DNA of 64,000 nt from Yoonia tamlensis (GTDB lineage: Bacteria; Pseudomonadota; Alphaproteobacteria; Rhodobacterales; Rhodobacteraceae), in assembly GCF_900115105.1 (NCBI RefSeq), contig NZ_FOYP01000001.1:646097-710096 (forward strand). The letters are read 5' to 3'. Numbering within the stretch: the first letter of the stretch is position 1; the number at the start of each line of letters is the position of its first letter. This document shows, in pieces, positions 1-64,000 of this stretch. The notes beneath the pieces are model-generated. The model saw only the letters and a list, made by a program, of their open reading frames with translations. It did no database searches and was not told the origin of the DNA. A program made the position numbers and the translations under genes.

Positions 1-1208
1 GCGGCTTCACACAGGGCTTCGACAATCGGCGACCGGTTCGACGTGCGATAAAGCGTCTGCTTGATCGCGACCACATCGGGATCGCGCGCAGCCTGCGCCA
101 GAAAGCGCACAACCATATCGAATGTTTCGTAAGGGTGGTGCAGCAGCATGTCCTTTTGCCGGATGGCTGCGAACATATCGCCCTCGTGGTCCTGAACCCG
201 TTCCGGCACACGCGGCGAAAACGGCGGCCAAAGCAGATCGGGGCGGTTGTCCAGAACAAGCTCGCTCAGGTCAGCGATGCCGATCATCCCGTCAACTTCG
301 ACAACGGCCTCGGATGTGACGTGTAGCTCTGACATGACAAGGCTTTGCAAGGCGGCGGGTGCCTGCGCAGAAATCTTGAGCCGCACAACCTCGCCACGGC
401 GGCGGCGCTTGAGCGCGACTTCGAATTCGCGCACCAGATCTTCGGCTTCGTCCTCGACCTCCAGATCGCTGTCGCGCAGTACCTTGAAGGCGCAATTGCC
501 CTTGACTTTATAGCCTGGAAACAGCTGACTGATATGCAGCAAAAGAAGCTCTTCGAGCGGCAAAAAACGCTGCCCCTGATCTGACGGCACCGCGACAAAG
601 CGGTCAATTTGCGCAGGCACCGGCAAAAGCGCGCGCAGGCTGCGTTTATCGGTCACGCGTTCAAGCTGCAGCGCCAGTGCAAAGCCTTCGTTGGGGATAA
701 ACGGGAACGGATGCGCGGGATCAATGGCCAGCGGTGACAATACGGGGAACACCTGTTCCAGAAACACATCTTCAAGGTATTTGACGTCGTCTTTGGACAG
801 TTCATGGCGGGTCAGCAGATGAATGTCCTGACTGCCCATTTCGGCCTGCAGTGCGGTAAAGATCGTTTGCTGGTGGGCCATCAGTTTACGCGCATCCGCG
901 TCAATCAACACCAGTTGTTCGGCAGGGGTCAGCCCGTCAAGCCCGGGCGTGACATTGCCCGCATTTGCCAGTTCGCGCAGCCCCGCGACCCGCACGCTGA
1001 AAAATTCGTCAAGGTTGGCCGCAGATATCGACAAAAACCGCAACCGTTCCAGCAATGGCACACGGGGGTTTTCGGCCTCTTCGAGCACGCGCCAGTTAAA
1101 CCCGAGCCAGCTTAGCTCGCGGTTCACAAAACGGGCCGGTGTTGCCAGATCAATATCGAGTTCGGTCGGCGCAGGAAACGCGCCATCAAGAAAATTTGTT
1201 GTGTTCAT
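1..1208 (-). CDS. ppk1: Polyphosphate kinase 1 (N-terminal part, cut by window edge)
   Basis: Makes inorganic polyphosphate from ATP in the cytoplasm. The reading frame starts at the ATG complementary to 1206-1208 and runs without a stop off the left edge, giving about 402 residues of a protein usually near 700. It opens with MNTTNFLDG and soon shows the PPK1 N-terminal hallmarks RFVNRELSWLGF and NLDEFFSVRVAGL. Near the left edge it contains the start of the catalytic region (HHPYETFDMVVRF and AIKQTLYRT). The catalytic histidines lie outside the window. The next gene, hdaA, lies 57 bp upstream in the same direction and may be co-transcribed. Identification is strong. Confidence 0.95.
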   Translation of the reverse strand, partial: MNTTNFLDGAFPAPTELDIDLATPARFVNRELSWLGFNWRVLEEAENPRVPLLERLRFLSISAANLDEFFSVRVAGLRELANAGNVTPGLDGLTPAEQLVLIDADARKLMAHQQTIFTALQAEMGSQDIHLLTRHELSKDDVKYLEDVFLEQVFPVLSPLAIDPAHPFPFIPNEGFALALQLERVTDKRSLRALLPVPAQIDRFVAVPSDQGQRFLPLEELLLLHISQLFPGYKVKGNCAFKVLRDSDLEVEDEAEDLVREFEVALKRRRRGEVVRLKISAQAPAALQSLVMSELHVTSEAVVEVDGMIGIADLSELVLDNRPDLLWPPFSPRVPERVQDHEGDMFAAIRQKDMLLHHPYETFDMVVRFLAQAARDPDVVAIKQTLYRTSNRSPIVEALCEA

Positions 1209-1265
1209 AACGGCCTTATACGCCACAGTTGTTGCGGCTTTGTGACAATTATTGCGCTTGGGCGG

Positions 1266-1919
1266 TTACTTGTCCAGAAGCTCTGCGGCGAGTGTCTTGT
1301 TGATCTTGCGCCCGTTGGCCAAAGCCGCCGCATCAAGCCGCGCCACAATATCGGCTGCCGCCGCAAACGAACGTTCGATCCGCGTGGTCAGATATTGCAC
1401 CAATGCGGGTTTGGGCATGATTTGTCGGTCGGCAAAGAGCTTCATGATCAACGCAGAAAGCAGCGCATCGTCCGGATTGTCGATTTGGGTGATGGTGCAG
1501 GCCTGCATCCGGCTGGCAAGATCGGGCAGGGCGATTTGCCAGCGTGTCGGCGGTACCTGCGCGGTCATCAATAGCGTGCCGCCGGTGTTGCGCAGGTGGT
1601 TATGAAGGTGGAACATGGCTTCTTGCGCGGTGGCGGGCAGGTTTTCCATATCCTCGACAATCACGCTGCTGGCGCTGGGCTGGAAATCCGCAGGGAGCAT
1701 TGCGGCTTTGATGGTTTGCGCGTTGTGCTGGGTCTGGAATATGCGCGCCAGATGGCTTTTGCCGCTGCCTTTGGGGCCGACAATTACCAGTTTGCGGTCG
1801 GGCCATGATTGCGGCGCGGTCAGCATCGCAAACGCTTGGGCATTTGCGGCCGATACGAAATAATCGTTCGGCCCCAGCGCAACCCCCGTTGGCCAGCGGA
1901 ATGTCAGTTGTTCGGCCAT
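1266..1919 (-). CDS. hdaA: HdaA-like DnaA-related AAA+ regulator
   Basis: Homolog of the Hda family, which with the sliding clamp promotes hydrolysis of DnaA-bound ATP and limits re-initiation of replication. The 217-residue product begins MAEQLTFRWP, containing a QL[ST]F-type clamp-binding motif. Walker A is GPKGSGKSHLA near residue 45 and a Walker B-like VIVEDMENLP follows. The C-terminus has the DnaA domain III lid but no DnaA domain IV DNA-binding helix-turn-helix, as expected for Hda. The frame is open further upstream, but that extension lies inside the preceding gene, so the ATG at 1919, two bases after its stop, is the sensible start. Confidence 0.9.
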   Translation of the reverse strand: MAEQLTFRWPTGVALGPNDYFVSAANAQAFAMLTAPQSWPDRKLVIVGPKGSGKSHLARIFQTQHNAQTIKAAMLPADFQPSASSVIVEDMENLPATAQEAMFHLHNHLRNTGGTLLMTAQVPPTRWQIALPDLASRMQACTITQIDNPDDALLSALIMKLFADRQIMPKPALVQYLTTRIERSFAAAADIVARLDAAALANGRKINKTLAAELLDK

Positions 1920-1921
1920 GT

Positions 1922-3025
1922 CTATTCGTCCGTCGACAGTCCGCGGTATAGGCGGCCACCTTTGTAATGCTCGATCGCGTAGCGGATCAGCACGCCGATG
2001 ATCGCTGCAAGCGGCACGGCAACCAGCATCCCCACAAAGCCGAACAGCGACCCGAATACCGACAGGGCAAACAGCAGCCAAACAGGGTGCAACCCGACAG
2101 AGCTGCCAACAAGTTTCGGGGTCAGGATATTACCTTCGAGAAACTGACCGAACCCGAAGATGCCCGCGACAATCCCGATCCGCAGCCAGTTTGTACCATG
2201 CGCGACGGCCACACCGTCCACCATCTCGGTGCCGCTCCAGAACTGGAACAGCGCCAGCCCCACGGCCAAAACACCGCCGACAAGCGCGCCGACATAGGGG
2301 ATAAAGGTGACAAGACCCGCGATAAAGCCGACGATGAGGCCAAATTTCAGCCCCGCAATCATCAGCGCAACCGCATAATAGGTGCCAAGGATCAGGCAAA
2401 CGGTGCCTTGGCCGCGAATGAACGATGCCAGCGTATTGTCGATCTGGCGCGCCAGCATGCGCACCGTTTCTACATGGTCGCGCGGCACAAGTTCATCAAT
2501 GCGCGCGGTCATCCGGTCCCAGTCAAGCAGCAGGTAAAACGCTACAACCGGCACGATCACCAGCAAGATCACAACGTTCAGCAATCCGATCGCAGAACTC
2601 AGCACGCTGTTCATCAATTCGCCGCCCTTGGATTGGATCGCTTCGCCAATTGCCAGCAATTGCTTGTGCACGGTGCTTTCGGAATCCAGAATAGACGGAA
2701 ACCGGTCTGTCAGGGCTGCTTGGAGACGCGAAAACAATTCCGGCGCGGTATTCACCAGTTGCGTGGTTTGTGAAATCAGCGTTGGAATGACCAGCAAAAT
2801 CAATATGATAAACACAACTGCGGCAGCAAGCGTGATAATCGTGACGGAAACTGTCCGGCTGAATCCCATCGCTTCAAAACGGTCCGCAATCGGATCAAGG
2901 CAATAGGCAATCGCGCCGCCCAACACAAAAGGCAGGATCACATCGCCCAGAAACCACAGGGCGATCAACAGAACAGTCGTTGCGATTCCCCAGTATTTTG
3001 CTTGTTGTTGGACTGGCAGCGCCAT
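1922..3025 (-). CDS. AI-2E family transporter (PerM/UPF0118 type)
   Basis: Inner-membrane protein of 367 residues with about eight hydrophobic segments: two N-terminal pairs, a soluble stretch around residues 85-150, then a dense C-terminal membrane half with [19 protein letters not shown] and a region around [12 protein letters not shown] that is characteristic of the family. Members have been linked to AI-2 export or ion transport, and the substrate cannot be told from sequence. The start ATG is preceded by AAGGGGAA. It ends two bases before hdaA, so the two are probably one transcript, an arrangement I recall as common in alphaproteobacteria. Confidence 0.88.
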
Positions 3026-3197
3026 GGTTTTCCCCTTGGTATTTGCACAATTAGATGCGGTATGCAGCAGGCCCTTGCAAGGGTTGCGGATGAAATATCA
3101 GGCAATTGCGGCCCATTTGCTTAAATCTGAGCGCTTGCGAGGGTCGCTTGTGCAGATTAAACCCGATGCAACTGATTTTCCCAAGAAGGCCAATCCC

Positions 3198-4535
3198 ATG
3201 CGCATGAGCCGCTATTTTCTGCCCGTTCTCAAAGAAACCCCCCGCGAGGCGCAAATCGTCAGCCACCGCTATATGCTGCAGGCGGGGATGATCAAACAAG
3301 CCAGCGCGGGCATCTATTCGTGGTTGCCGCTCGGGTTCAAAGTCCTGCGCAAGATCGAAGATATCGTGCACGAAGAACAGGCGCGCGCGGGTCATATCGC
3401 GATCCAGATGCCAACCATTCAATCGGCGGACCTGTGGCGCGAATCCGGCCGCTATGATGCTTACGGCGATGAAATGCTGCGGATCAAGGACCGTGGCGGC
3501 CGCGAGATGCTGTTTACGCCCACGGCCGAAGAACTGGTCACCGACATTTTTCGCGCCCATGTGACCAGCTACAAAGACCTGCCGCTGACGCTCTATCAAA
3601 TCCAGTGGAAATTCCGCGACGAGGTCCGCCCGCGTTTTGGCGTGATGCGTGGCCGCGAATTTTATATGAAAGACGGGTATAATTTCGATCTGACCAAAGA
3701 AGACGCGCTGCACGCCTATAACCGTCATCTGGTCAGCTATCTGCGCACCTATGAACGGCTGGGCCTGCAAGCAATCCCGATGCGCGCGGATTCTGGCCCG
3801 ATTGGCGGCGATGATACGCATGAATTCCTTGTGCTGGCCGAAACCGGCGAATCCGAGGTGTTCTATGATAGCGAAATCACCGATCTGAAATTCGGTGACC
3901 GTGAGATCGACTATGATGACAAGGCCGCGTGTCAGGCCGTGCTGGAAGAATTCACCAGCCGCTATGCGCGCACTGATGAAACCCATGACGAAGCGCTGTT
4001 TAACGAAGTCCCCGAGACACGCCGCAAAGTTGCGCGCGGTATCGAGGTTGGTCAGATCTTTTATTTCGGCACCAAATATTCTGACGCGATGGGCGCAATG
4101 GTCGACGATGGAAAAGGCGGCAAAGTGCCGGTGCACATGGGATCGCACGGCATTGGCGTGTCGCGTCTTTTGGGCGCGATTATCGAGGCAAGCCACGACG
4201 ACAAAGGTATCATCTGGCCCGAAGGCGTCACCCCGTTCCATGTTGGCATTCTAAACATGCGTTCGGGCGATGAAGCCTGCGACGCTGCCTGTGAAGACCT
4301 GTACGCGAAGTTCACCGCAGCGGGGCTGGAACCGCTTTATGACGACCGTGATGAGCGGGCAGGGGCCAAGTTTGGCACGATGGATATGATCGGCCTGCCA
4401 TGGCGGATCACTGTTGGCCCGCGCGGGATCAAGAACGGCGTGGTCGAAGTCACCTGCCGCCGCACAGGCGAGGCTGTCGAAATGCCGGCGGCAGATGCTA
4501 TCGCAAAAATTCAGGCGATTTACGCGGCGCTTTGA
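3198..4535 (+). CDS. proS: Prolyl-tRNA synthetase, short alphaproteobacterial form
   Basis: Charges tRNA-Pro with proline. The 445-residue class II synthetase begins [15 protein letters not shown]. Visible class II elements include the motif 2 region [22 protein letters not shown] and the motif 3 region [15 protein letters not shown], followed by an anticodon-binding domain from about residue 345. The insertion (editing) domain between motifs 2 and 3 found in E. coli ProS is absent, which is usual for alphaproteobacteria. The frame is open to 3024, but the ATG at 3198 has an upstream AGAAGG and matches the usual family N-terminus. Its 3' end overlaps the convergent methyltransferase gene by 16 bp. 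Confidence 0.96.
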
Positions 4536-5155
4536 TGGTCCGTTTTCTTGGCGATCAGAAACACTGATCCGTCGGCGCGCGGGCGGAAGGTCTCGGTTAT
4601 CTGCAGACCGGCCGCCGCGTGCGCTGCGATCAATGCATCTTTGGTCAGGGGCACGACCTTGGGCAGCAAACCGGTTTTGCCGATCCAGGGTAGAATGCGC
4701 ACCATGAACCCGCCCGTATCGCCCAGGCACGCGGTCGAGGTAACAACATAGCCCTCCGGCTTTACGCGATCTGCAATTTCGCGTAACCCCGCTGCGGGAT
4801 CATCCAGCAGATGCAAAAGAGACAGTGCAAGCGCCACGTCATAGGTTGCACCGTTGGTCGGTAAATTTGCCAATGCCGCAACGCGGAACGTGACATTACT
4901 GATCGCCTGCGCATCTGCTTTGCCTTGCGCAACTGCGATCATTGCAGGTGAAAAATCGATCGCGTCGATATGGGCCACTGACGGTGCGTGATACAAAGCA
5001 GTTGTGCCGGTCCCGCAGCCCACCTCGAGAACGCGCATCTGCGGGCGCAAAATCGCCTTGGTCATCGCAAGCTTGGTTTCATAGCTGGGCTGGTCCGCGA
5101 CAGGGTTGCGGGCATAGCGTTTGGCGATGATGTTCCAGAAGGTTGCTCGGGACAT
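4520..5155 (-). CDS. Class I SAM-dependent methyltransferase
   Basis: A 211-residue cytoplasmic methyltransferase of unknown substrate. Motif I is [13 protein letters not shown] near residue 40, the acidic loop is [11 protein letters not shown], and the post-motif strand is [13 protein letters not shown]. The N-terminus [19 protein letters not shown] and overall length match small UbiE/Methyltransf_11-type proteins. The open frame extends 20 codons further upstream, but the ATG at 5155 follows a GGATAATTCCC stretch and starts at the family-like sequence. It lies 13 bp after the DUF2306-type membrane protein gene and is probably co-transcribed with it. Confidence 0.85.
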
Positions 5156-5168
5156 GGGAATTATCCTT

Positions 5169-5816
5169 TCAGGATGTGGCCAGCGGTGTGGCAGGGCGCC
5201 TGTGCAGGCGGGCAATGATCAATTCGGCGACGCCAATTGTGACAACCCAAGAAACCGCAAAAACCAGATCGGCAATGACGCCCGCGGGGGGCTCGCCAGT
5301 GATCAGGTAGACCGGAAACAGGATAAACGACACCAGCGATTGCCCGACGCCGACCGCATAGGCGCGGATCATCCAGTCGCGGTGACGTGGCAGGTTGCGT
5401 TTGCGGATTGCGGCCAGCGACACCGCAAGCATCACCAACAGGGTCGCGCCCCCCGCGATGCGCATACTATCAATAAGCAGCGATGATGTTTGCGGCAGGC
5501 CCGCAATCAGGCCCAGCCCGGTCAGCGCCATCACCGCGCCGGCCAACACGAATATGCGGCCGGTGAATTTGTGCAGCCAGCCGAATTTGCGCGCCAGTAC
5601 GCGCCCGAATTGCAGCGGACCCAACAGGGCAAACGTGGCCCCAGCGGCAGCATGCCCCCAGTAATGCAAGGGCATCTGCATCAGATGCGCTGTGTCCGCA
5701 GGTGTCTGGCCCAACGGGATTTGCACGACCCGCACAAGCGCCATCATGATCGGAATACTTGACAAAAACAGCAGCGCAGCTGCGACAGATATCGGGTTCA
5801 CAGAACGGCGTTCCAT
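5169..5816 (-). CDS. DUF2306-like multi-pass membrane protein
   Basis: Predicted 215-residue inner-membrane protein with about six or seven hydrophobic segments and conserved-looking histidines: HYWGHAAAGATFALLGPLQF, HKFTGRIF and NLPRHRDWMIRAYAVG. This pattern of membrane-embedded His residues with an RHRDWM-like motif is what I associate with DUF2306 proteins; function is unknown. The ATG at 5816 has AAAGGA seven bases upstream and is preferred over one five codons earlier. It is followed by the methyltransferase gene in the same direction. The XRE regulator upstream may belong to the same transcription unit. Confidence 0.75.
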   Translation of the reverse strand: MERRSVNPISVAAALLFLSSIPIMMALVRVVQIPLGQTPADTAHLMQMPLHYWGHAAAGATFALLGPLQFGRVLARKFGWLHKFTGRIFVLAGAVMALTGLGLIAGLPQTSSLLIDSMRIAGGATLLVMLAVSLAAIRKRNLPRHRDWMIRAYAVGVGQSLVSFILFPVYLITGEPPAGVIADLVFAVSWVVTIGVAELIIARLHRRPATPLATS

Positions 5817-5848
5817 GGGATTTCCTTTCAAAAATAATACCTTGGTGG

Positions 5849-6070
5849 CTAGTCCGGGTCAGGGTTGAATGTGAAAACCTCGCTTAGGGGTTTGCCGAAT
5901 AAGGCGGCAATCTGAAAAGCCAGCTCAAGCGAGGGAGAGTATTTCGCATTTTCGATTGCAATGATTGTCTGGCGCGTAACGCCGACCGCCTCGGCAAGCG
6001 CTTTTTGCGTCATTTCGTCAGCGTCGAACCGGCAGCGCCGGATATCGTTTGTGATGCGCAGCTTTGCCAT
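5849..6070 (-). CDS. Small XRE-family transcriptional regulator
   Basis: A 73-residue protein that is essentially one helix-turn-helix domain: MTQKALAEAVGVTRQTIIAIENAKYSPSLELAFQIAALFG. It matches the compact Cro/CI-like regulators of the YozG/HigA-like type, ending in an acidic tail after LSEVFTFNP. The preceding gene, 3 bp upstream, encodes a small membrane protein. Such XRE plus small membrane protein pairs are common and the regulator often controls the pair. Binding site unknown. Confidence 0.85.
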   Translation of the reverse strand: MAKLRITNDIRRCRFDADEMTQKALAEAVGVTRQTIIAIENAKYSPSLELAFQIAALFGKPLSEVFTFNPDPD

Positions 6071-6073
6071 TTT

Positions 6074-6523
6074 TTACAGGCCAAACCGGTAGGCGGCCAG
6101 TTTGAACACCTCGCTTGCCACGGCCCCAAGGGCAAAGCTGGCAAGGATCAGATTCAGCACAACCAGCGCAGATGCGCCAATTGCCAAGACACCAAGGGCC
6201 AGCAAAAACCCTGCGCTGATCAGTACCATGGACAGTTGCATTGCCCGTTTGCCGATATGCGCGTCCCTTTCATCTGTCACAAAGCTAGGGTTGGCCGTTC
6301 CAGTGAAAATGGCGTGCCCGATATTGAAAAGGATCGTGACAACGATCGTGACGACAACACATGCAGGGATCATCCACAAAACCGTGCGCGCCCATAGCGT
6401 CAGCCCGTCAGGACCGTCAAAGCCGCCATCGGCCCATGTGCCCCAAATGCGCCCGCCGAAATAGACAAGCACAATCAGGCTGGTGATCAATCCGGCAACG
6501 GTATTGCGTTCTTCATAGGACAT
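6074..6523 (-). CDS. Small four-helix membrane protein paired with XRE regulator
   Basis: A 149-residue inner-membrane protein with about four transmembrane segments (roughly residues 10-28, 48-70, 95-115 and 120-140) and a cytoplasmic loop containing TDERDAHIGKRAMQ. The DERD..I..RA motif in a loop between helices resembles DUF2178-type proteins, which are usually encoded next to small XRE regulators as here. The ATG at 6523 is chosen over an upstream TTG at 6538. Function unknown. Its promoter probably lies in the AT-richer 6524-6705 interval shared divergently with the DUF2937 gene. Confidence 0.7.
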   Translation of the reverse strand: MSYEERNTVAGLITSLIVLVYFGGRIWGTWADGGFDGPDGLTLWARTVLWMIPACVVVTIVVTILFNIGHAIFTGTANPSFVTDERDAHIGKRAMQLSMVLISAGFLLALGVLAIGASALVVLNLILASFALGAVASEVFKLAAYRFGL

Positions 6524-6705
6524 GGGGGCGGCCCTCAAGAGGTTAATGATTCTATGCTTAAGGTATGTAATCTTGTACTTGGTGTCAAAGATATTTTACA
6601 CACAAATGATTGACCTTTGATGAATGACCCGCGTGCGCGCAGGCTTTGCTCTGTACGGGCTTGTCTGCTAGACTGTGCGCAAAACAACGGATCGAGCAGG
6701 TTCAC

Positions 6706-7308
6706 ATGATCAAGATTTTCTCGCTGGCGGCAGGGCTGGCCACGGGGGCATTGTGTAGTCAGGTTCCCGAATTTTCGCAGCAATACCTGCAACGGCTTGG
6801 CGGTCAGGTTGATGCGCTGACGGCCGTTGTGCTGGATTTTGATGCCTCTGCGCTTGCGTCGGGGCTTGGCCGCGAAGAAGCATTGGCGCAATTAAGTGGC
6901 GCGGCGTTTCTGGATGCCCGACAGGTTGACATGCGTGCGACATTCGCAAGACACGCGCGGCTGAGCGATCATTTGTTAACGCTGCGTGCGGCGACCCCGA
7001 TGCAACGCATGATGATGCCGCACCGGATGACCGATGTCGCGACGTTTCAGGCCACATGGGCTGATTTCACGCCCGCCTTGCCCATCAGCACCGCAGGCGC
7101 CGTTGCGACGGGCAGCGGATTTATCGGCGGATGGGCGTTGGTTGGCGCAGTTTTATCGCTCATAGCCTTGCCGTTCCGCCGCGGCCAGCGCAATGTCGCA
7201 CCGAAACAGACACACGCGCGGATCAAGGCTGATCCTCCGGTGGCGCGGCCAACGCCGCCCGTCGCAGCCAAAAGCCACATCCGCCCGCTAGCAGGAGCAA
7301 AAAGATGA
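6706..7308 (+). CDS. DUF2937-family membrane-anchored protein
   Basis: A 200-residue protein starting MIKIFSLAAGLATGALCSQVPEFSQQYLQRLGGQVDAL; the PEFSQQYLQRLGG stretch is the part I recognise from DUF2937. An N-terminal hydrophobic helix, a mostly soluble middle and a second hydrophobic segment (about residues 128-155) suggest two membrane anchors with a periplasmic domain between. The C-terminus is a basic, proline-rich tail. Its stop overlaps the start of the ThuA gene by four bases (ATGA), so the two are translationally coupled. Function unknown. Confidence 0.75.
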   Translation: MIKIFSLAAGLATGALCSQVPEFSQQYLQRLGGQVDALTAVVLDFDASALASGLGREEALAQLSGAAFLDARQVDMRATFARHARLSDHLLTLRAATPMQRMMMPHRMTDVATFQATWADFTPALPISTAGAVATGSGFIGGWALVGAVLSLIALPFRRGQRNVAPKQTHARIKADPPVARPTPPVAAKSHIRPLAGAKR

Positions 7309-8015
7309 CCAAAGCCTTGATTACTTGGGGTGGCTGGGACGGCCACGAGCCGGACAAAGTGGCCGCAATTTTCAACGCCATCCTGACCGGGGCGGGGATT
7401 GAAACCACCGTCACCGATAGCCTCGATTGCTTTGATGATTCTGAGGGCCTTAAGGCCTATGATCTGATCGTGCCCGTCTGGACCATGAGCGATCTTTCCC
7501 GCGAAGCGGCCACAAATGTATCAGAGGCCGTTGCGCTGGGCACTGGCATTGCAGGTTGTCACGGCGGCATGTGTGACGCATTTCGCGGGTCGCCTTTGTG
7601 GCAGTTCATCACCGGTGCCAATTGGGTGGGCCATCCGGGCGGTGACGGGGTAAAGCACCGCGTGCAAATCACGTCCGACGATCCGCTTGTTGCGGGGATT
7701 GATGATTTTGATGTCGCAACCGAACAATATTATCTGCACACCGATCCGGCCAACAAAGTGCTGGCGACCACGCGCACCGATGTGGTCACATGGTATCACA
7801 GCGCCAACGGGCCGGTTGATATGCCTGTTGCGTGGACCCGTTCGTGGGGCTTGGGCCGCGTTTATTACAACGCGCTTGGGCATCAGGCATCGGTCATCGC
7901 CGATGGCCCCGCCAATGAGATGATCAAACGCGGGCTGCTTTGGGCCGCACAAAGCAAAGCCGCTGCCAAGGGCCGCGATGCGACCCAATTCCAAACCCCC
8001 GGTAATCACTGGTAA
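7305..8015 (+). CDS. ThuA-like domain protein
   Basis: A 236-residue cytoplasmic protein of the ThuA (trehalose-utilisation) class I glutamine-amidotransferase-like fold. Recognisable parts are the N-terminal strand ALITWGGWDGHEPDKVA, GTGIAGCHGGMCDAF in the nucleophile-elbow position, ANWVGHPGGDGVKHRV and the late strand PVAWTRSWGLGRVYYNALGHQ. ThuA proteins are linked to sugar utilisation but the reaction is not established. An AGGAG sits eight bases before the ATG. It is coupled to the upstream DUF2937 gene and followed after 25 bp by the Lol permease gene. Confidence 0.85.
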   Translation: MTKALITWGGWDGHEPDKVAAIFNAILTGAGIETTVTDSLDCFDDSEGLKAYDLIVPVWTMSDLSREAATNVSEAVALGTGIAGCHGGMCDAFRGSPLWQFITGANWVGHPGGDGVKHRVQITSDDPLVAGIDDFDVATEQYYLHTDPANKVLATTRTDVVTWYHSANGPVDMPVAWTRSWGLGRVYYNALGHQASVIADGPANEMIKRGLLWAAQSKAAAKGRDATQFQTPGNHW

Positions 8016-8040
8016 TTCGCCCAAGAAAGAGACCGCACCT

Positions 8041-9294
8041 ATGTCCACCAGACCGTTTGCCAAGTTCGAATGGATGATCGCTTGGCGCTATATCCGCGCC
8101 AAACGCGCCGAAGGGGGCATCAGCGTGATGACTTGGATCAGCTTGATCGGGGTGACGCTGGCCGTCTTTGCGCTGATCGCGACGCTGGCGGTGCGGTCGG
8201 GGTTTCGTGCTGAATTTGTTGACACCATCGCGGGCGCCTATGCGCATGTCACGGTACAGCAACCTGGCGGCACCATTGCCGATTTTGAAGCCGTTGCCGA
8301 CCGTATCCGCGCCGTGGATCATGTCACCGACGTCTTTCCATTGGTGCGCGGGCAGGCAATGGCCAGCGCGTCGGGGCGGCTGGGGCTTGCGGATATCTAC
8401 GGTATCCGGCTGGAGGATCTCAAACGCTCGGACGCGATTGTCGAAAGCGACCGCAGCTATGGCAATATCGACGATCTGCCCAACGGGATCGCGCTTGGCT
8501 CTGAACTGGCGGCGAACCTTGGGGTAACAATCGGTGACCGGATCGAGATTACAACCCGTGCCGGTGCATCAACCCCGATGGGGCAATCTACACGGCGCAA
8601 CGCCTATGATGTGGTCTATATCTTTTCGACCGGACGCTACCAGATCGACGAGGTGCGTGCCTATCTGCCGCTGGATGTCGCGCAGTTTATCTTTAACCGC
8701 GACGGGGTTGCGGATGAACTGGCGGTACAGCTTGATGAAGTGATGCTGGCCGAAGGGCTAAAGCAGACGATTGGCGAAACTGCTGGCGACGGCAAATGGG
8801 CCTATAGTTGGGAGGACCGCGTGCGCCGCTATCTGCGCGCCCTGACCATCGAAGACAATGTGATGTTTATCATCCTGTCGATCCTTGTGCTGGTGGCCTC
8901 TATGAACATTATCTCAGGGCTGATCATGCTGGTCAAAAACAAGGGCCGCGATGTCGGGATTTTACGCACGATGGGGCTGACCGAAGGGTCGATCATGCGG
9001 GTGTTTTTTATCTGCGGGGCAGGGATCGGGACCATTGGCACGCTGTGCGGTGTGATCCTTGGCTGTCTGTTTGCCATCTATATCGACACGATATTCAGCT
9101 TTGTGAATTACGTCTCGGGGGGCGGGGTTTGGGACCCGTCCATTCGCGGGATCTATGCGATCCCTGCGGAATTGCACCTGTCGGATGTGCTGAAATCTGT
9201 GTCCCTGTCCTTGGGTCTGTCATGGATCATCACCATTTTTCCGGCGCGCCGTGCGGCCCGCATGAACCCCGTCGAGGCGCTGCGCTATGAGTGA
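8041..9294 (+). CDS. lolC: Lipoprotein-releasing ABC transporter permease (LolC/LolE family)
   Basis: Inner-membrane permease of 417 residues that, with LolD, releases outer-membrane lipoproteins to LolA. The N-terminus FEWMIAWRYIRAKRAEGGISVMTWISLIGVTLAVFALI is the typical LolC/E first helix, followed by a large periplasmic domain (about residues 55-270) and three C-terminal helices. The last motif, [17 protein letters not shown], is standard for the family. Only one permease gene is seen here, as in many alphaproteobacteria where one LolC/E-like protein (LolF type) may form a homodimer, so lolC versus lolE cannot be decided. The start follows AAGAAAGAGA; the 3' end overlaps lolD by 8 bp. Confidence 0.92.
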   Translation: MSTRPFAKFEWMIAWRYIRAKRAEGGISVMTWISLIGVTLAVFALIATLAVRSGFRAEFVDTIAGAYAHVTVQQPGGTIADFEAVADRIRAVDHVTDVFPLVRGQAMASASGRLGLADIYGIRLEDLKRSDAIVESDRSYGNIDDLPNGIALGSELAANLGVTIGDRIEITTRAGASTPMGQSTRRNAYDVVYIFSTGRYQIDEVRAYLPLDVAQFIFNRDGVADELAVQLDEVMLAEGLKQTIGETAGDGKWAYSWEDRVRRYLRALTIEDNVMFIILSILVLVASMNIISGLIMLVKNKGRDVGILRTMGLTEGSIMRVFFICGAGIGTIGTLCGVILGCLFAIYIDTIFSFVNYVSGGGVWDPSIRGIYAIPAELHLSDVLKSVSLSLGLSWIITIFPARRAARMNPVEALRYE

Positions 9295-9970
9295 ATATAC
9301 ACTGAACGTCAAAGACCTGACAAAGACCTATAACGCCGGCAAACCCGGCGAGGTGCGCGTGCTGCAAGGTGTGTCGCTTGCGGTAAAACCGGGCGAGGTC
9401 GTGGGGCTTGTCGCCCCATCAGGCGCAGGCAAATCAACGCTGCTGCATATTGCGGGGCTGCTTGATAGTGCCGACAGCGGCAGCGTGGCGATTGCGGGCA
9501 CGGATATGACCAAATTGTCGGATCGCAAACGCACCGCCGTGCGTCGCGACACGGTTGGATTTATCTATCAATTCCACCACTTATTGCCCGAATTTAGTGC
9601 GCTGGAAAACATCGTGATCCCACAGTTAGCCAATGGGGTAAGTGACACGGCGGCGCAAGCGCGGGCGCTGGATTTGCTTGACCGAGTGGGCATTGCAGAT
9701 CGGGCGTCACACCGCCCTGCGGCCCTGTCGGGGGGTGAACAGCAGCGGGTGGCGTTCTGTCGTGCGCTGGCCAATGAACCCGCACTTTTGCTCGCGGATG
9801 AGCCCACGGGCAACCTTGACCCTGACACCTCTGATCAGGTGTTTGACGCGCTGATGGGGCTGGTGCGCGACACGGGGCTGGCGGCGGTGATTGCGACGCA
9901 TAATCTTGCGCTGGCTGCGCGGATGGACAGGCAGGTGCGGCTGACGGCCGGCGTGCTTGAGATGATTTAG
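9287..9970 (+). CDS. lolD: Lipoprotein-releasing ABC transporter ATP-binding protein
   Basis: A 227-residue ABC ATPase partner of the preceding permease. Walker A is in the LolD-type form [14 protein letters not shown], the Q-loop lies at [18 protein letters not shown], the signature is [15 protein letters not shown], and Walker B is [17 protein letters not shown] with a switch His in [10 protein letters not shown]. The coding sequence overlaps the permease gene, indicating coupled translation and a matched stoichiometry. Confidence 0.95.
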
Positions 9971-10025
9971 ATCAATACGACCCCCAAAGAAATTGCTAAG
10001 CTAAGCAAAACAGGAGAGCGGATAA

Positions 10026-10415
10026 ATGCGGTATATGATGATGTTTGCGGCGCTTTCATTGGCCGCCTGTGTTGAGGCCCCCGAAAGCGGCGCGCAGATT
10101 TATGCGGCCGAATGCGCGGGCTGCCATGGCGCAGATGCCCGCGGCGACGGGCCCCATGCGCGCGGCCTGGAAACGGCCCCGCCGGACCTGACAACAATTG
10201 CGGCGCGCAATGGTGGCGTGTTCCCGCGCGACCAGGTTATGAGCACCATCGACGGGCTACAACGCGACGCGCATTTCAGCGCGGCCATGCCGGAATTTGG
10301 TGCCGGTGATCTGGGCGAAACTGTGATTGTCGAGGAAAACGGGCTGGGCACGCCGGTTCCGACCAAGCTGCTGCTGCTGACCGAATATATCGCACTGTTG
10401 CAACGTACTGAATAG
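10026..10415 (+). CDS. Small cytochrome c-type lipoprotein
   Basis: A 129-residue exported monoheme cytochrome c. The N-terminus MRYMMMFAALSLAACVEA carries a lipobox (LAAC), suggesting a lipid-anchored periplasmic protein. The heme motif CAGCH follows near residue 36 and the likely axial Met is in SAAMPEFG near residue 88. Length and layout fit the cytochrome c class I / cbb3-type single-domain group. AGGAGAG precedes the ATG. It is 55 bp after lolD and probably has its own promoter. Partner and pathway unknown. Confidence 0.85.
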   Translation: MRYMMMFAALSLAACVEAPESGAQIYAAECAGCHGADARGDGPHARGLETAPPDLTTIAARNGGVFPRDQVMSTIDGLQRDAHFSAAMPEFGAGDLGETVIVEENGLGTPVPTKLLLLTEYIALLQRTE

Positions 10416-10796
10416 GGCAGGTGGGTTAAAACCCACCCTACGGGGTGTGGCGGGCGAATCGTGGGTTAAGCCCTGTATTTTATGGGGTTTGTCTGGTCGG
10501 CGCCGCGTCGGATTTGCGTCGGCAAAACGTCGGGCATTTGTCTGGCACCTGTGCGGTTAACGCTGCGTGCTGTGGGATGGTTCGGAATGGACCGCTTTGC
10601 CTAATTCCCTCCCCGCCCGGCATCGCCGGGCAGCGCCCGGGACGGGGCTTCGCCCGTTTTCACTTGAATTGATCCACTGGATCAATTCCAAGACGGTTCA
10701 AACCCTCCCCCATGGGGAGGGCGCTTCGCACCCACCCCGAGGTCCAAGCGCTGCCCTAGTTTTCGGAAAAGTCTAGCGATCTATGACGCATGTTAT
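10416..10796. repeat. Intergenic cluster of hairpins, no gene seen
   Basis: This 381-bp gap holds no convincing coding sequence but four inverted repeats: GTGGGTT-AA-AACCCAC at about 10421-10436 directly after the cytochrome stop (likely its terminator or a REP-like unit, since it runs into CCTACGGGG); GCCCGGC-ATC-GCCGGGC at 10615-10631; a perfect 10-bp stem with a 3-nt loop, GAATTGATCC-ACT-GGATCAATTC, at 10666-10688; and a perfect 8-bp stem with 3-nt loop, CCCTCCCC-CAT-GGGGAGGG, at 10703-10721. The last two lie 14 bp apart. They may be mobile palindromic elements, terminators or small RNA parts. Confidence 0.6.
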
Positions 10797-11576
10797 CTAT
10801 TCATCTTCGCGCCAAGCTTTGTCTTGGGGGTGGCACCCGACAGGATGCAAGTTGGCAAGAAAACTCCATCTAACGAACTCTTTGTTCTTAGATATGGGTA
10901 ACGGAAGATTGAACAGTACCAAATAGACTAAAGTGCTTATCAAAACGAAAATCCCGAAGGCGGCGCTTACTTTGTAGAGTGCCAGAACTGAAGGTGACGA
11001 AATAATAATCCACTGTGAATCAAGCAGGTAGATCCAGAGCGCAACCGCCGGGAATGCAATTGCAATGAAAACGATGCCTGAGATTGCGCTGAGCGTGTTG
11101 GAAATTGGATATTTCTCTTTGAACGAGCCATATCCTATCACTGGTGTCGCCAGTTCCATCTCGTCTTGCCCAGTGTATAGCCCGTACATACCCATAGAAA
11201 AACCACGGAGAGATAGGCGCCTTCCTTCGTGAACTCTTAGAACTATCAGCATTAATACCGTTTGAGCTTGCATGGCGATAAGAAAGAGTCCCAGGCTGGC
11301 GACCACCGTTACAAAGGCTGTTGGAACTGATGCTGTTACGCCTTGAAACGTTAAACTAACGTATTCTTCGTTACCTAGTGAGGACATCAACAGGTAGTAA
11401 ACAAAAATACCCGCACCGGTTTTTGTCAGTTTCTTTGTGGCGTCGTCTTGAAGTGTTCCTAGCTGTGTGTAGACATCACGCCAATTTGCGTCAGAGGCAT
11501 TTATGTACCTGAGAGTTGTACGAAATTCATGTTGCTTTATGTTACGCAGCGATACTCTTAATCGTCTATGTTTCAA
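10797..11576 (-). CDS. Unrecognised four-helix membrane protein, TTG start, coupled to parE
   Basis: A 259-residue protein I do not recognise. It has a basic N-terminal region, then about four hydrophobic segments (roughly residues 52-70, 85-115, 158-185 and 200-225) and a short charged tail. The only plausible start is a TTG at 11576 that overlaps the parE stop (TTGA). A strong GGAGGAG lies nine bases before it, inside the parE 3' end, so translation is probably coupled. Its DNA is visibly more AT-rich and its codon use differs from the flanks, suggesting recent acquisition. An alternative is a chance frame, but length, hydrophobic pattern and ribosome site argue for a gene. Confidence 0.65.
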   Translation of the reverse strand: MKHRRLRVSLRNIKQHEFRTTLRYINASDANWRDVYTQLGTLQDDATKKLTKTGAGIFVYYLLMSSLGNEEYVSLTFQGVTASVPTAFVTVVASLGLFLIAMQAQTVLMLIVLRVHEGRRLSLRGFSMGMYGLYTGQDEMELATPVIGYGSFKEKYPISNTLSAISGIVFIAIAFPAVALWIYLLDSQWIIISSPSVLALYKVSAAFGIFVLISTLVYLVLFNLPLPISKNKEFVRWSFLANLHPVGCHPQDKAWREDE

Positions 11577-13549
11577 ACATCCAACTCCTCCGCAAACTGC
11601 GCGTTTTCTTGAATATACTGGAATCGTAGTTCGGGTTTTTTGCCCATCAGGCGCTCGACCAGATCGGCAGTGTCGCCGGGTTCGTCGTCGGTGATGGTGA
11701 CGCGGATGAGTTTGCGGGTGGCGGGGTCCATCGTGGTTTCTTTGAGGTCTTTTGCGTCCATTTCGCCCAGACCCTTGAACCGCTGCACGTCGATTTTGCC
11801 TTTGCCGCCCAGACCTTTGGCCAGCACCGCGTCTTTTTCGGCGTCATCGGCCACATAGACACGCCGCGCGCCTTGGGTTAGCCGGTAAAGCGGCGGGCAG
11901 GCCAGATACAGGTGCCCTTGGTCAATCAGCGGGCGCATTTGCGTAAAGAAGAAGGTCATCAACAGCGCCGCAATATGCGCGCCGTCGACATCCGCATCGG
12001 TCATGATGATGATCTTTTCATAGCGCAGATCATCGACGTTGAATTTGGTGCCCATGCCGACACCCAAGGCTTCACAGAGGTCATTGATTTCGGCGTTGGT
12101 GGTCAGCTTGTTGGATGCAGCCCCCAGCACGTTGAGGATCTTACCCTTGAGCGGCAAAAGCGCTTGGGTTTTGCGTTCGCGTGCGCCTTTGCCGGACCCG
12201 CCCGCGGAATCGCCTTCGACGATGAACAATTCAGTGCCGATCCGGTCTTTGGAGGTGCAGTCGGTCAATTTACCGGGCAGGCGCAGCTTTTTGGTGGCCG
12301 ATTTGCGCGATGTTTCTTTTTCTTGCTTGCGGCGCATCCGTTCTTCGGCGCGTAGCACCAGAAAATCAAGGATCGCGCCTGCGGATTTTGTATCGGCGGC
12401 TAGCCAGTTGTCGAAATGGTCGCGCACGGCGGCATCGACCATGCGTTGCGCGTCTGTTGTCGCCAACCGGTCTTTGGTTTGGCCAACAAATTCGGGTTCG
12501 CGGATAAAGCAGGACACAAGCGCGCCTGCACCCGTGGTCAGGTCTTCGCGGGTGATGGTGCCCGCCTTTTTGTTGCCGACCAATTCGCCGTAGGCTTTGA
12601 TGCCTTTCAGGATCGCGGACCAGAATCCGGCCTCGTGTGTGCCGCCTTCGGGCGTGGGGACGGTGTTACAATAGGACTGGATGAACCCGTCGCGCGTCGG
12701 CGTCCAGTTGATCGCCCATTCGACCTTGCCCGGGACGTTGAATTTGTCGGCAAATGATACGTTGCCGGCAAAAGGTTTTTCGGAATAGGTGGTTGCGCCC
12801 GCGAAGACCTCTGTCAGGTAATCAGCCAAACCGCCAGGGAATTTGAAGGTTGCCTCTAATGGCGTGTCCCCATCGTTGATCCCTGTTTTCCAACGGATTT
12901 CTACGCCCGAGAAAAGATAGGCCTTGGACCGCGCCATTTTAAATAGTGTCTTGGGTTTGAGCGTGAGTTTCCCGAAGATTTGTTCATCGGGGTGGAATGT
13001 CACCGCGGTGCCGCGCCGGTTGGGGGCTGCGCCGATTTTCGCAAGTGGCGCTTGTGGCACCCCGCGCGAGAATTCCATCATGAACAGTTCTTTGTTGCGC
13101 GCGACCTCGACCCGCAAATGGTCTGACAGCGCGTTCACCACCGATGACCCGACCCCGTGCAAACCGCCTGATGTCTGGTAACTGTCGCCCGAGAATTTCC
13201 CGCCCGCGTTGAGCGTGCAAAAGATGATTTCGAGCGCGGATTTTTCGGGGTTCTTGGGGTGCGGGTCGGTTGGAATGCCCCGCCCGTTATCGCGTACGGT
13301 GACATGGCCGTTTTCGTGCAGTTCGACCTCGATCCATGTGGCGTGGCCAGCGACGGCCTCGTCCATCGAGTTGTCGATGATCTCGGCGACCATGTGATGG
13401 AGCGCGCGTTCGTCCTTGCCGCCGATATACATGCCGGGGCGCAGGCGCACGTGCTCCATATCTTCCAGCACTTCGATGCTGCTTGCGTTATAGCTTTCGG
13501 CGGCTGTCGTGCCGCCCGAGAGAAGATCATTGGCCATGGTGCTGCTCAT
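11573..13549 (-). CDS. parE: DNA topoisomerase IV subunit B
   Basis: ATPase/TOPRIM subunit of topoisomerase IV, which decatenates daughter chromosomes. The 658 residues show the GHKL ATP site (EIIDNSMDEAVAGHA, DNGRGIPTDPHP, GGLHGVGSSVVNALS), and the TOPRIM domain with ELFIVEGDSAGGSGKGARER and the metal motif MTDADVDGAHIAALL. The PLKGKILNV signature also fits. The TOPRIM residues around the cleavage complex fit ParE, and GyrB is unlikely because the GyrB insert is missing. Translation may start at 13549 or at the ATG four codons later (MANDLLSG). The downstream membrane gene overlaps its stop. Confidence 0.94.
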   Translation of the reverse strand: MSSTMANDLLSGGTTAAESYNASSIEVLEDMEHVRLRPGMYIGGKDERALHHMVAEIIDNSMDEAVAGHATWIEVELHENGHVTVRDNGRGIPTDPHPKNPEKSALEIIFCTLNAGGKFSGDSYQTSGGLHGVGSSVVNALSDHLRVEVARNKELFMMEFSRGVPQAPLAKIGAAPNRRGTAVTFHPDEQIFGKLTLKPKTLFKMARSKAYLFSGVEIRWKTGINDGDTPLEATFKFPGGLADYLTEVFAGATTYSEKPFAGNVSFADKFNVPGKVEWAINWTPTRDGFIQSYCNTVPTPEGGTHEAGFWSAILKGIKAYGELVGNKKAGTITREDLTTGAGALVSCFIREPEFVGQTKDRLATTDAQRMVDAAVRDHFDNWLAADTKSAGAILDFLVLRAEERMRRKQEKETSRKSATKKLRLPGKLTDCTSKDRIGTELFIVEGDSAGGSGKGARERKTQALLPLKGKILNVLGAASNKLTTNAEINDLCEALGVGMGTKFNVDDLRYEKIIIMTDADVDGAHIAALLMTFFFTQMRPLIDQGHLYLACPPLYRLTQGARRVYVADDAEKDAVLAKGLGGKGKIDVQRFKGLGEMDAKDLKETTMDPATRKLIRVTITDDEPGDTADLVERLMGKKPELRFQYIQENAQFAEELDV

Positions 13550-13591
13550 ACTTTTTGTTTCGTGCAGTATGGCAGGGCCAGCGGACAGGTG

Positions 13592-13619
13592 AAAGGGGGA
13601 AGCGGCGGCCGCCCCCTTT
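13592..13619 (-). terminator. Candidate terminator after the DUF1761 gene
   Basis: Inverted repeat AAAGGGGG / CCCCCTTT with a 12-nt GC-rich spacer, located just after the stop of the leftward DUF1761 gene and before parE. The T run is short, so strength is uncertain. Confidence 0.5.
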
Positions 13620-13629
13620 TGATTTTACG

Positions 13630-14016
13630 CTAGAGCACGCCCTGCACGATGATCATCACCACAAGCGCTGCGATCCAATAGCCCGCGTCGACATTGCGGG
13701 CATAGGCGGTTTTGCCCGAAAACGTATTGCCCGAATAGGCCAGTACCGCAAAACCCAGCGTGGCCAAGATGACCGTGGCCAGCATTTCATGCGCGGCGGT
13801 GACCCCGACAAACCAGCTCATCAGCAAAAGACCGATGGCCTGGCTGGCCATAGCGGCCAATGGCATATCATTGGCGGTGCCCAACTTGACGCCTGACCCT
13901 TCGGCCCATTTGGTCCCGAAAAGCATCGGCGAATACCACGCCCAGCCCGCGATAAACGACAGGATCGCCCCGACGATCACGGCGATAAAGTTCACGTTTG
14001 TTGTTAGCTCACCCAT
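13630..14016 (-). CDS. DUF1761-like small membrane protein
   Basis: A 128-residue protein with four hydrophobic helices. The N-terminal FIAVIVGAILSFIAGWAWYSPMLFGTKWAEG, with GWAWYSP.LFG.KW, is the pattern I associate with DUF1761 membrane proteins. Function unknown; likely inner membrane. It stands alone between parE and the divergent epimerase gene. Confidence 0.75.
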   Translation of the reverse strand: MGELTTNVNFIAVIVGAILSFIAGWAWYSPMLFGTKWAEGSGVKLGTANDMPLAAMASQAIGLLLMSWFVGVTAAHEMLATVILATLGFAVLAYSGNTFSGKTAYARNVDAGYWIAALVVMIIVQGVL

Positions 14017-14110
14017 TTGAGGTCTCCTCGTTTATGGCGCCTATGGTTGAGGCTACCATTTTTGCGTGAATCCCGCTAATTATTCCGCCAACACAGGTTA
14101 GGGGCATCAC

Positions 14111-14995
14111 ATGCGTATCTTTTTCACAGGCGGCAGCGGTAAGGCGGGTAAGCACGCGATCACCTATTTGCAGGGGCAGGGGCATACTGTCATTAATGCG
14201 GATATTGTGCCGTCGGGGCTTGATGTGTCCGAACTGCTGATTGACCTGACAGACGCGGGTCAAGTGATTGGGGCCATGTCGCAGTTCACCGATTTTCATG
14301 AGTTGGACGCAGGCACAGGTGTGCCGAAGTATGATGCCGTCGTGCATTTTGCCGCCGTGCCACGCGTGATGATTGGCACGGACGGTGAATGTTTTCGCCA
14401 GAACACGATCACCACTTATAATGTGATCGAAGCGGCGGTAAAACTGGGCATCCCCAAGGTGATTTTTGCCAGCTCTGAAACCACCTATGCGGTCTGTTTT
14501 GCGGATGGTGAGATCAAGCCAGATTACATCCCCATCGACGAGGACCACCCCACAGTCCCACACGACAGCTACGCCATGTCCAAGATTTGTAACGAGGCCA
14601 CCGCCAAATCGTTTCAGGCCCGTACGGGGATCGATATCTACGGGCTGCGGATCAACAACGTGATCGAGCCGCATGAATATGCGCAAAACTTTCCTGCGTT
14701 TATGGAAAACCCTGCCAGCCGTCGGCGCAATATCTTTGCCTATATCGACGCGCGTGATCTGGGGCATATGGTGGATTGCTGCCTGAAAACCGACGGGCTT
14801 GGTTATCAGGTATTCAACGTCGCCAACGATGATATGTCCGTGGGCATCACTACCGGTGAAGTCATTGCGCATTTCTACGAAGGGGTGCCGCAAAACCGCA
14901 AAATGCGCCCCGACGAGACATTCTATGCCAACGATAAAGCGAAAGCGATGGTCGGCTTTGCGCCGAAGCATTCATGGAGGGATGTGTTGGGGTAG
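14111..14995 (+). CDS. NAD-dependent epimerase/dehydratase (extended SDR)
   Basis: A 294-residue extended short-chain dehydrogenase, probably acting on a nucleotide sugar or small polyol. The nucleotide-binding motif is FFTGGSGKAGKHA at the N-terminus (GxxGxxG), the next conserved Ser/Thr region is IFASSETTYA, and the catalytic pair is YAMSK near residue 157. Substrate is not evident and may not be UDP-glucose, since the GalE proper of this window is at 39-40 kb. A hairpin terminator follows 12 bp after the stop. A 320-codon open frame on the opposite strand is a shadow. Confidence 0.85.
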   Translation: MRIFFTGGSGKAGKHAITYLQGQGHTVINADIVPSGLDVSELLIDLTDAGQVIGAMSQFTDFHELDAGTGVPKYDAVVHFAAVPRVMIGTDGECFRQNTITTYNVIEAAVKLGIPKVIFASSETTYAVCFADGEIKPDYIPIDEDHPTVPHDSYAMSKICNEATAKSFQARTGIDIYGLRINNVIEPHEYAQNFPAFMENPASRRRNIFAYIDARDLGHMVDCCLKTDGLGYQVFNVANDDMSVGITTGEVIAHFYEGVPQNRKMRPDETFYANDKAKAMVGFAPKHSWRDVLG

Positions 14996-15006
14996 AAGGT
15001 AACCGT

Positions 15007-15025
15007 GCCCAATCTTCGGTTGGGC
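15007..15025 (+). terminator. Hairpin after the epimerase gene
   Basis: GCCCAA-TCTTCGG-TTGGGC, a 6-bp stem closed by a CTTCGG-type stable loop, 11 bp after the stop at 14995. No strong T run follows. A second inverted repeat, GTCCTA...TAGGAC around a GAATTC core, lies at about 15058-15076. Confidence 0.5.
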
Positions 15026-15108
15026 AGCCCGCACCGCACCAGTTGCCATTGTGGTTGCGTCCTAGAATTCTTAGGACTGTTCCAATCCCAGCCCGAAAGC
15101 CCACACCA

Positions 15109-15549
15109 ATGACCACCAAAACCAAAATCACGCTCGAACAGGCCAAGGCCCGCGCCGCGCATGGGCGCCAGCAGGACGACGGTGTTCTTGTTATTCGCAC
15201 GATCGCAATGCCCGCCGATACCAACCCTGCGGGCGATATTTTTGGCGGCTGGATCATGTCGCAGATGGATTTGGCTGCGGGCAATTTGGCGGGGCGTGTG
15301 TCGCAGGGGCGTAGTGCCACGGTTGCGGTTGAAGGGATGCATTTTTTGCGCCCTGTGAAGGTCGGTGACGAGGTGACGCTTTATGCGAACCTGACCCATG
15401 TTGGTCGGACCTCGATGAAAGTGCATGTCGACGTCTGGGCGCGGGGCCGGTTTGGGAAGGCGGGCGCAAAGGTGACCGAGGCCGAATTCATTTTCGTCGC
15501 GCTGGATGATGCCGGATCACCGCGTCCGATCCCTTCGGATATGACCTAG
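15109..15549 (+). CDS. YciA-type acyl-CoA thioesterase (hotdog fold)
   Basis: Hydrolyses acyl-CoA thioesters in the cytoplasm. The 146-residue protein has the YciA/acyl-CoA hydrolase core: TIAMPADTNPAGDIFGGWIMSQMDLA, with the catalytic Asp in NPAGDIFGGW, followed by MHFLRPVKVGDEVTLYANL and VWARGRFG. An open frame continues 45 codons upstream, but that stretch covers the terminator of the previous gene, so the ATG at 15109 is chosen. It is followed after 64 bp by the DCC protein gene. Confidence 0.9.
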   Translation: MTTKTKITLEQAKARAAHGRQQDDGVLVIRTIAMPADTNPAGDIFGGWIMSQMDLAAGNLAGRVSQGRSATVAVEGMHFLRPVKVGDEVTLYANLTHVGRTSMKVHVDVWARGRFGKAGAKVTEAEFIFVALDDAGSPRPIPSDMT

Positions 15550-15613
15550 CGCCAGTTTGTCCCATTGCACCCCGCGCGTGCGGCCCGCATAAGTTGTGTG
15601 AAGTGGATGCAAA

Positions 15614-16021
15614 ATGACCCTCCGAACCCCGCCGACCGCCGTGATGGATGCGCAATGCGCGCTTTGCTCTTGGGGCGCGCGGATGATCCACCGGCTGGAC
15701 CGCACAGGCGAGATCAAGATCGCCCCGATCCAATCTGAAACCGGGGCGGCATTGATGCGTGCGCATGGGCTGGACCCGCTTGATCCTGATACATGGCTCT
15801 TTATCGAAGATGGCACGGTTTGGCGCGATTTTGATGCGCTGATCCGTGTTGGCCAGCGGTCAGGCGGGCTTGGGCATGTGTTTTCCGTGCTTCGGATTAT
15901 CCCGCGCCCGATCCGCAATTGGCTTTATGCCCGTGTTGCGCGCAATCGCTACGCGATGTTCGGACGCGGCGATATGTGCGGCTTGCCCGATCCGCAATTC
16001 CGCGCGAGGTTGTTGTCATGA
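15614..16021 (+). CDS. DCC1-like thiol-disulfide oxidoreductase family (DUF393)
   Basis: A 135-residue protein with the DxxCxxC-type motif MDAQCALCSWGARMIHRLD near the N-terminus, then IAPIQSETGAALMRAHGLDP and a C-terminal FGRGDMCGLPDP. This order matches the DCC (DUF393) family, which is predicted to be thioredoxin-like. Its stop overlaps the start of the next gene by 4 bp (ATGA), so both are coupled. Confidence 0.85.
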   Translation: MTLRTPPTAVMDAQCALCSWGARMIHRLDRTGEIKIAPIQSETGAALMRAHGLDPLDPDTWLFIEDGTVWRDFDALIRVGQRSGGLGHVFSVLRIIPRPIRNWLYARVARNRYAMFGRGDMCGLPDPQFRARLLS

Positions 16022-17658
16022 AAATTGTCGTCTTAGGTGGCTACGGTGTTTTCGGCGCCAAACTGGCCGATCTGCTGACCCGCGACGGGCATGACGTGAT
16101 CGTTGCGGGGCGGTCATTGGAAAAGGCCACTGCACTTGCTGCGCAGTTTGGGGCGGGGGCGCTGGCGGTTGACCGCGCCGGTGATCTTGGCCCGCTTTGG
16201 GCAGCAAACCCTGATGCCGTTGTCGATGCGGCGGGGCCGTTTCATGCTTATGGTAATGATCCTTATGCCTTTGCGCGGGCCTGCATTGCGCAGGGGGTGC
16301 ATTATCTTGATCTGGCCGATGATCCGGCGTTTTGCGCGGGAATTACAGCTCTGGATGTAGAGGCAAAAGCGGCGGGGGTATTCGCCCTTTCTGGTGTCTC
16401 AAGCGTGCCGGCGATTTCGTCGGCGGCAGTGGCGGCGCTGGCGGATGGCGCGCAGATCGACACGATCAGCACAGCGATCCTGCCCGGCAATCGCGCGCCG
16501 CGCGGTCGGTCGGTTGTGGCCAGCATCTTGCACCAATGCGGGGTTGATTTTGACGTGCCGGTGGATGGTGCCGCGTCCCCGATGCGCAGCTGGTCGCGCC
16601 CTGCACGGTTTGATCTTGGCCAAGGGATCGTGCGCAAGGCGTGGATGATCGAAGTCCCCGATCACAGGCTCTTTGCTGACGCCTTTGGTGCACGATCGGT
16701 CCTGTTTCGGGCGGGGTTGGAACTGGGCGTGATGAACTGGTCACTGGCCGTGTTTTCATGGCTGCGCGGGTTCTGGCGGTTTCCTATACCGCGCTGGTTG
16801 GTCAGTTTCCTGCTGTTTGTGGCAAAGCTGCTGTATCCGTTTGGCACCGACGAAGGCGGCATGTCGGTGGCTGTTACATTGCAATCAGCAGAGGGCTGGC
16901 AGCGGCGGACATGGCGCATGGTCGCAACGGGCGGTGAAGGGCCATATATCCCCGCTGTCGCCGCGCGTGTGGTGTTACGCGACATTGCGGCAGTTCCCAA
17001 AGGGGCAAGGCCCGCGGTCGCGGTTGTTCCGCTTGATGCGATCTGTGCTGGCATGGCTGACCTTGCCGTCACGCACACGACGGTGACCGAAGACATCGAG
17101 CCGCTGTTTGCGCGGCACTTGGGGGCGGATTACGCAATCCTGCCGCCGCAGGTGCGTGATTTGCACATTGTCTGCGGGCCACGGCGCTGGGCCGGGCGCG
17201 GGTCCGTGACGCGGGGGCAGTCCCGCCTTGCACGGATTTTTGCGGCGGTTTTCCGGTTTCCGGAAGAGGCCAAGGATATTCCGGTGACTGTCACGATGAC
17301 GCCCTATAATGGCGGCGAAGGCTGGGAACGTGATTTCGACGGGCAGCGGTTCCGGTCATTCCTGCGGCGAAACGGCGAAAGTCTGACAGAACGGTTCGGG
17401 CCGTTTACGTTTACGCTTGGCCTGCATGTGCAGGATGATTGCCTGCATTTTCCGGTCACCAAAGGGCGATTTGGACCAATCCCCATGCCGCGTTTTGCCC
17501 TGCCCAAAAGCATCGCGCGCGAATATGAAAAAGACGGGCGGTTTCATTTTGATGTGGCGCTGCACGCGCCGTTCACGGGGGCGCTGGTGGTGCATTACAA
17601 GGGCTGGCTGGAACGTAGGGTGGATCTTGATCCACCCCTGTCAGGCTTCGGCGATTGA
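16018..17658 (+). CDS. Saccharopine dehydrogenase-like protein with DUF4166-type C-terminus
   Basis: A 546-residue two-domain protein. The N-terminal Rossmann domain (MKIVVLGGYGVFGAKLADLL, then VIVAGRSLEKATALAAQFG and VVDAAGPFHAYG) is like saccharopine dehydrogenase/trans-acting enoyl reductase proteins. A hydrophobic stretch lies around residues 235-280. The C-terminal half, from about residue 370 (HLGADYAILPPQVRDLHIV to FHFDVALHAPFTGALVVHYKGW), matches DUF4166-type domains. Substrate unknown. The last 14 residues are encoded by a palindromic GGGTGGATC-TT-GATCCACCC element at 17620-17639, suggesting the original end was altered by a repeat. It overlaps the convergent DUF2461 gene by 18 bp. 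Confidence 0.8.
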   Translation: MKIVVLGGYGVFGAKLADLLTRDGHDVIVAGRSLEKATALAAQFGAGALAVDRAGDLGPLWAANPDAVVDAAGPFHAYGNDPYAFARACIAQGVHYLDLADDPAFCAGITALDVEAKAAGVFALSGVSSVPAISSAAVAALADGAQIDTISTAILPGNRAPRGRSVVASILHQCGVDFDVPVDGAASPMRSWSRPARFDLGQGIVRKAWMIEVPDHRLFADAFGARSVLFRAGLELGVMNWSLAVFSWLRGFWRFPIPRWLVSFLLFVAKLLYPFGTDEGGMSVAVTLQSAEGWQRRTWRMVATGGEGPYIPAVAARVVLRDIAAVPKGARPAVAVVPLDAICAGMADLAVTHTTVTEDIEPLFARHLGADYAILPPQVRDLHIVCGPRRWAGRGSVTRGQSRLARIFAAVFRFPEEAKDIPVTVTMTPYNGGEGWERDFDGQRFRSFLRRNGESLTERFGPFTFTLGLHVQDDCLHFPVTKGRFGPIPMPRFALPKSIAREYEKDGRFHFDVALHAPFTGALVVHYKGWLERRVDLDPPLSGFGD

Positions 17659-18276
17659 TAGCAAAAGCGCGTTCAGCGGCCAAAGTGCAGTGAAGATTGG
17701 CAGCAATGGCGCATCATGTGGCACTTCGCGGCTGGCGACGGCGCCTTTCATCCGCATGAACCGCGCAGCAGGGTGGTCCTGATCATAGGGTGCTGGCACG
17801 CGTTTGAGTGCGGGTTCGCGGAATGAAAACCCCGTCGCTTCCAGCCCGTCTAGAATAGCCAGCATACGGTCGCCATCCAGATCAAGCATTGTGCGCCAAT
17901 TGGTCTGCATCGGTTTTTCAAAGCCCATCAGCCCCGCGCCTGCGCTGACGTAATCCACCCCGATCCCGAAAAAGAACACCGGATTTTGCGGCGCATCCGT
18001 TTGGATTTGCCACATCATATGCAGATGCGTGTTGTATGGGGTCTTGTCCTTGGAAAACCGCACGTCGCGGTGCGGGCGAAACAGTTTGGGTGTGACGGGT
18101 GCGCCAGCGAGGTCCGACAGGGGCGCGGTCAATTCATCCAGTAATTCAAGCGCGCCGGGCTTTAGCCTATCGTCATAGGTGGCCCGATTTTGCGTCCACC
18201 AGTCGCGGGTGTTGTTATCCGCAAGCTGCGCATAAAACGCCTGCGCTTGGCTGATCAGTGCGGCGATGCTTTGCAT
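17641..18276 (-). CDS. DUF2461 / TIGR02453 family protein
   Basis: A 211-residue cytoplasmic protein. The characteristic parts are NNTRDWWTQNRATYDDRLK (family pattern NN..EWF...R..Y), LFRPHRDVRFSKDKTPYNTHLHMMW and FFFGIGVDYVSAGAGLMGFEK. This set is that of the DUF2461 family; biochemical function is unknown. The gene ends inside the last codons of the convergent saccharopine dehydrogenase-like gene and starts 87 bp from the divergent MATE transporter. Confidence 0.88.
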   Translation of the reverse strand: MQSIAALISQAQAFYAQLADNNTRDWWTQNRATYDDRLKPGALELLDELTAPLSDLAGAPVTPKLFRPHRDVRFSKDKTPYNTHLHMMWQIQTDAPQNPVFFFGIGVDYVSAGAGLMGFEKPMQTNWRTMLDLDGDRMLAILDGLEATGFSFREPALKRVPAPYDQDHPAARFMRMKGAVASREVPHDAPLLPIFTALWPLNALLLSIAEA

Positions 18277-18363
18277 GGTTGTCTCCGTTCGGGTTTGATC
18301 ATGTCACGCACCGCGCGTCGATGTCTATGGACGGGCCGCAAAATTCACCCTAAGCCTGACCGG

Positions 18364-19710
18364 ATGAATGCAACAATCCAATCATATCCGGACCACGTCA
18401 AAGCCATCGCCAAACTGGGGATGCCCCTGATCCTGAGCCATGTGGCGCAGTTTGCGATCCATATGACCGATACGATCATGCTTGGCTGGTATGATGTGAC
18501 GGCGCTTGCGGCATCGACGATCGCGAGCACCATGTTTTTCGTGATCTTCATTGTTGGCGCGGGCTTTGCACAGGCCGTCACCCCGCTGGTTGCGCTGGCT
18601 GCCGAAGAAAACGACGACACCCAAGTCCGCCGCGTGACCCGCATGGGGCTTTGGTTGTCGATTTTCTATGGGGTGATTGTGACCATCCCGTTCTTTTGGG
18701 CCGAAGACATATTGACCGCAATCGGACAGGATCAAAGCGTTGCGCAGATGGCGCATATCTATCTGCAAATCACGATCTGGCAGATGATCCCTGCGCTGAT
18801 GGTGATGACGCTCAAATCATTCCTGTCGGCGCTTGAACATACCGCCGTTCTGCTTTGGGCGACGGTGGGTGCGGCGGTGATGAATGTTTTTGTCAATTAC
18901 GCGCTGATTTTCGGCAATTGGGGCGCGCCTGAACTGGGTATTCGTGGGGCGGCGATTGCTTCGATCACGGTGACATTGGTGTCTGTCTTGATGCTGGTGA
19001 TCTATACGTTGCGGGTGCTGCCGCAGTTCCAATTGTTCAAGAACTTCTGGCGCTCTGACCGTGAAATTCTGAACCGGGTCTTTATGCTGGGCTGGCCGAT
19101 TGGCCTAACCTCATTGGCCGAAGGTGGGCTATTCAGCGCCAGTGCGGTGATGATGGGCTGGATTGGCGCGATTGAACTGGCTGCGCACGGGATTGCGATC
19201 CAGTTGGCAAGCCTGACATTCATGGTGCATATCGGCTTTAGTCAGGCTGCCACCGTGCGCGCAGGCCGCGCGCTGGGCCGCAAGGACCCTGTGGGTCTGC
19301 GCCGTGGCGGCATCGCCGCGATTGCGATGTCGGGGGTCTTTGCTTTGGCGACTTCGGCGTTGTTCATGCTGTTTCCGGCGTTTCTTGTCGGCCTGTTCAT
19401 TGATCCGCAAGAACAAGCGCGCGACCTGCTGCTTTCTGTCGGTGTGCAGCTTGTGATGGTTGCCGCGCTGTTCCAGATCGTGGACGGGGCGCAGGTGATG
19501 GCATTGGGTCTATTGCGCGGGGTGCAGGATACAACCGTGCCGATGCTGATGGCGACGGTCAGCTATTGGGTCATCGGTCTGCCGACCAGCTATGTGCTTG
19601 CGTTCTGGCTGGGCTATGGTGCGGTTGGTCTTTGGACCGGTCTGGTTGTCGGGCTTGCGGTTGCTGCTGTGCTACTGAACCTGCGGTTCTGGACCCGCCG
19701 CCGCGCCTAG
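18364..19710 (+). CDS. MATE family multidrug efflux transporter
   Basis: Inner-membrane exporter of 448 residues with about twelve transmembrane segments, using a Na+ or H+ gradient to expel cationic drugs. The first helix region PLILSHVAQFAIHMTDTIMLGWYDVTALAAS is typical NorM-type, and the two-fold repeat is visible with IGLTSLAEGGLFSASAVMMGWIG in the second half. The frame is open upstream across the divergent gene's start; the ATG at 18364 gives the normal family length. Substrates cannot be predicted. Confidence 0.92.
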   Translation: MNATIQSYPDHVKAIAKLGMPLILSHVAQFAIHMTDTIMLGWYDVTALAASTIASTMFFVIFIVGAGFAQAVTPLVALAAEENDDTQVRRVTRMGLWLSIFYGVIVTIPFFWAEDILTAIGQDQSVAQMAHIYLQITIWQMIPALMVMTLKSFLSALEHTAVLLWATVGAAVMNVFVNYALIFGNWGAPELGIRGAAIASITVTLVSVLMLVIYTLRVLPQFQLFKNFWRSDREILNRVFMLGWPIGLTSLAEGGLFSASAVMMGWIGAIELAAHGIAIQLASLTFMVHIGFSQAATVRAGRALGRKDPVGLRRGGIAAIAMSGVFALATSALFMLFPAFLVGLFIDPQEQARDLLLSVGVQLVMVAALFQIVDGAQVMALGLLRGVQDTTVPMLMATVSYWVIGLPTSYVLAFWLGYGAVGLWTGLVVGLAVAAVLLNLRFWTRRRA

Positions 19711-19713
19711 CAG

Positions 19714-20511
19714 CTATTCCAAAAGCTCCAGATCGCGCATCCGCAGACGCGGGTAGCGCATTTCGCCAAAATCATCCAGATCACGTTTGTGCGGGAAAAG
19801 CGCCAGATATTGCGCCAGAAGATCGCCGCGCAAACCAAGCCCGAAGAATGTTCCCGGATGCAGGCTTTCGATTTCGATGCCGTTGACCATCAGGCTTTCC
19901 TGCCGCGCAAAGCCAAGCTGGTAAAGCTGCACAGGTATGGCAGGGCTTAGCGCGATAAAATGGCTGCCATCGACAAAGTCACGCGCCGGAATATAGGCGG
20001 CACGTTTGCCGGTTAATGTGCGCACACCCGCCGCACGGTGCAACAAATGCGCGGTTGGCCCCAGCACAAGATCAGGCGTGGGCCGCGACGGGCCAAGCGC
20101 TTCGGCTGTGATCCGCGTCAGGCAGCAATGTTCCGAATTGGGTTCAACCGCATCCGGATGCAGCACCATCGACCCGCGCCATAGCAGCGTTTCACATTCA
20201 CCGTTTGCCAGCCGGATACGATCACCCGGCAACAGGTCTTCGACTGTCATCGGACCGTTTTGCGTATGCACCATTGCCCCGCGCCCCAGCGCCCCGAAGG
20301 CGTTTTCGAATGTCGGCAGTGCGGGCGCCATGCGTGCGAATTCAACAATTTCATTTTCGGCGTTCAGGTAAGCGATTTCATATTTGCGCGTTGGATATTT
20401 GTTCTGGCTTTGGCGCGCCTGCACATCCGACCCTGCCCGAGGCGTCTTGGTTATTGCGCTTGCCCCCGTAAGATTGGATGTTTTCATTTTGTTGTCGCTT
20501 CTTTCTGTCAT
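19714..20511 (-). CDS. Hint (hedgehog/intein-type) domain protein
   Basis: A 265-residue protein with a Hint-type domain from about residue 78. Typical elements are GAMVHTQNGPMTVEDLLPGDRIRLANG, LLWRGSM, and ALSPAIPVQLYQLGFARQESLMVNGIEI. In roseobacters such Hint proteins are abundant and their role is unclear; they lack the obvious self-splicing Cys at the domain start here (Gly-Ala instead), so autoprocessing is doubtful. The start is either 20511 or the ATG at 20487, which has AGAAG eleven bases before it. The 296 bp upstream to 20807 holds no other gene. Confidence 0.75.
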   Translation of the reverse strand: MTERSDNKMKTSNLTGASAITKTPRAGSDVQARQSQNKYPTRKYEIAYLNAENEIVEFARMAPALPTFENAFGALGRGAMVHTQNGPMTVEDLLPGDRIRLANGECETLLWRGSMVLHPDAVEPNSEHCCLTRITAEALGPSRPTPDLVLGPTAHLLHRAAGVRTLTGKRAAYIPARDFVDGSHFIALSPAIPVQLYQLGFARQESLMVNGIEIESLHPGTFFGLGLRGDLLAQYLALFPHKRDLDDFGEMRYPRLRMRDLELLE

Positions 20512-20807
20512 CAGACGCGCGCGCCATTCTGCGCTGCTAAATGGTTAATATTGACGCGATTTCAATTCCTTACCACCGCAATTGTCAAAAGGTATCATTT
20601 ACTTAGGCTATTTTTCGCCGGTTTGTGCCCGACGATAATGCGCAGTCATTGCGTGCTGCGCTTTGGTCGCTTGGCACCTGCTGACCGCATGCCGCTGTTG
20701 GTCAGCAGCATTTCAAGATGCCTTTTGTTGCGGGGGCGTCCCCGCAGCTTCCAGCATTGGTTGCAATATGGGCATTTTTACGGCGCGGGCGCGAAAACCA
20801 CGCAAAG

Positions 20808-21563
20808 CTAGAGTCGGATTGTTGCAATAAGCCGGCCATAGTCGGCTTCTTTTTGGTGCACGCAGCGCCGGTAGCTATAAAAGCGTTGCGGGTCTGCATA
20901 GGTGCAATGATGTGTCCAGCGTGCGTTGGCGATGCCCGCAGCGTGCAATTTATGCAGCCCGAATCCGGGGAGGTCAAAATGCAACCTGTCGCCGTTTCCC
21001 GCCACAAAGAACCGGTCGAACCGTGGATCAGCGGCAATGAATTGATCCATAAAATCGGGACCCACCTCATAGGCGCGCTGGCTGATGCATGGCCCGATCA
21101 CAGCCGCGATATTTGCCGGAGTCGCGCCAAGGCCGACCATCTGCGCAACGGTGTTTTCAAGCACGCCGCCAAGCGCGCCTTTCCATCCGGCATGGGCCGC
21201 GCCGATGACCCCTGCAACCGGATCCGCAAACAGCACGGGCTGGCAATCGGCGGTCAGGATGGTTAGCGCCAGACCTTTGGTTGCGGTGACCAGCGCGTCC
21301 GCCTTGGGTTGCGGGTCGTGCGGGGTGTCCATCACGACCACATCGGCGGAATGCACCTGATGCACCCCTGCCAGTTGCGCAGGCGTTACATCCATCGCGG
21401 CGGCCACGCGCGCGCGGTTGATGTTGACAACATCGTGCTGGTCGGAACTGCCATAACCGCAGTTAAGCCCCGCAAACACCCCCGAAGAGGCGCCGCCCTT
21501 GCGCGTGAAAAAGCCATGCGCGACCCCGTTCAGATCGGGACTGGTGATAATATCAAGCGTCAT
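20808..21563 (-). CDS. pgeF: Multicopper-type laccase-domain protein (PgeF/YfiH)
   Basis: A 251-residue cytoplasmic protein of the YfiH family, described as purine nucleoside phosphorylase/adenosine deaminase or peptidoglycan-editing factor. Signature residues are visible: VHQVHSADVV, TILTADCQPVLFADP, IGAAHAGWKGALGGVLENT, and VIGPCISQRAYEVGPDF, i.e. the zinc-type HxH/C/H set. The C-terminal CTYADPQRFYSYRR is also typical. Its ATG overlaps the end of the methyltransferase gene by four bases within an lgt-midA-pgeF operon, an order common in alphaproteobacteria. Confidence 0.92.
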   Translation of the reverse strand: MTLDIITSPDLNGVAHGFFTRKGGASSGVFAGLNCGYGSSDQHDVVNINRARVAAAMDVTPAQLAGVHQVHSADVVVMDTPHDPQPKADALVTATKGLALTILTADCQPVLFADPVAGVIGAAHAGWKGALGGVLENTVAQMVGLGATPANIAAVIGPCISQRAYEVGPDFMDQFIAADPRFDRFFVAGNGDRLHFDLPGFGLHKLHAAGIANARWTHHCTYADPQRFYSYRRCVHQKEADYGRLIATIRL

Positions 21564-22618
21564 GGGTCTAATCCGGGGGGCGGGGTTGCGTTGCTTGGGT
21601 AAAGTGCGATGACTTTGAAAAGGTCGCCCATTTCGCTGGGGTGGGTCAAGCGCCGATGTGCTTTGATATGCGCATCAAGCGCGTCACCCGAAAGCAGTTG
21701 CGCCAGTTTTTGGGCGCGTTGCGTAATTCCCAACCTTTCAAGAAACACCCCTTGGGGTGTCAGGCGGCTGAATTTCGCTGGCGCTGCATTTGCGGCAATG
21801 GCCGCGAAATCGACATGGGCGGTCAGATCGGCCAAGCCGGGCTGGGCCAGCGGATCAACCATTTCATGCGCGCATAGCGCCTGCAGTGTGTCACCCAGTG
21901 ATACCCAATCGCCATAGTCGATGATCAGCCCCGCACCGCCAAAGCGTTCGATCTTATCGCTGAGTTGCTGCACGATACCGGGCAGGGCGGTGCAATGTTC
22001 GACCAGATCGCCGTCTTTGGTGTCATCCAAACGGTGGGCAAGCAGATCAATCGGGGCCGCCGCCGACAACCCGAGCATCAGCGCCCCATCCGAGACACCA
22101 ACCATCCGTTCGCGCCAGCCGTCTGCGTCACGCACAAACTGCCGGATCGGCAGTGCGTCAAAGAATTCATTTGCAACCAGCCAAAGCGGCTGATCGGGCA
22201 GGGTGGTTGCATCATTGTGCCAGATGGCATCCGCGACGGCGGCGGCTTGGGCCTTGCGCAGCACAGGTGAAGTTTCAACAAAATGCACGCTTAGCGCCGC
22301 ATGAAAGCCGGTCACGGATTTGGTGGCGCGCAGGATGTCGGCCATCAATGTTCCGCGCCCCGGGCCAAGTTCGGCCAATGTGAACTGCGCAGGTGCGCCT
22401 TGGTCCTGCCAGCTTTGCGCGAGCGATAGCCCGATGAGTTCACCAAACATCTGGCTGATTTCGGGGGCGGTGATGAAATCGCCCGCTGCCCCGAACGGAT
22501 CGCGGGTCGCGTAATAGCCGTGTTGGGGATGCATCAGGCAATCGGCCATATAATCGCCTATGCTGATCGGCCCCGTGCGCCCGATGCGCGCAATCAGTTG
22601 GGTGCCAAGCGGGGTCAT
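21560..22618 (-). CDS. MidA/NDUFAF7-like SAM-dependent methyltransferase
   Basis: A 352-residue protein of COG1565 type, related to mitochondrial NDUFAF7, which methylates an Arg in complex I. N-terminal GPISIGDYMADCLMHPQHGYYATRDPFGAAGDFITAPEISQMFGELIG and LAELGPGRGTLMADILRA (SAM motif I) are diagnostic, as is ANEFFDALPIRQFV. The gene overlaps both lgt and pgeF by four bases, so the three are translated as a unit. A role in respiratory complex I assembly is inferred from family knowledge only. Confidence 0.9.
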   Translation of the reverse strand: MTPLGTQLIARIGRTGPISIGDYMADCLMHPQHGYYATRDPFGAAGDFITAPEISQMFGELIGLSLAQSWQDQGAPAQFTLAELGPGRGTLMADILRATKSVTGFHAALSVHFVETSPVLRKAQAAAVADAIWHNDATTLPDQPLWLVANEFFDALPIRQFVRDADGWRERMVGVSDGALMLGLSAAAPIDLLAHRLDDTKDGDLVEHCTALPGIVQQLSDKIERFGGAGLIIDYGDWVSLGDTLQALCAHEMVDPLAQPGLADLTAHVDFAAIAANAAPAKFSRLTPQGVFLERLGITQRAQKLAQLLSGDALDAHIKAHRRLTHPSEMGDLFKVIALYPSNATPPPGLDP

Positions 22619-23493
22619 CTGCGGGTGGCTCTGATGATGACGCTCAGCCCGATGATGATCATCGGCAGGGTCAATGTCTGCCCCATGGTCAGCCCCCAGC
22701 CGTTATAGTGGAACGCAAGCCCCAGTTCATTCCCGACGCTTTGAAAATGTGCATCCGGCTGGCGGACAAATTCGACCAGAAACCGCGCCATGCCGTAGCC
22801 CGCAAAAAACACACCCGTCAGAAGCCACGGTTTTTTCAGCGCACCAAAGCGGAACGCGAGCAGGATCAGGATGGAGCCCAGCAACAGGCCCTCAAGCCCC
22901 GCCTCATAAAGCTGCGAAGGATGGCGCGCGCAATCGGCCAGCAATGTGGCGCAAGATTGCGCGGCTTGGCCTGGAAAGATCACACCCCAAGGCAGGTCGG
23001 TGGGGCGGCCCCAAAGTTCTGCGTTGATGAAATTCGCGCAGCGCACCAGCAGGATCGCGGGCGTTGCGGCCACGGCGATAATATCGGCCAGTTCGGACAG
23101 GACAATCTTGTTGCGCAGGCTGAACAGATAGACCGCGACGATGACACCGATGAAACCGCCGTGAAACGACAGCCCGCCTTCCCAGATCTTGATGATATCA
23201 AGCGGGCGCGCGATGAAATCGGCGGGTTTGTAGAACAGCACATAGCCCATGCGCCCGCCCGCGATCACCCCGACCACGATATAGGTCAAAAGGTCTTCGA
23301 GCCGGCTGGTCTGCATTGGCGGGCCATTGCGCCAGATTTCCGCACGCCGCAGCGCGTATTTGATCAACTGCCAGCCCAAAAATATGCCAACGATATAGCC
23401 CATCGCATACCAGCGCAGCGCAAAGCTGCGGTCAAACAAAGTGACCGAGAAAATCTCGGGGGAGATATCGGGAAAGGGGATGGCTGCTATCAT
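22615..23493 (-). CDS. lgt: Prolipoprotein diacylglyceryl transferase
   Basis: Transfers diacylglycerol from phosphatidylglycerol to the lipobox Cys of prolipoproteins in the inner membrane. The 292-residue product has about seven transmembrane segments and the conserved sequences LRWYAMGYIVGIFLGW, GGRMGYVLFYKP, LSFHGGFIGVIVAV (catalytic His region), RCANFINAELWGRPTDLPWGVIFP and HPSQLYEAGLEG. It opens the operon with the MidA-like gene and pgeF. The divergent ubiK-type gene starts 94 bp away. Confidence 0.96.
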   Translation of the reverse strand: MIAAIPFPDISPEIFSVTLFDRSFALRWYAMGYIVGIFLGWQLIKYALRRAEIWRNGPPMQTSRLEDLLTYIVVGVIAGGRMGYVLFYKPADFIARPLDIIKIWEGGLSFHGGFIGVIVAVYLFSLRNKIVLSELADIIAVAATPAILLVRCANFINAELWGRPTDLPWGVIFPGQAAQSCATLLADCARHPSQLYEAGLEGLLLGSILILLAFRFGALKKPWLLTGVFFAGYGMARFLVEFVRQPDAHFQSVGNELGLAFHYNGWGLTMGQTLTLPMIIIGLSVIIRATRR

Positions 23494-23587
23494 GGGCTAT
23501 TCCTCTAATGCTGGCACGGTGAAGTCAACCAGCTTGAACGCGCGCGGCTGTGGCCCCATATAGGGGAAAACGTGATCGGAGAAAACG

Positions 23588-23827
23588 ATGCAAACCAAGA
23601 ATAAAATGTTCGACGACATCAGCCAGTTGATGACCAACGCAATGGGCGTGGCCCAAGGTGCCAAGGACGAGGCCACAACGGCAATGTCATCCATGATGGA
23701 CCGCTGGTTGGCCGACCGTGATTTCGTGACGCGTGAAGAATTCGACGCCGTGCGCGCCATGGCCCAGAAAGCCCGCGAAGAAAACGAAGCGCTGGCAGCA
23801 CGGATTGCGGCGCTCGAGGGGAAGTAA
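23588..23827 (+). CDS. ubiK: UbiK/BMFP-type accessory factor
   Basis: A 79-residue coiled-coil protein of the membrane fusogenic (BMFP) family, implicated in ubiquinone biosynthesis complex assembly. The N-terminus MFDDISQLMTNAMGVAQGAKDEATT is an amphipathic helix. The second half VTREEFDAVRAMAQKAREENEALAARIAALEGK is the conserved coiled coil. It is monocistronic and divergent from lgt. An alternative start at the internal Met 7 is possible. Confidence 0.88.
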   Translation: MQTKNKMFDDISQLMTNAMGVAQGAKDEATTAMSSMMDRWLADRDFVTREEFDAVRAMAQKAREENEALAARIAALEGK

Positions 23828-23844
23828 CTAGCTTCGATGCCAGT

Positions 23845-23892
23845 GCAGGAATTCTAAGAATTCCTGCAGGCAAATGATGTGTCATCATTTGC
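23845..23892. repeat. Tandem perfect hairpins with 3-nt loops
   Basis: GCAGGAATTC-TAA-GAATTCCTGC (23845-23867, 10-bp perfect stem extendable to 11) is followed two bases later by GCAAATGATG-TGT-CATCATTTGC (23870-23892, again 10 bp). They lie in the 150-bp gap after ubiK. The first could act as a terminator, but neither is followed by a T run, and the twin layout matches that at 10666-10721, suggesting a palindromic element family. Confidence 0.6.
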
Positions 23893-23977
23893 GCGTGCGG
23901 CGGGCCATAGTTCCAAAATATGCCGCCCAATAATCCGCTGCGACAGGTGCCTGGGTCGTTGTGCAGTTGCGATGTCG

Positions 23978-25009
23978 TTACTGTTCCGACAAATACGCCA
24001 CGAGAATATCTAGCGCGGCTTGCAAATCACCCTTTTCAACCATTTCGGTGACCGTGTGGATATAGCGTGTCCCAACCACAATCCCGACGGCGCGTGCGCC
24101 TGCGGCGGCTTGTTGTGCGGCGGCCCCGTCTTGGCCCCCTGCGGCGAGCATGGTGCGCTGGTAGGGGATATCGTTTTTGACAGCGATGGCCTCGATCTCT
24201 TTGACCAGCGCCTTATCTGCGATGAATGAACTGTCGCGGATGTGCAGGCCGAACCCTTTGCCTTGCTGGGTGGTTGCGTCTTTTTCGGGGATGCCGGGCG
24301 TGTCGCAGGCAAGCGTGGTGTCGATGCCAAGCCCGATATCGGGTTTAATCGCAAAGGCCGCTGTGCGTGCGCCGCGCAGCCCGACTTCTTCCTGACAGGT
24401 GAAGGCGACATGGATTTCGGCATTGCGCCCTTTGTCACCCAACTGGCGGATTGCCTCGATCCCGAGCCAGCAGGCAATCCGGTTATCAAGCGCCTTGGAC
24501 ACGAATTTGTCGCCCATTTCCAAGAACGGTTCGTCCATCACGACAAAATCGCCGACCTTGACCACATCATGCGCCTTGGCGCCCATGCCGAGATCGACAA
24601 AGAATTCTCCGACTTCGGGGATCTTCTTGCGGTCCTCGGGGGATGCGATGTGCACGGGCTTGCCGCCCGGGTTCATCACGCCCTTGTAATCCCCATCGTC
24701 GGTGCAAACCAAGACACGGCGCGAAAACAGGTTGCGCGGATCGAACCCGCCGACGGGCTGTAGATACAGGTTGCCGTCCTTGTCGATATGGCTGACCAGA
24801 AACCCGATTTCATCCATGTGGCACAGCAGCATGATCTTCAGCGGGTCCGCGCCGCTGGCGCTGCGTTTACACAAAAGCGAGCCCATCGGATCAACCGAAA
24901 CTTCATCAAACAGCCCGTCAATTTCGGACGTTATCAGGTCGCGCACGCGGTGTTCATTGCCGGGCACACCGGGGGTTTCACATAGGCGTTTGAGAAGATC
25001 GGTATTCAT
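23978..25009 (-). CDS. M42-family metallopeptidase
   Basis: Co-catalytic metal aminopeptidase or endoglucanase-like (FrvX/YsdC) enzyme of 343 residues. Metal-binding parts are visible: LLCHMDEIGFLVSHID near residue 63, SKALDNRIACWLGIEAI, FTCQEEVGLRGARTAAF (catalytic Glu pair), GIDTTLACDTPG and the final RYIHTVTEMVEKGDL. The true start is the ATG at 25009 with GGAG eight bases before it; the open frame extends 19 codons further. It is cytoplasmic and probably cleaves small peptides. Confidence 0.92.
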   Translation of the reverse strand: MNTDLLKRLCETPGVPGNEHRVRDLITSEIDGLFDEVSVDPMGSLLCKRSASGADPLKIMLLCHMDEIGFLVSHIDKDGNLYLQPVGGFDPRNLFSRRVLVCTDDGDYKGVMNPGGKPVHIASPEDRKKIPEVGEFFVDLGMGAKAHDVVKVGDFVVMDEPFLEMGDKFVSKALDNRIACWLGIEAIRQLGDKGRNAEIHVAFTCQEEVGLRGARTAAFAIKPDIGLGIDTTLACDTPGIPEKDATTQQGKGFGLHIRDSSFIADKALVKEIEAIAVKNDIPYQRTMLAAGGQDGAAAQQAAAGARAVGIVVGTRYIHTVTEMVEKGDLQAALDILVAYLSEQ

Positions 25010-25111
25010 GGGTTGGCTCCTGCTATTGGGGCCAACTTGCGGGGTTGCGCGCAGATTTGCAACCATGCTTTGCGCCCGTAATCGGGGCGCAAAGCGCTGT
25101 TTAACGTGGCC

Positions 25112-26047
25112 CTAGAACCGCAGCGCGTAACCTGCGCTGATATAGGCCGCACCGATCATGTCTTCGTCGATATGGGCGGTTGACGCTGTGCCTTCGGCAT
25201 CAAGGAATGTATCCGCGCCGTTGCCTATACCGCTGAGCCCTTCATAACCGATTTCGAATATCATCATACTATGGTCGTTTATGTTGCGTTCGAGCCTTGC
25301 CGCGATCTGTGCTGAATAGGCTGTACCGGAACTGGTGCCGCTGGCTTCTTGGTCGGTAAATCCACCTGAATCAATATTCGCATAATCGTAGGTGAAATTG
25401 TTTTCCAAGACACCGAGGTTTGCAGATACGCGCAGCGCCATATCATCGTTGATACCGTGGTAATAGCTGACGCCGCCAAAGACACCGTACATTTCATTGC
25501 GCGATGTTGATGTGATGTTGCGGGAACTATTTTGCGAGAAAGCTTCAAGGTCTTGTGCTGCTTGCCCCGCTTGAAGACCCGCGCTGACCCGCCAGGCAGG
25601 GTTGATCGCCCATTCGCCACCAACTCTGAGTGTTGCCATCTCTGTCTTGACGGTTGTGTCATAGTCGTTCGCTGACGGAAGTTGGTATCCATCGTCATAA
25701 CTGCCTGGGAAGGTTTCAGACGTTGCACCAATGGTTATCGTCGTATCACCCGTGACTTCTGCGGCAGAAATGTCCACGATCAATCGCGCATTGTTGCCCA
25801 ATGGGCGGCTATATGCGACGTCGATCCGCGGCCCCAGCCCGAAATTCAGCGCATCGGTGGATTGCACCTGTGCGCCGCCACCGTTGGGGGTTGTCAACGT
25901 GTCTTGCAACGTATTGAGCGGCGCGAAAATGCCTGCGCTCAATTCGATGACCTGCCCTTGGTAAAAGCTGTCTTCGGCGGTGGCTGCAGTTGCGCCCAGC
26001 GAAAGGGCAAGCGCGATTGCGGATGTATGCAAGTGTTTGGTCATCAT
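25112..26047 (-). CDS. Putative outer-membrane beta-barrel protein
   Basis: A 311-residue exported protein with a signal peptide (MTKHLHTSAIALALSLGATAATA, cleavage before ED). The mature part alternates aromatic/hydrophobic and polar residues in strands (IDVAYSRPLGNNARLIVDISAAEV, WRVSAGLQAGQAAQDLEAF, YGVFGGVSYYHGIN) and ends in a C-terminal Phe (GYALRF), the hallmark of outer-membrane barrels. I do not recognise a family. Translation could begin at either of two adjacent ATGs (26047 or 26044). A DnaA-box-containing region lies upstream. Confidence 0.75.
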   Translation of the reverse strand: MMTKHLHTSAIALALSLGATAATAEDSFYQGQVIELSAGIFAPLNTLQDTLTTPNGGGAQVQSTDALNFGLGPRIDVAYSRPLGNNARLIVDISAAEVTGDTTITIGATSETFPGSYDDGYQLPSANDYDTTVKTEMATLRVGGEWAINPAWRVSAGLQAGQAAQDLEAFSQNSSRNITSTSRNEMYGVFGGVSYYHGINDDMALRVSANLGVLENNFTYDYANIDSGGFTDQEASGTSSGTAYSAQIAARLERNINDHSMMIFEIGYEGLSGIGNGADTFLDAEGTASTAHIDEDMIGAAYISAGYALRF

Positions 26048-26157
26048 TAATCCAATCAAGTAATTGTTAAAATGCACGGTCTGTGGTGGACCTTATGACA
26101 GGTTGGTGGCTTTTTTCATAGGCCAGCGCGTGTCATTGTTGCGCCTCTGACGGTTTT

Positions 26158-26251
26158 TTATCCACAAGAAATGCCCTGCGCCCCTGACTTATCCCCGACA
26201 AATGGCTTTACAGAACGTGAATCCGCTGCAACGATATGTAGTAGGGGATAA
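26158..26251. promoter_or_regulatory. Three DnaA-box-like sequences
   Basis: A perfect consensus DnaA box TTATCCACA lies at 26158-26166, a related TTATCCCCG at 26189-26197, and TTATCCCCT on the complementary strand at 26243-26251. All three are in the 288-bp gap between the outer-membrane protein and YbjN-domain genes. They could be a DnaA-regulated promoter or part of a replication-control locus; no other origin features are evident. Confidence 0.45.
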
Positions 26252-26335
26252 ACAAGAACACTACTGTCCCTAGAGTAGGTACATAGCGCTTGGGGGCTGC
26301 CACCGCCGATGCGCCAAAGTAGCGAGGCAGGCACA

Positions 26336-26839
26336 ATGGCATTATCCGAGCACTACCTAGAGGCCGAGGACGCCCATCCGATCGATCTGGTGGAATATAT
26401 CGCAGAGCACCATAAATGGGAGTTCGACCGCGTGCATGATGACCAGATTGCGATGCTGGTCCGTGGCCAGTGGCGCAATTATTCGATCACGCTTGCATGG
26501 TCCGCCTATGACGAGACCCTGCGCCTGATCTGCACATATGAGATGGAGCCGCCAACCGACCGTCTGCCCGCGCTCTATGAGACGTTGAACACAATCAATG
26601 ACCGCTGCTGGGCTGGCGCATTCACTTGGTGGGACGCGCAAAAACTGATGGTTTACCGCTATGGGCTGATGCTTGCGGGTGACCAGATGGCAGGCCCCGA
26701 CCAGATTGACACGATGATCAACGCGGCAGTGAACGCTTGCGAACAGTATTATCCAGCTATCCAGCTGGTCACTTGGGCCGATAATACCCCCGAAGACGCG
26801 GTGCAGATAGCGATTGGCGGGGCTTACGGGCGCGCCTGA
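26336..26839 (+). CDS. YbjN-domain protein
   Basis: A 167-residue soluble protein with a YbjN-like (type III chaperone-like) domain. The segments HKWEFDRVHDDQIAMLVRGQWRNYSITLAWSAYDETLRLICTYEMEPP and ALYETLNTINDRCWAGAFTWWDAQKLMVYRYGLML are the conserved core, and the alphaproteobacterial family usually sits next to proC as here. Function unknown. The ATG at 26336 has GGCAGG nearby. An earlier in-frame ATG at 26309 lies in the repeat-containing leader and is unlikely. Confidence 0.85.
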   Translation: MALSEHYLEAEDAHPIDLVEYIAEHHKWEFDRVHDDQIAMLVRGQWRNYSITLAWSAYDETLRLICTYEMEPPTDRLPALYETLNTINDRCWAGAFTWWDAQKLMVYRYGLMLAGDQMAGPDQIDTMINAAVNACEQYYPAIQLVTWADNTPEDAVQIAIGGAYGRA

Positions 26840-26915
26840 TTTTCGAGCAGTTTAAGGGGTTTAACCTGTCCCCTGTTTTGCGTAATTTTACGGTACGAAA
26901 ATTTCATAGGTGCAG

Positions 26916-27734
26916 ATGATGAACATGCATGACGTCGCGAAACGCGGTCTTGTTTTATTGGGGTGTGGCAAGATGGGTTCGGCCATGCTTGCGGGTTGGT
27001 TGCGCAACGGATTGCCAGCGGCGTCAATCTGGGTGATTGATCCGCACCCGTCAGAGTGGCTTAGGAAACAGGGTGTGAATATTGGCGGCGCATTGCCCCA
27101 AAGCCCTGCAATTGTCGTTGTTGCGGTCAAGCCGCAGATGATGGCCGAAGCCTTGCCGGATGTGAAATCGCTGGGCGGCGGGGCCACATTGGTGATCTCG
27201 GTCGCGGCGGGCACGCCGCTTGCGTTATTCGAAGACATGCTGGGCGAAAACACCCCGATTATCCGCGCGATGCCCAATACCCCCGCCGCCATCGGGCGCG
27301 GGATTACGGCCTTGATCGGCAACGGTGATACAGGCGAATCCGACCTTGATCTGGCCGAGGCGCTGTTGCTGGCGGTGGGGCAAGTTGTGCGCCTTGAATC
27401 CGAGGATCAGATGGATGCGGTGACCGCTGTTTCCGGCTCTGGTCCGGCCTATGTGTTTCATCTGATCGAAACCCTTGCTGCGGCGGGGGTGGCCCAAGGG
27501 CTGCCTGCTGATCTGGCAATGGATCTGGCCAAGGCCACTGTCGGCGGTGCGGGCGAATTGGCCGAAACCGCTGATGATGATCCTGCGCAATTGCGGGTCA
27601 ATGTGACTTCGCCCAATGGCACGACCCAAGCCGCGCTTGAGGTGCTGATGGACGACGAAACCGGCTTTGGCCCGTTGCTGCGCCGTGCGGTTGCGGCAGC
27701 CGCAGACAGATCGCGGGAACTGGGGCGTGGCTGA
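26916..27734 (+). CDS. proC: Pyrroline-5-carboxylate reductase
   Basis: Last step of proline synthesis, reducing pyrroline-5-carboxylate with NAD(P)H. The 272-residue product has the N-terminal nucleotide-binding motif GLVLLGCGKMGSAMLAGWL, central IRAMPNTPAAIGRGITALIGNGD, and the family signature SGSGPAYVFHLIETLAAAGVAQGLP plus NVTSPNGTTQAALEVL. The start is one of several closely spaced codons (GTG 26910, ATG 26916 or 26919). Its 3' end overlaps the GTG start of csaA by eight bases. Confidence 0.95.
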   Translation: MMNMHDVAKRGLVLLGCGKMGSAMLAGWLRNGLPAASIWVIDPHPSEWLRKQGVNIGGALPQSPAIVVVAVKPQMMAEALPDVKSLGGGATLVISVAAGTPLALFEDMLGENTPIIRAMPNTPAAIGRGITALIGNGDTGESDLDLAEALLLAVGQVVRLESEDQMDAVTAVSGSGPAYVFHLIETLAAAGVAQGLPADLAMDLAKATVGGAGELAETADDDPAQLRVNVTSPNGTTQAALEVLMDDETGFGPLLRRAVAAAADRSRELGRG

Positions 27735-28065
27735 AATTAGCTTTGACGATTTTCTAAAGGTCGATGTCCGTGTTGGCACTGTGCTGCGCGCTGAACCCTA
27801 TCCGGAAGCGCGCAAGCCGGCGATTAAACTGTGGATCGATTTTGGCGATGAAATCGGCGAAAAGAAAACATCGGCCCAGATCACCGCGCATTACACAGCT
27901 GATGCGCTGATCGGCAAACAGGTCTTGGCGGTGGTGAATTTCCCACCCCGCCAGATCGGCAAATTCATGTCCGAGGTGCTGGTGCTGGGCATGCCTGACA
28001 AAGACGGCGCTGTCGTTCTAGTTGGTCCGGATCAGGATGTACCCTTAGGAGGACGCCTACATTGA
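27727..28065 (+). CDS. csaA: CsaA-like tRNA-binding protein
   Basis: A 112-residue OB-fold protein related to the tRNA-binding domain of MetRS and to CsaA, which has chaperone and tRNA-binding activity. The start VAEISFDDFLKVDVRVGTVLRAEPYPEARKPAIKLWIDFG and the ending VVNFPPRQIGKFMSEVLVLGMPDKDGAVVLV are diagnostic. The start is a GTG at 27727 overlapping proC. The stop overlaps the TTG start of the dehydrogenase, so proC-csaA-dehydrogenase look like one coupled unit. Confidence 0.9.
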   Translation: MAEISFDDFLKVDVRVGTVLRAEPYPEARKPAIKLWIDFGDEIGEKKTSAQITAHYTADALIGKQVLAVVNFPPRQIGKFMSEVLVLGMPDKDGAVVLVGPDQDVPLGGRLH

Positions 28066-29009
28066 AAAAACTGCTGCTGACACGCCGTTTTCCCGATGCG
28101 ACCATTGCCGCGGCGCGCGCGCGGTATGATGTGACCTTGCGCGATGTTGCCGCAGGCATGACAGTGGCCGAGGCTAACGCCGCGCTTAGGGATTACGATG
28201 CGATCCTGACCACATTGGGTGATGATTTCAGCGCGGATGCCTTTGCGGGTGATCTGCGCTGTCAGGTACTGGCCAATTTCGGTGTGGGCTACAATCATAT
28301 TGATGCGGATGCCGCACGTGCGGCGGGTGTGGCCGTATCGAACACGCCGGATGTGGTGACCGATGCCACCGCTGATATCGGCATGACCCTGATCCTGTCG
28401 ACCTGCCGCCGCGCGGGCGAAGGCGAACGGCTTGTGCGTGCGGATAAATGGGAAGGCTGGGCGCCGACCCATATGCTGGGCACCCATGTCACCGGCAAGA
28501 CCGTGGGTATTGTCGGTATGGGCCGCATCGGGCAGGCCGTGGCGCGCCGCTGCCATTTCGGTTTTGATATGCCGGTCATCTATTTTAACCGCTCGACCAA
28601 ACCCGTGGATTTTCCTGCGCGGCAGGTGGATAGCCTTGCCGATCTGATGGGGCAGGCGGATATTATCGTCGTGACCGTGCCAGGTGGTGGCGGTAATGCG
28701 CATTTGATTGACGCAAATATGCTGGCACAGATGAAACCACGCGGGATTTTCATCAATATCGCGCGCGGCGATGTGGTGGATGAGGCGGCGCTGATTGCGG
28801 CGCTTGAGACGGGGCAAATCGCGGGCGCGGGTCTGGATGTCTATGCCAAGGAACCGCAGGTGCCCGATGCATTCCGCGCGTTGGAAAACGTGGTGCTATT
28901 GCCGCATCTTGGCACGGCCGCGCTGGAAATCCGTGAGGCGATGGGCCAGATGGCATTGGACAACATCATTGCATGGGACGAAGGCCGCCCCCTGCCGCAA
29001 GCCGTCTAA
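28062..29009 (+). CDS. D-isomer specific 2-hydroxyacid dehydrogenase
   Basis: A 315-residue NAD(P)-dependent reductase of the glyoxylate/hydroxypyruvate reductase type. The nucleotide-binding motif is VGIVGMGRIGQAVARR, and the catalytic Arg, Glu and His appear in INIARGDVVDE, AGLDVYAKEP and VVLLPHLGTA. Substrate is uncertain: glyoxylate or hydroxypyruvate reduction is the likeliest. The start is a TTG at 28062 overlapping the csaA stop (TTGA), supported by a perfect AGGAGG nine bases upstream. The 3' end overlaps the convergent 29006 gene by four bases. Confidence 0.9.
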   Translation: MKKLLLTRRFPDATIAAARARYDVTLRDVAAGMTVAEANAALRDYDAILTTLGDDFSADAFAGDLRCQVLANFGVGYNHIDADAARAAGVAVSNTPDVVTDATADIGMTLILSTCRRAGEGERLVRADKWEGWAPTHMLGTHVTGKTVGIVGMGRIGQAVARRCHFGFDMPVIYFNRSTKPVDFPARQVDSLADLMGQADIIVVTVPGGGGNAHLIDANMLAQMKPRGIFINIARGDVVDEAALIAALETGQIAGAGLDVYAKEPQVPDAFRALENVVLLPHLGTAALEIREAMGQMALDNIIAWDEGRPLPQAV

Positions 29010-29416
29010 TCGCCGGGTTTATTGATCCGGTCGGCCTTTTTGCGCACCAGAACAGACCGCAGGTCATGCATCGCCAGCAAGAACCGGTCTGTGACGGCTT
29101 CCAGCTGGTCATCGCTGGCCTTTGACTGCGCCCATTGGGTGGCGATATTCATCTGGTCGATGGTGCGGTGGATGTCGTCGATGCCGCGCTGGGCCAGCAA
29201 TGCGCAGCGGGCGGCAAGCCATGCGTCAATTGCAGCGATATCATCGGCGGTTAGCTGGTAATCACCCTGTGCTTTGTAATCGCCGCGGTTGGTGTTTACG
29301 ACGGCGATCTGTTCCATCTCGATCCGGCGCTGCCGGTTTTGCGTGTCCAGACGAAACACAGCTGCCCCGTTATCACGGACGCGGAAATAATAGGGCGGGA
29401 GCTGTGGCGATTGCAT
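29006..29416 (-). CDS. Hypothetical protein
   Basis: A 136-residue protein that I do not assign to a family. It begins MQSPQLPPYYFRVRDNGAAVFRLDTQNRQRRIEMEQIAVVNTNRGDYKAQGDY, a beta-rich stretch, followed by a helical C-terminal half with Asp/Glu-rich and Leu-rich segments and a basic end. Homologs of similar layout are common in roseobacters. The ATG at 29416 is the plausible start; 40 more open codons upstream look non-coding. It converges with the dehydrogenase gene and follows a hairpin terminator of the aminotransferase. Confidence 0.55.
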   Translation of the reverse strand: MQSPQLPPYYFRVRDNGAAVFRLDTQNRQRRIEMEQIAVVNTNRGDYKAQGDYQLTADDIAAIDAWLAARCALLAQRGIDDIHRTIDQMNIATQWAQSKASDDQLEAVTDRFLLAMHDLRSVLVRKKADRINKPGD

Positions 29417-29539
29417 TTTGTGCCTGTGATGATCCGTTTGTGGGTATCCTAACAGGCCGGTGCGCCTTGCCAAGGCTCCGTTTGCAATAATGCGAATTCG
29501 GGGGGGCGCATTGCGATCAGCACATGTGTGCCGCAAGAA

Positions 29540-29571
29540 CCCCTTGCGGCGCTTGGGCTGCGCCGCAGGGG
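29540..29571 (-). terminator. Hairpin terminator of the aminotransferase gene
   Basis: Inverted repeat with arms TGCGGCGC/GCGCCGCA plus flanking CCCC/GGGG, about 12 bp with one bulged base and a 7-nt loop, located 12 bp beyond the stop at 29584. No strong T run follows. Confidence 0.5.
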
Positions 29572-29583
29572 GATATCGGGTCT

Positions 29584-31533
<1,950 letters not shown>

Positions 31534-31541
31534 GGGGCGTT

Positions 31542-31564
31542 GCCCTCTGATGAAACCAGAGGGC
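31542..31564. terminator. Bidirectional terminator between sdhE and the hydrolase
   Basis: GCCCTCTG-ATGAAAC-CAGAGGGC, a perfect 8-bp stem with 7-nt loop, directly between two convergent stops. Confidence 0.6.
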
Positions 31565-31576
31565 GCCGCGATCCTG

Positions 31577-32518
31577 TTACGGCTGCGCGGCCAGCCAGCC
31601 CAAAATCGCCGCATTTGTTTGCGCGGGCTTTTCTTGCTGGATACAGTGCCCGCAATCAAGACTGACAACATCCACATTGGGTACAAAATCGGTCAGCCTG
31701 TCTGATTTCGGAATAGTATCCCGATCACCATAGATCATCAGCGCGGGGGTGTGGATCACCGGATCAACACCGTCCAAAATGCCCCAATTGCGATCCAGAT
31801 TCCGGTACCAGTTGATGCTGCCTGTGAATCCCGACGTGGTGAATGAATCGACGTAGACGGCCAGATCATCATCACTCATGAGCGGATCACCCAGCGGCGT
31901 ATCCGCCTGTGCCAGATCAATCATCACCATACCGGGCGCAGGCGGTGTCAGGGGCACGTTTTTGCGAAACAAATTGCGCAGGAACTGTGCGCAATGCGCA
32001 TCAAGCACGGCATCGGCTACGCCGGGTTGGCGATTGAAATGCACGAAATAATAGTCGGGGCCCAAGAATTCTTCCATCATGTCGATCCAGGGCTGCGCAG
32101 TGCGTGCCTGATAAGGCAGGGCAAGGTTGATGATTTTGCGCACCCGCGAAGGCTGCAAAAGCGCCAAGCCCCAGACGATATTCGCCCCCCAGTCATGCCC
32201 CACAAATGTCGCGTCTGTGTAACCGTAGTGATCAAGCAGCGCGGCCAGATCCCCCGTGAGCTGCGTAATGTCATAGGCGCTGACATCATCAGGGCAGGTT
32301 GATTTCCCGTAGCCACGCTGATTTGGCGCGATAACGTGATAGCCCGCAGCGACCAGCGCCGGAATTTGGTAACGCCAGGAATAGGCATGCTCTGGCCATC
32401 CGTGGCAAAGCACAATCGGGTTTCCGATGTTTTCCTGGCCGGCTTCAAAAACCTCTAATGTGACATCATTGAGGGCGATGCGCCTTGGCGCGGGGAAGCT
32501 ACGGTAGTGAGTTTGCAA
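31577..32518 (-). CDS. Alpha/beta hydrolase, epoxide hydrolase/haloalkane dehalogenase type
   Basis: A 313-residue hydrolase of the epoxide hydrolase-like group. Oxyanion strand IVLCHGWPEHAYSWRYQIPAL, nucleophile elbow ATFVGHDWGANIVWG with Asp as nucleophile, and the catalytic His in SLDCGHCIQQEKP are visible; a cap domain lies between (about residues 135-225). The Asp nucleophile argues against an esterase. Substrate unknown. The start is a TTG at 32518 with AAGGAG eight bases upstream; longer open frame upstream runs through the operator region. Divergent from the WYL-type regulator, which probably controls it. Confidence 0.82.
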   Translation of the reverse strand: MQTHYRSFPAPRRIALNDVTLEVFEAGQENIGNPIVLCHGWPEHAYSWRYQIPALVAAGYHVIAPNQRGYGKSTCPDDVSAYDITQLTGDLAALLDHYGYTDATFVGHDWGANIVWGLALLQPSRVRKIINLALPYQARTAQPWIDMMEEFLGPDYYFVHFNRQPGVADAVLDAHCAQFLRNLFRKNVPLTPPAPGMVMIDLAQADTPLGDPLMSDDDLAVYVDSFTTSGFTGSINWYRNLDRNWGILDGVDPVIHTPALMIYGDRDTIPKSDRLTDFVPNVDVVSLDCGHCIQQEKPAQTNAAILGWLAAQP

Positions 32519-32562
32519 AACGATATCTCCTTGTTTGCTTGCGTGAATCAGAGATAGGATAA

Positions 32563-32587
32563 AAAGGTGCCAAAAAATGACACCTTT
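32563..32587. promoter_or_regulatory. Inverted-repeat operator of the hydrolase/regulator divergon
   Basis: AAAGGTG (32563-32569) and CACCTTT (32581-32587) form a perfect 7-bp inverted repeat, with the inner sequence GCCA/TGAC extending imperfectly. It lies in the 87-bp gap between the divergent hydrolase and WYL-type regulator. This is the expected place for a site bound by the regulator. Confidence 0.6.
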
Positions 32588-32605
32588 AACGGTCAGGTGA
32601 TGAAA

Positions 32606-33325
32606 ATGAACGCGCGTCACCGACAAGACAACATTGTCCGCCATTTGCGCCGCAACGGGACGTCGACAATCGCGGAACTTGCGCGCGAAGCGGGCGCGTC
32701 ACGGCGCACAGTCCTGCGCGATATTTCTGCGTTGCGGGACGCGGGTTTTGTCATTCATTCCGAATCCGGTCGCGGTGGCGGTCTGCAGCTTGATCCGCAA
32801 TCTGTGCAGACCACGGCGCGGCTGTCAGTCGCAGAAGTGTTTGCGTTGCTGATCAGCGTGGCGTCCATGCGTGCGGCAGGCAATCTGCCCTTTTCGGGGC
32901 TTGCGGATACGGGGCTTGCCAAGATTGAAAAGGCGCTGCCTGCCGATAAAATCCGCGATCTGCGGCAGTTTCTTGACTGTTTGTATGTCGGGACGCTCGC
33001 GCCGCAGGTTGATATTTCTGATTTAGGCGAGATCGACCCGGCCTTGCTGCCCGCGTTTGAAGCGGCGTTTTTGGAGCGCAGGCATCTGGCGTTTGAATAC
33101 CGCGATGCAAAAGGGGTGATCACGCAGCGTTCCATTGAACCGCAAGCAATGCTGATCTTACCGCCGCTTTGGTATCTGGTGGCTTGGGATCCTGCGCGCG
33201 ATGGTTTCCGGCATTTTCGCATGGACAGAATCAGCGGGCCAAATTGCGTAAAAGACACGCATTTTCGGCGACGCCATGTGACATTTGACGATACGGTGCG
33301 TCCTTTACACGATGCGCCTCGCTGA
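32606..33325 (+). CDS. WYL-domain (YafY-like) transcriptional regulator
   Basis: A 239-residue regulator with a DeoR/HTH_11-type winged helix at the N-terminus (RHRQDNIVRHLRRNGTSTIAELAREAGASRRTVLRDISALRDAGFVIHSESGRGGGLQL) and a WYL-type ligand-sensing domain (LAFEYRDAKGVITQRSIEPQAMLILPPLWYLVAWDPARDGFRHFRMDRIS). The ATG at 32606 has AGGTGA before it; ATG 32600 is possible. Probable role: control of the divergent hydrolase and itself through the inverted repeat at 32563-32587. Ligand unknown. Confidence 0.85.
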   Translation: MNARHRQDNIVRHLRRNGTSTIAELAREAGASRRTVLRDISALRDAGFVIHSESGRGGGLQLDPQSVQTTARLSVAEVFALLISVASMRAAGNLPFSGLADTGLAKIEKALPADKIRDLRQFLDCLYVGTLAPQVDISDLGEIDPALLPAFEAAFLERRHLAFEYRDAKGVITQRSIEPQAMLILPPLWYLVAWDPARDGFRHFRMDRISGPNCVKDTHFRRRHVTFDDTVRPLHDAPR

Positions 33326-33421
33326 CCGAAACTGTTTGGATTACCTACAATTTTAGCATTTAACTGAATGTTTTTTATTTTGTTTTAGCTTTCTGGGGCA
33401 GCTGAAGACGGAGTAAAAAAT

Positions 33422-33943
33422 ATGAGTATCCATACTGATATCGACGGGCCAAAACCCAAGGGCCATGCAGCGGCGCGCAGTGCCAGCTTTATGGCCAGCT
33501 ATCTTGATGCGCTGACATTGGTTGAACGGCTGCACCGCCTATTGCTTGATGTGATCAAGGACGAATTTGAACGGGTTGGCATCCTGGAAATAAACGCGGT
33601 GCAGGCGCTGTTGCTGTTTAACGTCGGCGATAACGAGGTCACGGCCGGTGAACTGAAAACGCGCGGCTATTATCAGGGCTCGAATGTATCTTACAATCTG
33701 AAAAAGCTGGTTGATCTGGGCTATATGCACCACCAGCGCAGCGAAATCGACCGCCGGTCCGTGCGCGTGCGCCTGTCGGAAAAGGGGCGTAATGTGCGCG
33801 CCATTATTGCCCAGCTATTTGTCACCCATGCGGACGGGCTGATCGCGCGGGACGTGCTTGATCATGACGGGTTGGACAATATCACAGGCGCGTTGCGTCG
33901 TGTGGAACGCTATTGGACCGAGCAGATCCGCTATATCTACTAA
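33422..33943 (+). CDS. LdtR-like MarR-family regulator
   Basis: A 173-residue winged-helix regulator. The DNA-binding region NAVQALLLFNVGDNEVTAGELKTRGYYQGSNVSYNLKKLVDLGYMHHQRSEIDRRSVRVRLSEKG matches the alphaproteobacterial LdtR type of MarR regulators, which in Liberibacter and Sinorhizobium control L,D-transpeptidase and stress genes. A GGAG lies eight bases before the ATG. An AT-rich promoter region precedes it (33326-33421). Targets here are not visible in the window. Confidence 0.82.
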   Translation: MSIHTDIDGPKPKGHAAARSASFMASYLDALTLVERLHRLLLDVIKDEFERVGILEINAVQALLLFNVGDNEVTAGELKTRGYYQGSNVSYNLKKLVDLGYMHHQRSEIDRRSVRVRLSEKGRNVRAIIAQLFVTHADGLIARDVLDHDGLDNITGALRRVERYWTEQIRYIY

Positions 33944-34614
33944 AGCGATCCGATGGCGATGCTTTGTAGTTCGCGCAGCAATTTGCGTTCCATCGCGGCG
34001 GCGTAATCTTCAAATCCGCGCGCGGTTTCGACAAATGCGCCTGCGCCGCGGATCACATAGGACCGGTAATATGCGGCAAGTTCGGTATCATCCGCGGCCG
34101 CCACGACAAGCCCGTTCACGATCACACCGACCGGCACCAGATGGGGCGCGATATCTTGCGGGCGCGGACCTGTATTGGCCGCGCCGTCACCCGAAATATC
34201 AAGCGTGCGCCGCCAGCATGCGGGCTGCTGGTCAAGCAGCGCAAATCCCGTCATCATCGCCGCACCGATCGCCGTTGTGGGTGCTGCGGCCTGCCTTTGG
34301 TGGCCGTGCAGCACTGTCACAAGCCGGTTCAGCTGGGCGGGGTCGTTCAGGGCCATCCATGGCTGGATGACGGTCTGGTCGGTCGGCCCGCTCCATTCAT
34401 AGATGCTGATGCTGACCGGTGCATCCGGCTGCTGGAACAGCACCGCTTGCACCGCTTCGCTTTGCAAAGCGGCGGCAAGCCCGTCAAGCTGCAGCCGGTA
34501 TTCCACCGCATCCACAGAGCCTGAAACATCAAGCCCCAGCGCCAATGCATGGCGGCAGGCTGCCGTTGCCGCGACCGGAACGCAAAGCGCTAATATGGCG
34601 GCGCGCAGGATCAT
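33940..34614 (-). CDS. DUF1194 protein with von Willebrand A-like domain, exported
   Basis: A 224-residue protein with an N-terminal signal peptide (MILRAAILALCVPVAATAA) and a VWA-type MIDAS motif in LALGLDVSGSVD (DxSxS). The rest, GFALLDQQPACWRRTLDISGDGAANTG, GVIVNGLVVAAADD and VIRGAGAFVETARGFEDYAAAMERKLLRE, matches the DUF1194 family. Probably periplasmic and metal-dependent, with unknown partners. Convergent overlap of four bases with the MarR gene. Confidence 0.85.
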   Translation of the reverse strand: MILRAAILALCVPVAATAACRHALALGLDVSGSVDAVEYRLQLDGLAAALQSEAVQAVLFQQPDAPVSISIYEWSGPTDQTVIQPWMALNDPAQLNRLVTVLHGHQRQAAAPTTAIGAAMMTGFALLDQQPACWRRTLDISGDGAANTGPRPQDIAPHLVPVGVIVNGLVVAAADDTELAAYYRSYVIRGAGAFVETARGFEDYAAAMERKLLRELQSIAIGSL

Positions 34615-34661
34615 CGCGCCCGCGCGCAGCGTGCCTCCTCGCAATACAAGGCGCGCGCCGT

Positions 34662-35090
34662 TTACCAATGACCGGTGTTTTCCATGCTGGCCCAAGGTTC
34701 GCGCGCGGGCAGGTTGCCGCCGGCTTGCAAAAGCTCGATGGAAATATTGTCGGGCGAACGCACAAAGGCCATACGCCCGTCGCGCGGCGGGCGGTTGATG
34801 GTCACGCCATTGTCCATAAGGTGCTGGCAGGTCGCATAAATATCGTCGACCTCATAGGCAAGATGCCCGAAATGGCGGCTGTCGGATGGCAGTTCGTCAT
34901 CGCCATCCCAGTTATAGGTCAGCTCTACAGGGCAATCCTCTTGGCCTTCGGGGGCCATGAAGATCAGGGAAAATCGCCCCGCTTCGACGTCATGGCGTCT
35001 GGTTTCTTTCAGGCCCAGCAGGGCAAAGAATGCCATGGTTTTTTCAAGGTCTTTGACCCGCACCATTGTATGAAGATATTTCAGCGGCAT
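34662..35090 (-). CDS. gloA: Glyoxalase I (lactoylglutathione lyase)
   Basis: Detoxifies methylglyoxal with glutathione. The 142-residue VOC-fold protein starts MPLKYLHTMVRVKDLEKTMAFFALLGL; the metal ligands expected of GloA are in YLHTM (His), VELTYNWD (Glu), HFGHLAYEV (His) and ISIELLQ (Glu). The long open frame upstream crosses the tRNA-Glu gene and is not coding; AAGGAA seven bases before the ATG supports the start at 35090. Confidence 0.9.
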   Translation of the reverse strand: MPLKYLHTMVRVKDLEKTMAFFALLGLKETRRHDVEAGRFSLIFMAPEGQEDCPVELTYNWDGDDELPSDSRHFGHLAYEVDDIYATCQHLMDNGVTINRPPRDGRMAFVRSPDNISIELLQAGGNLPAREPWASMENTGHW

Positions 35091-35200
35091 TTTGTGTTCC
35101 TTCGTAAAGATTTCACGGAGGAACCTAATCGGAATAGACCGCAAGGCAACCGCCAAATGCGCATGTTCGATAAAGTCTGAATGGGGTAATTTTACACCAA

Positions 35201-35275
35201 TGGCAGTCCCTAGGGGAATTGAACCCCTCTTTCCAGGTTGAAAACCTAGCGTCCTAACCGATAGACGAAGGGACC
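35201..35275 (-). tRNA. tRNA-Glu (anticodon TTC)
   Basis: On the minus strand the sequence begins GGTCCCTTCGTCTA and ends GGGACTGCCA, with the CCA end encoded. The acceptor arms GGTCCCT/AGGGACT pair (first pair G-T), the D-arm contains CGGTTAGGACG, the anticodon loop is TTTTCAA giving anticodon TTC, and the T-arm is AGGGGTTCAATTCCCCT. A total of 75 nt with a short variable region, as normal for tRNA-Glu. Confidence 0.95.
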
Positions 35276-35361
35276 GCACTTGGTGTGTGGCGCTTTTAGA
35301 AAAACTGGACGAAGGGCGCAAGAGGTATTTTGATTTATTTTTATTTTTTGTGCGAATTTTT

Positions 35362-37116
35362 TTAGCGGGCGGGTGCCGCGTCCTCGAGCCGCAATTGCAC
35401 GGATTGCCGCCCGCGCCATGTGTTGACCTCTAGCCGTCCGGCCAGATGGAACCGCGCACCATTATGCCCCATAAGCATCGGACCAAGCGGCCCGTCCATA
35501 CCGCCAAAGCAGATGGAATCGATGCGCGCGCCAAGCCCGTCGCCAAAGGTGACCTTGAGGTGATTTGCGCCGACCTGTTTGGCAAAAAGGATTTGCACGT
35601 CAGGAAAGGCAAAGCGCGGGGCAGGGGCGCCTGCGCCAAATGGTCCGGCCTTTTCAATCTGTTCGACAAGTTCCACCGTGGCCGCACCCGGCATCAGCAC
35701 CCCGTCCAGTCGCAAATCGGCAGGGCCGATGTCGGCGGCCCCCTGTTTGGCCAGCAGCGCGCCAATGCGTTCCATCGCGGCATCAAGCTGATCGCGCGCG
35801 ACAGTCAGACCTGCGGCCATCTTGTGCCCGCCGCCTTTGATCAACAGCCCGTCTGCCGCGGCGCGTTGAATGGCGGCACCCAGATCAATGCCGGAAACCG
35901 AACGCCCCGATCCTTTGCCTTCGTCGCCGTCGAGCCCGATTACAATCGCGGGGCGGTTGGTGGATTCTTTGAGGCGCGATGCGACAATACCGACCACGCC
36001 AGGGTGCCAGCCTTCGCCGGCGGCCCAAACCAGCGGGCCGTCCAGCCCGCGTGCGGTCGCCTGTTCCAATGCCAGATCACGCACCTGTGCTTCGACTTCG
36101 CGGCGTTCGGTGTTGAGCTGGTCAAGCTTGGCGGCCATGGCTTCGGCCTCGTGGCGGTTGGTGCAGGCAAGCAGCCGCGCGCCAAGATCCGCCTGACCAA
36201 TGCGCCCTCCCGCATTCACCCGCGGCCCAAGCAAAAACCCCAGATGATAGCTGGTCGGTGCCTGATCCAGCCCCGCAACATCGGCAAGCGCTGTCAGCCC
36301 GATCCGCGCGCGCCGCCCCATGACGGTCAGCCCTTGGCGCACAAACGCGCGGTTCACCCCGATCAGCGGGGCCACATCGGCCACGGTCGCCAGCGCCACC
36401 AGATCTAGCATGGCCATCAAGTCCGGCCCTTTTTCACCCGCGGCGCGCATCTGCCGGTTGGCTTCGACCAGCATCAAGAACACAACGGCAGCGGCGCAAA
36501 GATGCCCCAGATCGCCGCTTTCGTCCTGACGGTTCGGGTTCACCACGGCCACGCAATCGGGCAGGGTTTCACCGCCAAGGTGGTGGTCAAGCACAACCAC
36601 GTCGGCCCCTTTGGCCGCCGCAATCGGCCCGTGCGAAAGCGTGCCGCAATCGACACAGATAATCAGGTCGTGATCTTTGGCCAGCATTGCCATGGCTTCG
36701 TCGTTCGGGCCATAGCCTTCGTCGATGCGGTCAGGGATATAAAGCGTGGCGTCCAGCCCCATATCGCGCAGCCAGTTGATCAGCAGCGCAGCAGACGTGC
36801 CGCCATCCACATCATAATCGGCAAATATCGCAATCCGTTCGCGGGCCTGCACGGCGGCCAGAAACCGTGTCGCGGCTTTTGCCATATCGCGCAGGTCTTG
36901 CGGGTCCGGCAGAAGGTCGCGCAGTGTCGGCGCCAAAAAGGATTGCGCTGCGCTATCGGCCACACCGCGCCGCACAAGCGTGCGGCACAAAGGGCCGGGC
37001 ATGCCGGTGGATTGCGCCATTGCCTCGGAGAGGCGGTCTTCTTCGATCGAGGGGCCGACCCAGCACCGGCCAGTGGCCGATTGGGAGACATTAAGAAAGG
37101 ATTTTGAATGTGTCAT
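35362..37116 (-). CDS. recJ: Single-stranded DNA-specific exonuclease
   Basis: A 584-residue 5'-3' exonuclease of the RecF repair pathway. DHH motifs are present: IAIFADYDVDGGTSAALL, ICVDCGTLSHGPI, VVVLDHHLGG and VVNPNRQDESGDLGHLCAAAVVF. The later GRIGQADLGARLL and DHHA1-type GGGHKMAAGLTV are also seen. The ATG at 37116 begins MTHSKSFLNVSQSATGRCW, as in alphaproteobacterial RecJ; the open frame continues back through the divergent gene's region. Confidence 0.93.
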   Translation of the reverse strand: MTHSKSFLNVSQSATGRCWVGPSIEEDRLSEAMAQSTGMPGPLCRTLVRRGVADSAAQSFLAPTLRDLLPDPQDLRDMAKAATRFLAAVQARERIAIFADYDVDGGTSAALLINWLRDMGLDATLYIPDRIDEGYGPNDEAMAMLAKDHDLIICVDCGTLSHGPIAAAKGADVVVLDHHLGGETLPDCVAVVNPNRQDESGDLGHLCAAAVVFLMLVEANRQMRAAGEKGPDLMAMLDLVALATVADVAPLIGVNRAFVRQGLTVMGRRARIGLTALADVAGLDQAPTSYHLGFLLGPRVNAGGRIGQADLGARLLACTNRHEAEAMAAKLDQLNTERREVEAQVRDLALEQATARGLDGPLVWAAGEGWHPGVVGIVASRLKESTNRPAIVIGLDGDEGKGSGRSVSGIDLGAAIQRAAADGLLIKGGGHKMAAGLTVARDQLDAAMERIGALLAKQGAADIGPADLRLDGVLMPGAATVELVEQIEKAGPFGAGAPAPRFAFPDVQILFAKQVGANHLKVTFGDGLGARIDSICFGGMDGPLGPMLMGHNGARFHLAGRLEVNTWRGRQSVQLRLEDAAPAR

Positions 37117-37296
37117 ACTGCCAGACACTAAAGAACGGGCGCAGCCGGTGCCACGCCCATTTCGCACGAGATCCGCTAGACGGGGTAATTTCTTGCCGTT
37201 ACGTTGACCGCAAATACGACGGGGGCAATGATCTGCGCAGGCTATGGCCATGTTGCGCCACAGAAAATTGACCCAAAACAAGATCGGGCAGACCAG

Positions 37297-39102
37297 ATGT
37301 CACATATTTACCTGAAACTGGGCGATGCCGTCATCGCGATCAACTGTCCGGATCAATTGACCGAAGTTATCGCGACTTTCTGGCCAAGGGTTGTTGCCTG
37401 CGACGCGCAAGAAAGCACCCTTACGACGATCCGGATTGATGCGGTGACCCCCAAAAGCTGGATGATTCTGGGCGAAGGGTTCGCGCCGGTAGGACCGGTC
37501 GCAAAGGCGGATATCATTACCGCGCTGACCGACCGTGTCCAACAGATTTTGGCAACCGCAAAGCGGGGATTTGTGGTGCATGCCGCCGCGGCATCATGGG
37601 ACCAGGAAACGGTTCTTGTCATGGGTGCCCAAGGCAGTGGCAAATCGCATTTGCTTGCGTGGCTGGTTGAACGCGGCCTTGCGATGCTGGCCGATAACGA
37701 CCTGTTTTTCATGCCTGAATATGACGGGCTTGTCGGGTTGGGAGGGCCGGTTGCATTTGCAGCAGGTGACAAGAACAAGGCCTTGGCGGGGCTAAAGGAT
37801 TTTAGCAACTGCCTGACATTGGCAGGCACCGACCGCGCGGTTGTCTTGGCCGATCCCGATTGGGTGTTGCCCAATGCGCCAACCCGACCGGCATTTGTGA
37901 TCTTTGTGGAACATGCCAGTAACAGCCACCTGACGATTGCGCCACTGACGGTGCAGGATGTTGCCGCCAAGATCAAGAATATCCACCCCGATCTGGACAG
38001 TGCCGCTATCGAGAAACTGCAGGCCTATCTGGGCGATTTGCCTGCGTTTTCGCTTAATTATGCGGGTTATGACGACATCGAGAATGTCGTCGATCAACTG
38101 TGCTATTACGCGATCAGCGTAAAACCCGACGCGGATGTGTTTCGCAGCTATGTGCAGCGCATGTGCGGATCACAGGCCAGCCGCAACAAGGTGATGGAAA
38201 TCCCTGCGCGCACCGACCGCAAGCTGAGCCCGCGACTGACAATCGGCATGGCCACATATGATGATTACGACGGGGTCTACTTTTCGCTGCAGGCGATCCG
38301 CTTGTATCATCCTGAAATTCTGGACGAAGTCGAATTTCTGGTTCTGGACAATAATCCGACGGGTGCCTGCGCGCCGGCGCTGAAGCGGTTGGAAAACAAT
38401 ATTCCCAACTATCGCTATATTCCCGCAACCGGTATCAAAGGCACCGCTGTGCGCGATTACATTTTCTACGAAGCCTACGGCGAATATGTGCTGTCGATGG
38501 ATTGTCACGTGTTTTTCACGCCCGGATCTCTTAAGCGGTTATTGGACTATTATGCCGCAAACCCCGACACGGATGATCTGTTGCAGGGGCCGCTTTTGCA
38601 TGACGATTTGAACACGGTTGCTACCCATTTTGTGCCCAAGTGGAGCAGCGGCATGTTCGGCATCTGGAGCGAATCTGAAAATGATTTTGATCCCGATGGC
38701 ACCCCGTTCGATATCCCCAGTCAGGGCTTGGGCATCTTTAGCTGCAAGAAATCGGCGTGGCCCGGTTTTAACCCGTCATTTCAGGGCTTTGGCGGTGAAG
38801 AAGGCTATATTCACCAGAAATTCAGAAACCTTGGGCGCCGGACCTTGTGCCTGCCTTTCTTGCAATGGATGCACCGTTTTGAACGCCCCTACGGTGTGGC
38901 CTATCGCAATGTCTGGGAGGACCGGATCCGAAACTATGTTCTGGGATTTGAAGAAGTCGGCATGCCGCTTGACGAAATGCGCGCGCATTTCACAGAGCTG
39001 GTCAACAAGCGGACCGTCGATGCCGTGTTCCAAGAGGTTGCCGCCCAAAAGGCAAAGCCGGTTATCGGGCAGGCACATTTTCCCAAGCAAAAGCTGTCTT
39101 GA
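37297..39102 (+). CDS. HPr-kinase-like P-loop domain fused to GT2 glycosyltransferase
   Basis: A 601-residue fusion. Residues 1-300 form an HPr-kinase/phosphorylase-like domain: a beta-rich start, RGFVVHAAAASW, P-loop GAQGSGKS at about 110-117, then AMLADNDLFFMP, where HprK-type proteins have the catalytic DD/DN pair. Residues 311-570 form a family-2 glycosyltransferase: LTIGMATYDDYDGVYFSLQAIR, EFLVLDNNPTGA, SMDCHVFFTPGSL and GEEGYIHQKFRN. Possible starts are the ATGs at 37228 (near GGGGG) and 37297, or TTG 37204; 37297 matches the domain start. The gene overlaps galE by 41 bp convergently and opposes the HPr-kinase/PqqD operon, to which it probably belongs functionally. Confidence 0.75.
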   Translation: MSHIYLKLGDAVIAINCPDQLTEVIATFWPRVVACDAQESTLTTIRIDAVTPKSWMILGEGFAPVGPVAKADIITALTDRVQQILATAKRGFVVHAAAASWDQETVLVMGAQGSGKSHLLAWLVERGLAMLADNDLFFMPEYDGLVGLGGPVAFAAGDKNKALAGLKDFSNCLTLAGTDRAVVLADPDWVLPNAPTRPAFVIFVEHASNSHLTIAPLTVQDVAAKIKNIHPDLDSAAIEKLQAYLGDLPAFSLNYAGYDDIENVVDQLCYYAISVKPDADVFRSYVQRMCGSQASRNKVMEIPARTDRKLSPRLTIGMATYDDYDGVYFSLQAIRLYHPEILDEVEFLVLDNNPTGACAPALKRLENNIPNYRYIPATGIKGTAVRDYIFYEAYGEYVLSMDCHVFFTPGSLKRLLDYYAANPDTDDLLQGPLLHDDLNTVATHFVPKWSSGMFGIWSESENDFDPDGTPFDIPSQGLGIFSCKKSAWPGFNPSFQGFGGEEGYIHQKFRNLGRRTLCLPFLQWMHRFERPYGVAYRNVWEDRIRNYVLGFEEVGMPLDEMRAHFTELVNKRTVDAVFQEVAAQKAKPVIGQAHFPKQKLS

Positions 39103-40039
39103 GGATCACGTCGATATCATCAAATGCGGGCGTCCAGCCTAGCCGTTCCCGGGCCAGATCGGCGTTTGAAATGACAATAGCCTGATCGCCTGCGCGGCGT
39201 GGTTGGTTGCGGACCGGGAGTGGCGCGCCAGCGGCCCTGCCAACAGCATCCGCGATTTCACGCACCGAATGGCCTTTGCCATAGCCCAGATTGCACAAGA
39301 TATTGGCGCCGCCTGATTGCAGCGCAACAAGCGCAAGCCGGTGCGCGATGACCAGATCGCTGACATGGATATAGTCGCGCACGCATGTCCCGTCGGGCGT
39401 GGCGTAGTCGTTGCCATATATTTCCAGCACATCGCGCTTGCCCGCTGCGACCGCGCAGGCGACCTTGATCAGGCTTTGTGCGTCTGGCGTGGATTGCCCG
39501 ATCCGGCCCGCCGGATCGGCCCCCGCAACATTGAAATACCGCAAGATCGCAATGCCGATGCCAGAGGCGCGCGACGCATCTTGCAACATCTGTTCGGTAA
39601 ACAGTTTCGACCACCCGTAGGGCGACGCGGGCTGACAAGGCGCTGTTTCCGCAATCGGTGCGCTGCTGGTTGCGCCATAGACAGCCGCGGTTGACGAAAA
39701 CACGATATGTCTGACGCCGTAGCGTAGCAGGTTTTGCACCAGCGCGCGGCTGGCTTCGGTGTTGTTTTGAAAATATCGCAGAGGGTCGCCTATCGATTCC
39801 GGCAGGCTGGTTGATCCGGCAAAATGAAAGACCGCCGATATATCGCAGCTCTGGCAGATACGGTCGATTATGGCCTCGTCAGCGACATCGCCCTGAAAGA
39901 ACCGCGCGTCTTTGTGGATGACGGCGCTGCAACCTGTTGAAAGGTCGTCCAAAATAGCCACATCATACCCGTGATCAATCAGCTCCAAGACCATGTGGCT
40001 GCCGATATAGCCTGCGCCTCCGGTTACCAGTATTGTCAA
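39062..40039 (-). CDS. galE: UDP-glucose 4-epimerase
   Basis: Interconverts UDP-glucose and UDP-galactose using bound NAD. The 325-residue product shows ILVTGGAGYIGSHMVLELIDHGYDVAILDDLSTG, VFHFAGSTSLPESIGDPLRYFQNN, the catalytic SSTAAVYG and SPYGWSKLFTEQML, and CVRDYIHVSDLVIAH. It closes the leftward glycosyltransferase cluster and most likely supplies a UDP-hexose donor. A 13-bp terminator hairpin lies upstream of it, so it may have its own promoter. The C-terminus runs slightly into the convergent fusion gene. Confidence 0.94.
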   Translation of the reverse strand: MTILVTGGAGYIGSHMVLELIDHGYDVAILDDLSTGCSAVIHKDARFFQGDVADEAIIDRICQSCDISAVFHFAGSTSLPESIGDPLRYFQNNTEASRALVQNLLRYGVRHIVFSSTAAVYGATSSAPIAETAPCQPASPYGWSKLFTEQMLQDASRASGIGIAILRYFNVAGADPAGRIGQSTPDAQSLIKVACAVAAGKRDVLEIYGNDYATPDGTCVRDYIHVSDLVIAHRLALVALQSGGANILCNLGYGKGHSVREIADAVGRAAGAPLPVRNQPRRAGDQAIVISNADLARERLGWTPAFDDIDVILKTAFAWENVPAR

Positions 40040-40091
40040 AACGGCCTCTTGAATGCGGGGGATACGCCAATCCGCGGCCCCCCAAATAAAT

Positions 40092-40125
40092 GCGCAGCCT
40101 GAAATGGATTTGTTTCAGGCTGCGC
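40092..40125 (-). terminator. Strong 13-bp hairpin
   Basis: Perfect arms GCGCAGCCTGAAA and TTTCAGGCTGCGC with an 8-nt loop, between the Thr/Pro-tailed protein gene and galE. In the leftward direction it is followed by ATTTATTT, consistent with a rho-independent terminator. Confidence 0.7.
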
Positions 40126-40179
40126 AATTCTATATTTGTAACAAAGCATTGCGACCCGAGAATGGCCGCCGGCACAGCC

Positions 40180-40605
40180 CTATGCGGGCGATGTTGTTGG
40201 CACGCTTGTGGTGGTCGGGGCTGCTGTCGTTGGCGCCGCTGTTGTCACTGTGACGTCGGGTGTTGTTGTCGGCGCTTCGGCTTCGTCTGCTTCGGCGTAG
40301 CCGTAGCTGAACACTGGTGCGTTTTGCAAGAAATCATAGCCGACCATCAGCGCGGTGTTGTCGAAAAGGTAGCCCGCGCTCAGATCCGCACCAAATTCGC
40401 CTGAACCCAGGTAATAGCTACCGCCAAGGCCAAAGACGGCCTCTTCGGGTTGGTTGTCGGAAAGTATCTTTGCGGTGATCGCAAACTGTGGCGACTGGCC
40501 GCCACCGAAGGCAACACCGCCACCCAGCATGAATGTCGGTTCAGCGCTGAGTGTGGCAGGGCCAAGCAGGGCCGCAGCACAAGTCGAAACTAGAATATGT
40601 CGCAT
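40180..40605 (-). CDS. Secreted small protein with Thr/Pro-rich tail
   Basis: A 141-residue exported protein of no family that I recognise. Signal peptide MRHILVSTCAAALLGPATLSA, then a glycine-rich beta-strand domain (about residues 24-105: MLGGGVAFGGG, VFGLGGSYYLGSGEFGADLSAGYLFDN, ALMVGYDF) resembling part of an outer-membrane barrel, then a 35-residue low-complexity tail of TT, AAP and TTS repeats. Thr/Pro-rich tails are typical of O-glycosylated regions in other systems. Its position between a glycosyltransferase operon and galE makes it a candidate substrate, but this is inference. AAGAGAG precedes the ATG. Confidence 0.6.
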   Translation of the reverse strand: MRHILVSTCAAALLGPATLSAEPTFMLGGGVAFGGGQSPQFAITAKILSDNQPEEAVFGLGGSYYLGSGEFGADLSAGYLFDNTALMVGYDFLQNAPVFSYGYAEADEAEAPTTTPDVTVTTAAPTTAAPTTTSVPTTSPA

Positions 40606-40720
40606 AAAGATACTCTCTTGTAGATTGGGGTTCTATAAAATCTGCTTAAAGTCTTATGCATACTGCAAAATACCGACCTGAAAATCAATCAAGTATTACT
40701 ATGCCGTCCGGTTATTGCAA

Positions 40721-42196
40721 CTAACCCGGGTTTTTGCCCTGACGTAGTTCCAGCAAATGCGGCGCAAACGGCAAACGTTCATATTTGATGCGCGCGGGCG
40801 TGTCCGGTTCTGACTGGATGAATTTGCTGTCAAGCGACACCAAAGATATGGGGAAATCTGTCTCCTCCAGCGCAAGATCCATCGAAAACCGGACAGAATA
40901 GGGTCCGGCTGCCTTGGACAGATGCAGCACCTGCACATGGCCAAGATTGCGGTCTGCCCCGTTGATTTCAAGCTCGATGCGTCTGCGTATGGCGGGCATT
41001 TTAAACACAAGATTTGCGGTCAATGTCCATGTCCCCGCCGCACCCGAATGCGATTGTGCGGCGACATGCGACAGAACCATCGGGCCGGTATCTGCGGCCT
41101 GTGCCTTGCGCGTTAACCTGCGCAGTTGGCGCGTGTCGCTTTGTGCGTTTCGGCCCGAAAACCGCATGCGCGCCGCTGCGTGAACGATGGCGCGGGCGCG
41201 GGTTTGCAGCGCTGTCAGATCTTGCGCATCGCGCGCGAGTATCAACGAAGGGATATCGCGCAATCGCGCGCGGGCAGAATGGGCACCAAAACGGCGCAGC
41301 GCGTCATCCGGCAGGGGGATGTCTAATTCTTGGGCAAGAAACGACAGCGCAATTGCAACAGGCCCGCGCAATCGCCGGCCCTGCGCAATGGCATATAGTT
41401 TGTCCCAGTCTACGGTTTCGCTGTTAAGTATCCCGACGATATCGACCAACCAGTCGCTGTGGTGGTGCCCGTCCCATGCGCCGTGTCCCATAGCCATTAC
41501 CAGCCGTTCTTCGACGCAAGGCACAAAGACCGGTAGGTCATAGTAGTTAACGGGGATCGCGTCGCGGATCAGTGCGGTGTCAAATTGCGGGTGCGCCTGG
41601 ATGTGCTGATAGGCACAGCGGTGCAGGTCGATGTCGCCAAACCGCCCCTTTTTGAAATTGCGCGCGCGCACGCTTGACAGGCGCGCCTTTAGGCCCAAGG
41701 CGCTTTCGCCGCGGGTGGATTGCCAGCCGTCATCAAGCAACATAGCGGCGGCGGTTTCGAAATCCGCGTCCGGCATCACAAGATCAAGATCAAATGCGCT
41801 GCGTGATTTTTGCTGTGTCGGATCAAGCGCAACCCGCGCGGCCCCCTTGAGCAAGACAGGCTTGAGCCCCATTTCAACAAATTTTTGCAAGGGCGGCAGG
41901 TTGGCAGAGACGGCCAGACGCGACTGGGTCCAATGCAGGCGGTGCATGCCAACAAGGCGCGGGTATTCCGGCAAGGCGTCAATCGCGCGCCCGAAGCGGC
42001 TTGTTATCGCGGCAAAAAGCCGGTGTTCGGGAAAGCTGGCATCATCAAGATCGTTTTGCGACAGCCAATCAGACAGGGCCTGACGCGCGACGGTTTCATC
42101 GGGGTTCAGGGCTGCTTGCAGCAACTGCAAACGCCCGCCGTCGGGCCATGCCCATGCAAAATTCGGAAATCTGCGCGAAAGAAGGGAGCTGTTCAT
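40721..42196 (-). CDS. Nucleotidyltransferase, PF14907 (NTP_transf_5)-like
   Basis: A 491-residue protein. The nucleotidyltransferase core is at residues 105-180: PVLLKGAARVAL, then SRSAFDLDLVMPD (R plus DxD metal ligands) and FGDIDLHRC. This LLKG...R...DIDLL layout is characteristic of PF14907. In known clusters these genes sit next to HPr-kinase and PqqD homologs and are linked to peptide or glycan modification. The C-terminal 150 residues carry beta-rich segments of unknown role. Its start overlaps the preceding glycosyltransferase by four bases. Confidence 0.75.
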   Translation of the reverse strand: MNSSLLSRRFPNFAWAWPDGGRLQLLQAALNPDETVARQALSDWLSQNDLDDASFPEHRLFAAITSRFGRAIDALPEYPRLVGMHRLHWTQSRLAVSANLPPLQKFVEMGLKPVLLKGAARVALDPTQQKSRSAFDLDLVMPDADFETAAAMLLDDGWQSTRGESALGLKARLSSVRARNFKKGRFGDIDLHRCAYQHIQAHPQFDTALIRDAIPVNYYDLPVFVPCVEERLVMAMGHGAWDGHHHSDWLVDIVGILNSETVDWDKLYAIAQGRRLRGPVAIALSFLAQELDIPLPDDALRRFGAHSARARLRDIPSLILARDAQDLTALQTRARAIVHAAARMRFSGRNAQSDTRQLRRLTRKAQAADTGPMVLSHVAAQSHSGAAGTWTLTANLVFKMPAIRRRIELEINGADRNLGHVQVLHLSKAAGPYSVRFSMDLALEETDFPISLVSLDSKFIQSEPDTPARIKYERLPFAPHLLELRQGKNPG

Positions 42197-42861
42197 TTTT
42201 GTTCAGCCTGACGCCGGCGCATGATTGCCGCGCGTGCGACCGACAAATAGCCGCGGTGGCTGTAGTCATCTGCGCGATAGGTCATGCTGCCCGCAATGAT
42301 GCGCCGCAGCATCAAAACCTCGGGCAATATATGCAAGCTATAGCCTGCCGCGCGTGCGCGACCCAGCCAATCCACCATGTCACCGGAACCACCAGGCGGG
42401 TCGATGACGGGGCCGACTTTGTCAAATGTGGCCCTGTGCAAAACGATCGACGACCGGATGAGCGCATCGCGTTCTTCGCCCTTTGTGCGATCACTGTCAC
42501 CATGGTGAAACTGGCGCGATTTTGTGAATGAAATCGCATTTGGGCCAAGGGTCGCCAGATGGGCCATTTGCTGCGCCATTTTTTGCGGAAGCCAGATGTC
42601 ATCTGCATCCAATCCGGCGATTACAGGCGCGCTTGTCAGGCGGATCGCATGCGTTGTCGCCGCCCCACAGCCCGTGTTGGGCTGGCTGACAATGCGGGCG
42701 GCCGCAGGGTGGGCTTTGACACATGCGACGGTGTTGTCTGTTGATCCGTCATCAACCACGACAATTTCGGAGGGTTGAAGGCTCTGCGCCAGAACAGAAT
42801 CAAGTGTTTCGACAATCGTGCGGGCGGCGTTATAGGCCGGTATAACAACAGCGTAATTCAT
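42193..42861 (-). CDS. Family-2 glycosyltransferase
   Basis: A 222-residue inverting glycosyltransferase. N-terminus MNYAVVIPAYNAARTIVETLDSVLAQSLQPSEIVVVDDGSTDNT, then NTGCGAATTHAIRLTSAPVIAGLDADDIWLPQKM with the DxD metal site (DADD), all typical of GT2. No membrane segment. Overlaps both neighbours by four bases. It is shorter than many GT2 enzymes but includes the acceptor-site region. Sugar and acceptor unknown. Confidence 0.87.
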   Translation of the reverse strand: MNYAVVIPAYNAARTIVETLDSVLAQSLQPSEIVVVDDGSTDNTVACVKAHPAAARIVSQPNTGCGAATTHAIRLTSAPVIAGLDADDIWLPQKMAQQMAHLATLGPNAISFTKSRQFHHGDSDRTKGEERDALIRSSIVLHRATFDKVGPVIDPPGGSGDMVDWLGRARAAGYSLHILPEVLMLRRIIAGSMTYRADDYSHRGYLSVARAAIMRRRQAEQK

Positions 42862-43610
42862 TTTGCCCAAAAATCCCTTGGAAGTTCTACGTTGAATTCC
42901 GGTTTCACAAGGCGACGCCATGGTTCGCGCCTACGCCGCACCACACTGCGCACAAGCGCGCGGTTGAACCATAATGTATTGTCTTCCATTTTGGCGGACA
43001 TGTTTCCATCATGGCGCAGATAGTAGTGGCAAACGGTTGGTGTCTGGCGAAAATTCACGCCGATCTCAAACGTTCTGAAAATAAAATCCGTGTCTTCAGC
43101 CATTTCCAAGCCTTCATCAAACCGGCCAATGCGATCAATCAGGGCGCGCCGATACAGGCAGCACGCCAAGTGGATGCTTGTCAGCGCGATCTGTTTTGCG
43201 TCCACGGGGACGCTGAAGGTTTCGCGGTCAATTTCAAATGTAATCAGCATATCGCCGTAGGTGATTTCGACCTCGGGTTCATCAAGCAGGATTTTCAGGT
43301 CGGTAGCAAAACGGTCCGGTGCCATAATATCATCAGAGTCGAGAAAGGTCACAAACGCGGTTTGCGGCAGCAGGTTTTCAAGGCCCGTATTCCGTGCACG
43401 CGTGACGCCGCCGTTTTCGCGGCGCACAATGCGGACGCGTGGGTCCTGATCCGCGAGGGCGGACAGAACCTTTGGTGTTGCGTCGGTTGACCCGTCGTCG
43501 ATAACCAAAACATCAAGCGGCAGTGGCGCGTTCTGGCGCAATACGGATTCGATCGCTGACCGGATATGCGTTGCACGATTGTATACGGGGATAATGACGG
43601 TAACGGTCAA
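42858..43610 (-). CDS. Family-2 glycosyltransferase
   Basis: A 250-residue GT2 enzyme paralogous in layout to its neighbour: MTVTVIIPVYNRATHIRSAIESVLRQ, VLVIDDGSTDAT, NGGVTRARNTGLENL and VTFLDSDDIMAPDRF (DSDD). A C-terminal basic stretch (VVRRRREPWRRLVKPEF) may contact membrane or acceptor. Its four-base overlaps with the HPr-kinase-like gene and the second glycosyltransferase show operon translation coupling. Confidence 0.88.
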   Translation of the reverse strand: MTVTVIIPVYNRATHIRSAIESVLRQNAPLPLDVLVIDDGSTDATPKVLSALADQDPRVRIVRRENGGVTRARNTGLENLLPQTAFVTFLDSDDIMAPDRFATDLKILLDEPEVEITYGDMLITFEIDRETFSVPVDAKQIALTSIHLACCLYRRALIDRIGRFDEGLEMAEDTDFIFRTFEIGVNFRQTPTVCHYYLRHDGNMSAKMEDNTLWFNRALVRSVVRRRREPWRRLVKPEFNVELPRDFWAK

Positions 43611-44668
43611 TGTAATGTCCTTAGAAACTGGCGTAGCACGGCGGTGATTTCGTCAGGCTCGGTGCCCAGATCCAGCCGGTAGGCCGGCAGCAGGCGCGCA
43701 ATTTTGCCGGCAACCGAAAACAGGCGCGGGCGATCACAGTGGATTTGGGTCACGCCCGACGGGGCCAGCGCGATAAACGCGGATTTGGCATCAACTGGCG
43801 TGACACTGGTTTGGTCGCCATGCGTAAGATGCGGCAACAAAATCGCCTTAAGGTCGATTTGGGATGCCAAGGCGCCATCTGTCACATCTGGCAGATAGAA
43901 CTGGTGCTTGCCCTGCCAATTGGCTGCTTTGGGGATTGCGGCATGATCCCATTGCCCCAGACGGCGCAATCCGGCTTCGTCCTGTTTTAATGTATCGAAA
44001 ACAGGGCAGGCAGCACGTTTGCCCGCATCAACTAGCACGTAATCATCGCCGACGCTTTGCAGTCCGGCGAATATACCGGCAAGCACCGTTGAAGATTTTC
44101 CCGCCCCGCCTGCGCCCGCCAGCAGAACCCCCGCGCCGTCCAGCGCCAAAGTGCCGCCATGCAAAAGCGACCTGTCGACGGCGCCAAGGTGCCATTGAAC
44201 AAAATTGCGCAGCGGCGATCCGGCATCCCAAGCGGGATATCCTTCGCGCGACGCCATCCACTGGATCCCGATTGCGCGATCAACATCAAAGACCTGCCAG
44301 AAATCGAGATCATCAAAATAGTGCAGCCGGTAGGGCGTTTTTGACAGAATTGCCTCGATCTCGCGTTCACGGAAACGGTGTGGCGGCCAATAGGGCATCG
44401 CGCAAAGCCGGTCATCCGCGTTGATCACGGCAATGCGACACTGGCTTTTATGGCCGGTGTCGCGGGTTGCGAGTGCGCGCTGCGCCTGTTCCAGATAGCA
44501 GAGATCGTTGGACCCCACATGCATTGCGGCACCGGCCACGGTCAAAGTCCGCTTATGCGCCACCGCAGCAAAAACATCGTCGAACCCCGCAAGAAATTCT
44601 TGGATCGATGTGACAACTGTGTGTTCGCAAAACGATATTTGGTTCGCTTGAAGCGCTGTTCCAATCAT
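43607..44668 (-). CDS. HPr-kinase-like P-loop protein (HprK-related)
   Basis: A 353-residue protein. Residues 1-160 form an N-terminal domain with PYWPPHRFREREIE and WQVFDVDRAIGIQW; then LLHGGTLALDGAGVLLAGAGGAGKSSTVLAGIFAGL gives a P-loop GAGGAGKS near 185-192, followed by SVGDDYVLVD, the paired Asp of the HPr kinase fold. This resembles the HprK-related kinases found beside PqqD proteins in peptide-modifying clusters. It lacks the bacterial HPr kinase N-terminal domain, so HPr is not the obvious substrate. The start (ATG 44668) lies seven bases after the PqqD stop. Confidence 0.75.
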   Translation of the reverse strand: MIGTALQANQISFCEHTVVTSIQEFLAGFDDVFAAVAHKRTLTVAGAAMHVGSNDLCYLEQAQRALATRDTGHKSQCRIAVINADDRLCAMPYWPPHRFREREIEAILSKTPYRLHYFDDLDFWQVFDVDRAIGIQWMASREGYPAWDAGSPLRNFVQWHLGAVDRSLLHGGTLALDGAGVLLAGAGGAGKSSTVLAGIFAGLQSVGDDYVLVDAGKRAACPVFDTLKQDEAGLRRLGQWDHAAIPKAANWQGKHQFYLPDVTDGALASQIDLKAILLPHLTHGDQTSVTPVDAKSAFIALAPSGVTQIHCDRPRLFSVAGKIARLLPAYRLDLGTEPDEITAVLRQFLRTLH

Positions 44669-44675
44669 CGGGCCG

Positions 44676-45047
44676 CTATGTGTTTTCAGGAAGTTTGGGC
44701 CAGCCCTGTTGTTCGTCAACGTCGTGGATCGGGTCCGCGAGGATGAGATCGGACAGATCATCATAGACATCAACCGTTGGTGCCGCTGCTAAGTCTTGGG
44801 CGTCTGCGGTAATTGCGGCTTCGTCTGATGCAACAATCAGGCCAAGATCAACAAGCTGTGCGGCAAAGGCGGCCCCGTGCGCTGCTGAAACATCCGCTGG
44901 ATCGGCGCCTGCTGCGATGCTCATCCACAATGCCGCCCCGGATTCATTTAGCCCGAAGTACTGGCCTGACTGGAGATTGAGCACGACAATTTCGCCGTCA
45001 AATTCTTCGTGGACCACATCGGGGCCTGCCATTTTATAACGAGCCAT
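44676..45047 (-). CDS. PqqD-family protein with acidic C-terminal tail
   Basis: A 123-residue protein. Residues 1-78 form the PqqD/RRE winged-helix fold (YKMAGPDVVHEEFDGEIVVLNLQSGQYFGLNESGAALWMSIAAGADPADV), which in RiPP pathways binds a leader peptide. Residues 80-123 form an extra acidic tail ending DLILADPIHDVDEQQGW and PKLP. In HPr-rel-A-type loci such PqqD proteins are called peptide chaperones. AAAGGCGG precedes the ATG by eight bases. It is followed by the HPr-kinase-like gene. The tail could be a modified segment or a docking site; this is unproven. Confidence 0.8.
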   Translation of the reverse strand: MARYKMAGPDVVHEEFDGEIVVLNLQSGQYFGLNESGAALWMSIAAGADPADVSAAHGAAFAAQLVDLGLIVASDEAAITADAQDLAAAPTVDVYDDLSDLILADPIHDVDEQQGWPKLPENT

Positions 45048-45127
45048 GAAGCCGCCTTTCATTGTGCAAATTTTGGTAGAGTATTGGTAAATAAAGTCAT
45101 GAAAGACAAGGCCGGTCCCGGCGCTTG

Positions 45128-46231
45128 TCATGGGTTTCCAACATAACGGGCGCCGATCCTTTCAGGTGGCACGCTTTGCCGTCTGGCGCGTCTGTTCCGG
45201 CTATGCGCCTGGGTGACCACGTGTCTGTTCCAGTGCAAATAATGGGCAAAACGGAGCCATTGCACAGGGCCGTGCGCGGGCCGTGTGCGGGCAAATAGCC
45301 GGTCAGCATCTGACGGGTCCGCTGCTGCCAATAGCCGTTTAACCGTGTCGGGGTTCTTGTTCAGAATAAATGCAAGCAATGAAAAGCCCGAAATGCGCAG
45401 ATCGTCTGTTTGGTCTTCATTCACTGCGGTGAAAAACAGCCTGCGCGACAAGGCCAATGCAAACAGGTCGCTGAGCAGATCGACAAGCGCCTCTGTGCGG
45501 TCGAGCGTGGCTGCGTTGTGCAATGGGACGCCACCAAGATCAGGGGTTTGTGTCACGCCGAACACAGTTGTCGTAGGGTGCAAGATTTCCGCGGCGGCAG
45601 AAATTGCCTGCGCGCTGTCAGAGCAGATCAGTACCGACCGCCCACGCAAGACCGACCGCAAGCGCGTCAAAAATGTTGCGAAGTCAGTCTTGTAGTCTGA
45701 ATGGCGGATATGGATGGCATCAAAATCCGCGCTTAGGCTGCGCAGGTTGTCCACAATCAGCCGCGCAATCTGCGGCACAAGGCAAAGCCGGTCAAGCGCC
45801 GCAAAGGATGCAGGTCCGCCGCCGGCTTGTTCGTAGACAATGAGCTGTTCGCTGTGGTCTTGTGCGGCATCAAAGTTAAGCTCGCAGCCGGTCAGGGTAT
45901 CAACGTAATAGGCGTGTTGTGGTACCCATTCGGTTTCATACGAAGATATGCGATGACATATTTCGCGCGGATAAACAGATGTGAGCGCATCAAATGCGGG
46001 TATCATTCCGTCGGTCCACCCCAAGACCTCGCAGCCGAAATGTTCTTGTGGGGTAAACACATCCTGAAACGGCATCCGGATGCCAGAACGCGTTGTATCA
46101 ATAAGCAGAACGCGGTTGTACTTGATCGCGTAGAGACGGCATTTTTCAATTTGGACCATCGCGTCATTAAAGCCCCCGCGCGGCCGGCAAAGCAGATAGG
46201 TCTTGCGCGGGTCACAGATAAAATCAGCCAT
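45128..46231 (-). CDS. Fucosyltransferase-like (GT23/GT65-type fold) protein
   Basis: A 367-residue soluble protein. The N-terminal YLLCRPRGGFNDAMVQIEKCRLYAIKYNRVLLIDTTRSG has the GG.ND..qQi pattern near the start, the middle has DAIHIRHSDYKTDF, and the sequence VLICSDSAQAISAAAEIL follows; this order is similar to NodZ/Fut8-like and O-fucosyltransferase-type GT enzymes (HxRxxD then SDS). No membrane segment. The ATG overlaps the 3' end of a short upstream ORF by eight bases. It heads the leftward operon. Acceptor unknown; identification is moderate. Confidence 0.6.
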   Translation of the reverse strand: MADFICDPRKTYLLCRPRGGFNDAMVQIEKCRLYAIKYNRVLLIDTTRSGIRMPFQDVFTPQEHFGCEVLGWTDGMIPAFDALTSVYPREICHRISSYETEWVPQHAYYVDTLTGCELNFDAAQDHSEQLIVYEQAGGGPASFAALDRLCLVPQIARLIVDNLRSLSADFDAIHIRHSDYKTDFATFLTRLRSVLRGRSVLICSDSAQAISAAAEILHPTTTVFGVTQTPDLGGVPLHNAATLDRTEALVDLLSDLFALALSRRLFFTAVNEDQTDDLRISGFSLLAFILNKNPDTVKRLLAAADPSDADRLFARTRPAHGPVQWLRFAHYLHWNRHVVTQAHSRNRRARRQSVPPERIGARYVGNP

Positions 46232-46382
46232 TGTGGCACGCCTTTGGGATGTGTCGGGTATGATGGAACGATTTGTCCGATCTGGCCCCGTTGTCCTGCT
46301 TGGCGCTGCCGTGATCGCGCGGTGAAATACCTTTGGCCCTGAAATGGCCGACGGCGCGGCAAACCTGTGCTGTTTCTGTCAT
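46224..46382 (-). CDS. Candidate short ORF (52 aa) at the head of the operon
   Basis: A 52-codon ORF beginning MTETAQVCRAVGHF and ending HIPKACHNG. It has a GAAAGGCAGG ribosome site five bases before the ATG and overlaps the next gene's ATG by eight bases. It has no similarity to known leader peptides, and its codon use is uncertain because it is rich in Arg/His/Lys. It could be a real small protein, a translational leader or a peptide substrate of the PqqD pathway. Confidence that it is coding is low to moderate. Confidence 0.35.
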   Translation of the reverse strand: MTETAQVCRAVGHFRAKGISPRDHGSAKQDNGARSDKSFHHTRHIPKACHNG

Positions 46383-46818
46383 GACCTGCCTTTCGGGCAA
46401 CGCGCAAGTTGCGCTGTGATCCGCGCATGATAGCAGCAGATTGCGCGCGCGAATATAAGGGCGCAGGTCTTTTTCGTTTGTTTAGCTTTTGCGCGGCAGG
46501 GGGCAAAGCATCTTGGTGCGGTATGTGTAATGCACGTATAGGTTGTGTAGTTTGTGGTTTGGCATTTCCACTACAGGCGAATCTCTTTGTGAATATCTTC
46601 GAAATTAATTGAAATTACGTTGCGTTAAGGCGTCGTTCACCTAGCGTTAATCTTGGGTTTATTTACCGTTTACAAATCTAAATTTTGTTTGCGATAAAGG
46701 TGTTCAGACACATTTTGGACATCTTTTTAGCTGCAACTCTTCGCAATTCACGCCTAAACTAATTTAACGCAACGGACCAATTGGGTCCATTCGATTTATG
46801 CAATTATAGGGTGTATTC
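46383..46818. promoter_or_regulatory. Promoter region with two near-consensus CtrA boxes
   Basis: The 436-bp gap between the leftward operon and the TadE-like gene becomes AT-rich after 46500. At 46625-46639 lies TTAA-N7-TTCA and at 46647-46661 TTAA-N7-TTTA, each one mismatch from the CtrA consensus TTAA-N7-TTAA. A GGACC-AATTG-GGTCC inverted repeat lies shortly before the TadE-like start. No gene is visible; short open frames here are not supported. Confidence 0.5.
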
Positions 46819-47226
46819 ATGCTTGGAAAACTGCGCGCAAAATCCGATCGTTTTCAGGATGACGACAGCGGTTCGGCAACGATTGAATCACTGTTGTGGA
46901 TCCCGATGTTTGTTTTCGTCCTCGTATTGATTACCGATGTTTCCTTTATTCTTTTCGGCAAGGCGCAGGCCCTGCGGTTTATTCAGGACGGTAACCGCGC
47001 GTTGTCGGTTGGCGCGTTGGAAAGCGTCGAAGAAACCGAAGAGTTCATTCTCGCTAATATGGCGGGTTTTTCGTCCACGGCCACGGTAGAAACCTCGATT
47101 GTTGACGGGATCATTATCTCGACAACGCTCGTGATGCCTGCCGTCGATCTTATGGTGATCGGCACGATGCCAATCTTTGAAGACACGCTTATCAGTGTCT
47201 CTGCAAATCATTTCCTGGAGCAGTAG
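46819..47226 (+). CDS. TadE-like pilus assembly protein
   Basis: A 135-residue protein with a basic N-terminus, then SGSATIESLLWIPMFVFVLVLITDVSFILFGKAQALRFIQDGNRALSVGAL. This Glu-containing pilin-like segment and single hydrophobic helix are typical of TadE. The rest is a small periplasmic domain. In Tad pilus systems TadE is a pseudopilin. No other Tad gene except the adjacent TadG-like gene is present, so a full pilus is not encoded here. Confidence 0.82.
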   Translation: MLGKLRAKSDRFQDDDSGSATIESLLWIPMFVFVLVLITDVSFILFGKAQALRFIQDGNRALSVGALESVEETEEFILANMAGFSSTATVETSIVDGIIISTTLVMPAVDLMVIGTMPIFEDTLISVSANHFLEQ

Positions 47227-47227
47227 T

Positions 47228-48592
47228 ATGACAAATCTTCGCCCGCAGAAGCACCGCCCAATCAATGATATTCACGCTGACGACAAGGGCAGCATGACAA
47301 TTCTTGGTTTATTTATTTTTCTTGCTGTCGCGATTATGGGTGCTTTCGCGATCGACGTGACCAATATCTATATGTCGCGCACACACTTGCAGACCGCAGC
47401 AGACCAAACGGCCCATGCCGCACTATATAACCGCCAGCTGATGGAAGAACGCGACGCAAAGACGGTTGCGCTTGCCATTGCCGAAGCGACACTGCCGGAA
47501 AACACATTCGGTCAGGTCATCGAAGCGGAAGATATCGAGTTTGGCACGTTTGACACGGCCACACGCGTCTTTGTTGCAGAAGAGGGGCAATCCGGTGCTG
47601 TCCGTGTAAGAACCCGATTTACCGAAGATTCGCAAAACGCGCTGCAGAGCCATCTGATGAAACTGGTCGGGCTAGACCAGTTCAACATCATCACTGAATC
47701 CGTATACACAACCTATAAGCCGGGCTGTTTGCGCGAAGGTTTTGTTGCCGAAGGTATCGTCGATATTCAATCCAATAACGCCTTTGGGAACGGCTTTTGT
47801 ATCCACTCGAACACCCATGTTTCGCTGAACAGCAACAACACGTTTGAAGCGGGAACCGTCGTTTCGATGCCCGATCTGGCCGATCTGGATTTGCCGCGCT
47901 CGGGATTTGAATCAAACGAAGGTCTGCTTGCCGCGCTACGTTCGACGGGGATGAATATCCGTGTTCTGTCCCGCGTTGAGAATATGATCTTGCATTATGA
48001 AGGTACGCCCTTGGACAGCCTGCCAAACGATACAGAGGGGCTTCCGAGCTATATCACGTCATCAACGGTGATCAGTACCCGTACAAAAAAGATCACAAGC
48101 GAAGAGATCTATGCGCTTGATAACAATCAGGGCAGCGGGCGCGTGCATGTGATCACCTGCACAGGCGGTTCCGGTCTGACAATTGATGCGTCAACAACGC
48201 TCGAGAATGTTATCATTATCTCGCCTTGCGAAATCAAGTTCAGCTCTGGCAGTTCGATTGAAAATGCCCGCATCATTTCCAAGTCGACATCGTCGGATTC
48301 GATCAACTCTCCTTCGGGGTTGCGGGTTGGCCGTGATGACAATTGTGCAGAGGGCGGCGGCGTGCAGCTGATCACACTTGGCGGTATGCGTTTCCCTGCG
48401 GATTTGCATATCTACGGGTCGCAGCTCATTGCGATGGGTGACATTGATTTTGCCGCCAATGCGGATGGGGTACAGGGTGCGTCATTCATTGCCGGCGGGC
48501 AAATCGACGGCACATCCAATATGAACATGTCGCTTTGTACTACGGGTATGGAAGATAACATCGAAATCCCATACTTCCGGCTTGCCTACTAA
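47228..48592 (+). CDS. TadG-like protein with beta-helix-type C-terminus
   Basis: A 454-residue protein starting 1 bp after the TadE stop. N-terminal DDKGSMTILGLFIFLAVAIMGAFAIDVTNIYMSRTHLQTAADQTAHAALYNRQ is the TadE/G-like (DUF2134) anchor. From about residue 170 it is rich in Ser/Thr/Asn and Ile/Val in repeated strands (VDIQSNNAFGNGFCIHSNTHVSLNSNNTFEAG; LTIDASTTLENVIIISPCEIKFSSGSSIENARIISKS; ADLHIYGSQLIAMGDIDFAANADG), resembling a polymer-forming beta-helix. Probably a cell-surface fibre component. Stop and spacing fit the TadE gene as an operon. Confidence 0.75.
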   Translation: MTNLRPQKHRPINDIHADDKGSMTILGLFIFLAVAIMGAFAIDVTNIYMSRTHLQTAADQTAHAALYNRQLMEERDAKTVALAIAEATLPENTFGQVIEAEDIEFGTFDTATRVFVAEEGQSGAVRVRTRFTEDSQNALQSHLMKLVGLDQFNIITESVYTTYKPGCLREGFVAEGIVDIQSNNAFGNGFCIHSNTHVSLNSNNTFEAGTVVSMPDLADLDLPRSGFESNEGLLAALRSTGMNIRVLSRVENMILHYEGTPLDSLPNDTEGLPSYITSSTVISTRTKKITSEEIYALDNNQGSGRVHVITCTGGSGLTIDASTTLENVIIISPCEIKFSSGSSIENARIISKSTSSDSINSPSGLRVGRDDNCAEGGGVQLITLGGMRFPADLHIYGSQLIAMGDIDFAANADGVQGASFIAGGQIDGTSNMNMSLCTTGMEDNIEIPYFRLAY

Positions 48593-48818
48593 AATACGCG
48601 AACCGTTGTCGCAGGTGCAAAAATACATGCACTTGCGACAATAACTTGCGCGACAAATCCGGGTCGTGCGCCAGTTTTGGCCTTGCCGCCACTGTTTCCA
48701 ATGTGAACGCAACGTTAAGCTATTGTTTCACGTCTGTTCACCAGCATTCGTTTATAGGATACCAGTTACTGCGTTCAAAAAAGTGAACTGAAAATATCGA
48801 CCAATCGGGAGCTATCTA

Positions 48819-48983
48819 ATGATCTGCGACGACAAAGCCTATTTCGTGACTTTTGCGCCAAAGCGCGAAGATCCGCCTATGCTTGTTGCCAGCGAGCATC
48901 GATTCCCCCATGTAATAGATGTTTTTGACGAGCTTGCCGATTACGCACATGCGCTGCTTGAACGAAAACCTGATACTAATTGA
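48819..48983 (+). CDS. Small protein, 54 residues
   Basis: ORF MICDDKAYFVTFAPKREDPPMLVASEHRFPHVIDVFDELADYAHALLERKPDTN, below the usual length cut-off. It has GGGAG eight bases before the ATG, balanced composition and no repeats, so it looks genuine. The C-terminal FDELADYAHALLERK is an amphipathic helix. No family recognised. It sits between the TadG-like gene and the Asn-Gly repeat protein. Confidence 0.55.
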   Translation: MICDDKAYFVTFAPKREDPPMLVASEHRFPHVIDVFDELADYAHALLERKPDTN

Positions 48984-49038
48984 CTCAATTGTCTGCATGG
49001 GCAATGAACTTTCTTTGGCAAACGGCTGAACTTACACA

Positions 49039-49539
49039 ATGAAACAAAGCTTGAAAATCTTGGCAACGCTTGTTTGCCTTGCTCCGGTGGCTGCGCATGC
49101 GCAGATTGTCGAGCTGTCACAATCCGATTTGCGCGCAGCGATTGCCAACGACTCGGTTATTCCGACCCGCCAGATGATTGCCGGAGTCGAGAATTTCACC
49201 GGCGGCGATGTGATGGATGTGCGCGTATTCCTTGTGGATGGCACGATCACCTACCGCATTCTTGTCAGCTATGGCGATGGCCAGCTTGGCTCTATCCTTG
49301 TTGACGGGGTGCGCGGTACGCAAATTGCACAATCATCCAATATTGGCAGTCAAGTCATGGCCGCAGCCGCGTCGGGCCGTAATCCAAACAGCGTGAATGC
49401 CAACAACGGCAACAACGGTAACAACGGTAACGGTAATAACGGGAACGGCAACGGTAATAGCGGTAACGGTAATAACGGCAACGGTAATGGCAATAGCGGC
49501 AACGGTAACAACGGCAACGGCAACGGAAATAACAAATAA
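49039..49539 (+). CDS. Secreted PepSY-like protein with Asn-Gly repeat tail
   Basis: A 166-residue exported protein. Signal peptide residues 1-21 (MKQSLKILATLVCLAPVAAHA), a small domain at about 38-92 (IAGVENFTGGDVMDVRVFLVDGTITYRILVSYGDGQLGSILVDG) resembling PepSY, and a 46-residue tail of repeated NNGN, GNGN and SGNGN units (DNA 49396-49536). PepSY proteins are often encoded beside two-component systems, as here. The tail is probably flexible, possibly cell-surface exposed. An identical style of repeat occurs in the gene at 51801 beyond the two-component system. Confidence 0.72.
   Translation: MKQSLKILATLVCLAPVAAHAQIVELSQSDLRAAIANDSVIPTRQMIAGVENFTGGDVMDVRVFLVDGTITYRILVSYGDGQLGSILVDGVRGTQIAQSSNIGSQVMAAAASGRNPNSVNANNGNNGNNGNGNNGNGNGNSGNGNNGNGNGNSGNGNNGNGNGNNK
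49396..49536 (+). repeat. Asn-Gly codon repeat tract
   Basis: AAC/GGT/GGC/AAT units repeat with imperfect 6- to 12-bp periodicity, encoding the tail of the PepSY-like protein. Such tracts can vary in length between strains by slippage or recombination. A similar tract of about 95 bp is at 51900-51995. Confidence 0.8.
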
Positions 49540-49578
49540 CGCCAAATAATTGACACAACTGCGGGCTAACCACACTTT

Positions 49579-50241
49579 ATGCGTATACTCATTGCCGAAG
49601 ACGACCGCGTTCTTGCCCAGCAGATAAAAGACGTTTTGTCTGCCAATAGCATTGTTGCGGATATCGCCCAAGATGGCGTTGAGGCCCAGTTCCGTGCCGA
49701 GACGGAAACCTACGATCTGGTTATTCTGGATTTGGGGCTGCCGCAGCGCGATGGTTTGACGGTCCTAAAGTCGTGGCGCGCAAAAGGTGTCGATGTCCCG
49801 GTGCTGATACTGACCGCCCGCGATAGCTGGTCGGAAAAGGTTGACGGGCTGGATGCGGGCGCGGATGATTATCTGACAAAACCGTTTCATATTCCCGAAC
49901 TATCTGCACGGGTGCGCGCAATGATCCGTCGCAGGGCCGGCCATGCCAAACCTTTGTTTACAAAAGGCAATGTTTGCTTTGACAGCCGCAATAGCCAGGT
50001 CACTGTTGACGGCATGCCGATCAATCTGACCGCGCAAGAGGTTTCCGTACTTTCGTATCTGTTTCACCACAATAACCGGCTTGTCTCGCGGGCCGAGCTT
50101 TCCGACCATATTTACGAATATGATCACGACCGCGATTCCAACACGATTGCGGTGTTTGTGAACAGGTTGCGCAACAAGCTCGGGAACGCGCTTATCGAGA
50201 CAGTGCGCGGGCGCGGCTACGTGATCAAAATCCCGGAATGA
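49579..50241 (+). CDS. OmpR/PhoP-family response regulator
   Basis: A 220-residue response regulator. Receiver domain 1-120 with acidic triad EDD at residues 7-9, phosphorylation Asp51 in YDLVILDLGLP and Lys101 in DYLTKPFH; then a winged-helix DNA-binding domain (VDGMPINLTAQEVSVLSYLFHHNNRLVSRAELSDHIYEYDHDRDSNTIAVFVNRLRNKLG and RGRGYVIKIPE). Its 3' end overlaps the histidine kinase start by four bases. Target promoters unknown; the flanking NG-repeat genes are candidates. Confidence 0.93.
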   Translation: MRILIAEDDRVLAQQIKDVLSANSIVADIAQDGVEAQFRAETETYDLVILDLGLPQRDGLTVLKSWRAKGVDVPVLILTARDSWSEKVDGLDAGADDYLTKPFHIPELSARVRAMIRRRAGHAKPLFTKGNVCFDSRNSQVTVDGMPINLTAQEVSVLSYLFHHNNRLVSRAELSDHIYEYDHDRDSNTIAVFVNRLRNKLGNALIETVRGRGYVIKIPE

Positions 50242-51578
50242 GATCGCTGCGATCGCGTGCGGTTTTTGGCGGCGCCATCTGGGCCGTTCTTTCGATATTG
50301 GTGGGGCTGTTCGGGCTTGGGTCTTTTCTGGACGGGGTGACGCTCGCGCGGTTTGACGAAATCTTGCGCGACCGGCATACGCAGGTTGTCATTACCGTTG
50401 CCAATACGCATGGCAACCCTGATTTGATTGCGCGATCAATTGTTGATCCTGCCTATGTGCGGCCGTTCTCGGGCAATTATTTCCAAATCGAAAATGACGA
50501 CATCGAACCGATTGTGTCGCAGTCGCTTGTTGATCAATTGCTGCCGCCGCTGACGGAAACATCGGCCCAACCCGCTTTTGCCGAATTTATCGGGCCAGCG
50601 GGCGGGCCGGTACGTGGTATTCACCAAACGGTTTCGTTTGATGACGGGTCGGTCTGGCATATCCGCGTCGCGTCATCGCTTGACCGGCTGGACGCGGATC
50701 GCAAGGAGCTGCGCGACAAGATTCTTGTGGCTTTGGTGTTCATTTGTGTTGTTGGTGTCTTTGGCGCCGTCTTGCAAGTGTCGGCAATTTTGCGCCCCAT
50801 CAATAACCTGCGCAAGGATCTGTTAAGTAGATGGGATGGCGAAAAGAAATTCGAAGCAAGCGCTTACCCCAAAGAAGTCGCGCCATTGGTGAACGACATT
50901 AACGAATTGATGGACCGCAACCGTGAAATCATCGGCCGTTCGCGCAGACAGGCCGCCGATCTTGCCCATGCGATCAAAACACCGGCGGCGATTGTGCGCA
51001 ATGAGCTTGAGGTCTTGCAAGAGCAGGGCCACGACATGCACAATTCGATGGATGCCATTGACCGTCTAGACGCGATGCTAAAACGGTCGCTTGCACGGAT
51101 GCGCGCCGACGGGGCCGTTGCAAACAGACATATGTTTACCGATCTGGATGTGTCGCTTGCGCGGATGTCCAAAGCGTTTTCTGTAATGGCCGCCCAGCAG
51201 GAAAAAGCCCTGACAACCGATATTGTGCCGGGGATGCGCGCCCGCATCGACCAAGCCGATTTTGAAGAAATCATGGGCAACCTGCTGGACAACGGTTTGA
51301 AATGGTCAAAGCACAAGTTCCAGCTTTCTGCGGGGCTCAATGGCGCCGGTGAAATTGTTGTGTCGATCGAGGATGACGGGCCGGGCATCGCAAAAGCGGA
51401 CCGCGACCTTGCGACGCGCAGCGGGCAACGGCTTGACACATCGCAGCCCGGAACAGGGTTGGGGTTGGCGATTGCCGATGATCTTGCGCAGGCATATGCC
51501 GGTCAGGTTACGCTGGGGTGTTCAAGGATGCTGGGCGGCCTGCATGTCAGGGTCCGACTGCCTGTTGTCGGGGGCTAG
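50238..51578 (+). CDS. PhoQ-like sensor histidine kinase
   Basis: A 446-residue kinase. Transmembrane helices at about 12-32 and 162-184 flank a periplasmic domain of about 130 residues (residues 35-160, containing QPAFAEFIGPAGG and a DDGSVW stretch). The HAMP-like linker follows, the phosphoacceptor His244 is in RQAADLAHAIKTPAA, and the ATPase domain has EIMGNLLDNGLKWS (N box), IEDDGPGI and GTGLGLAIADDLA. Signal unknown. A terminator hairpin with T run lies at 51640-51660. Confidence 0.92.
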   Translation: MRSLRSRAVFGGAIWAVLSILVGLFGLGSFLDGVTLARFDEILRDRHTQVVITVANTHGNPDLIARSIVDPAYVRPFSGNYFQIENDDIEPIVSQSLVDQLLPPLTETSAQPAFAEFIGPAGGPVRGIHQTVSFDDGSVWHIRVASSLDRLDADRKELRDKILVALVFICVVGVFGAVLQVSAILRPINNLRKDLLSRWDGEKKFEASAYPKEVAPLVNDINELMDRNREIIGRSRRQAADLAHAIKTPAAIVRNELEVLQEQGHDMHNSMDAIDRLDAMLKRSLARMRADGAVANRHMFTDLDVSLARMSKAFSVMAAQQEKALTTDIVPGMRARIDQADFEEIMGNLLDNGLKWSKHKFQLSAGLNGAGEIVVSIEDDGPGIAKADRDLATRSGQRLDTSQPGTGLGLAIADDLAQAYAGQVTLGCSRMLGGLHVRVRLPVVGG

Positions 51579-51639
51579 ATCCCGTCGTTTGGTCGCGCAA
51601 CTGCATGGCGCGAAACGGTCACTGCCATTGGCGCAGGGT

Positions 51640-51660
51640 GGCGGTGAACCGCCTATTTTT
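51640..51660 (+). terminator. Rho-independent terminator of the two-component operon
   Basis: GGCGG-TGAA-CCGCC stem followed by TATTTTT, 62 bp after the kinase stop. Confidence 0.75.
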
Positions 51661-51800
51661 AACCAATTGATTTAATGTATAATTTTTCGAATTTTGGCAC
51701 TGATGTCCATTACATGAACAGAGCCTAACAGGGCGTTCAAGCTAGGTTTAGTTGCCGCAATCTATAAGCGTTTTTGAATAGTTTACCTGAGGATCATAAA

Positions 51801-52385
51801 ATGACGTCACGACTTAAGATGATTGCCAAGAATTCCCTGTCGGTATTGGCGGTTTCAACGCTTGTACTGACATCTGCGACCGCTGCATTTGCTGAACGTG
51901 GCGGTAACGGGAATGGCAACGGGAACGGAAATAGCAACGGAAATGGCAACAATTCCTCAAATAGCGCCGAGGCCCGAAATAACGGCAATAACGGCCGTGG
52001 TGAATTGGCGCGCGAGCTGCGTGGCCTGAACGCAGCGCATGCCAATGCAAATGCGCTTGCGAATGCGGCGCCCAACAGCATGCCTGGCCGGTTGAACGGC
52101 TATAAGCTGGCCCAAGAAAGCGCCGCACAGGCAAATGCTGTCGAAACCGCTGCGCAGGACGAATATGACCGGCTGATCGGATTGACCGAAGAAGAAATCG
52201 CCGCACAGTATCCCGAAGGCGGCTATGAAGATGCTGTCCTGAACGCCGCCCAAACGTTGCAAGTTGCAAGTGATGACGCTGCCGCCGCGCAGGCGATTGC
52301 AGCAGAAAGCCTTGTGGTGCTGACAGACGGTCGCGTCCTGTCTGACGCTGCGATGGCCGAATTGCACAGGCTGCTTGGTCTTTAA
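51801..52385 (+). CDS. Secreted protein with Asn-Gly repeat and helical C-terminus
   Basis: A 194-residue exported protein. Signal peptide to about residue 31 (MTSRLKMIAKNSLSVLAVSTLVLTSATAAFA), then an Asn-Gly repeat tract (residues 34-65, NGNGNGN and NSNGNGN), and an alanine-rich helical domain (GELARELRGLNAAHANANALANAAPNSMPGRLNGYKLAQESAAQANA to the end). GAGGATC precedes the ATG. No known family. The repeats match the PepSY-like protein upstream, implying the two are co-functional. A strong hairpin follows. Confidence 0.68.
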   Translation: MTSRLKMIAKNSLSVLAVSTLVLTSATAAFAERGGNGNGNGNGNSNGNGNNSSNSAEARNNGNNGRGELARELRGLNAAHANANALANAAPNSMPGRLNGYKLAQESAAQANAVETAAQDEYDRLIGLTEEEIAAQYPEGGYEDAVLNAAQTLQVASDDAAAAQAIAAESLVVLTDGRVLSDAAMAELHRLLGL

Positions 52386-52421
52386 TTGCCCAAATAGGCT
52401 GTTTGCCTTTACCACTTATTG

Positions 52422-52452
52422 GACCGCGCCAAGTGATCGACCTGGCGCGGTC
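52422..52452. terminator. Hairpin between convergent genes
   Basis: GACCGCGCCA / TGGCGCGGTC, 10-bp stem, 11-nt loop, between the NG-repeat gene and the GntR gene. Confidence 0.6.
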
Positions 52453-52472
52453 TGGTCTTTGCAGGCATGGCG

Positions 52473-53132
52473 TTAGACGCCCAGATTGCGCCCCATCGCA
52501 TTGGTCAAATGCCGCGCGAGCATGTCTTCGGCCAGATCTGGATCGCGGGCCTCCCATGCGGCGATGACATCCAGATGTTCGCCGATCGATATTTTTGCGG
52601 ATTGCGGATAGCACACGGCGCCGCCGCGAATAATGCGCCCCATCAACTGGATTCTGCGATAGGAGGCATCGACGAGTTCGTTGCCAAGGCTGGCAACCAA
52701 TGTGACGTGAAACTTGTCCTCGACCACGCCGAGCTTGGAAAACACGTTTTCCGTCGGGGTCAGGGTCTTAAGGACCGCCAGAAAATCTTCGTGCAACCTG
52801 CGCAATTCCAGCAGCTCGGATTTGGTCGCGGTGGATGCAAACCGCCGTGCGGCCGGTTTTTCGATGATTGTGCGAAACTGGATGGTTGACCGGATCAGCT
52901 CTGTTGTGGGCTGGATCACTTCGATGCCCGAACGAGGATGCACCACCAGCAGCCCGTCAGCCTCGAGCACTTTCAATGCATCGCGCACCGGTCCGACAGG
53001 GATACCTGTCAGCGCGACAAGATCGCCTTGGCTGATTCTTTCACCCATTGGTACGCGGGCGTCAAAAAGCGCCTGCAGGATGCTTTCATAGGCGACGTCA
53101 GACAGGCGAGGGGCATGTTTTATTTGCTTCAT
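52473..53132 (-). CDS. GntR-family regulator (FadR subfamily)
   Basis: A 219-residue regulator. N-terminal winged helix LSDVAYESILQALFDARVPMGERISQGDLVALTGIPVGPVRDALKVLEADGLLVVHPRSGIEVIQP and a helical FCD-type effector domain (residues 85-210) with possible metal-binding His/Asp positions (VEDKFHVTLV, SIGEHLDVIAAW, MLARHLTNAM). It is divergent from the deoxy-sugar operon and most likely its repressor. The candidate operator is at 53185-53196. Confidence 0.9.
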   Translation of the reverse strand: MKQIKHAPRLSDVAYESILQALFDARVPMGERISQGDLVALTGIPVGPVRDALKVLEADGLLVVHPRSGIEVIQPTTELIRSTIQFRTIIEKPAARRFASTATKSELLELRRLHEDFLAVLKTLTPTENVFSKLGVVEDKFHVTLVASLGNELVDASYRRIQLMGRIIRGGAVCYPQSAKISIGEHLDVIAAWEARDPDLAEDMLARHLTNAMGRNLGV

Positions 53133-53184
53133 TTCCCACAGATAACAAATCACTTGATCAATTTCAAACCATCTGTTTAGATAA

Positions 53185-53196
53185 CTGATAAATCAG
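53185..53196. promoter_or_regulatory. Palindrome in the GntR/operon divergent promoter
   Basis: CTGAT-AA-ATCAG, a perfect 5-bp inverted repeat in the 98-bp gap between the GntR gene and the dehydratase gene. A wider CATCTG...CAGATG repeat also spans it. These are sites where a FadR-type regulator could bind. Confidence 0.45.
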
Positions 53197-53230
53197 ATGG
53201 GCGACTTGATTGATCATGTTAAGCAACAGA

Positions 53231-54418
53231 ATGACAGATTTCGCGATTACGCGCTTTGAATTCAAGCGTGACCGCGTGATTGGCGACAGTCAGGTCGGGT
53301 TTGACCGGTTTCACGGGTTTGCGCTGGAAATCAAGGATGGGGCAGGGCGGGTTGGTCTTGGCTTTGGGCATGCGCTTTGGGATGCGATGCCAGCGCTTGC
53401 GCAGTTGGAATCGACATTTGCGGACAATGTCTGGCCAATGCTGGACGGGCAGGCCCCGCAGACACTGTTGCACCGCGTAAGCCGCCCGCGCGGCGGCAAC
53501 CAGCGGGATGCGACATATGATTTTGGCGAGGCGATGCAAATCGCGCTATGGGATCTGGCGGCGCAACAGGCGGGATTGCCGCTGGCGGATTATCTGGGGG
53601 GGCAACGTCGCGCGGTCAGAGCCTATGCCAGCGGTCTGGAGTTTCACCTGTCGGACACAGATTTCTGTGCGTTCTTCCAAGATGCCGCCGATGTCGGGTT
53701 TACAACATTCAAGATCAAACTGGGGCATGCCGATCCGCAATGGGATCTGCACCGGCTGGAACTGCTGCGCAAAACGGTCGGTGCCGATGCGGGCATCATG
53801 ATCGACGCAAACGAGGCGTGGTCACCCAAACAGGCGCTGATGCGACTGGATATGTTCCGCCGCGCGGGGTTTGATTTGATTTGGGTCGAAGACCCCATCT
53901 TGCGCAGCGATTTTGCAGGCTTGCGCGCCTTGTGCAGTGCTGAGCCGTGGACGCAGATAAATTCGGGTGAATATCTGGATGTTGCGGGGCGGGCCGATCT
54001 ATTGATGTCGCGGTCTTGCGATATCATCAATCTGCATGGCCGCATCAGCGAGGTCATGCGTATCGGCTGGCTGGCATCCGAAATCGGGCTGCCAGTTGCG
54101 CTTGGCAACACCACATTGGAAACCGGTGTGCATGCCGCCTGCGCCTTGCCCGAAGCAGCATGGATGGAATTTGCGTTCCAGAACTACGATCATCTGGTCG
54201 ATACGCCCGTCGAAATGCGTGACGGGTTTGCGCATGTGTCAGACCGCCCCGGCCTTGGGTTCGCGTTGTCGGACGATGCCCGCAGGCTTTGGTCCGCGCC
54301 GGATCCGTTGCATGAAACTGCGTTAAAAACCGGCCCCGTTTGCGCGCCGCTTGCAGCATTGCGCACGCAGGCCGCAGCAGAAAAGACTTCGTCAAATTTG
54401 GAGGAAATGACACAATGA
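53231..54418 (+). CDS. Enolase-superfamily sugar acid dehydratase (MR/MLE-type)
   Basis: A 395-residue enzyme of the mandelate racemase group. The catalytic base motif KIK is at residues 161-163 (TTFKIKLG); metal ligands follow as Asp192 (MIDANEAW), Glu220 (LIWVEDPI) and Glu247 (NSGEYLD). A His near position 297 (GNTTLETGVHAA) is MLE/MR-like. The neighbouring mutarotase and SDR point to an L-fuconate or L-rhamnonate dehydratase, though the length is shorter than that of known L-fuconate dehydratases. The start is 53231, without a strong SD. Its stop overlaps the next ATG. Confidence 0.75.
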   Translation: MTDFAITRFEFKRDRVIGDSQVGFDRFHGFALEIKDGAGRVGLGFGHALWDAMPALAQLESTFADNVWPMLDGQAPQTLLHRVSRPRGGNQRDATYDFGEAMQIALWDLAAQQAGLPLADYLGGQRRAVRAYASGLEFHLSDTDFCAFFQDAADVGFTTFKIKLGHADPQWDLHRLELLRKTVGADAGIMIDANEAWSPKQALMRLDMFRRAGFDLIWVEDPILRSDFAGLRALCSAEPWTQINSGEYLDVAGRADLLMSRSCDIINLHGRISEVMRIGWLASEIGLPVALGNTTLETGVHAACALPEAAWMEFAFQNYDHLVDTPVEMRDGFAHVSDRPGLGFALSDDARRLWSAPDPLHETALKTGPVCAPLAALRTQAAAEKTSSNLEEMTQ

Positions 54419-55635
54419 AACTGAAGCTTACGCTTACATCCATGCTTGCGCTAAGCGCGGGCAGCGCGTTGGCGCAGGATCTTACCGTATGGGATTGGAA
54501 ATCCGGCGATCCGGCAACGCAAGGCTATTATGACAGCGCAAAACAAGCCTATGAAGAAGCCCATCCAGGTGCGACCGTCACCTTTGTCGTGCAGCCGCAT
54601 GACCAGTATTACACATTGCTTGGCACGGCGTTCGGGTCGGGGCAGGGGCCTGATGTTGTGCTGTTGCACGGTGGCTCTCAAACCCAGAGCCGCGTTGGCG
54701 CGCTGTCTTCTCTTGGGGATGCAGCAGCGGGGTTTGCGGGCGTTGATGCGTTTTCGGTTGATGGCACGGCATATGCCATTCCGCTGACAATTCAGGGGTT
54801 TGTCATTTATTACAACCGTGCGCTTTACGAAGCCGCCGGATTGGACCCTGATGCCGCACCGACAACGTGGGACGAACTTGCGACTGTTTGCGAAGCCTTC
54901 ATCGCCCAAGATGCGGTGCCATGTTTTGCCTTTGGCAACAAGCAGGGCTTTAGCGGTGAATTTTTTGCAACCTTGGCCACAGCCAGCACATTCACGGATG
55001 CGGATATGGCGGCTTGGGCTGCCGGTGATTTGCCTTGGACCGATCCAAAGGTCAGCGCCATCGTCACGCTTTTTGCGGACATGAATGCGCGCGGCTGGCT
55101 GCAAGAAGGCGCCAATTCCACAGCGAAATTCATGGATGAATACGAAATGTTCATGCGTTCCGAAGCAGCCCATACAGTTGGTTTGCTGTCGGACGTTGCG
55201 CATTGGAAGCAATTCGGAGAGTTTCTTGGCGATGAAAACCTAGGTGCATTTGCGATGCCCGTGCCAGGTGCAGAGGTTGCCAACCTTCCGTTTACGGGCG
55301 GTATCGGTTGGGCTGTTTCGGCAAGTTCCGAAAATCAAGAAGCCGCGCAGGATCTTGTCAAAATCCTGACAGATCCGACCCGCGAAGCGATATTTGCCTT
55401 TGACACGGGTGCGCTGCCTGCAAACCCCGATGTCGATACATCCGGCCTGAGCAGCCCGACGCTGACGCATATTCTGGGCTTGATGACTGCGCAGCCCGCT
55501 GGCATGGCACATAGTGTGATGAACCCTGCGGTTCTGGAAGAATGGAAACGCCAAAGCCAGCTTTTGCTGGGCGAGGAAACCAGCGTTGACGACGCAATTG
55601 CAGCGATGGAAGCTGCCCGGCTGGCGAACAAGTAA
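54415..55635 (+). CDS. Extracellular solute-binding protein (family 1, CUT1)
   Basis: A 406-residue periplasmic sugar-binding protein. Signal peptide MKLKLTLTSMLALSAGSALA, then the family-1 binding fold (LTVWDWKSGDPATQGYYDSAKQAYEEAHPGATVTFVVQPHDQYYTLLGTAFGSGQGPDVVLLHGG, later FTGGIGWAVSASSENQEAAQDLVKIL). GGAGGAA precedes the ATG. It binds the sugar for the following permeases. Confidence 0.92.
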   Translation: MKLKLTLTSMLALSAGSALAQDLTVWDWKSGDPATQGYYDSAKQAYEEAHPGATVTFVVQPHDQYYTLLGTAFGSGQGPDVVLLHGGSQTQSRVGALSSLGDAAAGFAGVDAFSVDGTAYAIPLTIQGFVIYYNRALYEAAGLDPDAAPTTWDELATVCEAFIAQDAVPCFAFGNKQGFSGEFFATLATASTFTDADMAAWAAGDLPWTDPKVSAIVTLFADMNARGWLQEGANSTAKFMDEYEMFMRSEAAHTVGLLSDVAHWKQFGEFLGDENLGAFAMPVPGAEVANLPFTGGIGWAVSASSENQEAAQDLVKILTDPTREAIFAFDTGALPANPDVDTSGLSSPTLTHILGLMTAQPAGMAHSVMNPAVLEEWKRQSQLLLGEETSVDDAIAAMEAARLANK

Positions 55636-55661
55636 ACGCGGTCGAAAACAGGGAAAAGCAG

Positions 55662-56546
55662 ATGTCAGATGCCACAAATATCGGTAGCAAAGCCGAGAAA
55701 CGCATAGCGGTTCTGTTTTTGGCACCTGCGCTGCTTTTGCTTATCATCTTCCGGCTCATCCCGCTGGGATGGGGGTTCGGAATGTCGTTTACGGATGCAA
55801 ACAACGCCGGCACCGCCCGTTGGGTTGGTGCCGACAATTACCTGCGCGCTGTGAACGACCCGACGTTTCAGGATTCGGTAGCCAATACCGTGATCTTGCT
55901 TGCGACGATGCCGATGATGGTGATGTTGCCGATGCTTCTGGCCATTCTCATTCACCAAGGCGTGCCCGGCGGCAAGTTTTTCCGCGCTGTCTATTTCCTC
56001 CCTGCGGTTTTGTCGTCGGTCATCGTCGGTGCGATTTTCAACGTGGTATTGCGCTATGACGGGTCGCTGAACGAATTTCTGGCGGTATTCGGCTTTGATG
56101 CGGTGGATTGGCTGGGGTCATCATCGACAGCGTTGGGCGCGTTGATCGCAGTTCAGCTTTGGTCGACATTTGGCATGTCGGTGCTGATCTTTATGGCGGG
56201 TCTGACGACCGTTCCCGAAGACATCATCGAGGCCGCCCGCATCGATGGCGCGCGCTTTTGGCAGCGGCTTTGGTTCATCGTGATCCCATCACTGCGCCCG
56301 ATCATTGAATTTGTCGCGGTGGTCACGACTGTGGGCCTGCTGACGAATATGTTCGGGCTGGTTTATGTGCTGACTGGCGGCGGGCCGGGTACCGCGACGA
56401 CGCTGCCCGAATTCCTGATCTGGCTGGAACAGGGCAAATTGAACCGCCCCGGATATGCCGCTGCCCTGTCGATGTTCCTGTTCGTGATGATGGCAGGGGT
56501 TGCCTATGCGCAGATCCGCATCATGAAACGCAACGCAGAGGTTTAA
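55662..56546 (+). CDS. Sugar ABC transporter permease (MalF/UgpA-type)
   Basis: A 294-residue inner-membrane permease with six transmembrane segments. The EAA-type motif is EDIIEAARIDGARFWQRLWFIVIPSLRPI at about residues 184-212. It is followed after three bases by the second permease. Confidence 0.92.
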   Translation: MSDATNIGSKAEKRIAVLFLAPALLLLIIFRLIPLGWGFGMSFTDANNAGTARWVGADNYLRAVNDPTFQDSVANTVILLATMPMMVMLPMLLAILIHQGVPGGKFFRAVYFLPAVLSSVIVGAIFNVVLRYDGSLNEFLAVFGFDAVDWLGSSSTALGALIAVQLWSTFGMSVLIFMAGLTTVPEDIIEAARIDGARFWQRLWFIVIPSLRPIIEFVAVVTTVGLLTNMFGLVYVLTGGGPGTATTLPEFLIWLEQGKLNRPGYAAALSMFLFVMMAGVAYAQIRIMKRNAEV

Positions 56547-56549
56547 GAC

Positions 56550-57383
56550 ATGGCGGTAAACAGCAAAAAAGAACGCCGCGGGATGTGGGCCGCGGCAGTG
56601 CCGATGTTCCTTTTGGCGCTGACCTGCCTTTACCCGATCTATTTTGCGCTAAATAACGCGCTCAAGGACAATCGCGGCTATATTCTTGACCGGTTCGGCA
56701 TGGTCAGTGACCCCAACTTCGAGAACTTTGTCACTGCTTGGGGGCGCGCGCGGTTTTCGGAATATTTCATGAATTCGGTGATCACGACCGTCGGGGCGGT
56801 GTTTGTGCTGCTGCTGGTGTCATCAATGGCGGGGTTTGCGCTTGCGGTGCTGCGGTTCCCGCATCGCAAACTGGTTTTTGTGCTGATCCTTGGTGCGTTG
56901 ATGATTCCGGTGCAGGTGATTTTGGTGCCCTTCTACCAGACCATTATCGCAACCGGCCTTTTGAACACCCGCACGGGGTTGATCATTTCATATACCGCGT
57001 TTTTCCTGCCGTTTTCGATCTATCTGATGACGGCGTTCTATGCGGGCATTCCGCGCGATCTGACCGAAGCCGCCCGAATTGATGGCGCGCGGTTTTTTCA
57101 AGTTTGGTGGTATGTGATGCTGCCTATGGGCAAGCCCGCGCTGTTGACACTTGGGATTTTGAACACGCTCTATTGCTGGAACGACGTGTTGATTTCGCTT
57201 TTGGTCTTGCAAAACGAGCGCACGCTCATGGTCGGCATTACGGCCCTGCGCGGCGAATACACAACAAACGTGCCGCTGCTGGCGGCGGGCATTGTGCTGG
57301 CCGCTGCGCCGATTGTCATCATCTACCTGCTGTTTCAACGGCACATCGTCGCAGGCATCGCAGCCGGCGCGGTCAAAGGATAA
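56550..57383 (+). CDS. Sugar ABC transporter permease (MalG/UgpE-type)
   Basis: A 277-residue inner-membrane permease with six helices. EAA motif is RDLTEAARIDGARFFQVWWYVMLPMGKPALL. Its C-terminus is FQRHIVAGIAAGAVKG, typical of the MalG group. It pairs with the preceding permease and the following ATPase. Confidence 0.93.
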   Translation: MAVNSKKERRGMWAAAVPMFLLALTCLYPIYFALNNALKDNRGYILDRFGMVSDPNFENFVTAWGRARFSEYFMNSVITTVGAVFVLLLVSSMAGFALAVLRFPHRKLVFVLILGALMIPVQVILVPFYQTIIATGLLNTRTGLIISYTAFFLPFSIYLMTAFYAGIPRDLTEAARIDGARFFQVWWYVMLPMGKPALLTLGILNTLYCWNDVLISLLVLQNERTLMVGITALRGEYTTNVPLLAAGIVLAAAPIVIIYLLFQRHIVAGIAAGAVKG

Positions 57384-57386
57384 CCC

Positions 57387-58445
57387 ATGTCAAATCTCAC
57401 GCTGAAAAATCTCAAGAAATCCTATGGCGCGGTAGAGGTCATCAAAGGGGTCGATCTTGCGATTACGCCTGGCGAATTTGTGGTTTTTGTTGGCCCGTCG
57501 GGCTGTGGTAAATCCACGCTTCTGCGGATGATTGCAGGGCTTGAGGTGGTGACATCTGGCACAATTGAAATTGCCGATCGCGATGTTACACAGCTTGAAC
57601 CCTATGATCGCGGCATTGCGATGGTGTTCCAGTCCTATGCGCTTTATCCGCATATGACGGTGGCCGAAAATATGGGATTTGCGCTGCGCCTTGCAGGGCA
57701 TGCCAAGCCCGAGCGGCGCAAAGCCGTCGAAGAAGCCGCGCGTATTCTGCAAATCGGGCATCTGCTGGATCGCAAACCTGCGCAACTGTCGGGAGGACAG
57801 CGCCAGCGGGTCGCGATTGGCCGTTCAATCGTGCGCCAGCCCGATGTTTTCTTGTTTGACGAACCCCTTTCAAACCTTGACGCAGAACTGCGCGTGCAAA
57901 CCCGTATTGAAATTGCGCGCTTGCACCAAACGCTTGATACGACAATGATTTATGTAACCCACGACCAGACAGAGGCCATGACATTGGCCGACCGGATTGT
58001 GGTATTGCGGGGCGGCATTATCGAACAGGTTGGCGCGCCGACCGACCTGTACGATGACCCTGACAACGCGTTCGTTGCAGGCTTTATCGGATCGCCTGCG
58101 ATGAACTTTCTGCCTTGCGTTGCCGCATCCGCAAACGAAGTCACAGTTGCGGGGCTAACGATTGCGCTGCCGCAGCTTCAGACCCAACTGCGCCAGGGCG
58201 AGAGCATGAAAATGGGGATCCGCCCCGAGCACCTGAATGGCACCAATGGACCATCGGTTGCGATGAAAATTGATGTGGTCGAACAGCTTGGCGCGACGGC
58301 ATTTGTGCATGGAATGCTTGGGGGGGACCTGCCGCTTTTGGTCGAAGCGCGCGCCATGCGTCCGAAAGCGGGTGACATGATCAACGTGCCATTCGATCCG
58401 CAGCATGTGTTCTTGTTCGACGCAAACGGCGACCGTATCCGATGA
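57387..58445 (+). CDS. Sugar ABC transporter ATP-binding protein (UgpC/MsmK-type)
   Basis: A 352-residue ATPase. Walker [19 protein letters not shown], signature [18 protein letters not shown], Walker [17 protein letters not shown], switch His in [19 protein letters not shown], then a C-terminal TOBE/OB domain (from about residue 240) that may carry regulation. Its last four bases overlap the mutarotase start. Confidence 0.94.
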
Positions 58446-58774
58446 CAACACCTAAGCGGCGCGGCATGGTGGTCAAATTGCGCGCGGATCAGGTCGCGGC
58501 CTATTGTGCGCTGCATGCGGATACATGGCCCGACGTACAGCAAGCGTTGCGCGCCGCCAATATCCGGAACTACACAATTTACCTGCGCTGCCCCGAAAAT
58601 ATCCTGTTTGGCCACTGGGAATATCACGGGAATGATTTTGCCGCAGATCTGGCGGCCCTGGACGCGCGCCCTGTGATGAAAAAATGGCTGGCGATTTGTG
58701 GACCGATGCAAGTTGGGCTAGGCATGGAAGACGACGGCTGGGCCGTTATGGAAGAAGTATTTCACCTCGATTGA
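58442..58774 (+). CDS. RhaM-type L-rhamnose/L-fucose mutarotase
   Basis: A 110-residue protein that interconverts alpha and beta anomers of a deoxy-hexose. [39 protein letters not shown] has the conserved His and Tyr positions of the RhaM (DUF718) family. The N-terminal [26 protein letters not shown] is standard. Whether it prefers L-rhamnose or L-fucose cannot be told. Confidence 0.88.
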
Positions 58775-58795
58775 GGGTATGGACGGAGCAAAAAG

Positions 58796-59533
58796 ATGAC
58801 AAGACTGGCAGGAAAAACCGCGCTTGTGACAGGTGCAGGGCAGGGGATCGGGCGGGCAAGCGCATTGGCAATGGCCGCACAAGGCGCGCGCGTGATCGCC
58901 ACTGACCTCAACCCCGCGCCGTTGAAATCGCTTGCCGAACAAGGGCTGGAAACCGGCATTTTGGACATTTGCGACCCTGCAAGCATCGCCGGAATGCTGG
59001 CATCAAGCAGTGCGCCGGATGTTTTGTTCAACTGTGCGGGGTTTGTTGCTGCGGGCACGATTCTGGATTGTGACGAAGACCAATGGGCGCGCTCAATCAA
59101 CCTGAACCTGACAGCGATGTACCGCATGTGCCGCGCTTTTCTGCCCGGGATGATTGCCAATGGTGGCGGTTCGATCATCAATATGTCGTCGGTTGCATCG
59201 TCGATCATCGCCGCGCCCAACCGTTTTGTCTATGGCACATCCAAAGCAGGGGTGATTGGCCTGACCAAATCCATCGCCGCAGATTTCATCACCCAAGGCA
59301 TCCGCTGCAACGCGATCTGTCCGGGAACGGTCGAAAGCCCCTCTCTCGAACAGCGGCTTGCCGATACGGGCGACTATGCCAAAGCCCGCGCGGATTTTGT
59401 CGCGCGCCAGCCGATTGGCCGGATTGGCACAGCCGAAGAAATTGCCGCCTTGGTCACTTATCTGGCCTCTGACGAAAGCGCATATACCACCGGCGTGGCA
59501 CATGTCATTGATGGCGGTTGGGCCAATGTCTAG
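58796..59533 (+). CDS. SDR dehydrogenase, 2-keto-3-deoxy-L-fuconate dehydrogenase-like
   Basis: A 245-residue classical SDR. TALVTGAGQGIGRASALAMAAQGA (GxxxGxG), NCAG, catalytic Ser in NMSSVASS and YGTSK near residue 146-150, then NAICPGTVESPSLEQRL. The overall sequence is like 2-keto-3-deoxy-L-fuconate dehydrogenases of the L-fucose pathway. The missing enzymes for a complete route (sugar dehydrogenase, lactonase, final hydrolase) are not in the window. Confidence 0.8.
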   Translation: MTRLAGKTALVTGAGQGIGRASALAMAAQGARVIATDLNPAPLKSLAEQGLETGILDICDPASIAGMLASSSAPDVLFNCAGFVAAGTILDCDEDQWARSINLNLTAMYRMCRAFLPGMIANGGGSIINMSSVASSIIAAPNRFVYGTSKAGVIGLTKSIAADFITQGIRCNAICPGTVESPSLEQRLADTGDYAKARADFVARQPIGRIGTAEEIAALVTYLASDESAYTTGVAHVIDGGWANV

Positions 59534-59794
59534 CCTGCCTGTCTGACGCAAAATGCGGATTTGACGGGGTTATGCGGCGCGTTTTGCAATGCATCATTGC
59601 GCTTAACGCGCCGTTCGAGCTTTCAAAGCCGCCGCAAACCGGTGCTGTTGCATTGGTTGCCCCCACAATATTGCGCCCGATATCCTGTCCCGTTTCGAAC
59701 GACGGGGGCGCGCTATTGTTCAATCCGGCGTGGCCATCAATCTACTGTTAATACTTCATCGCATGTAAGCATCGCGCATCTTCTCTCTTGCCCG

Positions 59795-60073
59795 TCACGC
59801 GACTATCAGAAGATCCTGCGCCAGTAGGGGTTCAAGACATCCAAGAGCGGCAAGGGAGATTGCTATGACAGCGCCGCCGTTGAAACGTGCTTCAAAACTA
59901 TCAAGGCAGAGCTGATCTGGCGGCGATCATGGGAAACGCGGCGGCAGTCAGAATGGCCACCTTCGAATACATACATGGCTTCTACAATCCACGCCGCGCC
60001 ACTCGGCATCGGGTTGGGAAAGCCCCGTCGCATTCGCACGAAAAGCGGCCAAAACGAGTACTTGGGGCGGCAC
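59795..60073 (+). pseudogene. Decayed IS3-family transposase fragment
   Basis: The reading SRDYQKILRQ, then a TAG stop, GFKTSKSGKGDCYDSAAVETCFKTIKAELIWRR, then (after a one-base loss) MATFEYIHGFYNPRR and (after a second frame change) HSASGWESPVAFARKAA matches the end of an IS3-type transposase OrfB (C-terminal DDE domain, NPRRRHSALGWKSP block). At least one stop and two frameshifts show it is dead. No inverted repeats were found, so the ends are unknown. The rest of the 618-bp gap 59534-60151 holds no other gene. Confidence 0.75.
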
Positions 60074-60151
60074 TAAAGCGCGGCAGGTCCAAGGTGCTCT
60101 TGGCCCATTTGCGTATCCGGTAAGTGACTGTGATGAGTTTGATGTGGATGT

Positions 60152-61045
60152 TCACAACATCAAATCTGAACGATGTGCTACAAGGTGATCTATCAACCGT
60201 CGGGTCAAGGCTTTTTGCGGTCCGATGTCCGGCCAAACAGCGTAAATACCCAAGGTAGGAAGGGTCCAGTCTGGCAGAACGCGCACCAAACGACCTTGGG
60301 ATATCTCCTGTTCGATCACGCTTCGCGGCAAGTGCCAGATACCAAGTCCGGCCAGCACAGCTGCCTTGGCGGCATTTACGGTGTTCACCTCAATGCGTAT
60401 GTTGGCCGGGGTGATGCTCACGGATTGGTCATTGCGTTCCATCGTCATCATGGATGGAATTTGCGTGACCGAGATGAAGTCATGTGCCTCCAGATCGTAC
60501 GGTACTGCAATGGGCGTATGCGCGGACAGGTAGTCCGGCGAAGCGACAAGTAGGCGTTCGAAATCTGCAATACGGCGGCTTTTCAGGCTGCTGCTGCGCA
60601 AGGTGCCCAGCCGGATCGCGAGATCAAACCCGTCCTTAACCAGATCAGTCGGCACGTCGCTACACTGAAGCGATATTGCGACCATCCGGTGCAATTTGGC
60701 AAACCCCCATAACGCCTGATGCAGTTTGCTGTGCTCGCCGAAAGCAGGCATCGCCACATGCAGTGCGCCGACGGGTTCCTCGTTACCGGCGTGGATAGCG
60801 TCAAGGGCCTCTTCGCCTGCGGCGACCATTCGGCGGGCGGGGTCCAGCGCGATTTGGCCTTCTGGAGTCAAAGACATGGACCGTGTCGAGCGAAAAAACA
60901 GCGTCACGCCCTGACGTTCCTCAAGCCGTGACAGATGGTGACTGATGACCGATGTCGAAAGCTTCAACCGACGTCCCGCCGCACTTAGGCTCCCTGTGTC
61001 AGCAATCGCGACAAAGACGGCGAGGCTGCGGTAATCTTCGATCAT
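60152..61045 (-). CDS. LysR-family transcriptional regulator
   Basis: A 297-residue LTTR. N-terminal winged helix AVFVAIADTGSLSAAGRRLKLSTSVISHHLSRLEERQGVTLFFRSTRSMSLTPEG, then a substrate-binding domain from about residue 90. Start ATG at 61045. Divergently transcribed from the DUF2218 gene and the following small cluster, which it probably controls. Effector unknown. Confidence 0.92.
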   Translation of the reverse strand: MIEDYRSLAVFVAIADTGSLSAAGRRLKLSTSVISHHLSRLEERQGVTLFFRSTRSMSLTPEGQIALDPARRMVAAGEEALDAIHAGNEEPVGALHVAMPAFGEHSKLHQALWGFAKLHRMVAISLQCSDVPTDLVKDGFDLAIRLGTLRSSSLKSRRIADFERLLVASPDYLSAHTPIAVPYDLEAHDFISVTQIPSMMTMERNDQSVSITPANIRIEVNTVNAAKAAVLAGLGIWHLPRSVIEQEISQGRLVRVLPDWTLPTLGIYAVWPDIGPQKALTRRLIDHLVAHRSDLML

Positions 61046-61064
61046 CTTTCTAATTCCTGTAAAA

Positions 61065-61092
61065 ATGATTTCTTAACATATGGGATAATCAT
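61065..61092. promoter_or_regulatory. Inverted repeat in the LysR divergent promoter
   Basis: ATGATT-N16-AATCAT in the 94-bp gap between the LysR gene and the DUF2218 gene, the size and place of a LysR-type binding site. Identification rests on position and symmetry only. Confidence 0.45.
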
Positions 61093-61139
61093 AAAGATCG
61101 GAACTGTCTATTTCTGTGTTCAAGGCAGAGGAGATAGCA

Positions 61140-61433
61140 ATGTTTAGCAGCAACGCAAAATTTACAACTGAACGGGCCAGCGGCTACTTGCAGCAACTCT
61201 GCAAGCACTTTGCGCACAAGATCGAGGTGCAGTTTGACCCGCAGGCTGGTCTGATCAAGTTCCCGTTCGGCGCATGTAATTTGACTGCCGACCATAGTGT
61301 TCTTGATCTGACGATCACGGCCGAAACCCAAAGCGACCTTACAAAAGCGTGCCGCGTAGTTGGCAGCCATCTTGAACGGTTCGCCTTCCGAGAGAACCCA
61401 AAGATCGACTGGCAAACTATCGCTACGACATAA
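61140..61433 (+). CDS. DUF2218-family small protein
   Basis: A 97-residue protein. AKFTTERASGYLQQLCKHFAHKIEVQFDPQAGLIKFPFGACNLTADHSVLDLTITAETQSDLTKACRVVGSHLERFAFRE follows the DUF2218 pattern (TERASRYLQQLCKHFAHK). Function unknown; often found next to siderophore- or redox-linked genes. First gene of the cluster divergent from LysR. GGAG lies about ten bases before the ATG. Confidence 0.88.
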   Translation: MFSSNAKFTTERASGYLQQLCKHFAHKIEVQFDPQAGLIKFPFGACNLTADHSVLDLTITAETQSDLTKACRVVGSHLERFAFRENPKIDWQTIATT

Positions 61434-61476
61434 CCCAAACCTAACCACCAACCCCCACTAGAAAAAGGAAAATCCC

Positions 61477-61947
61477 ATGACAATTAAGACCTTCTTTGCG
61501 TCCGCCGCCCTCGCAACTCTTGCCACAGGTGCATTCGCCGACGACAAAGCCAAAGTGACAACATTCTACGAACTGCTTAGCAATCCGGGTTCCGCAGAAC
61601 ACGTCGCCGCATTTGAATCTGCGACTTCTGAGCAGTGGACCAGCATGGGCGACTATACAGGCAACAACAAAACCCGCGAAGCGTTTCTCGGTCAGATGGG
61701 TGGCTTTGCGCAGCTGATGCCGGACCTGAACTGGGCCATTCAAGACATGTACCAGGACGGCAACACATTTGTCGTGCGCAGCCGTGCAACCGGCACACCT
61801 GTCGCGCCCTTCTTCGGTGTTGATGGCGAAGGTCGCAGCTTTGACATCATGACCATCGACATCCACGAGTTGGAAGATGGCGTCATCGCACGCACCTACC
61901 ACGTCGAAGACTGGGCAGGCGCGCTGCAACAGCTTTCCGGTCAATAA
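61477..61947 (+). CDS. Exported NTF2-like (SnoaL-type) protein
   Basis: A 156-residue periplasmic protein. Signal peptide MTIKTFFASAALATLATGAFA, then an NTF2/SnoaL-like cone fold (FYELLSNPGSAEHVAAF, MGGFAQLMPDLNWAIQDMYQDGNTFVVRSRATGTPVAPFFG, HELEDGVIARTYHVEDWAGALQQL). The last segment resembles SnoaL ester-cyclase-type proteins. No catalytic triad can be assigned. AAAAGGAAA precedes the ATG. Confidence 0.8.
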   Translation: MTIKTFFASAALATLATGAFADDKAKVTTFYELLSNPGSAEHVAAFESATSEQWTSMGDYTGNNKTREAFLGQMGGFAQLMPDLNWAIQDMYQDGNTFVVRSRATGTPVAPFFGVDGEGRSFDIMTIDIHELEDGVIARTYHVEDWAGALQQLSGQ

Positions 61948-62001
61948 ATCAAACGGTAACGGCCCAGAGAAATCTGGGCCAACACCCCGCAGGAGGGCAT
62001 C

Positions 62002-62493
62002 ATGCACCGTAGAACATTGCTCAAAACATCCCTCGGCGCGTCGCTTGCGCTGATCCTTGGCACACAAGTAGGAGCGCAGAACATGGACGAAACAACACAA
62101 GCCAGCTTTGATACCGTCATGGCCTTTATGGGTGCCATGGGCAGCGGAGACATGGAGACGATGGGCAATCTAATGGCTGATGATATGGTCTGGCACACTG
62201 AAGGCGACACGTCGCTGCCGTGGATTGGCGAGACTGTCGGCAAAGAAGCCATCTTTGAGTTCCTCGGCGTCTTTGCAGCCAACTTTCAGACCACCAAATG
62301 GGAAAACACCGACGCATTCGCCTCTGGTGATACGGTTGCCGTGTTTGGTCACATGAATGGGATCACGACGCATAGCGGCAAAGAAATCGGTGAGTTCACA
62401 TTCGCCCTGCGTGCCAAAGTGCGCGATGGTCAGGTGGTTTTGTGGAACTGGTTTGAAGACAGCTTTGCGATCAGCCAAGCCTACCACGGTTAA
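62002..62493 (+). CDS. Exported NTF2-like protein (SnoaL-type, possible Tat signal)
   Basis: A 163-residue protein. Twin-Arg-type start MHRRTLLKTSLGASLALILGTQVGA, then an NTF2-like domain: FMGAMGSGDMETMGNLMADDMVWHTEGDTSLPWIGETVGKEAIFEFLGVF, FASGDTVAVFGHMNGITTHSGKEIGEFTFALRAKVRDGQVVLWNWFEDS. Not obviously related in sequence to its neighbour beyond the fold. AGGAGG lies about eight bases before the ATG. Function unknown. Confidence 0.78.
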   Translation: MHRRTLLKTSLGASLALILGTQVGAQNMDETTQASFDTVMAFMGAMGSGDMETMGNLMADDMVWHTEGDTSLPWIGETVGKEAIFEFLGVFAANFQTTKWENTDAFASGDTVAVFGHMNGITTHSGKEIGEFTFALRAKVRDGQVVLWNWFEDSFAISQAYHG

Positions 62494-62550
62494 GAAATCA
62501 ATCAGATGGGCGCTTCCTGCGCCCATCCGCCGCAATGAAGGAACCCCACA

Positions 62551-63396
62551 ATGACAATCGCGATTACAGCCGTATCAGGCCAACTTGGCGGGGCAATTGC
62601 CCGCAATCTGATCGAAACCGCAGATGGCGAGACCATCATCGGCCTTGCCCGCACCCCTGCGAACGCAAAAGATCTTGGTATTGAAATCCGCGCTGGCGAT
62701 TACGGGCAACCGGATCAGTTGCGAGCGTCTTTAGCGGGCGTTGATACCTTGTTGCTCGTGTCCGGTATGGATGCCCCCGACGCCCGCATTCAGCAGCACC
62801 GCAATGTCATTGAGGCGGCTAAGGCCGCAGGTGTGAGGAAGATCGTTTATACCAGCATTCAAGGGGCCGAAGAGGGCACAGCCTTTTCGCCCGTCGTGCA
62901 AAGCAACCGCCAGACCGAGGCCGATGTGCGCGACAGCGGGCTTGCCTTTGCCATCGGGCGCAACGGCATCTATATCGAACCGGATGTGGAATATATTGAA
63001 AGCTACAAAGCCAGAGGCGAGATTGCCAACAGCGCCGGAGCGGGCAAATGCGGCTACACAACCCGTTCTGAGTTGGCCCATGCCTACGCTTGTCTATTGA
63101 CCAATGATAACTTCAACGGCCAGACGTTTAACCTGTGGGGCACTCCCATCAGTCAAACCGAGCTTACTGGTTACTTGAACGGTGCATTCGGCACGTCGCT
63201 GACCTATCGCGAAATGACGCCAGAAGAGTACGTCGCAGATCGCACAGCCGAGCTGGGCGATTTCATAGGCCCAATCATCGGCGGCATATATGCGGGTATT
63301 CGTCGTGGTATTTACGATGTGCCCAGCAATTTTGAAGCTGTTGCTGGCAGAGATCACCAAAGCTGGCCCGATTATTTCGGATCCCTCGCAGGTTGA
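62551..63396 (+). CDS. NmrA/QorB-like NAD(P)H:quinone oxidoreductase
   Basis: A 281-residue atypical SDR. GQLGGAIARNLIE forms the nucleotide site, then TLLLVSGMDAPDARIQQHRNVIEAAKAAGVRKIVYTSIQGAEEGTAFSPV and GRNGIYIEP. The pattern is QorB/NmrA-like, a putative NAD(P)H-dependent quinone reductase. It lacks the catalytic Tyr-Lys pair of classical SDRs, as is usual for NmrA types. Likely protective against quinones or aldehydes. Confidence 0.82.
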   Translation: MTIAITAVSGQLGGAIARNLIETADGETIIGLARTPANAKDLGIEIRAGDYGQPDQLRASLAGVDTLLLVSGMDAPDARIQQHRNVIEAAKAAGVRKIVYTSIQGAEEGTAFSPVVQSNRQTEADVRDSGLAFAIGRNGIYIEPDVEYIESYKARGEIANSAGAGKCGYTTRSELAHAYACLLTNDNFNGQTFNLWGTPISQTELTGYLNGAFGTSLTYREMTPEEYVADRTAELGDFIGPIIGGIYAGIRRGIYDVPSNFEAVAGRDHQSWPDYFGSLAG

Positions 63397-63449
63397 GAAC
63401 CCCTTTTTGCGTTGCGGCTTGAGTGCCCTATTCAGGCAAACGCCACGAG

Positions 63450-64000
63450 ATGAAAGTAACTTCAATGTCCTTAACGAAATCGTTCTTCAATTCACCTTAT
63501 ACTTTTTGGGGCATCCTAACATTGCCTGCCATTCCAATGGTGATCGGCCTGACCTCTGGCGATCCTGAAGCAGCCCATCAACTGCTGCACCCTACCGGTG
63601 AATTTGCGGCAAGGTTTATGATCATCACCATGATGATCACGCCGTTGGTGATGTTGTTTAAAGGTTGGCGTGGACCGCGATGGTTGATGAAGCGGCGGCG
63701 GTATCTTGGTGTTGCGGCATTTGCCTATGCTTTGGCACATACCGCTTTATACCTTTTTGACGAAGGTGCAGTCGCCTTTACGGGCGGCGAAATGTCCAAA
63801 CTCTACATCTGGACCGGCTGGCTTGCCTTTCTGATCTTCGTGCCCTTGGCCGTTACATCGACAGACGGCTGGGTGCGCAAACTGGGACCTCGCTGGAAAA
63901 ATCTTCAACGCTTGGTCTACGGTGCGGCGATGCTAACGCTTTTGCATTGGGCAGCGCTGCATAATTGGGGCGGGGTTGGTGCTGCGATGGTGCATTTTGT
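63450..64000 (+). CDS. Ferric-reductase-like membrane protein (cut by right edge)
   Basis: The frame is open from ATG 63450 (or 63465) to the edge, with at least 180 residues. Hydrophobic segments (about 18-35, 55-75, 85-110, 125-145, 155-175) and membrane His residues (LLHPTGEFAARF, ALAHTALYLF, LLHWAALHNWGG) resemble the ferric reductase/MsrQ-type heme-binding transmembrane domain. As it is truncated, the subfamily is uncertain: MsrQ partners with MsrP, which is not seen here. Follows the QorB-like gene after 53 bp. Confidence 0.68.
   Translation, partial: MKVTSMSLTKSFFNSPYTFWGILTLPAIPMVIGLTSGDPEAAHQLLHPTGEFAARFMIITMMITPLVMLFKGWRGPRWLMKRRRYLGVAAFAYALAHTALYLFDEGAVAFTGGEMSKLYIWTGWLAFLIFVPLAVTSTDGWVRKLGPRWKNLQRLVYGAAMLTLLHWAALHNWGGVGAAMVHF

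Follow-up and report, generated by a model that had tools for sequence, protein, structure and literature searches.

The window, a stretch of 64,000 nucleotides from Yoonia tamlensis, contains a compact run of five genes read leftward from 45047 to 40721, in the order PqqD, HPr-kinase-like (HprK-like) protein, GT2, GT2 and PF14907 nucleotidyltransferase (NTase). By open reading frame coordinates a 7-bp gap separates the PqqD and HprK-like genes and three 4-bp overlaps follow, so that the single leftward run described in an earlier note on this DNA is borne out, with junctions of 4-7 bp. The run is preceded by a gene earlier named fucosyltransferase-like and followed by galE (Table 1). The family assignments of that note stand for PqqD and PF14907, which score over cut-off, and for both GT2 proteins; for the fucosyltransferase-like protein, sequence searches of Pfam, NCBIfam and PDB gave no match. 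Relatives of this accessory gene are found beside three other distinct cassettes (L037/L052, L043/L062 and L057). None of the five cassette proteins of the window has a strongly hydrophobic stretch, and the cassette encodes neither an exporter nor a leader protease.

Table 1. Features of the cassette and the adjoining genes in the window.
Feature	Coordinates	Strand	Basis
Accessory gene, earlier named fucosyltransferase-like	45128..46231	-	Relatives beside other cassettes
PqqD-type RRE protein, 123 aa	44676..45047	-	PF05402; AF2 model; start picked by homologues
Conserved tail PTVDVYDDLSDLILADPIHDVDEQQGWPKLPENT and stop	44676..44780	-	Alignments; tail-profile matches
HPr-kinase-like protein	43607..44668	-	PF07475 below cut-off; profile match to solved HPr kinases; kept motifs
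GT2 glycosyltransferase b	42858..43610	-	PF00535, E 2.4e-28; 4-bp overlap with kinase gene
GT2 glycosyltransferase a	42193..42861	-	PF00535, E 2.4e-26; start by homology
PF14907 pol-beta-type nucleotidyltransferase with C-terminal beta-sandwich	40721..42196	-	Pfam; AF2 model; fold matches
GalE, UDP-glucose 4-epimerase	39062..40039	-	TIGR01179, 390 bits (cut-off 262)
HprK-like/GT2 fusion, facing the core run	37294..39102	+	PF00535 and HprK_rel_A matches

The PqqD-type protein matches PF05402 with an E-value of 6.8e-7 (30.0 bits against a cut-off of 23.4). Residues 1-77 adopt the RRE fold in the AF2 model (pLDDT 87), which matches the lasso B1-leader peptide complexes 5v1u, 5v1v and 6jx3 and is of the B1 type. 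Beyond the RRE a further strand, residues 92-95, is ordered in the model (pLDDT 87 for residues 91-100), while after residue 101 the pLDDT falls to about 58. Alignments of PqqD proteins give a C-terminal tail with an approximate consensus DLxxADPIHDVDxxxGWP, although its conservation in the 42 loci described below is in part due to selection, as these were chosen with a pattern that lies inside the tail.

Against HPr_kinase_C (PF07475) the second protein has an E-value of 2.2e-5 and falls below the cut-off (24.5 of 33.3 bits). A profile match to solved HPr kinases (E 2.7e-5), in which the P-loop, the His and the two Asp residues are aligned, strengthens its assignment as a kinase, and the P-loop, His205, Asp243 and Asp244 (residue numbers count from an ORF start at 44773) are identical in all 42 of 42 sequences; the His, the P-loop GxGKS and the DD motif are in register with those of HPr kinases. 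In the HPr-rel-A system (TIGR04352) an HprK-related kinase is found beside a PqqD protein, an arrangement shared here, but the window kinase scores only 25.8 bits against a cut-off of 200. The last protein of the run matches NTP_transf_5 (PF14907) well above the gathering score (E 7.9e-20; 71.9 bits, cut-off 31.2), with the beta-sandwich at residues ~355-490 of its AF2 model (pLDDT 89.7), and the Asp pair of the NTase is mostly kept among relatives. The earlier note had made its reading depend on profile searches for the P-loop and PF14907 proteins; the PF14907 call was secured, while the P-loop protein remains below the Pfam cut-off yet has an E-value of 2.2e-5 and an intact motif. HprK-like and PF14907 enzymes are familiar mainly as extras of lasso clusters.

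To follow the cassette in other genomes several searches were made. PF14907 was over its cut-off in 17 of 99 genomes, the window genome included, and in 6 of 56 within the genus, and the full-length PqqD protein found matches in 12 of 394 genomes of the family; the gene order was the same in the genus and family stretches that were fetched. A scan of genome contigs (genome_contigs) for the tail pattern gave 42 loci from Rhodobacteraceae, other Alphaproteobacteria, Kiritimatiellota, Verrucomicrobiota, Planctomycetota, Sumerlaeota, Clostridia, a spirochaete and an actinobacterial bin, the nearest named relative of the window locus being from a Yoonia (L052). All fetches, less seven duplicate loci and with L092 and L050 (PqqD cut at contig end) excluded, comprise 53 distinct tail-bearing relatives. 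Using profiles built from these loci themselves instead of Pfam, an HprK-like match was found at 50, GT2 at 52 and NTase at 45, with all three kinds of partner within 6.5 kb at 43 of the 53. The order PqqD-HprK-GT2-NTase on one strand, allowing intervening genes and merging adjacent GT2 hits, is kept at 30. Of the other 23, some are on short contigs, some are divergent or rearranged, and some are missing a member, as with L093, which is without GT2, and L091, where neither HprK nor NTase was matched. The five-gene block is a unit that bacteria of very different kinds have in common. Random assortment of the genes, named in advance as an outcome that would undermine the idea of a coherent modification cassette, is contradicted by these counts, and the idea itself is supported by the conserved gene set and order. 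That the genes are a loose assembly of unrelated functions could account for their patchy occurrence within the genus, seen in the PF14907 counts, but with the order conserved across phyla this is highly improbable.

In most Clostridial loci the NTase and HprK genes precede PqqD. An unnamed PP-loop protein (SGGVDS) adjoins the cassette at six Clostridial loci and in the spirochaete (for example L085 10414-11589, L086 11106-15813 and L088 10452-13010), in up to four tandem copies; for that of L085, Pfam and NCBIfam gave no match and PDB none that was meaningful. True fusions at the relatives are GT2-GT2 (L036 and L089) and PP-loop-PP-loop-GT2 (L088), while what appeared to be HprK-GT2 fusions proved to be overlapping reading frames. 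Spread by viruses or plasmids was also considered: none of the 36 pattern matches in viral contigs (viral_contigs) encoded a relative, and plasmids gave one weak HprK match. An empty-site comparison at the recJ flank gave noisy translated matches and was set aside.

Since the search that gave the 42 loci had selected on the tail, it was repeated with the PqqD domain alone, which matched in 64 of 385 genomes of the class. A profile of the tail alone matched 8 of the 385, at 10 places: the window's own, eight on PqqD proteins and one in a frame judged to be spurious. The neighbours of 52 PqqD genes were then compared, in 49 stretches made up of nine places from the tail search and 40 of the higher-scoring places from the domain-only search. 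A GT2 gene on the same strand within 5 kb accompanies 8 of 8 tailed but only 3 of 44 tailless PqqD genes (Fisher p 2.2e-7, with descent ignored). Of the other partners, HprK is nearby in 6 of 8 against 23 of 44 and NTase in 5 of 8 against 7 of 44. All eight tailed genes were also matched by the domain-only search, the model for which was built from tail-class proteins and so favours them. L112 was scored as tailed despite its shortened tail while the similar L143 and L144 were scored as tailless, and two of the three tailless exceptions with GT2 carry such a shortened tail. A tree of 101 domains, itself poorly resolved, calls for only five changes in the tail trait, and the association between tail and GT2 is represented by one independent pair on supported branches, or seven on all branches. 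Tail and GT2 are therefore associated within what is largely one clade, and the link may reflect shared descent; given this tree and a p-value that is blind to descent, the tail is best taken as the mark of a clade, and a role for it together with the GT2 enzymes as hypothetical. The motif nonetheless provides a handle for mining genomes for the tail-bearing class.

PqqD proteins with shortened tails (e.g. YDDMAELLALDPPLP) are found beside GT2 and NTase genes in L112 (7146-7544), L143 (9602-10057) and L144 (9634-10053). In L172 an 89-aa tailless PqqD protein (9739-10008) directly adjoins two GT2 hits, with no HprK or NTase match nearby, and is possibly of a different RRE-glycosyltransferase type.

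No lasso cyclase, leader protease or radical SAM enzyme had been noticed at the locus, and for the lasso genes this was confirmed: there is no Asn_synthase match among ten window proteins scanned and no match to the B2 protease family PF13471 in the window genome, although in a set consisting of this genome and 19 of the 42 tail-pattern loci PF13471 matched in 5 of 20 genomes, three of them over the cut-off. Asn_synthase is also absent from the 25 commonest of the 125 families among 124 neighbours of tail-bearing loci, where single cases are possible, while Asn_synthase and GATase are the joint commonest neighbours of tailless PqqD loci (9 of 129 each). The absence of a partner enzyme holds for the window, but a radical SAM family (CNIxCRQC) that neither the window nor its genome has is present at 10 of the 53 tail-bearing loci, all in Rhodobacteraceae and including one split copy (L038) and one partial copy (L058). 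Within the genus three of 56 genomes carry this family, always beside the cassette. The split gene in L038 (13527-14530) has the appearance of one that is decaying.

A separate precursor was sought among ORFs 20-130 aa long that lie up to 7.5 kb from the cassettes and recur (blastp E <1e-4) in at least three loci, but none of the small ORFs was convincing as a conserved precursor. The families shown consisted of the PqqD genes themselves, frames that by their coordinates overlap PqqD or GT2, and one family in three planctomycetal loci. Any precursor may be distant, fast-changing or fused. The last of these would make PqqD both adaptor and substrate, its tail resembling a precursor peptide, joined to the RRE in one protein and modified in cis. 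In favour of this alternative are the lack of a separate precursor in the search, the little room between the cassette genes, the missing B2 protease in the window genome, the ordered strand after the RRE and the location on PqqD proteins of eight of the nine loci that were read among the class matches to the tail profile. Among 39 aligned PqqD proteins, however, neither Ser nor Thr is invariant at any position, and the sole invariant Tyr, Tyr30, sits in an RRE strand, which argues against PqqD as an acceptor of the usual kind and favours an adaptor with its substrate encoded elsewhere. With the low pLDDT after residue 101 and the persistence of shortened tails also against it, we regard modification in cis as rather unlikely. 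It is similarly doubtful, if anything a little more so, that PqqD is a permanent peptide carrier with a phosphorylated and glycosylated tail, giving a protein-linked phospho-glycan that would need no separate precursor, protease or exporter.

The earlier note had proposed that peptide modification is coupled to a surface polysaccharide, for which galE and the fucosyltransferase-like gene in the window, and one Clostridial locus, might speak. Such coupling would be expected to enrich polysaccharide genes around the tail-bearing loci. In 124 of 268 flanking genes (180-700 aa, taken at random from the ORF-caller output), with strong GT2 hits up to 6.5 kb away removed beforehand as cassette members, the 25 most frequent of 125 families showed no such enrichment; the flanks are mixed, with two GLF, two PS_pyruv_trans and two GT2. 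The tailless control flanks (129 of 250 genes, chosen likewise) had more sugar-nucleotide families (Epimerase 4, RmlD 4). With no strongly hydrophobic stretch in the five cassette proteins either, a general coupling to surface polysaccharide finds no sign in these flanks and appears improbable.

Among known systems, SynChlorMet (ScmC, ScmD, ScmF) resembles the cassette in its HprK-like, PqqD-related and radical SAM members; the matches of the window kinase, the window PqqD and the radical SAM protein of L054 to its models are weak and all far below the cut-offs. A parallel is also seen in pseudomycoidin, for which it is reported that PsmK phosphorylates the C-terminal Ser and that PsmN is needed for the addition of one or two hexoses to the phosphate (PMC9266682). 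Lasso clusters of rumen bacteria are reported to include PqqD and GT2 genes also (PMC7533575). Like these clusters the cassette combines an HPr-kinase-like kinase with a nucleotidyltransferase homologue (PMC9266682, PMC7533575); unlike them it has a class-specific PqqD tail and a near-constant GT2 (52 of 53 loci), the window genome lacks B2, none of the scanned window proteins is a cyclase, and no precursor was found. RRE-Finder proposed the pairing of an RRE with a glycosyltransferase as new RiPP types, its named candidates being fusions, and the word kinase is absent from its main text (PMC7470986). A literature search of open-licence PMC papers found no published description of the cassette, nor the tail strings DPIHDVD or DPIHEVD. 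The parts are known, then, and together they look like an undescribed machine for marking a peptide or protein with phosphate and sugar.

Enzymes of the PsmK/PsmN kind, two GT2 enzymes and an RRE together suggest that a substrate held by the RRE is phosphorylated, capped and extended. Our best reading is of an RRE-guided phospho-glycosylation module of this kind without lasso formation, and we tentatively put the probability that the cassette is a self-contained, cytosolic system for putting a phospho-glycan on a peptide or protein at about 0.4. The class of substrate, the order of steps and the docking role of the tail are what we infer. The PqqD-type protein would be the adaptor, its RRE holding a substrate peptide encoded outside the cassette, with the tail perhaps docking the glycosylation enzymes. 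The HprK-like kinase would phosphorylate the substrate, on whose phosphate the PF14907 enzyme may then act, as reported for PsmN, by adding a hexose or a nucleotidyl- or glycosyl-phosphate unit to be extended by the two GT2 enzymes; in some Rhodobacteraceae the radical SAM enzyme could add a further step. Several observations weigh against this phospho-glycan reading, namely the lack of a substrate gene and of an exporter or protease in the cassette, the possible origin of the tail-GT2 link in descent, the bias of the domain model, the kinase scores below the Pfam and NCBIfam cut-offs, L172, the shortened tails with GT2, and the NTase near only 5 of 8 tailed genes. In a peptide-free alternative the cassette would build or decorate a glycan, the NTase transferring a polyol- or sugar-phosphate like FKRP, the kinase supplying a phosphorylated sugar and the RRE serving only as a scaffold; this we consider unlikely. 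As it is compact and widespread, and here without lasso genes, the cassette provides a simple setting for studying the role of PF14907 enzymes.

Neither galE nor the HprK-like/GT2 fusion that faces the run belongs to the conserved unit. Both domains noted earlier in the fusion are matched (PF00535, E 5.5e-8; HprK_rel_A, E 5.5e-9 with 35.5 of 200 bits), but a search of the other 98 genomes found no full-length relative, and 21 of these genomes match over a short P-loop-containing stretch only. A defence system was looked for with the PADLOC 2023 models on seven window proteins and one relative and was rejected, the only match being to DndF over 36 residues of the fusion (E 0.003). Between the NTase gene and galE lies a gene for a 141-aa protein (40180-40605, minus strand), with no relative in the other loci compared for it. 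By eye its start resembles a signal peptide and its C-terminus is rich in Thr and Pro (TTTPDVTVTTAAPTTAAPTTT...); it is a possible candidate for a glycosylation target.
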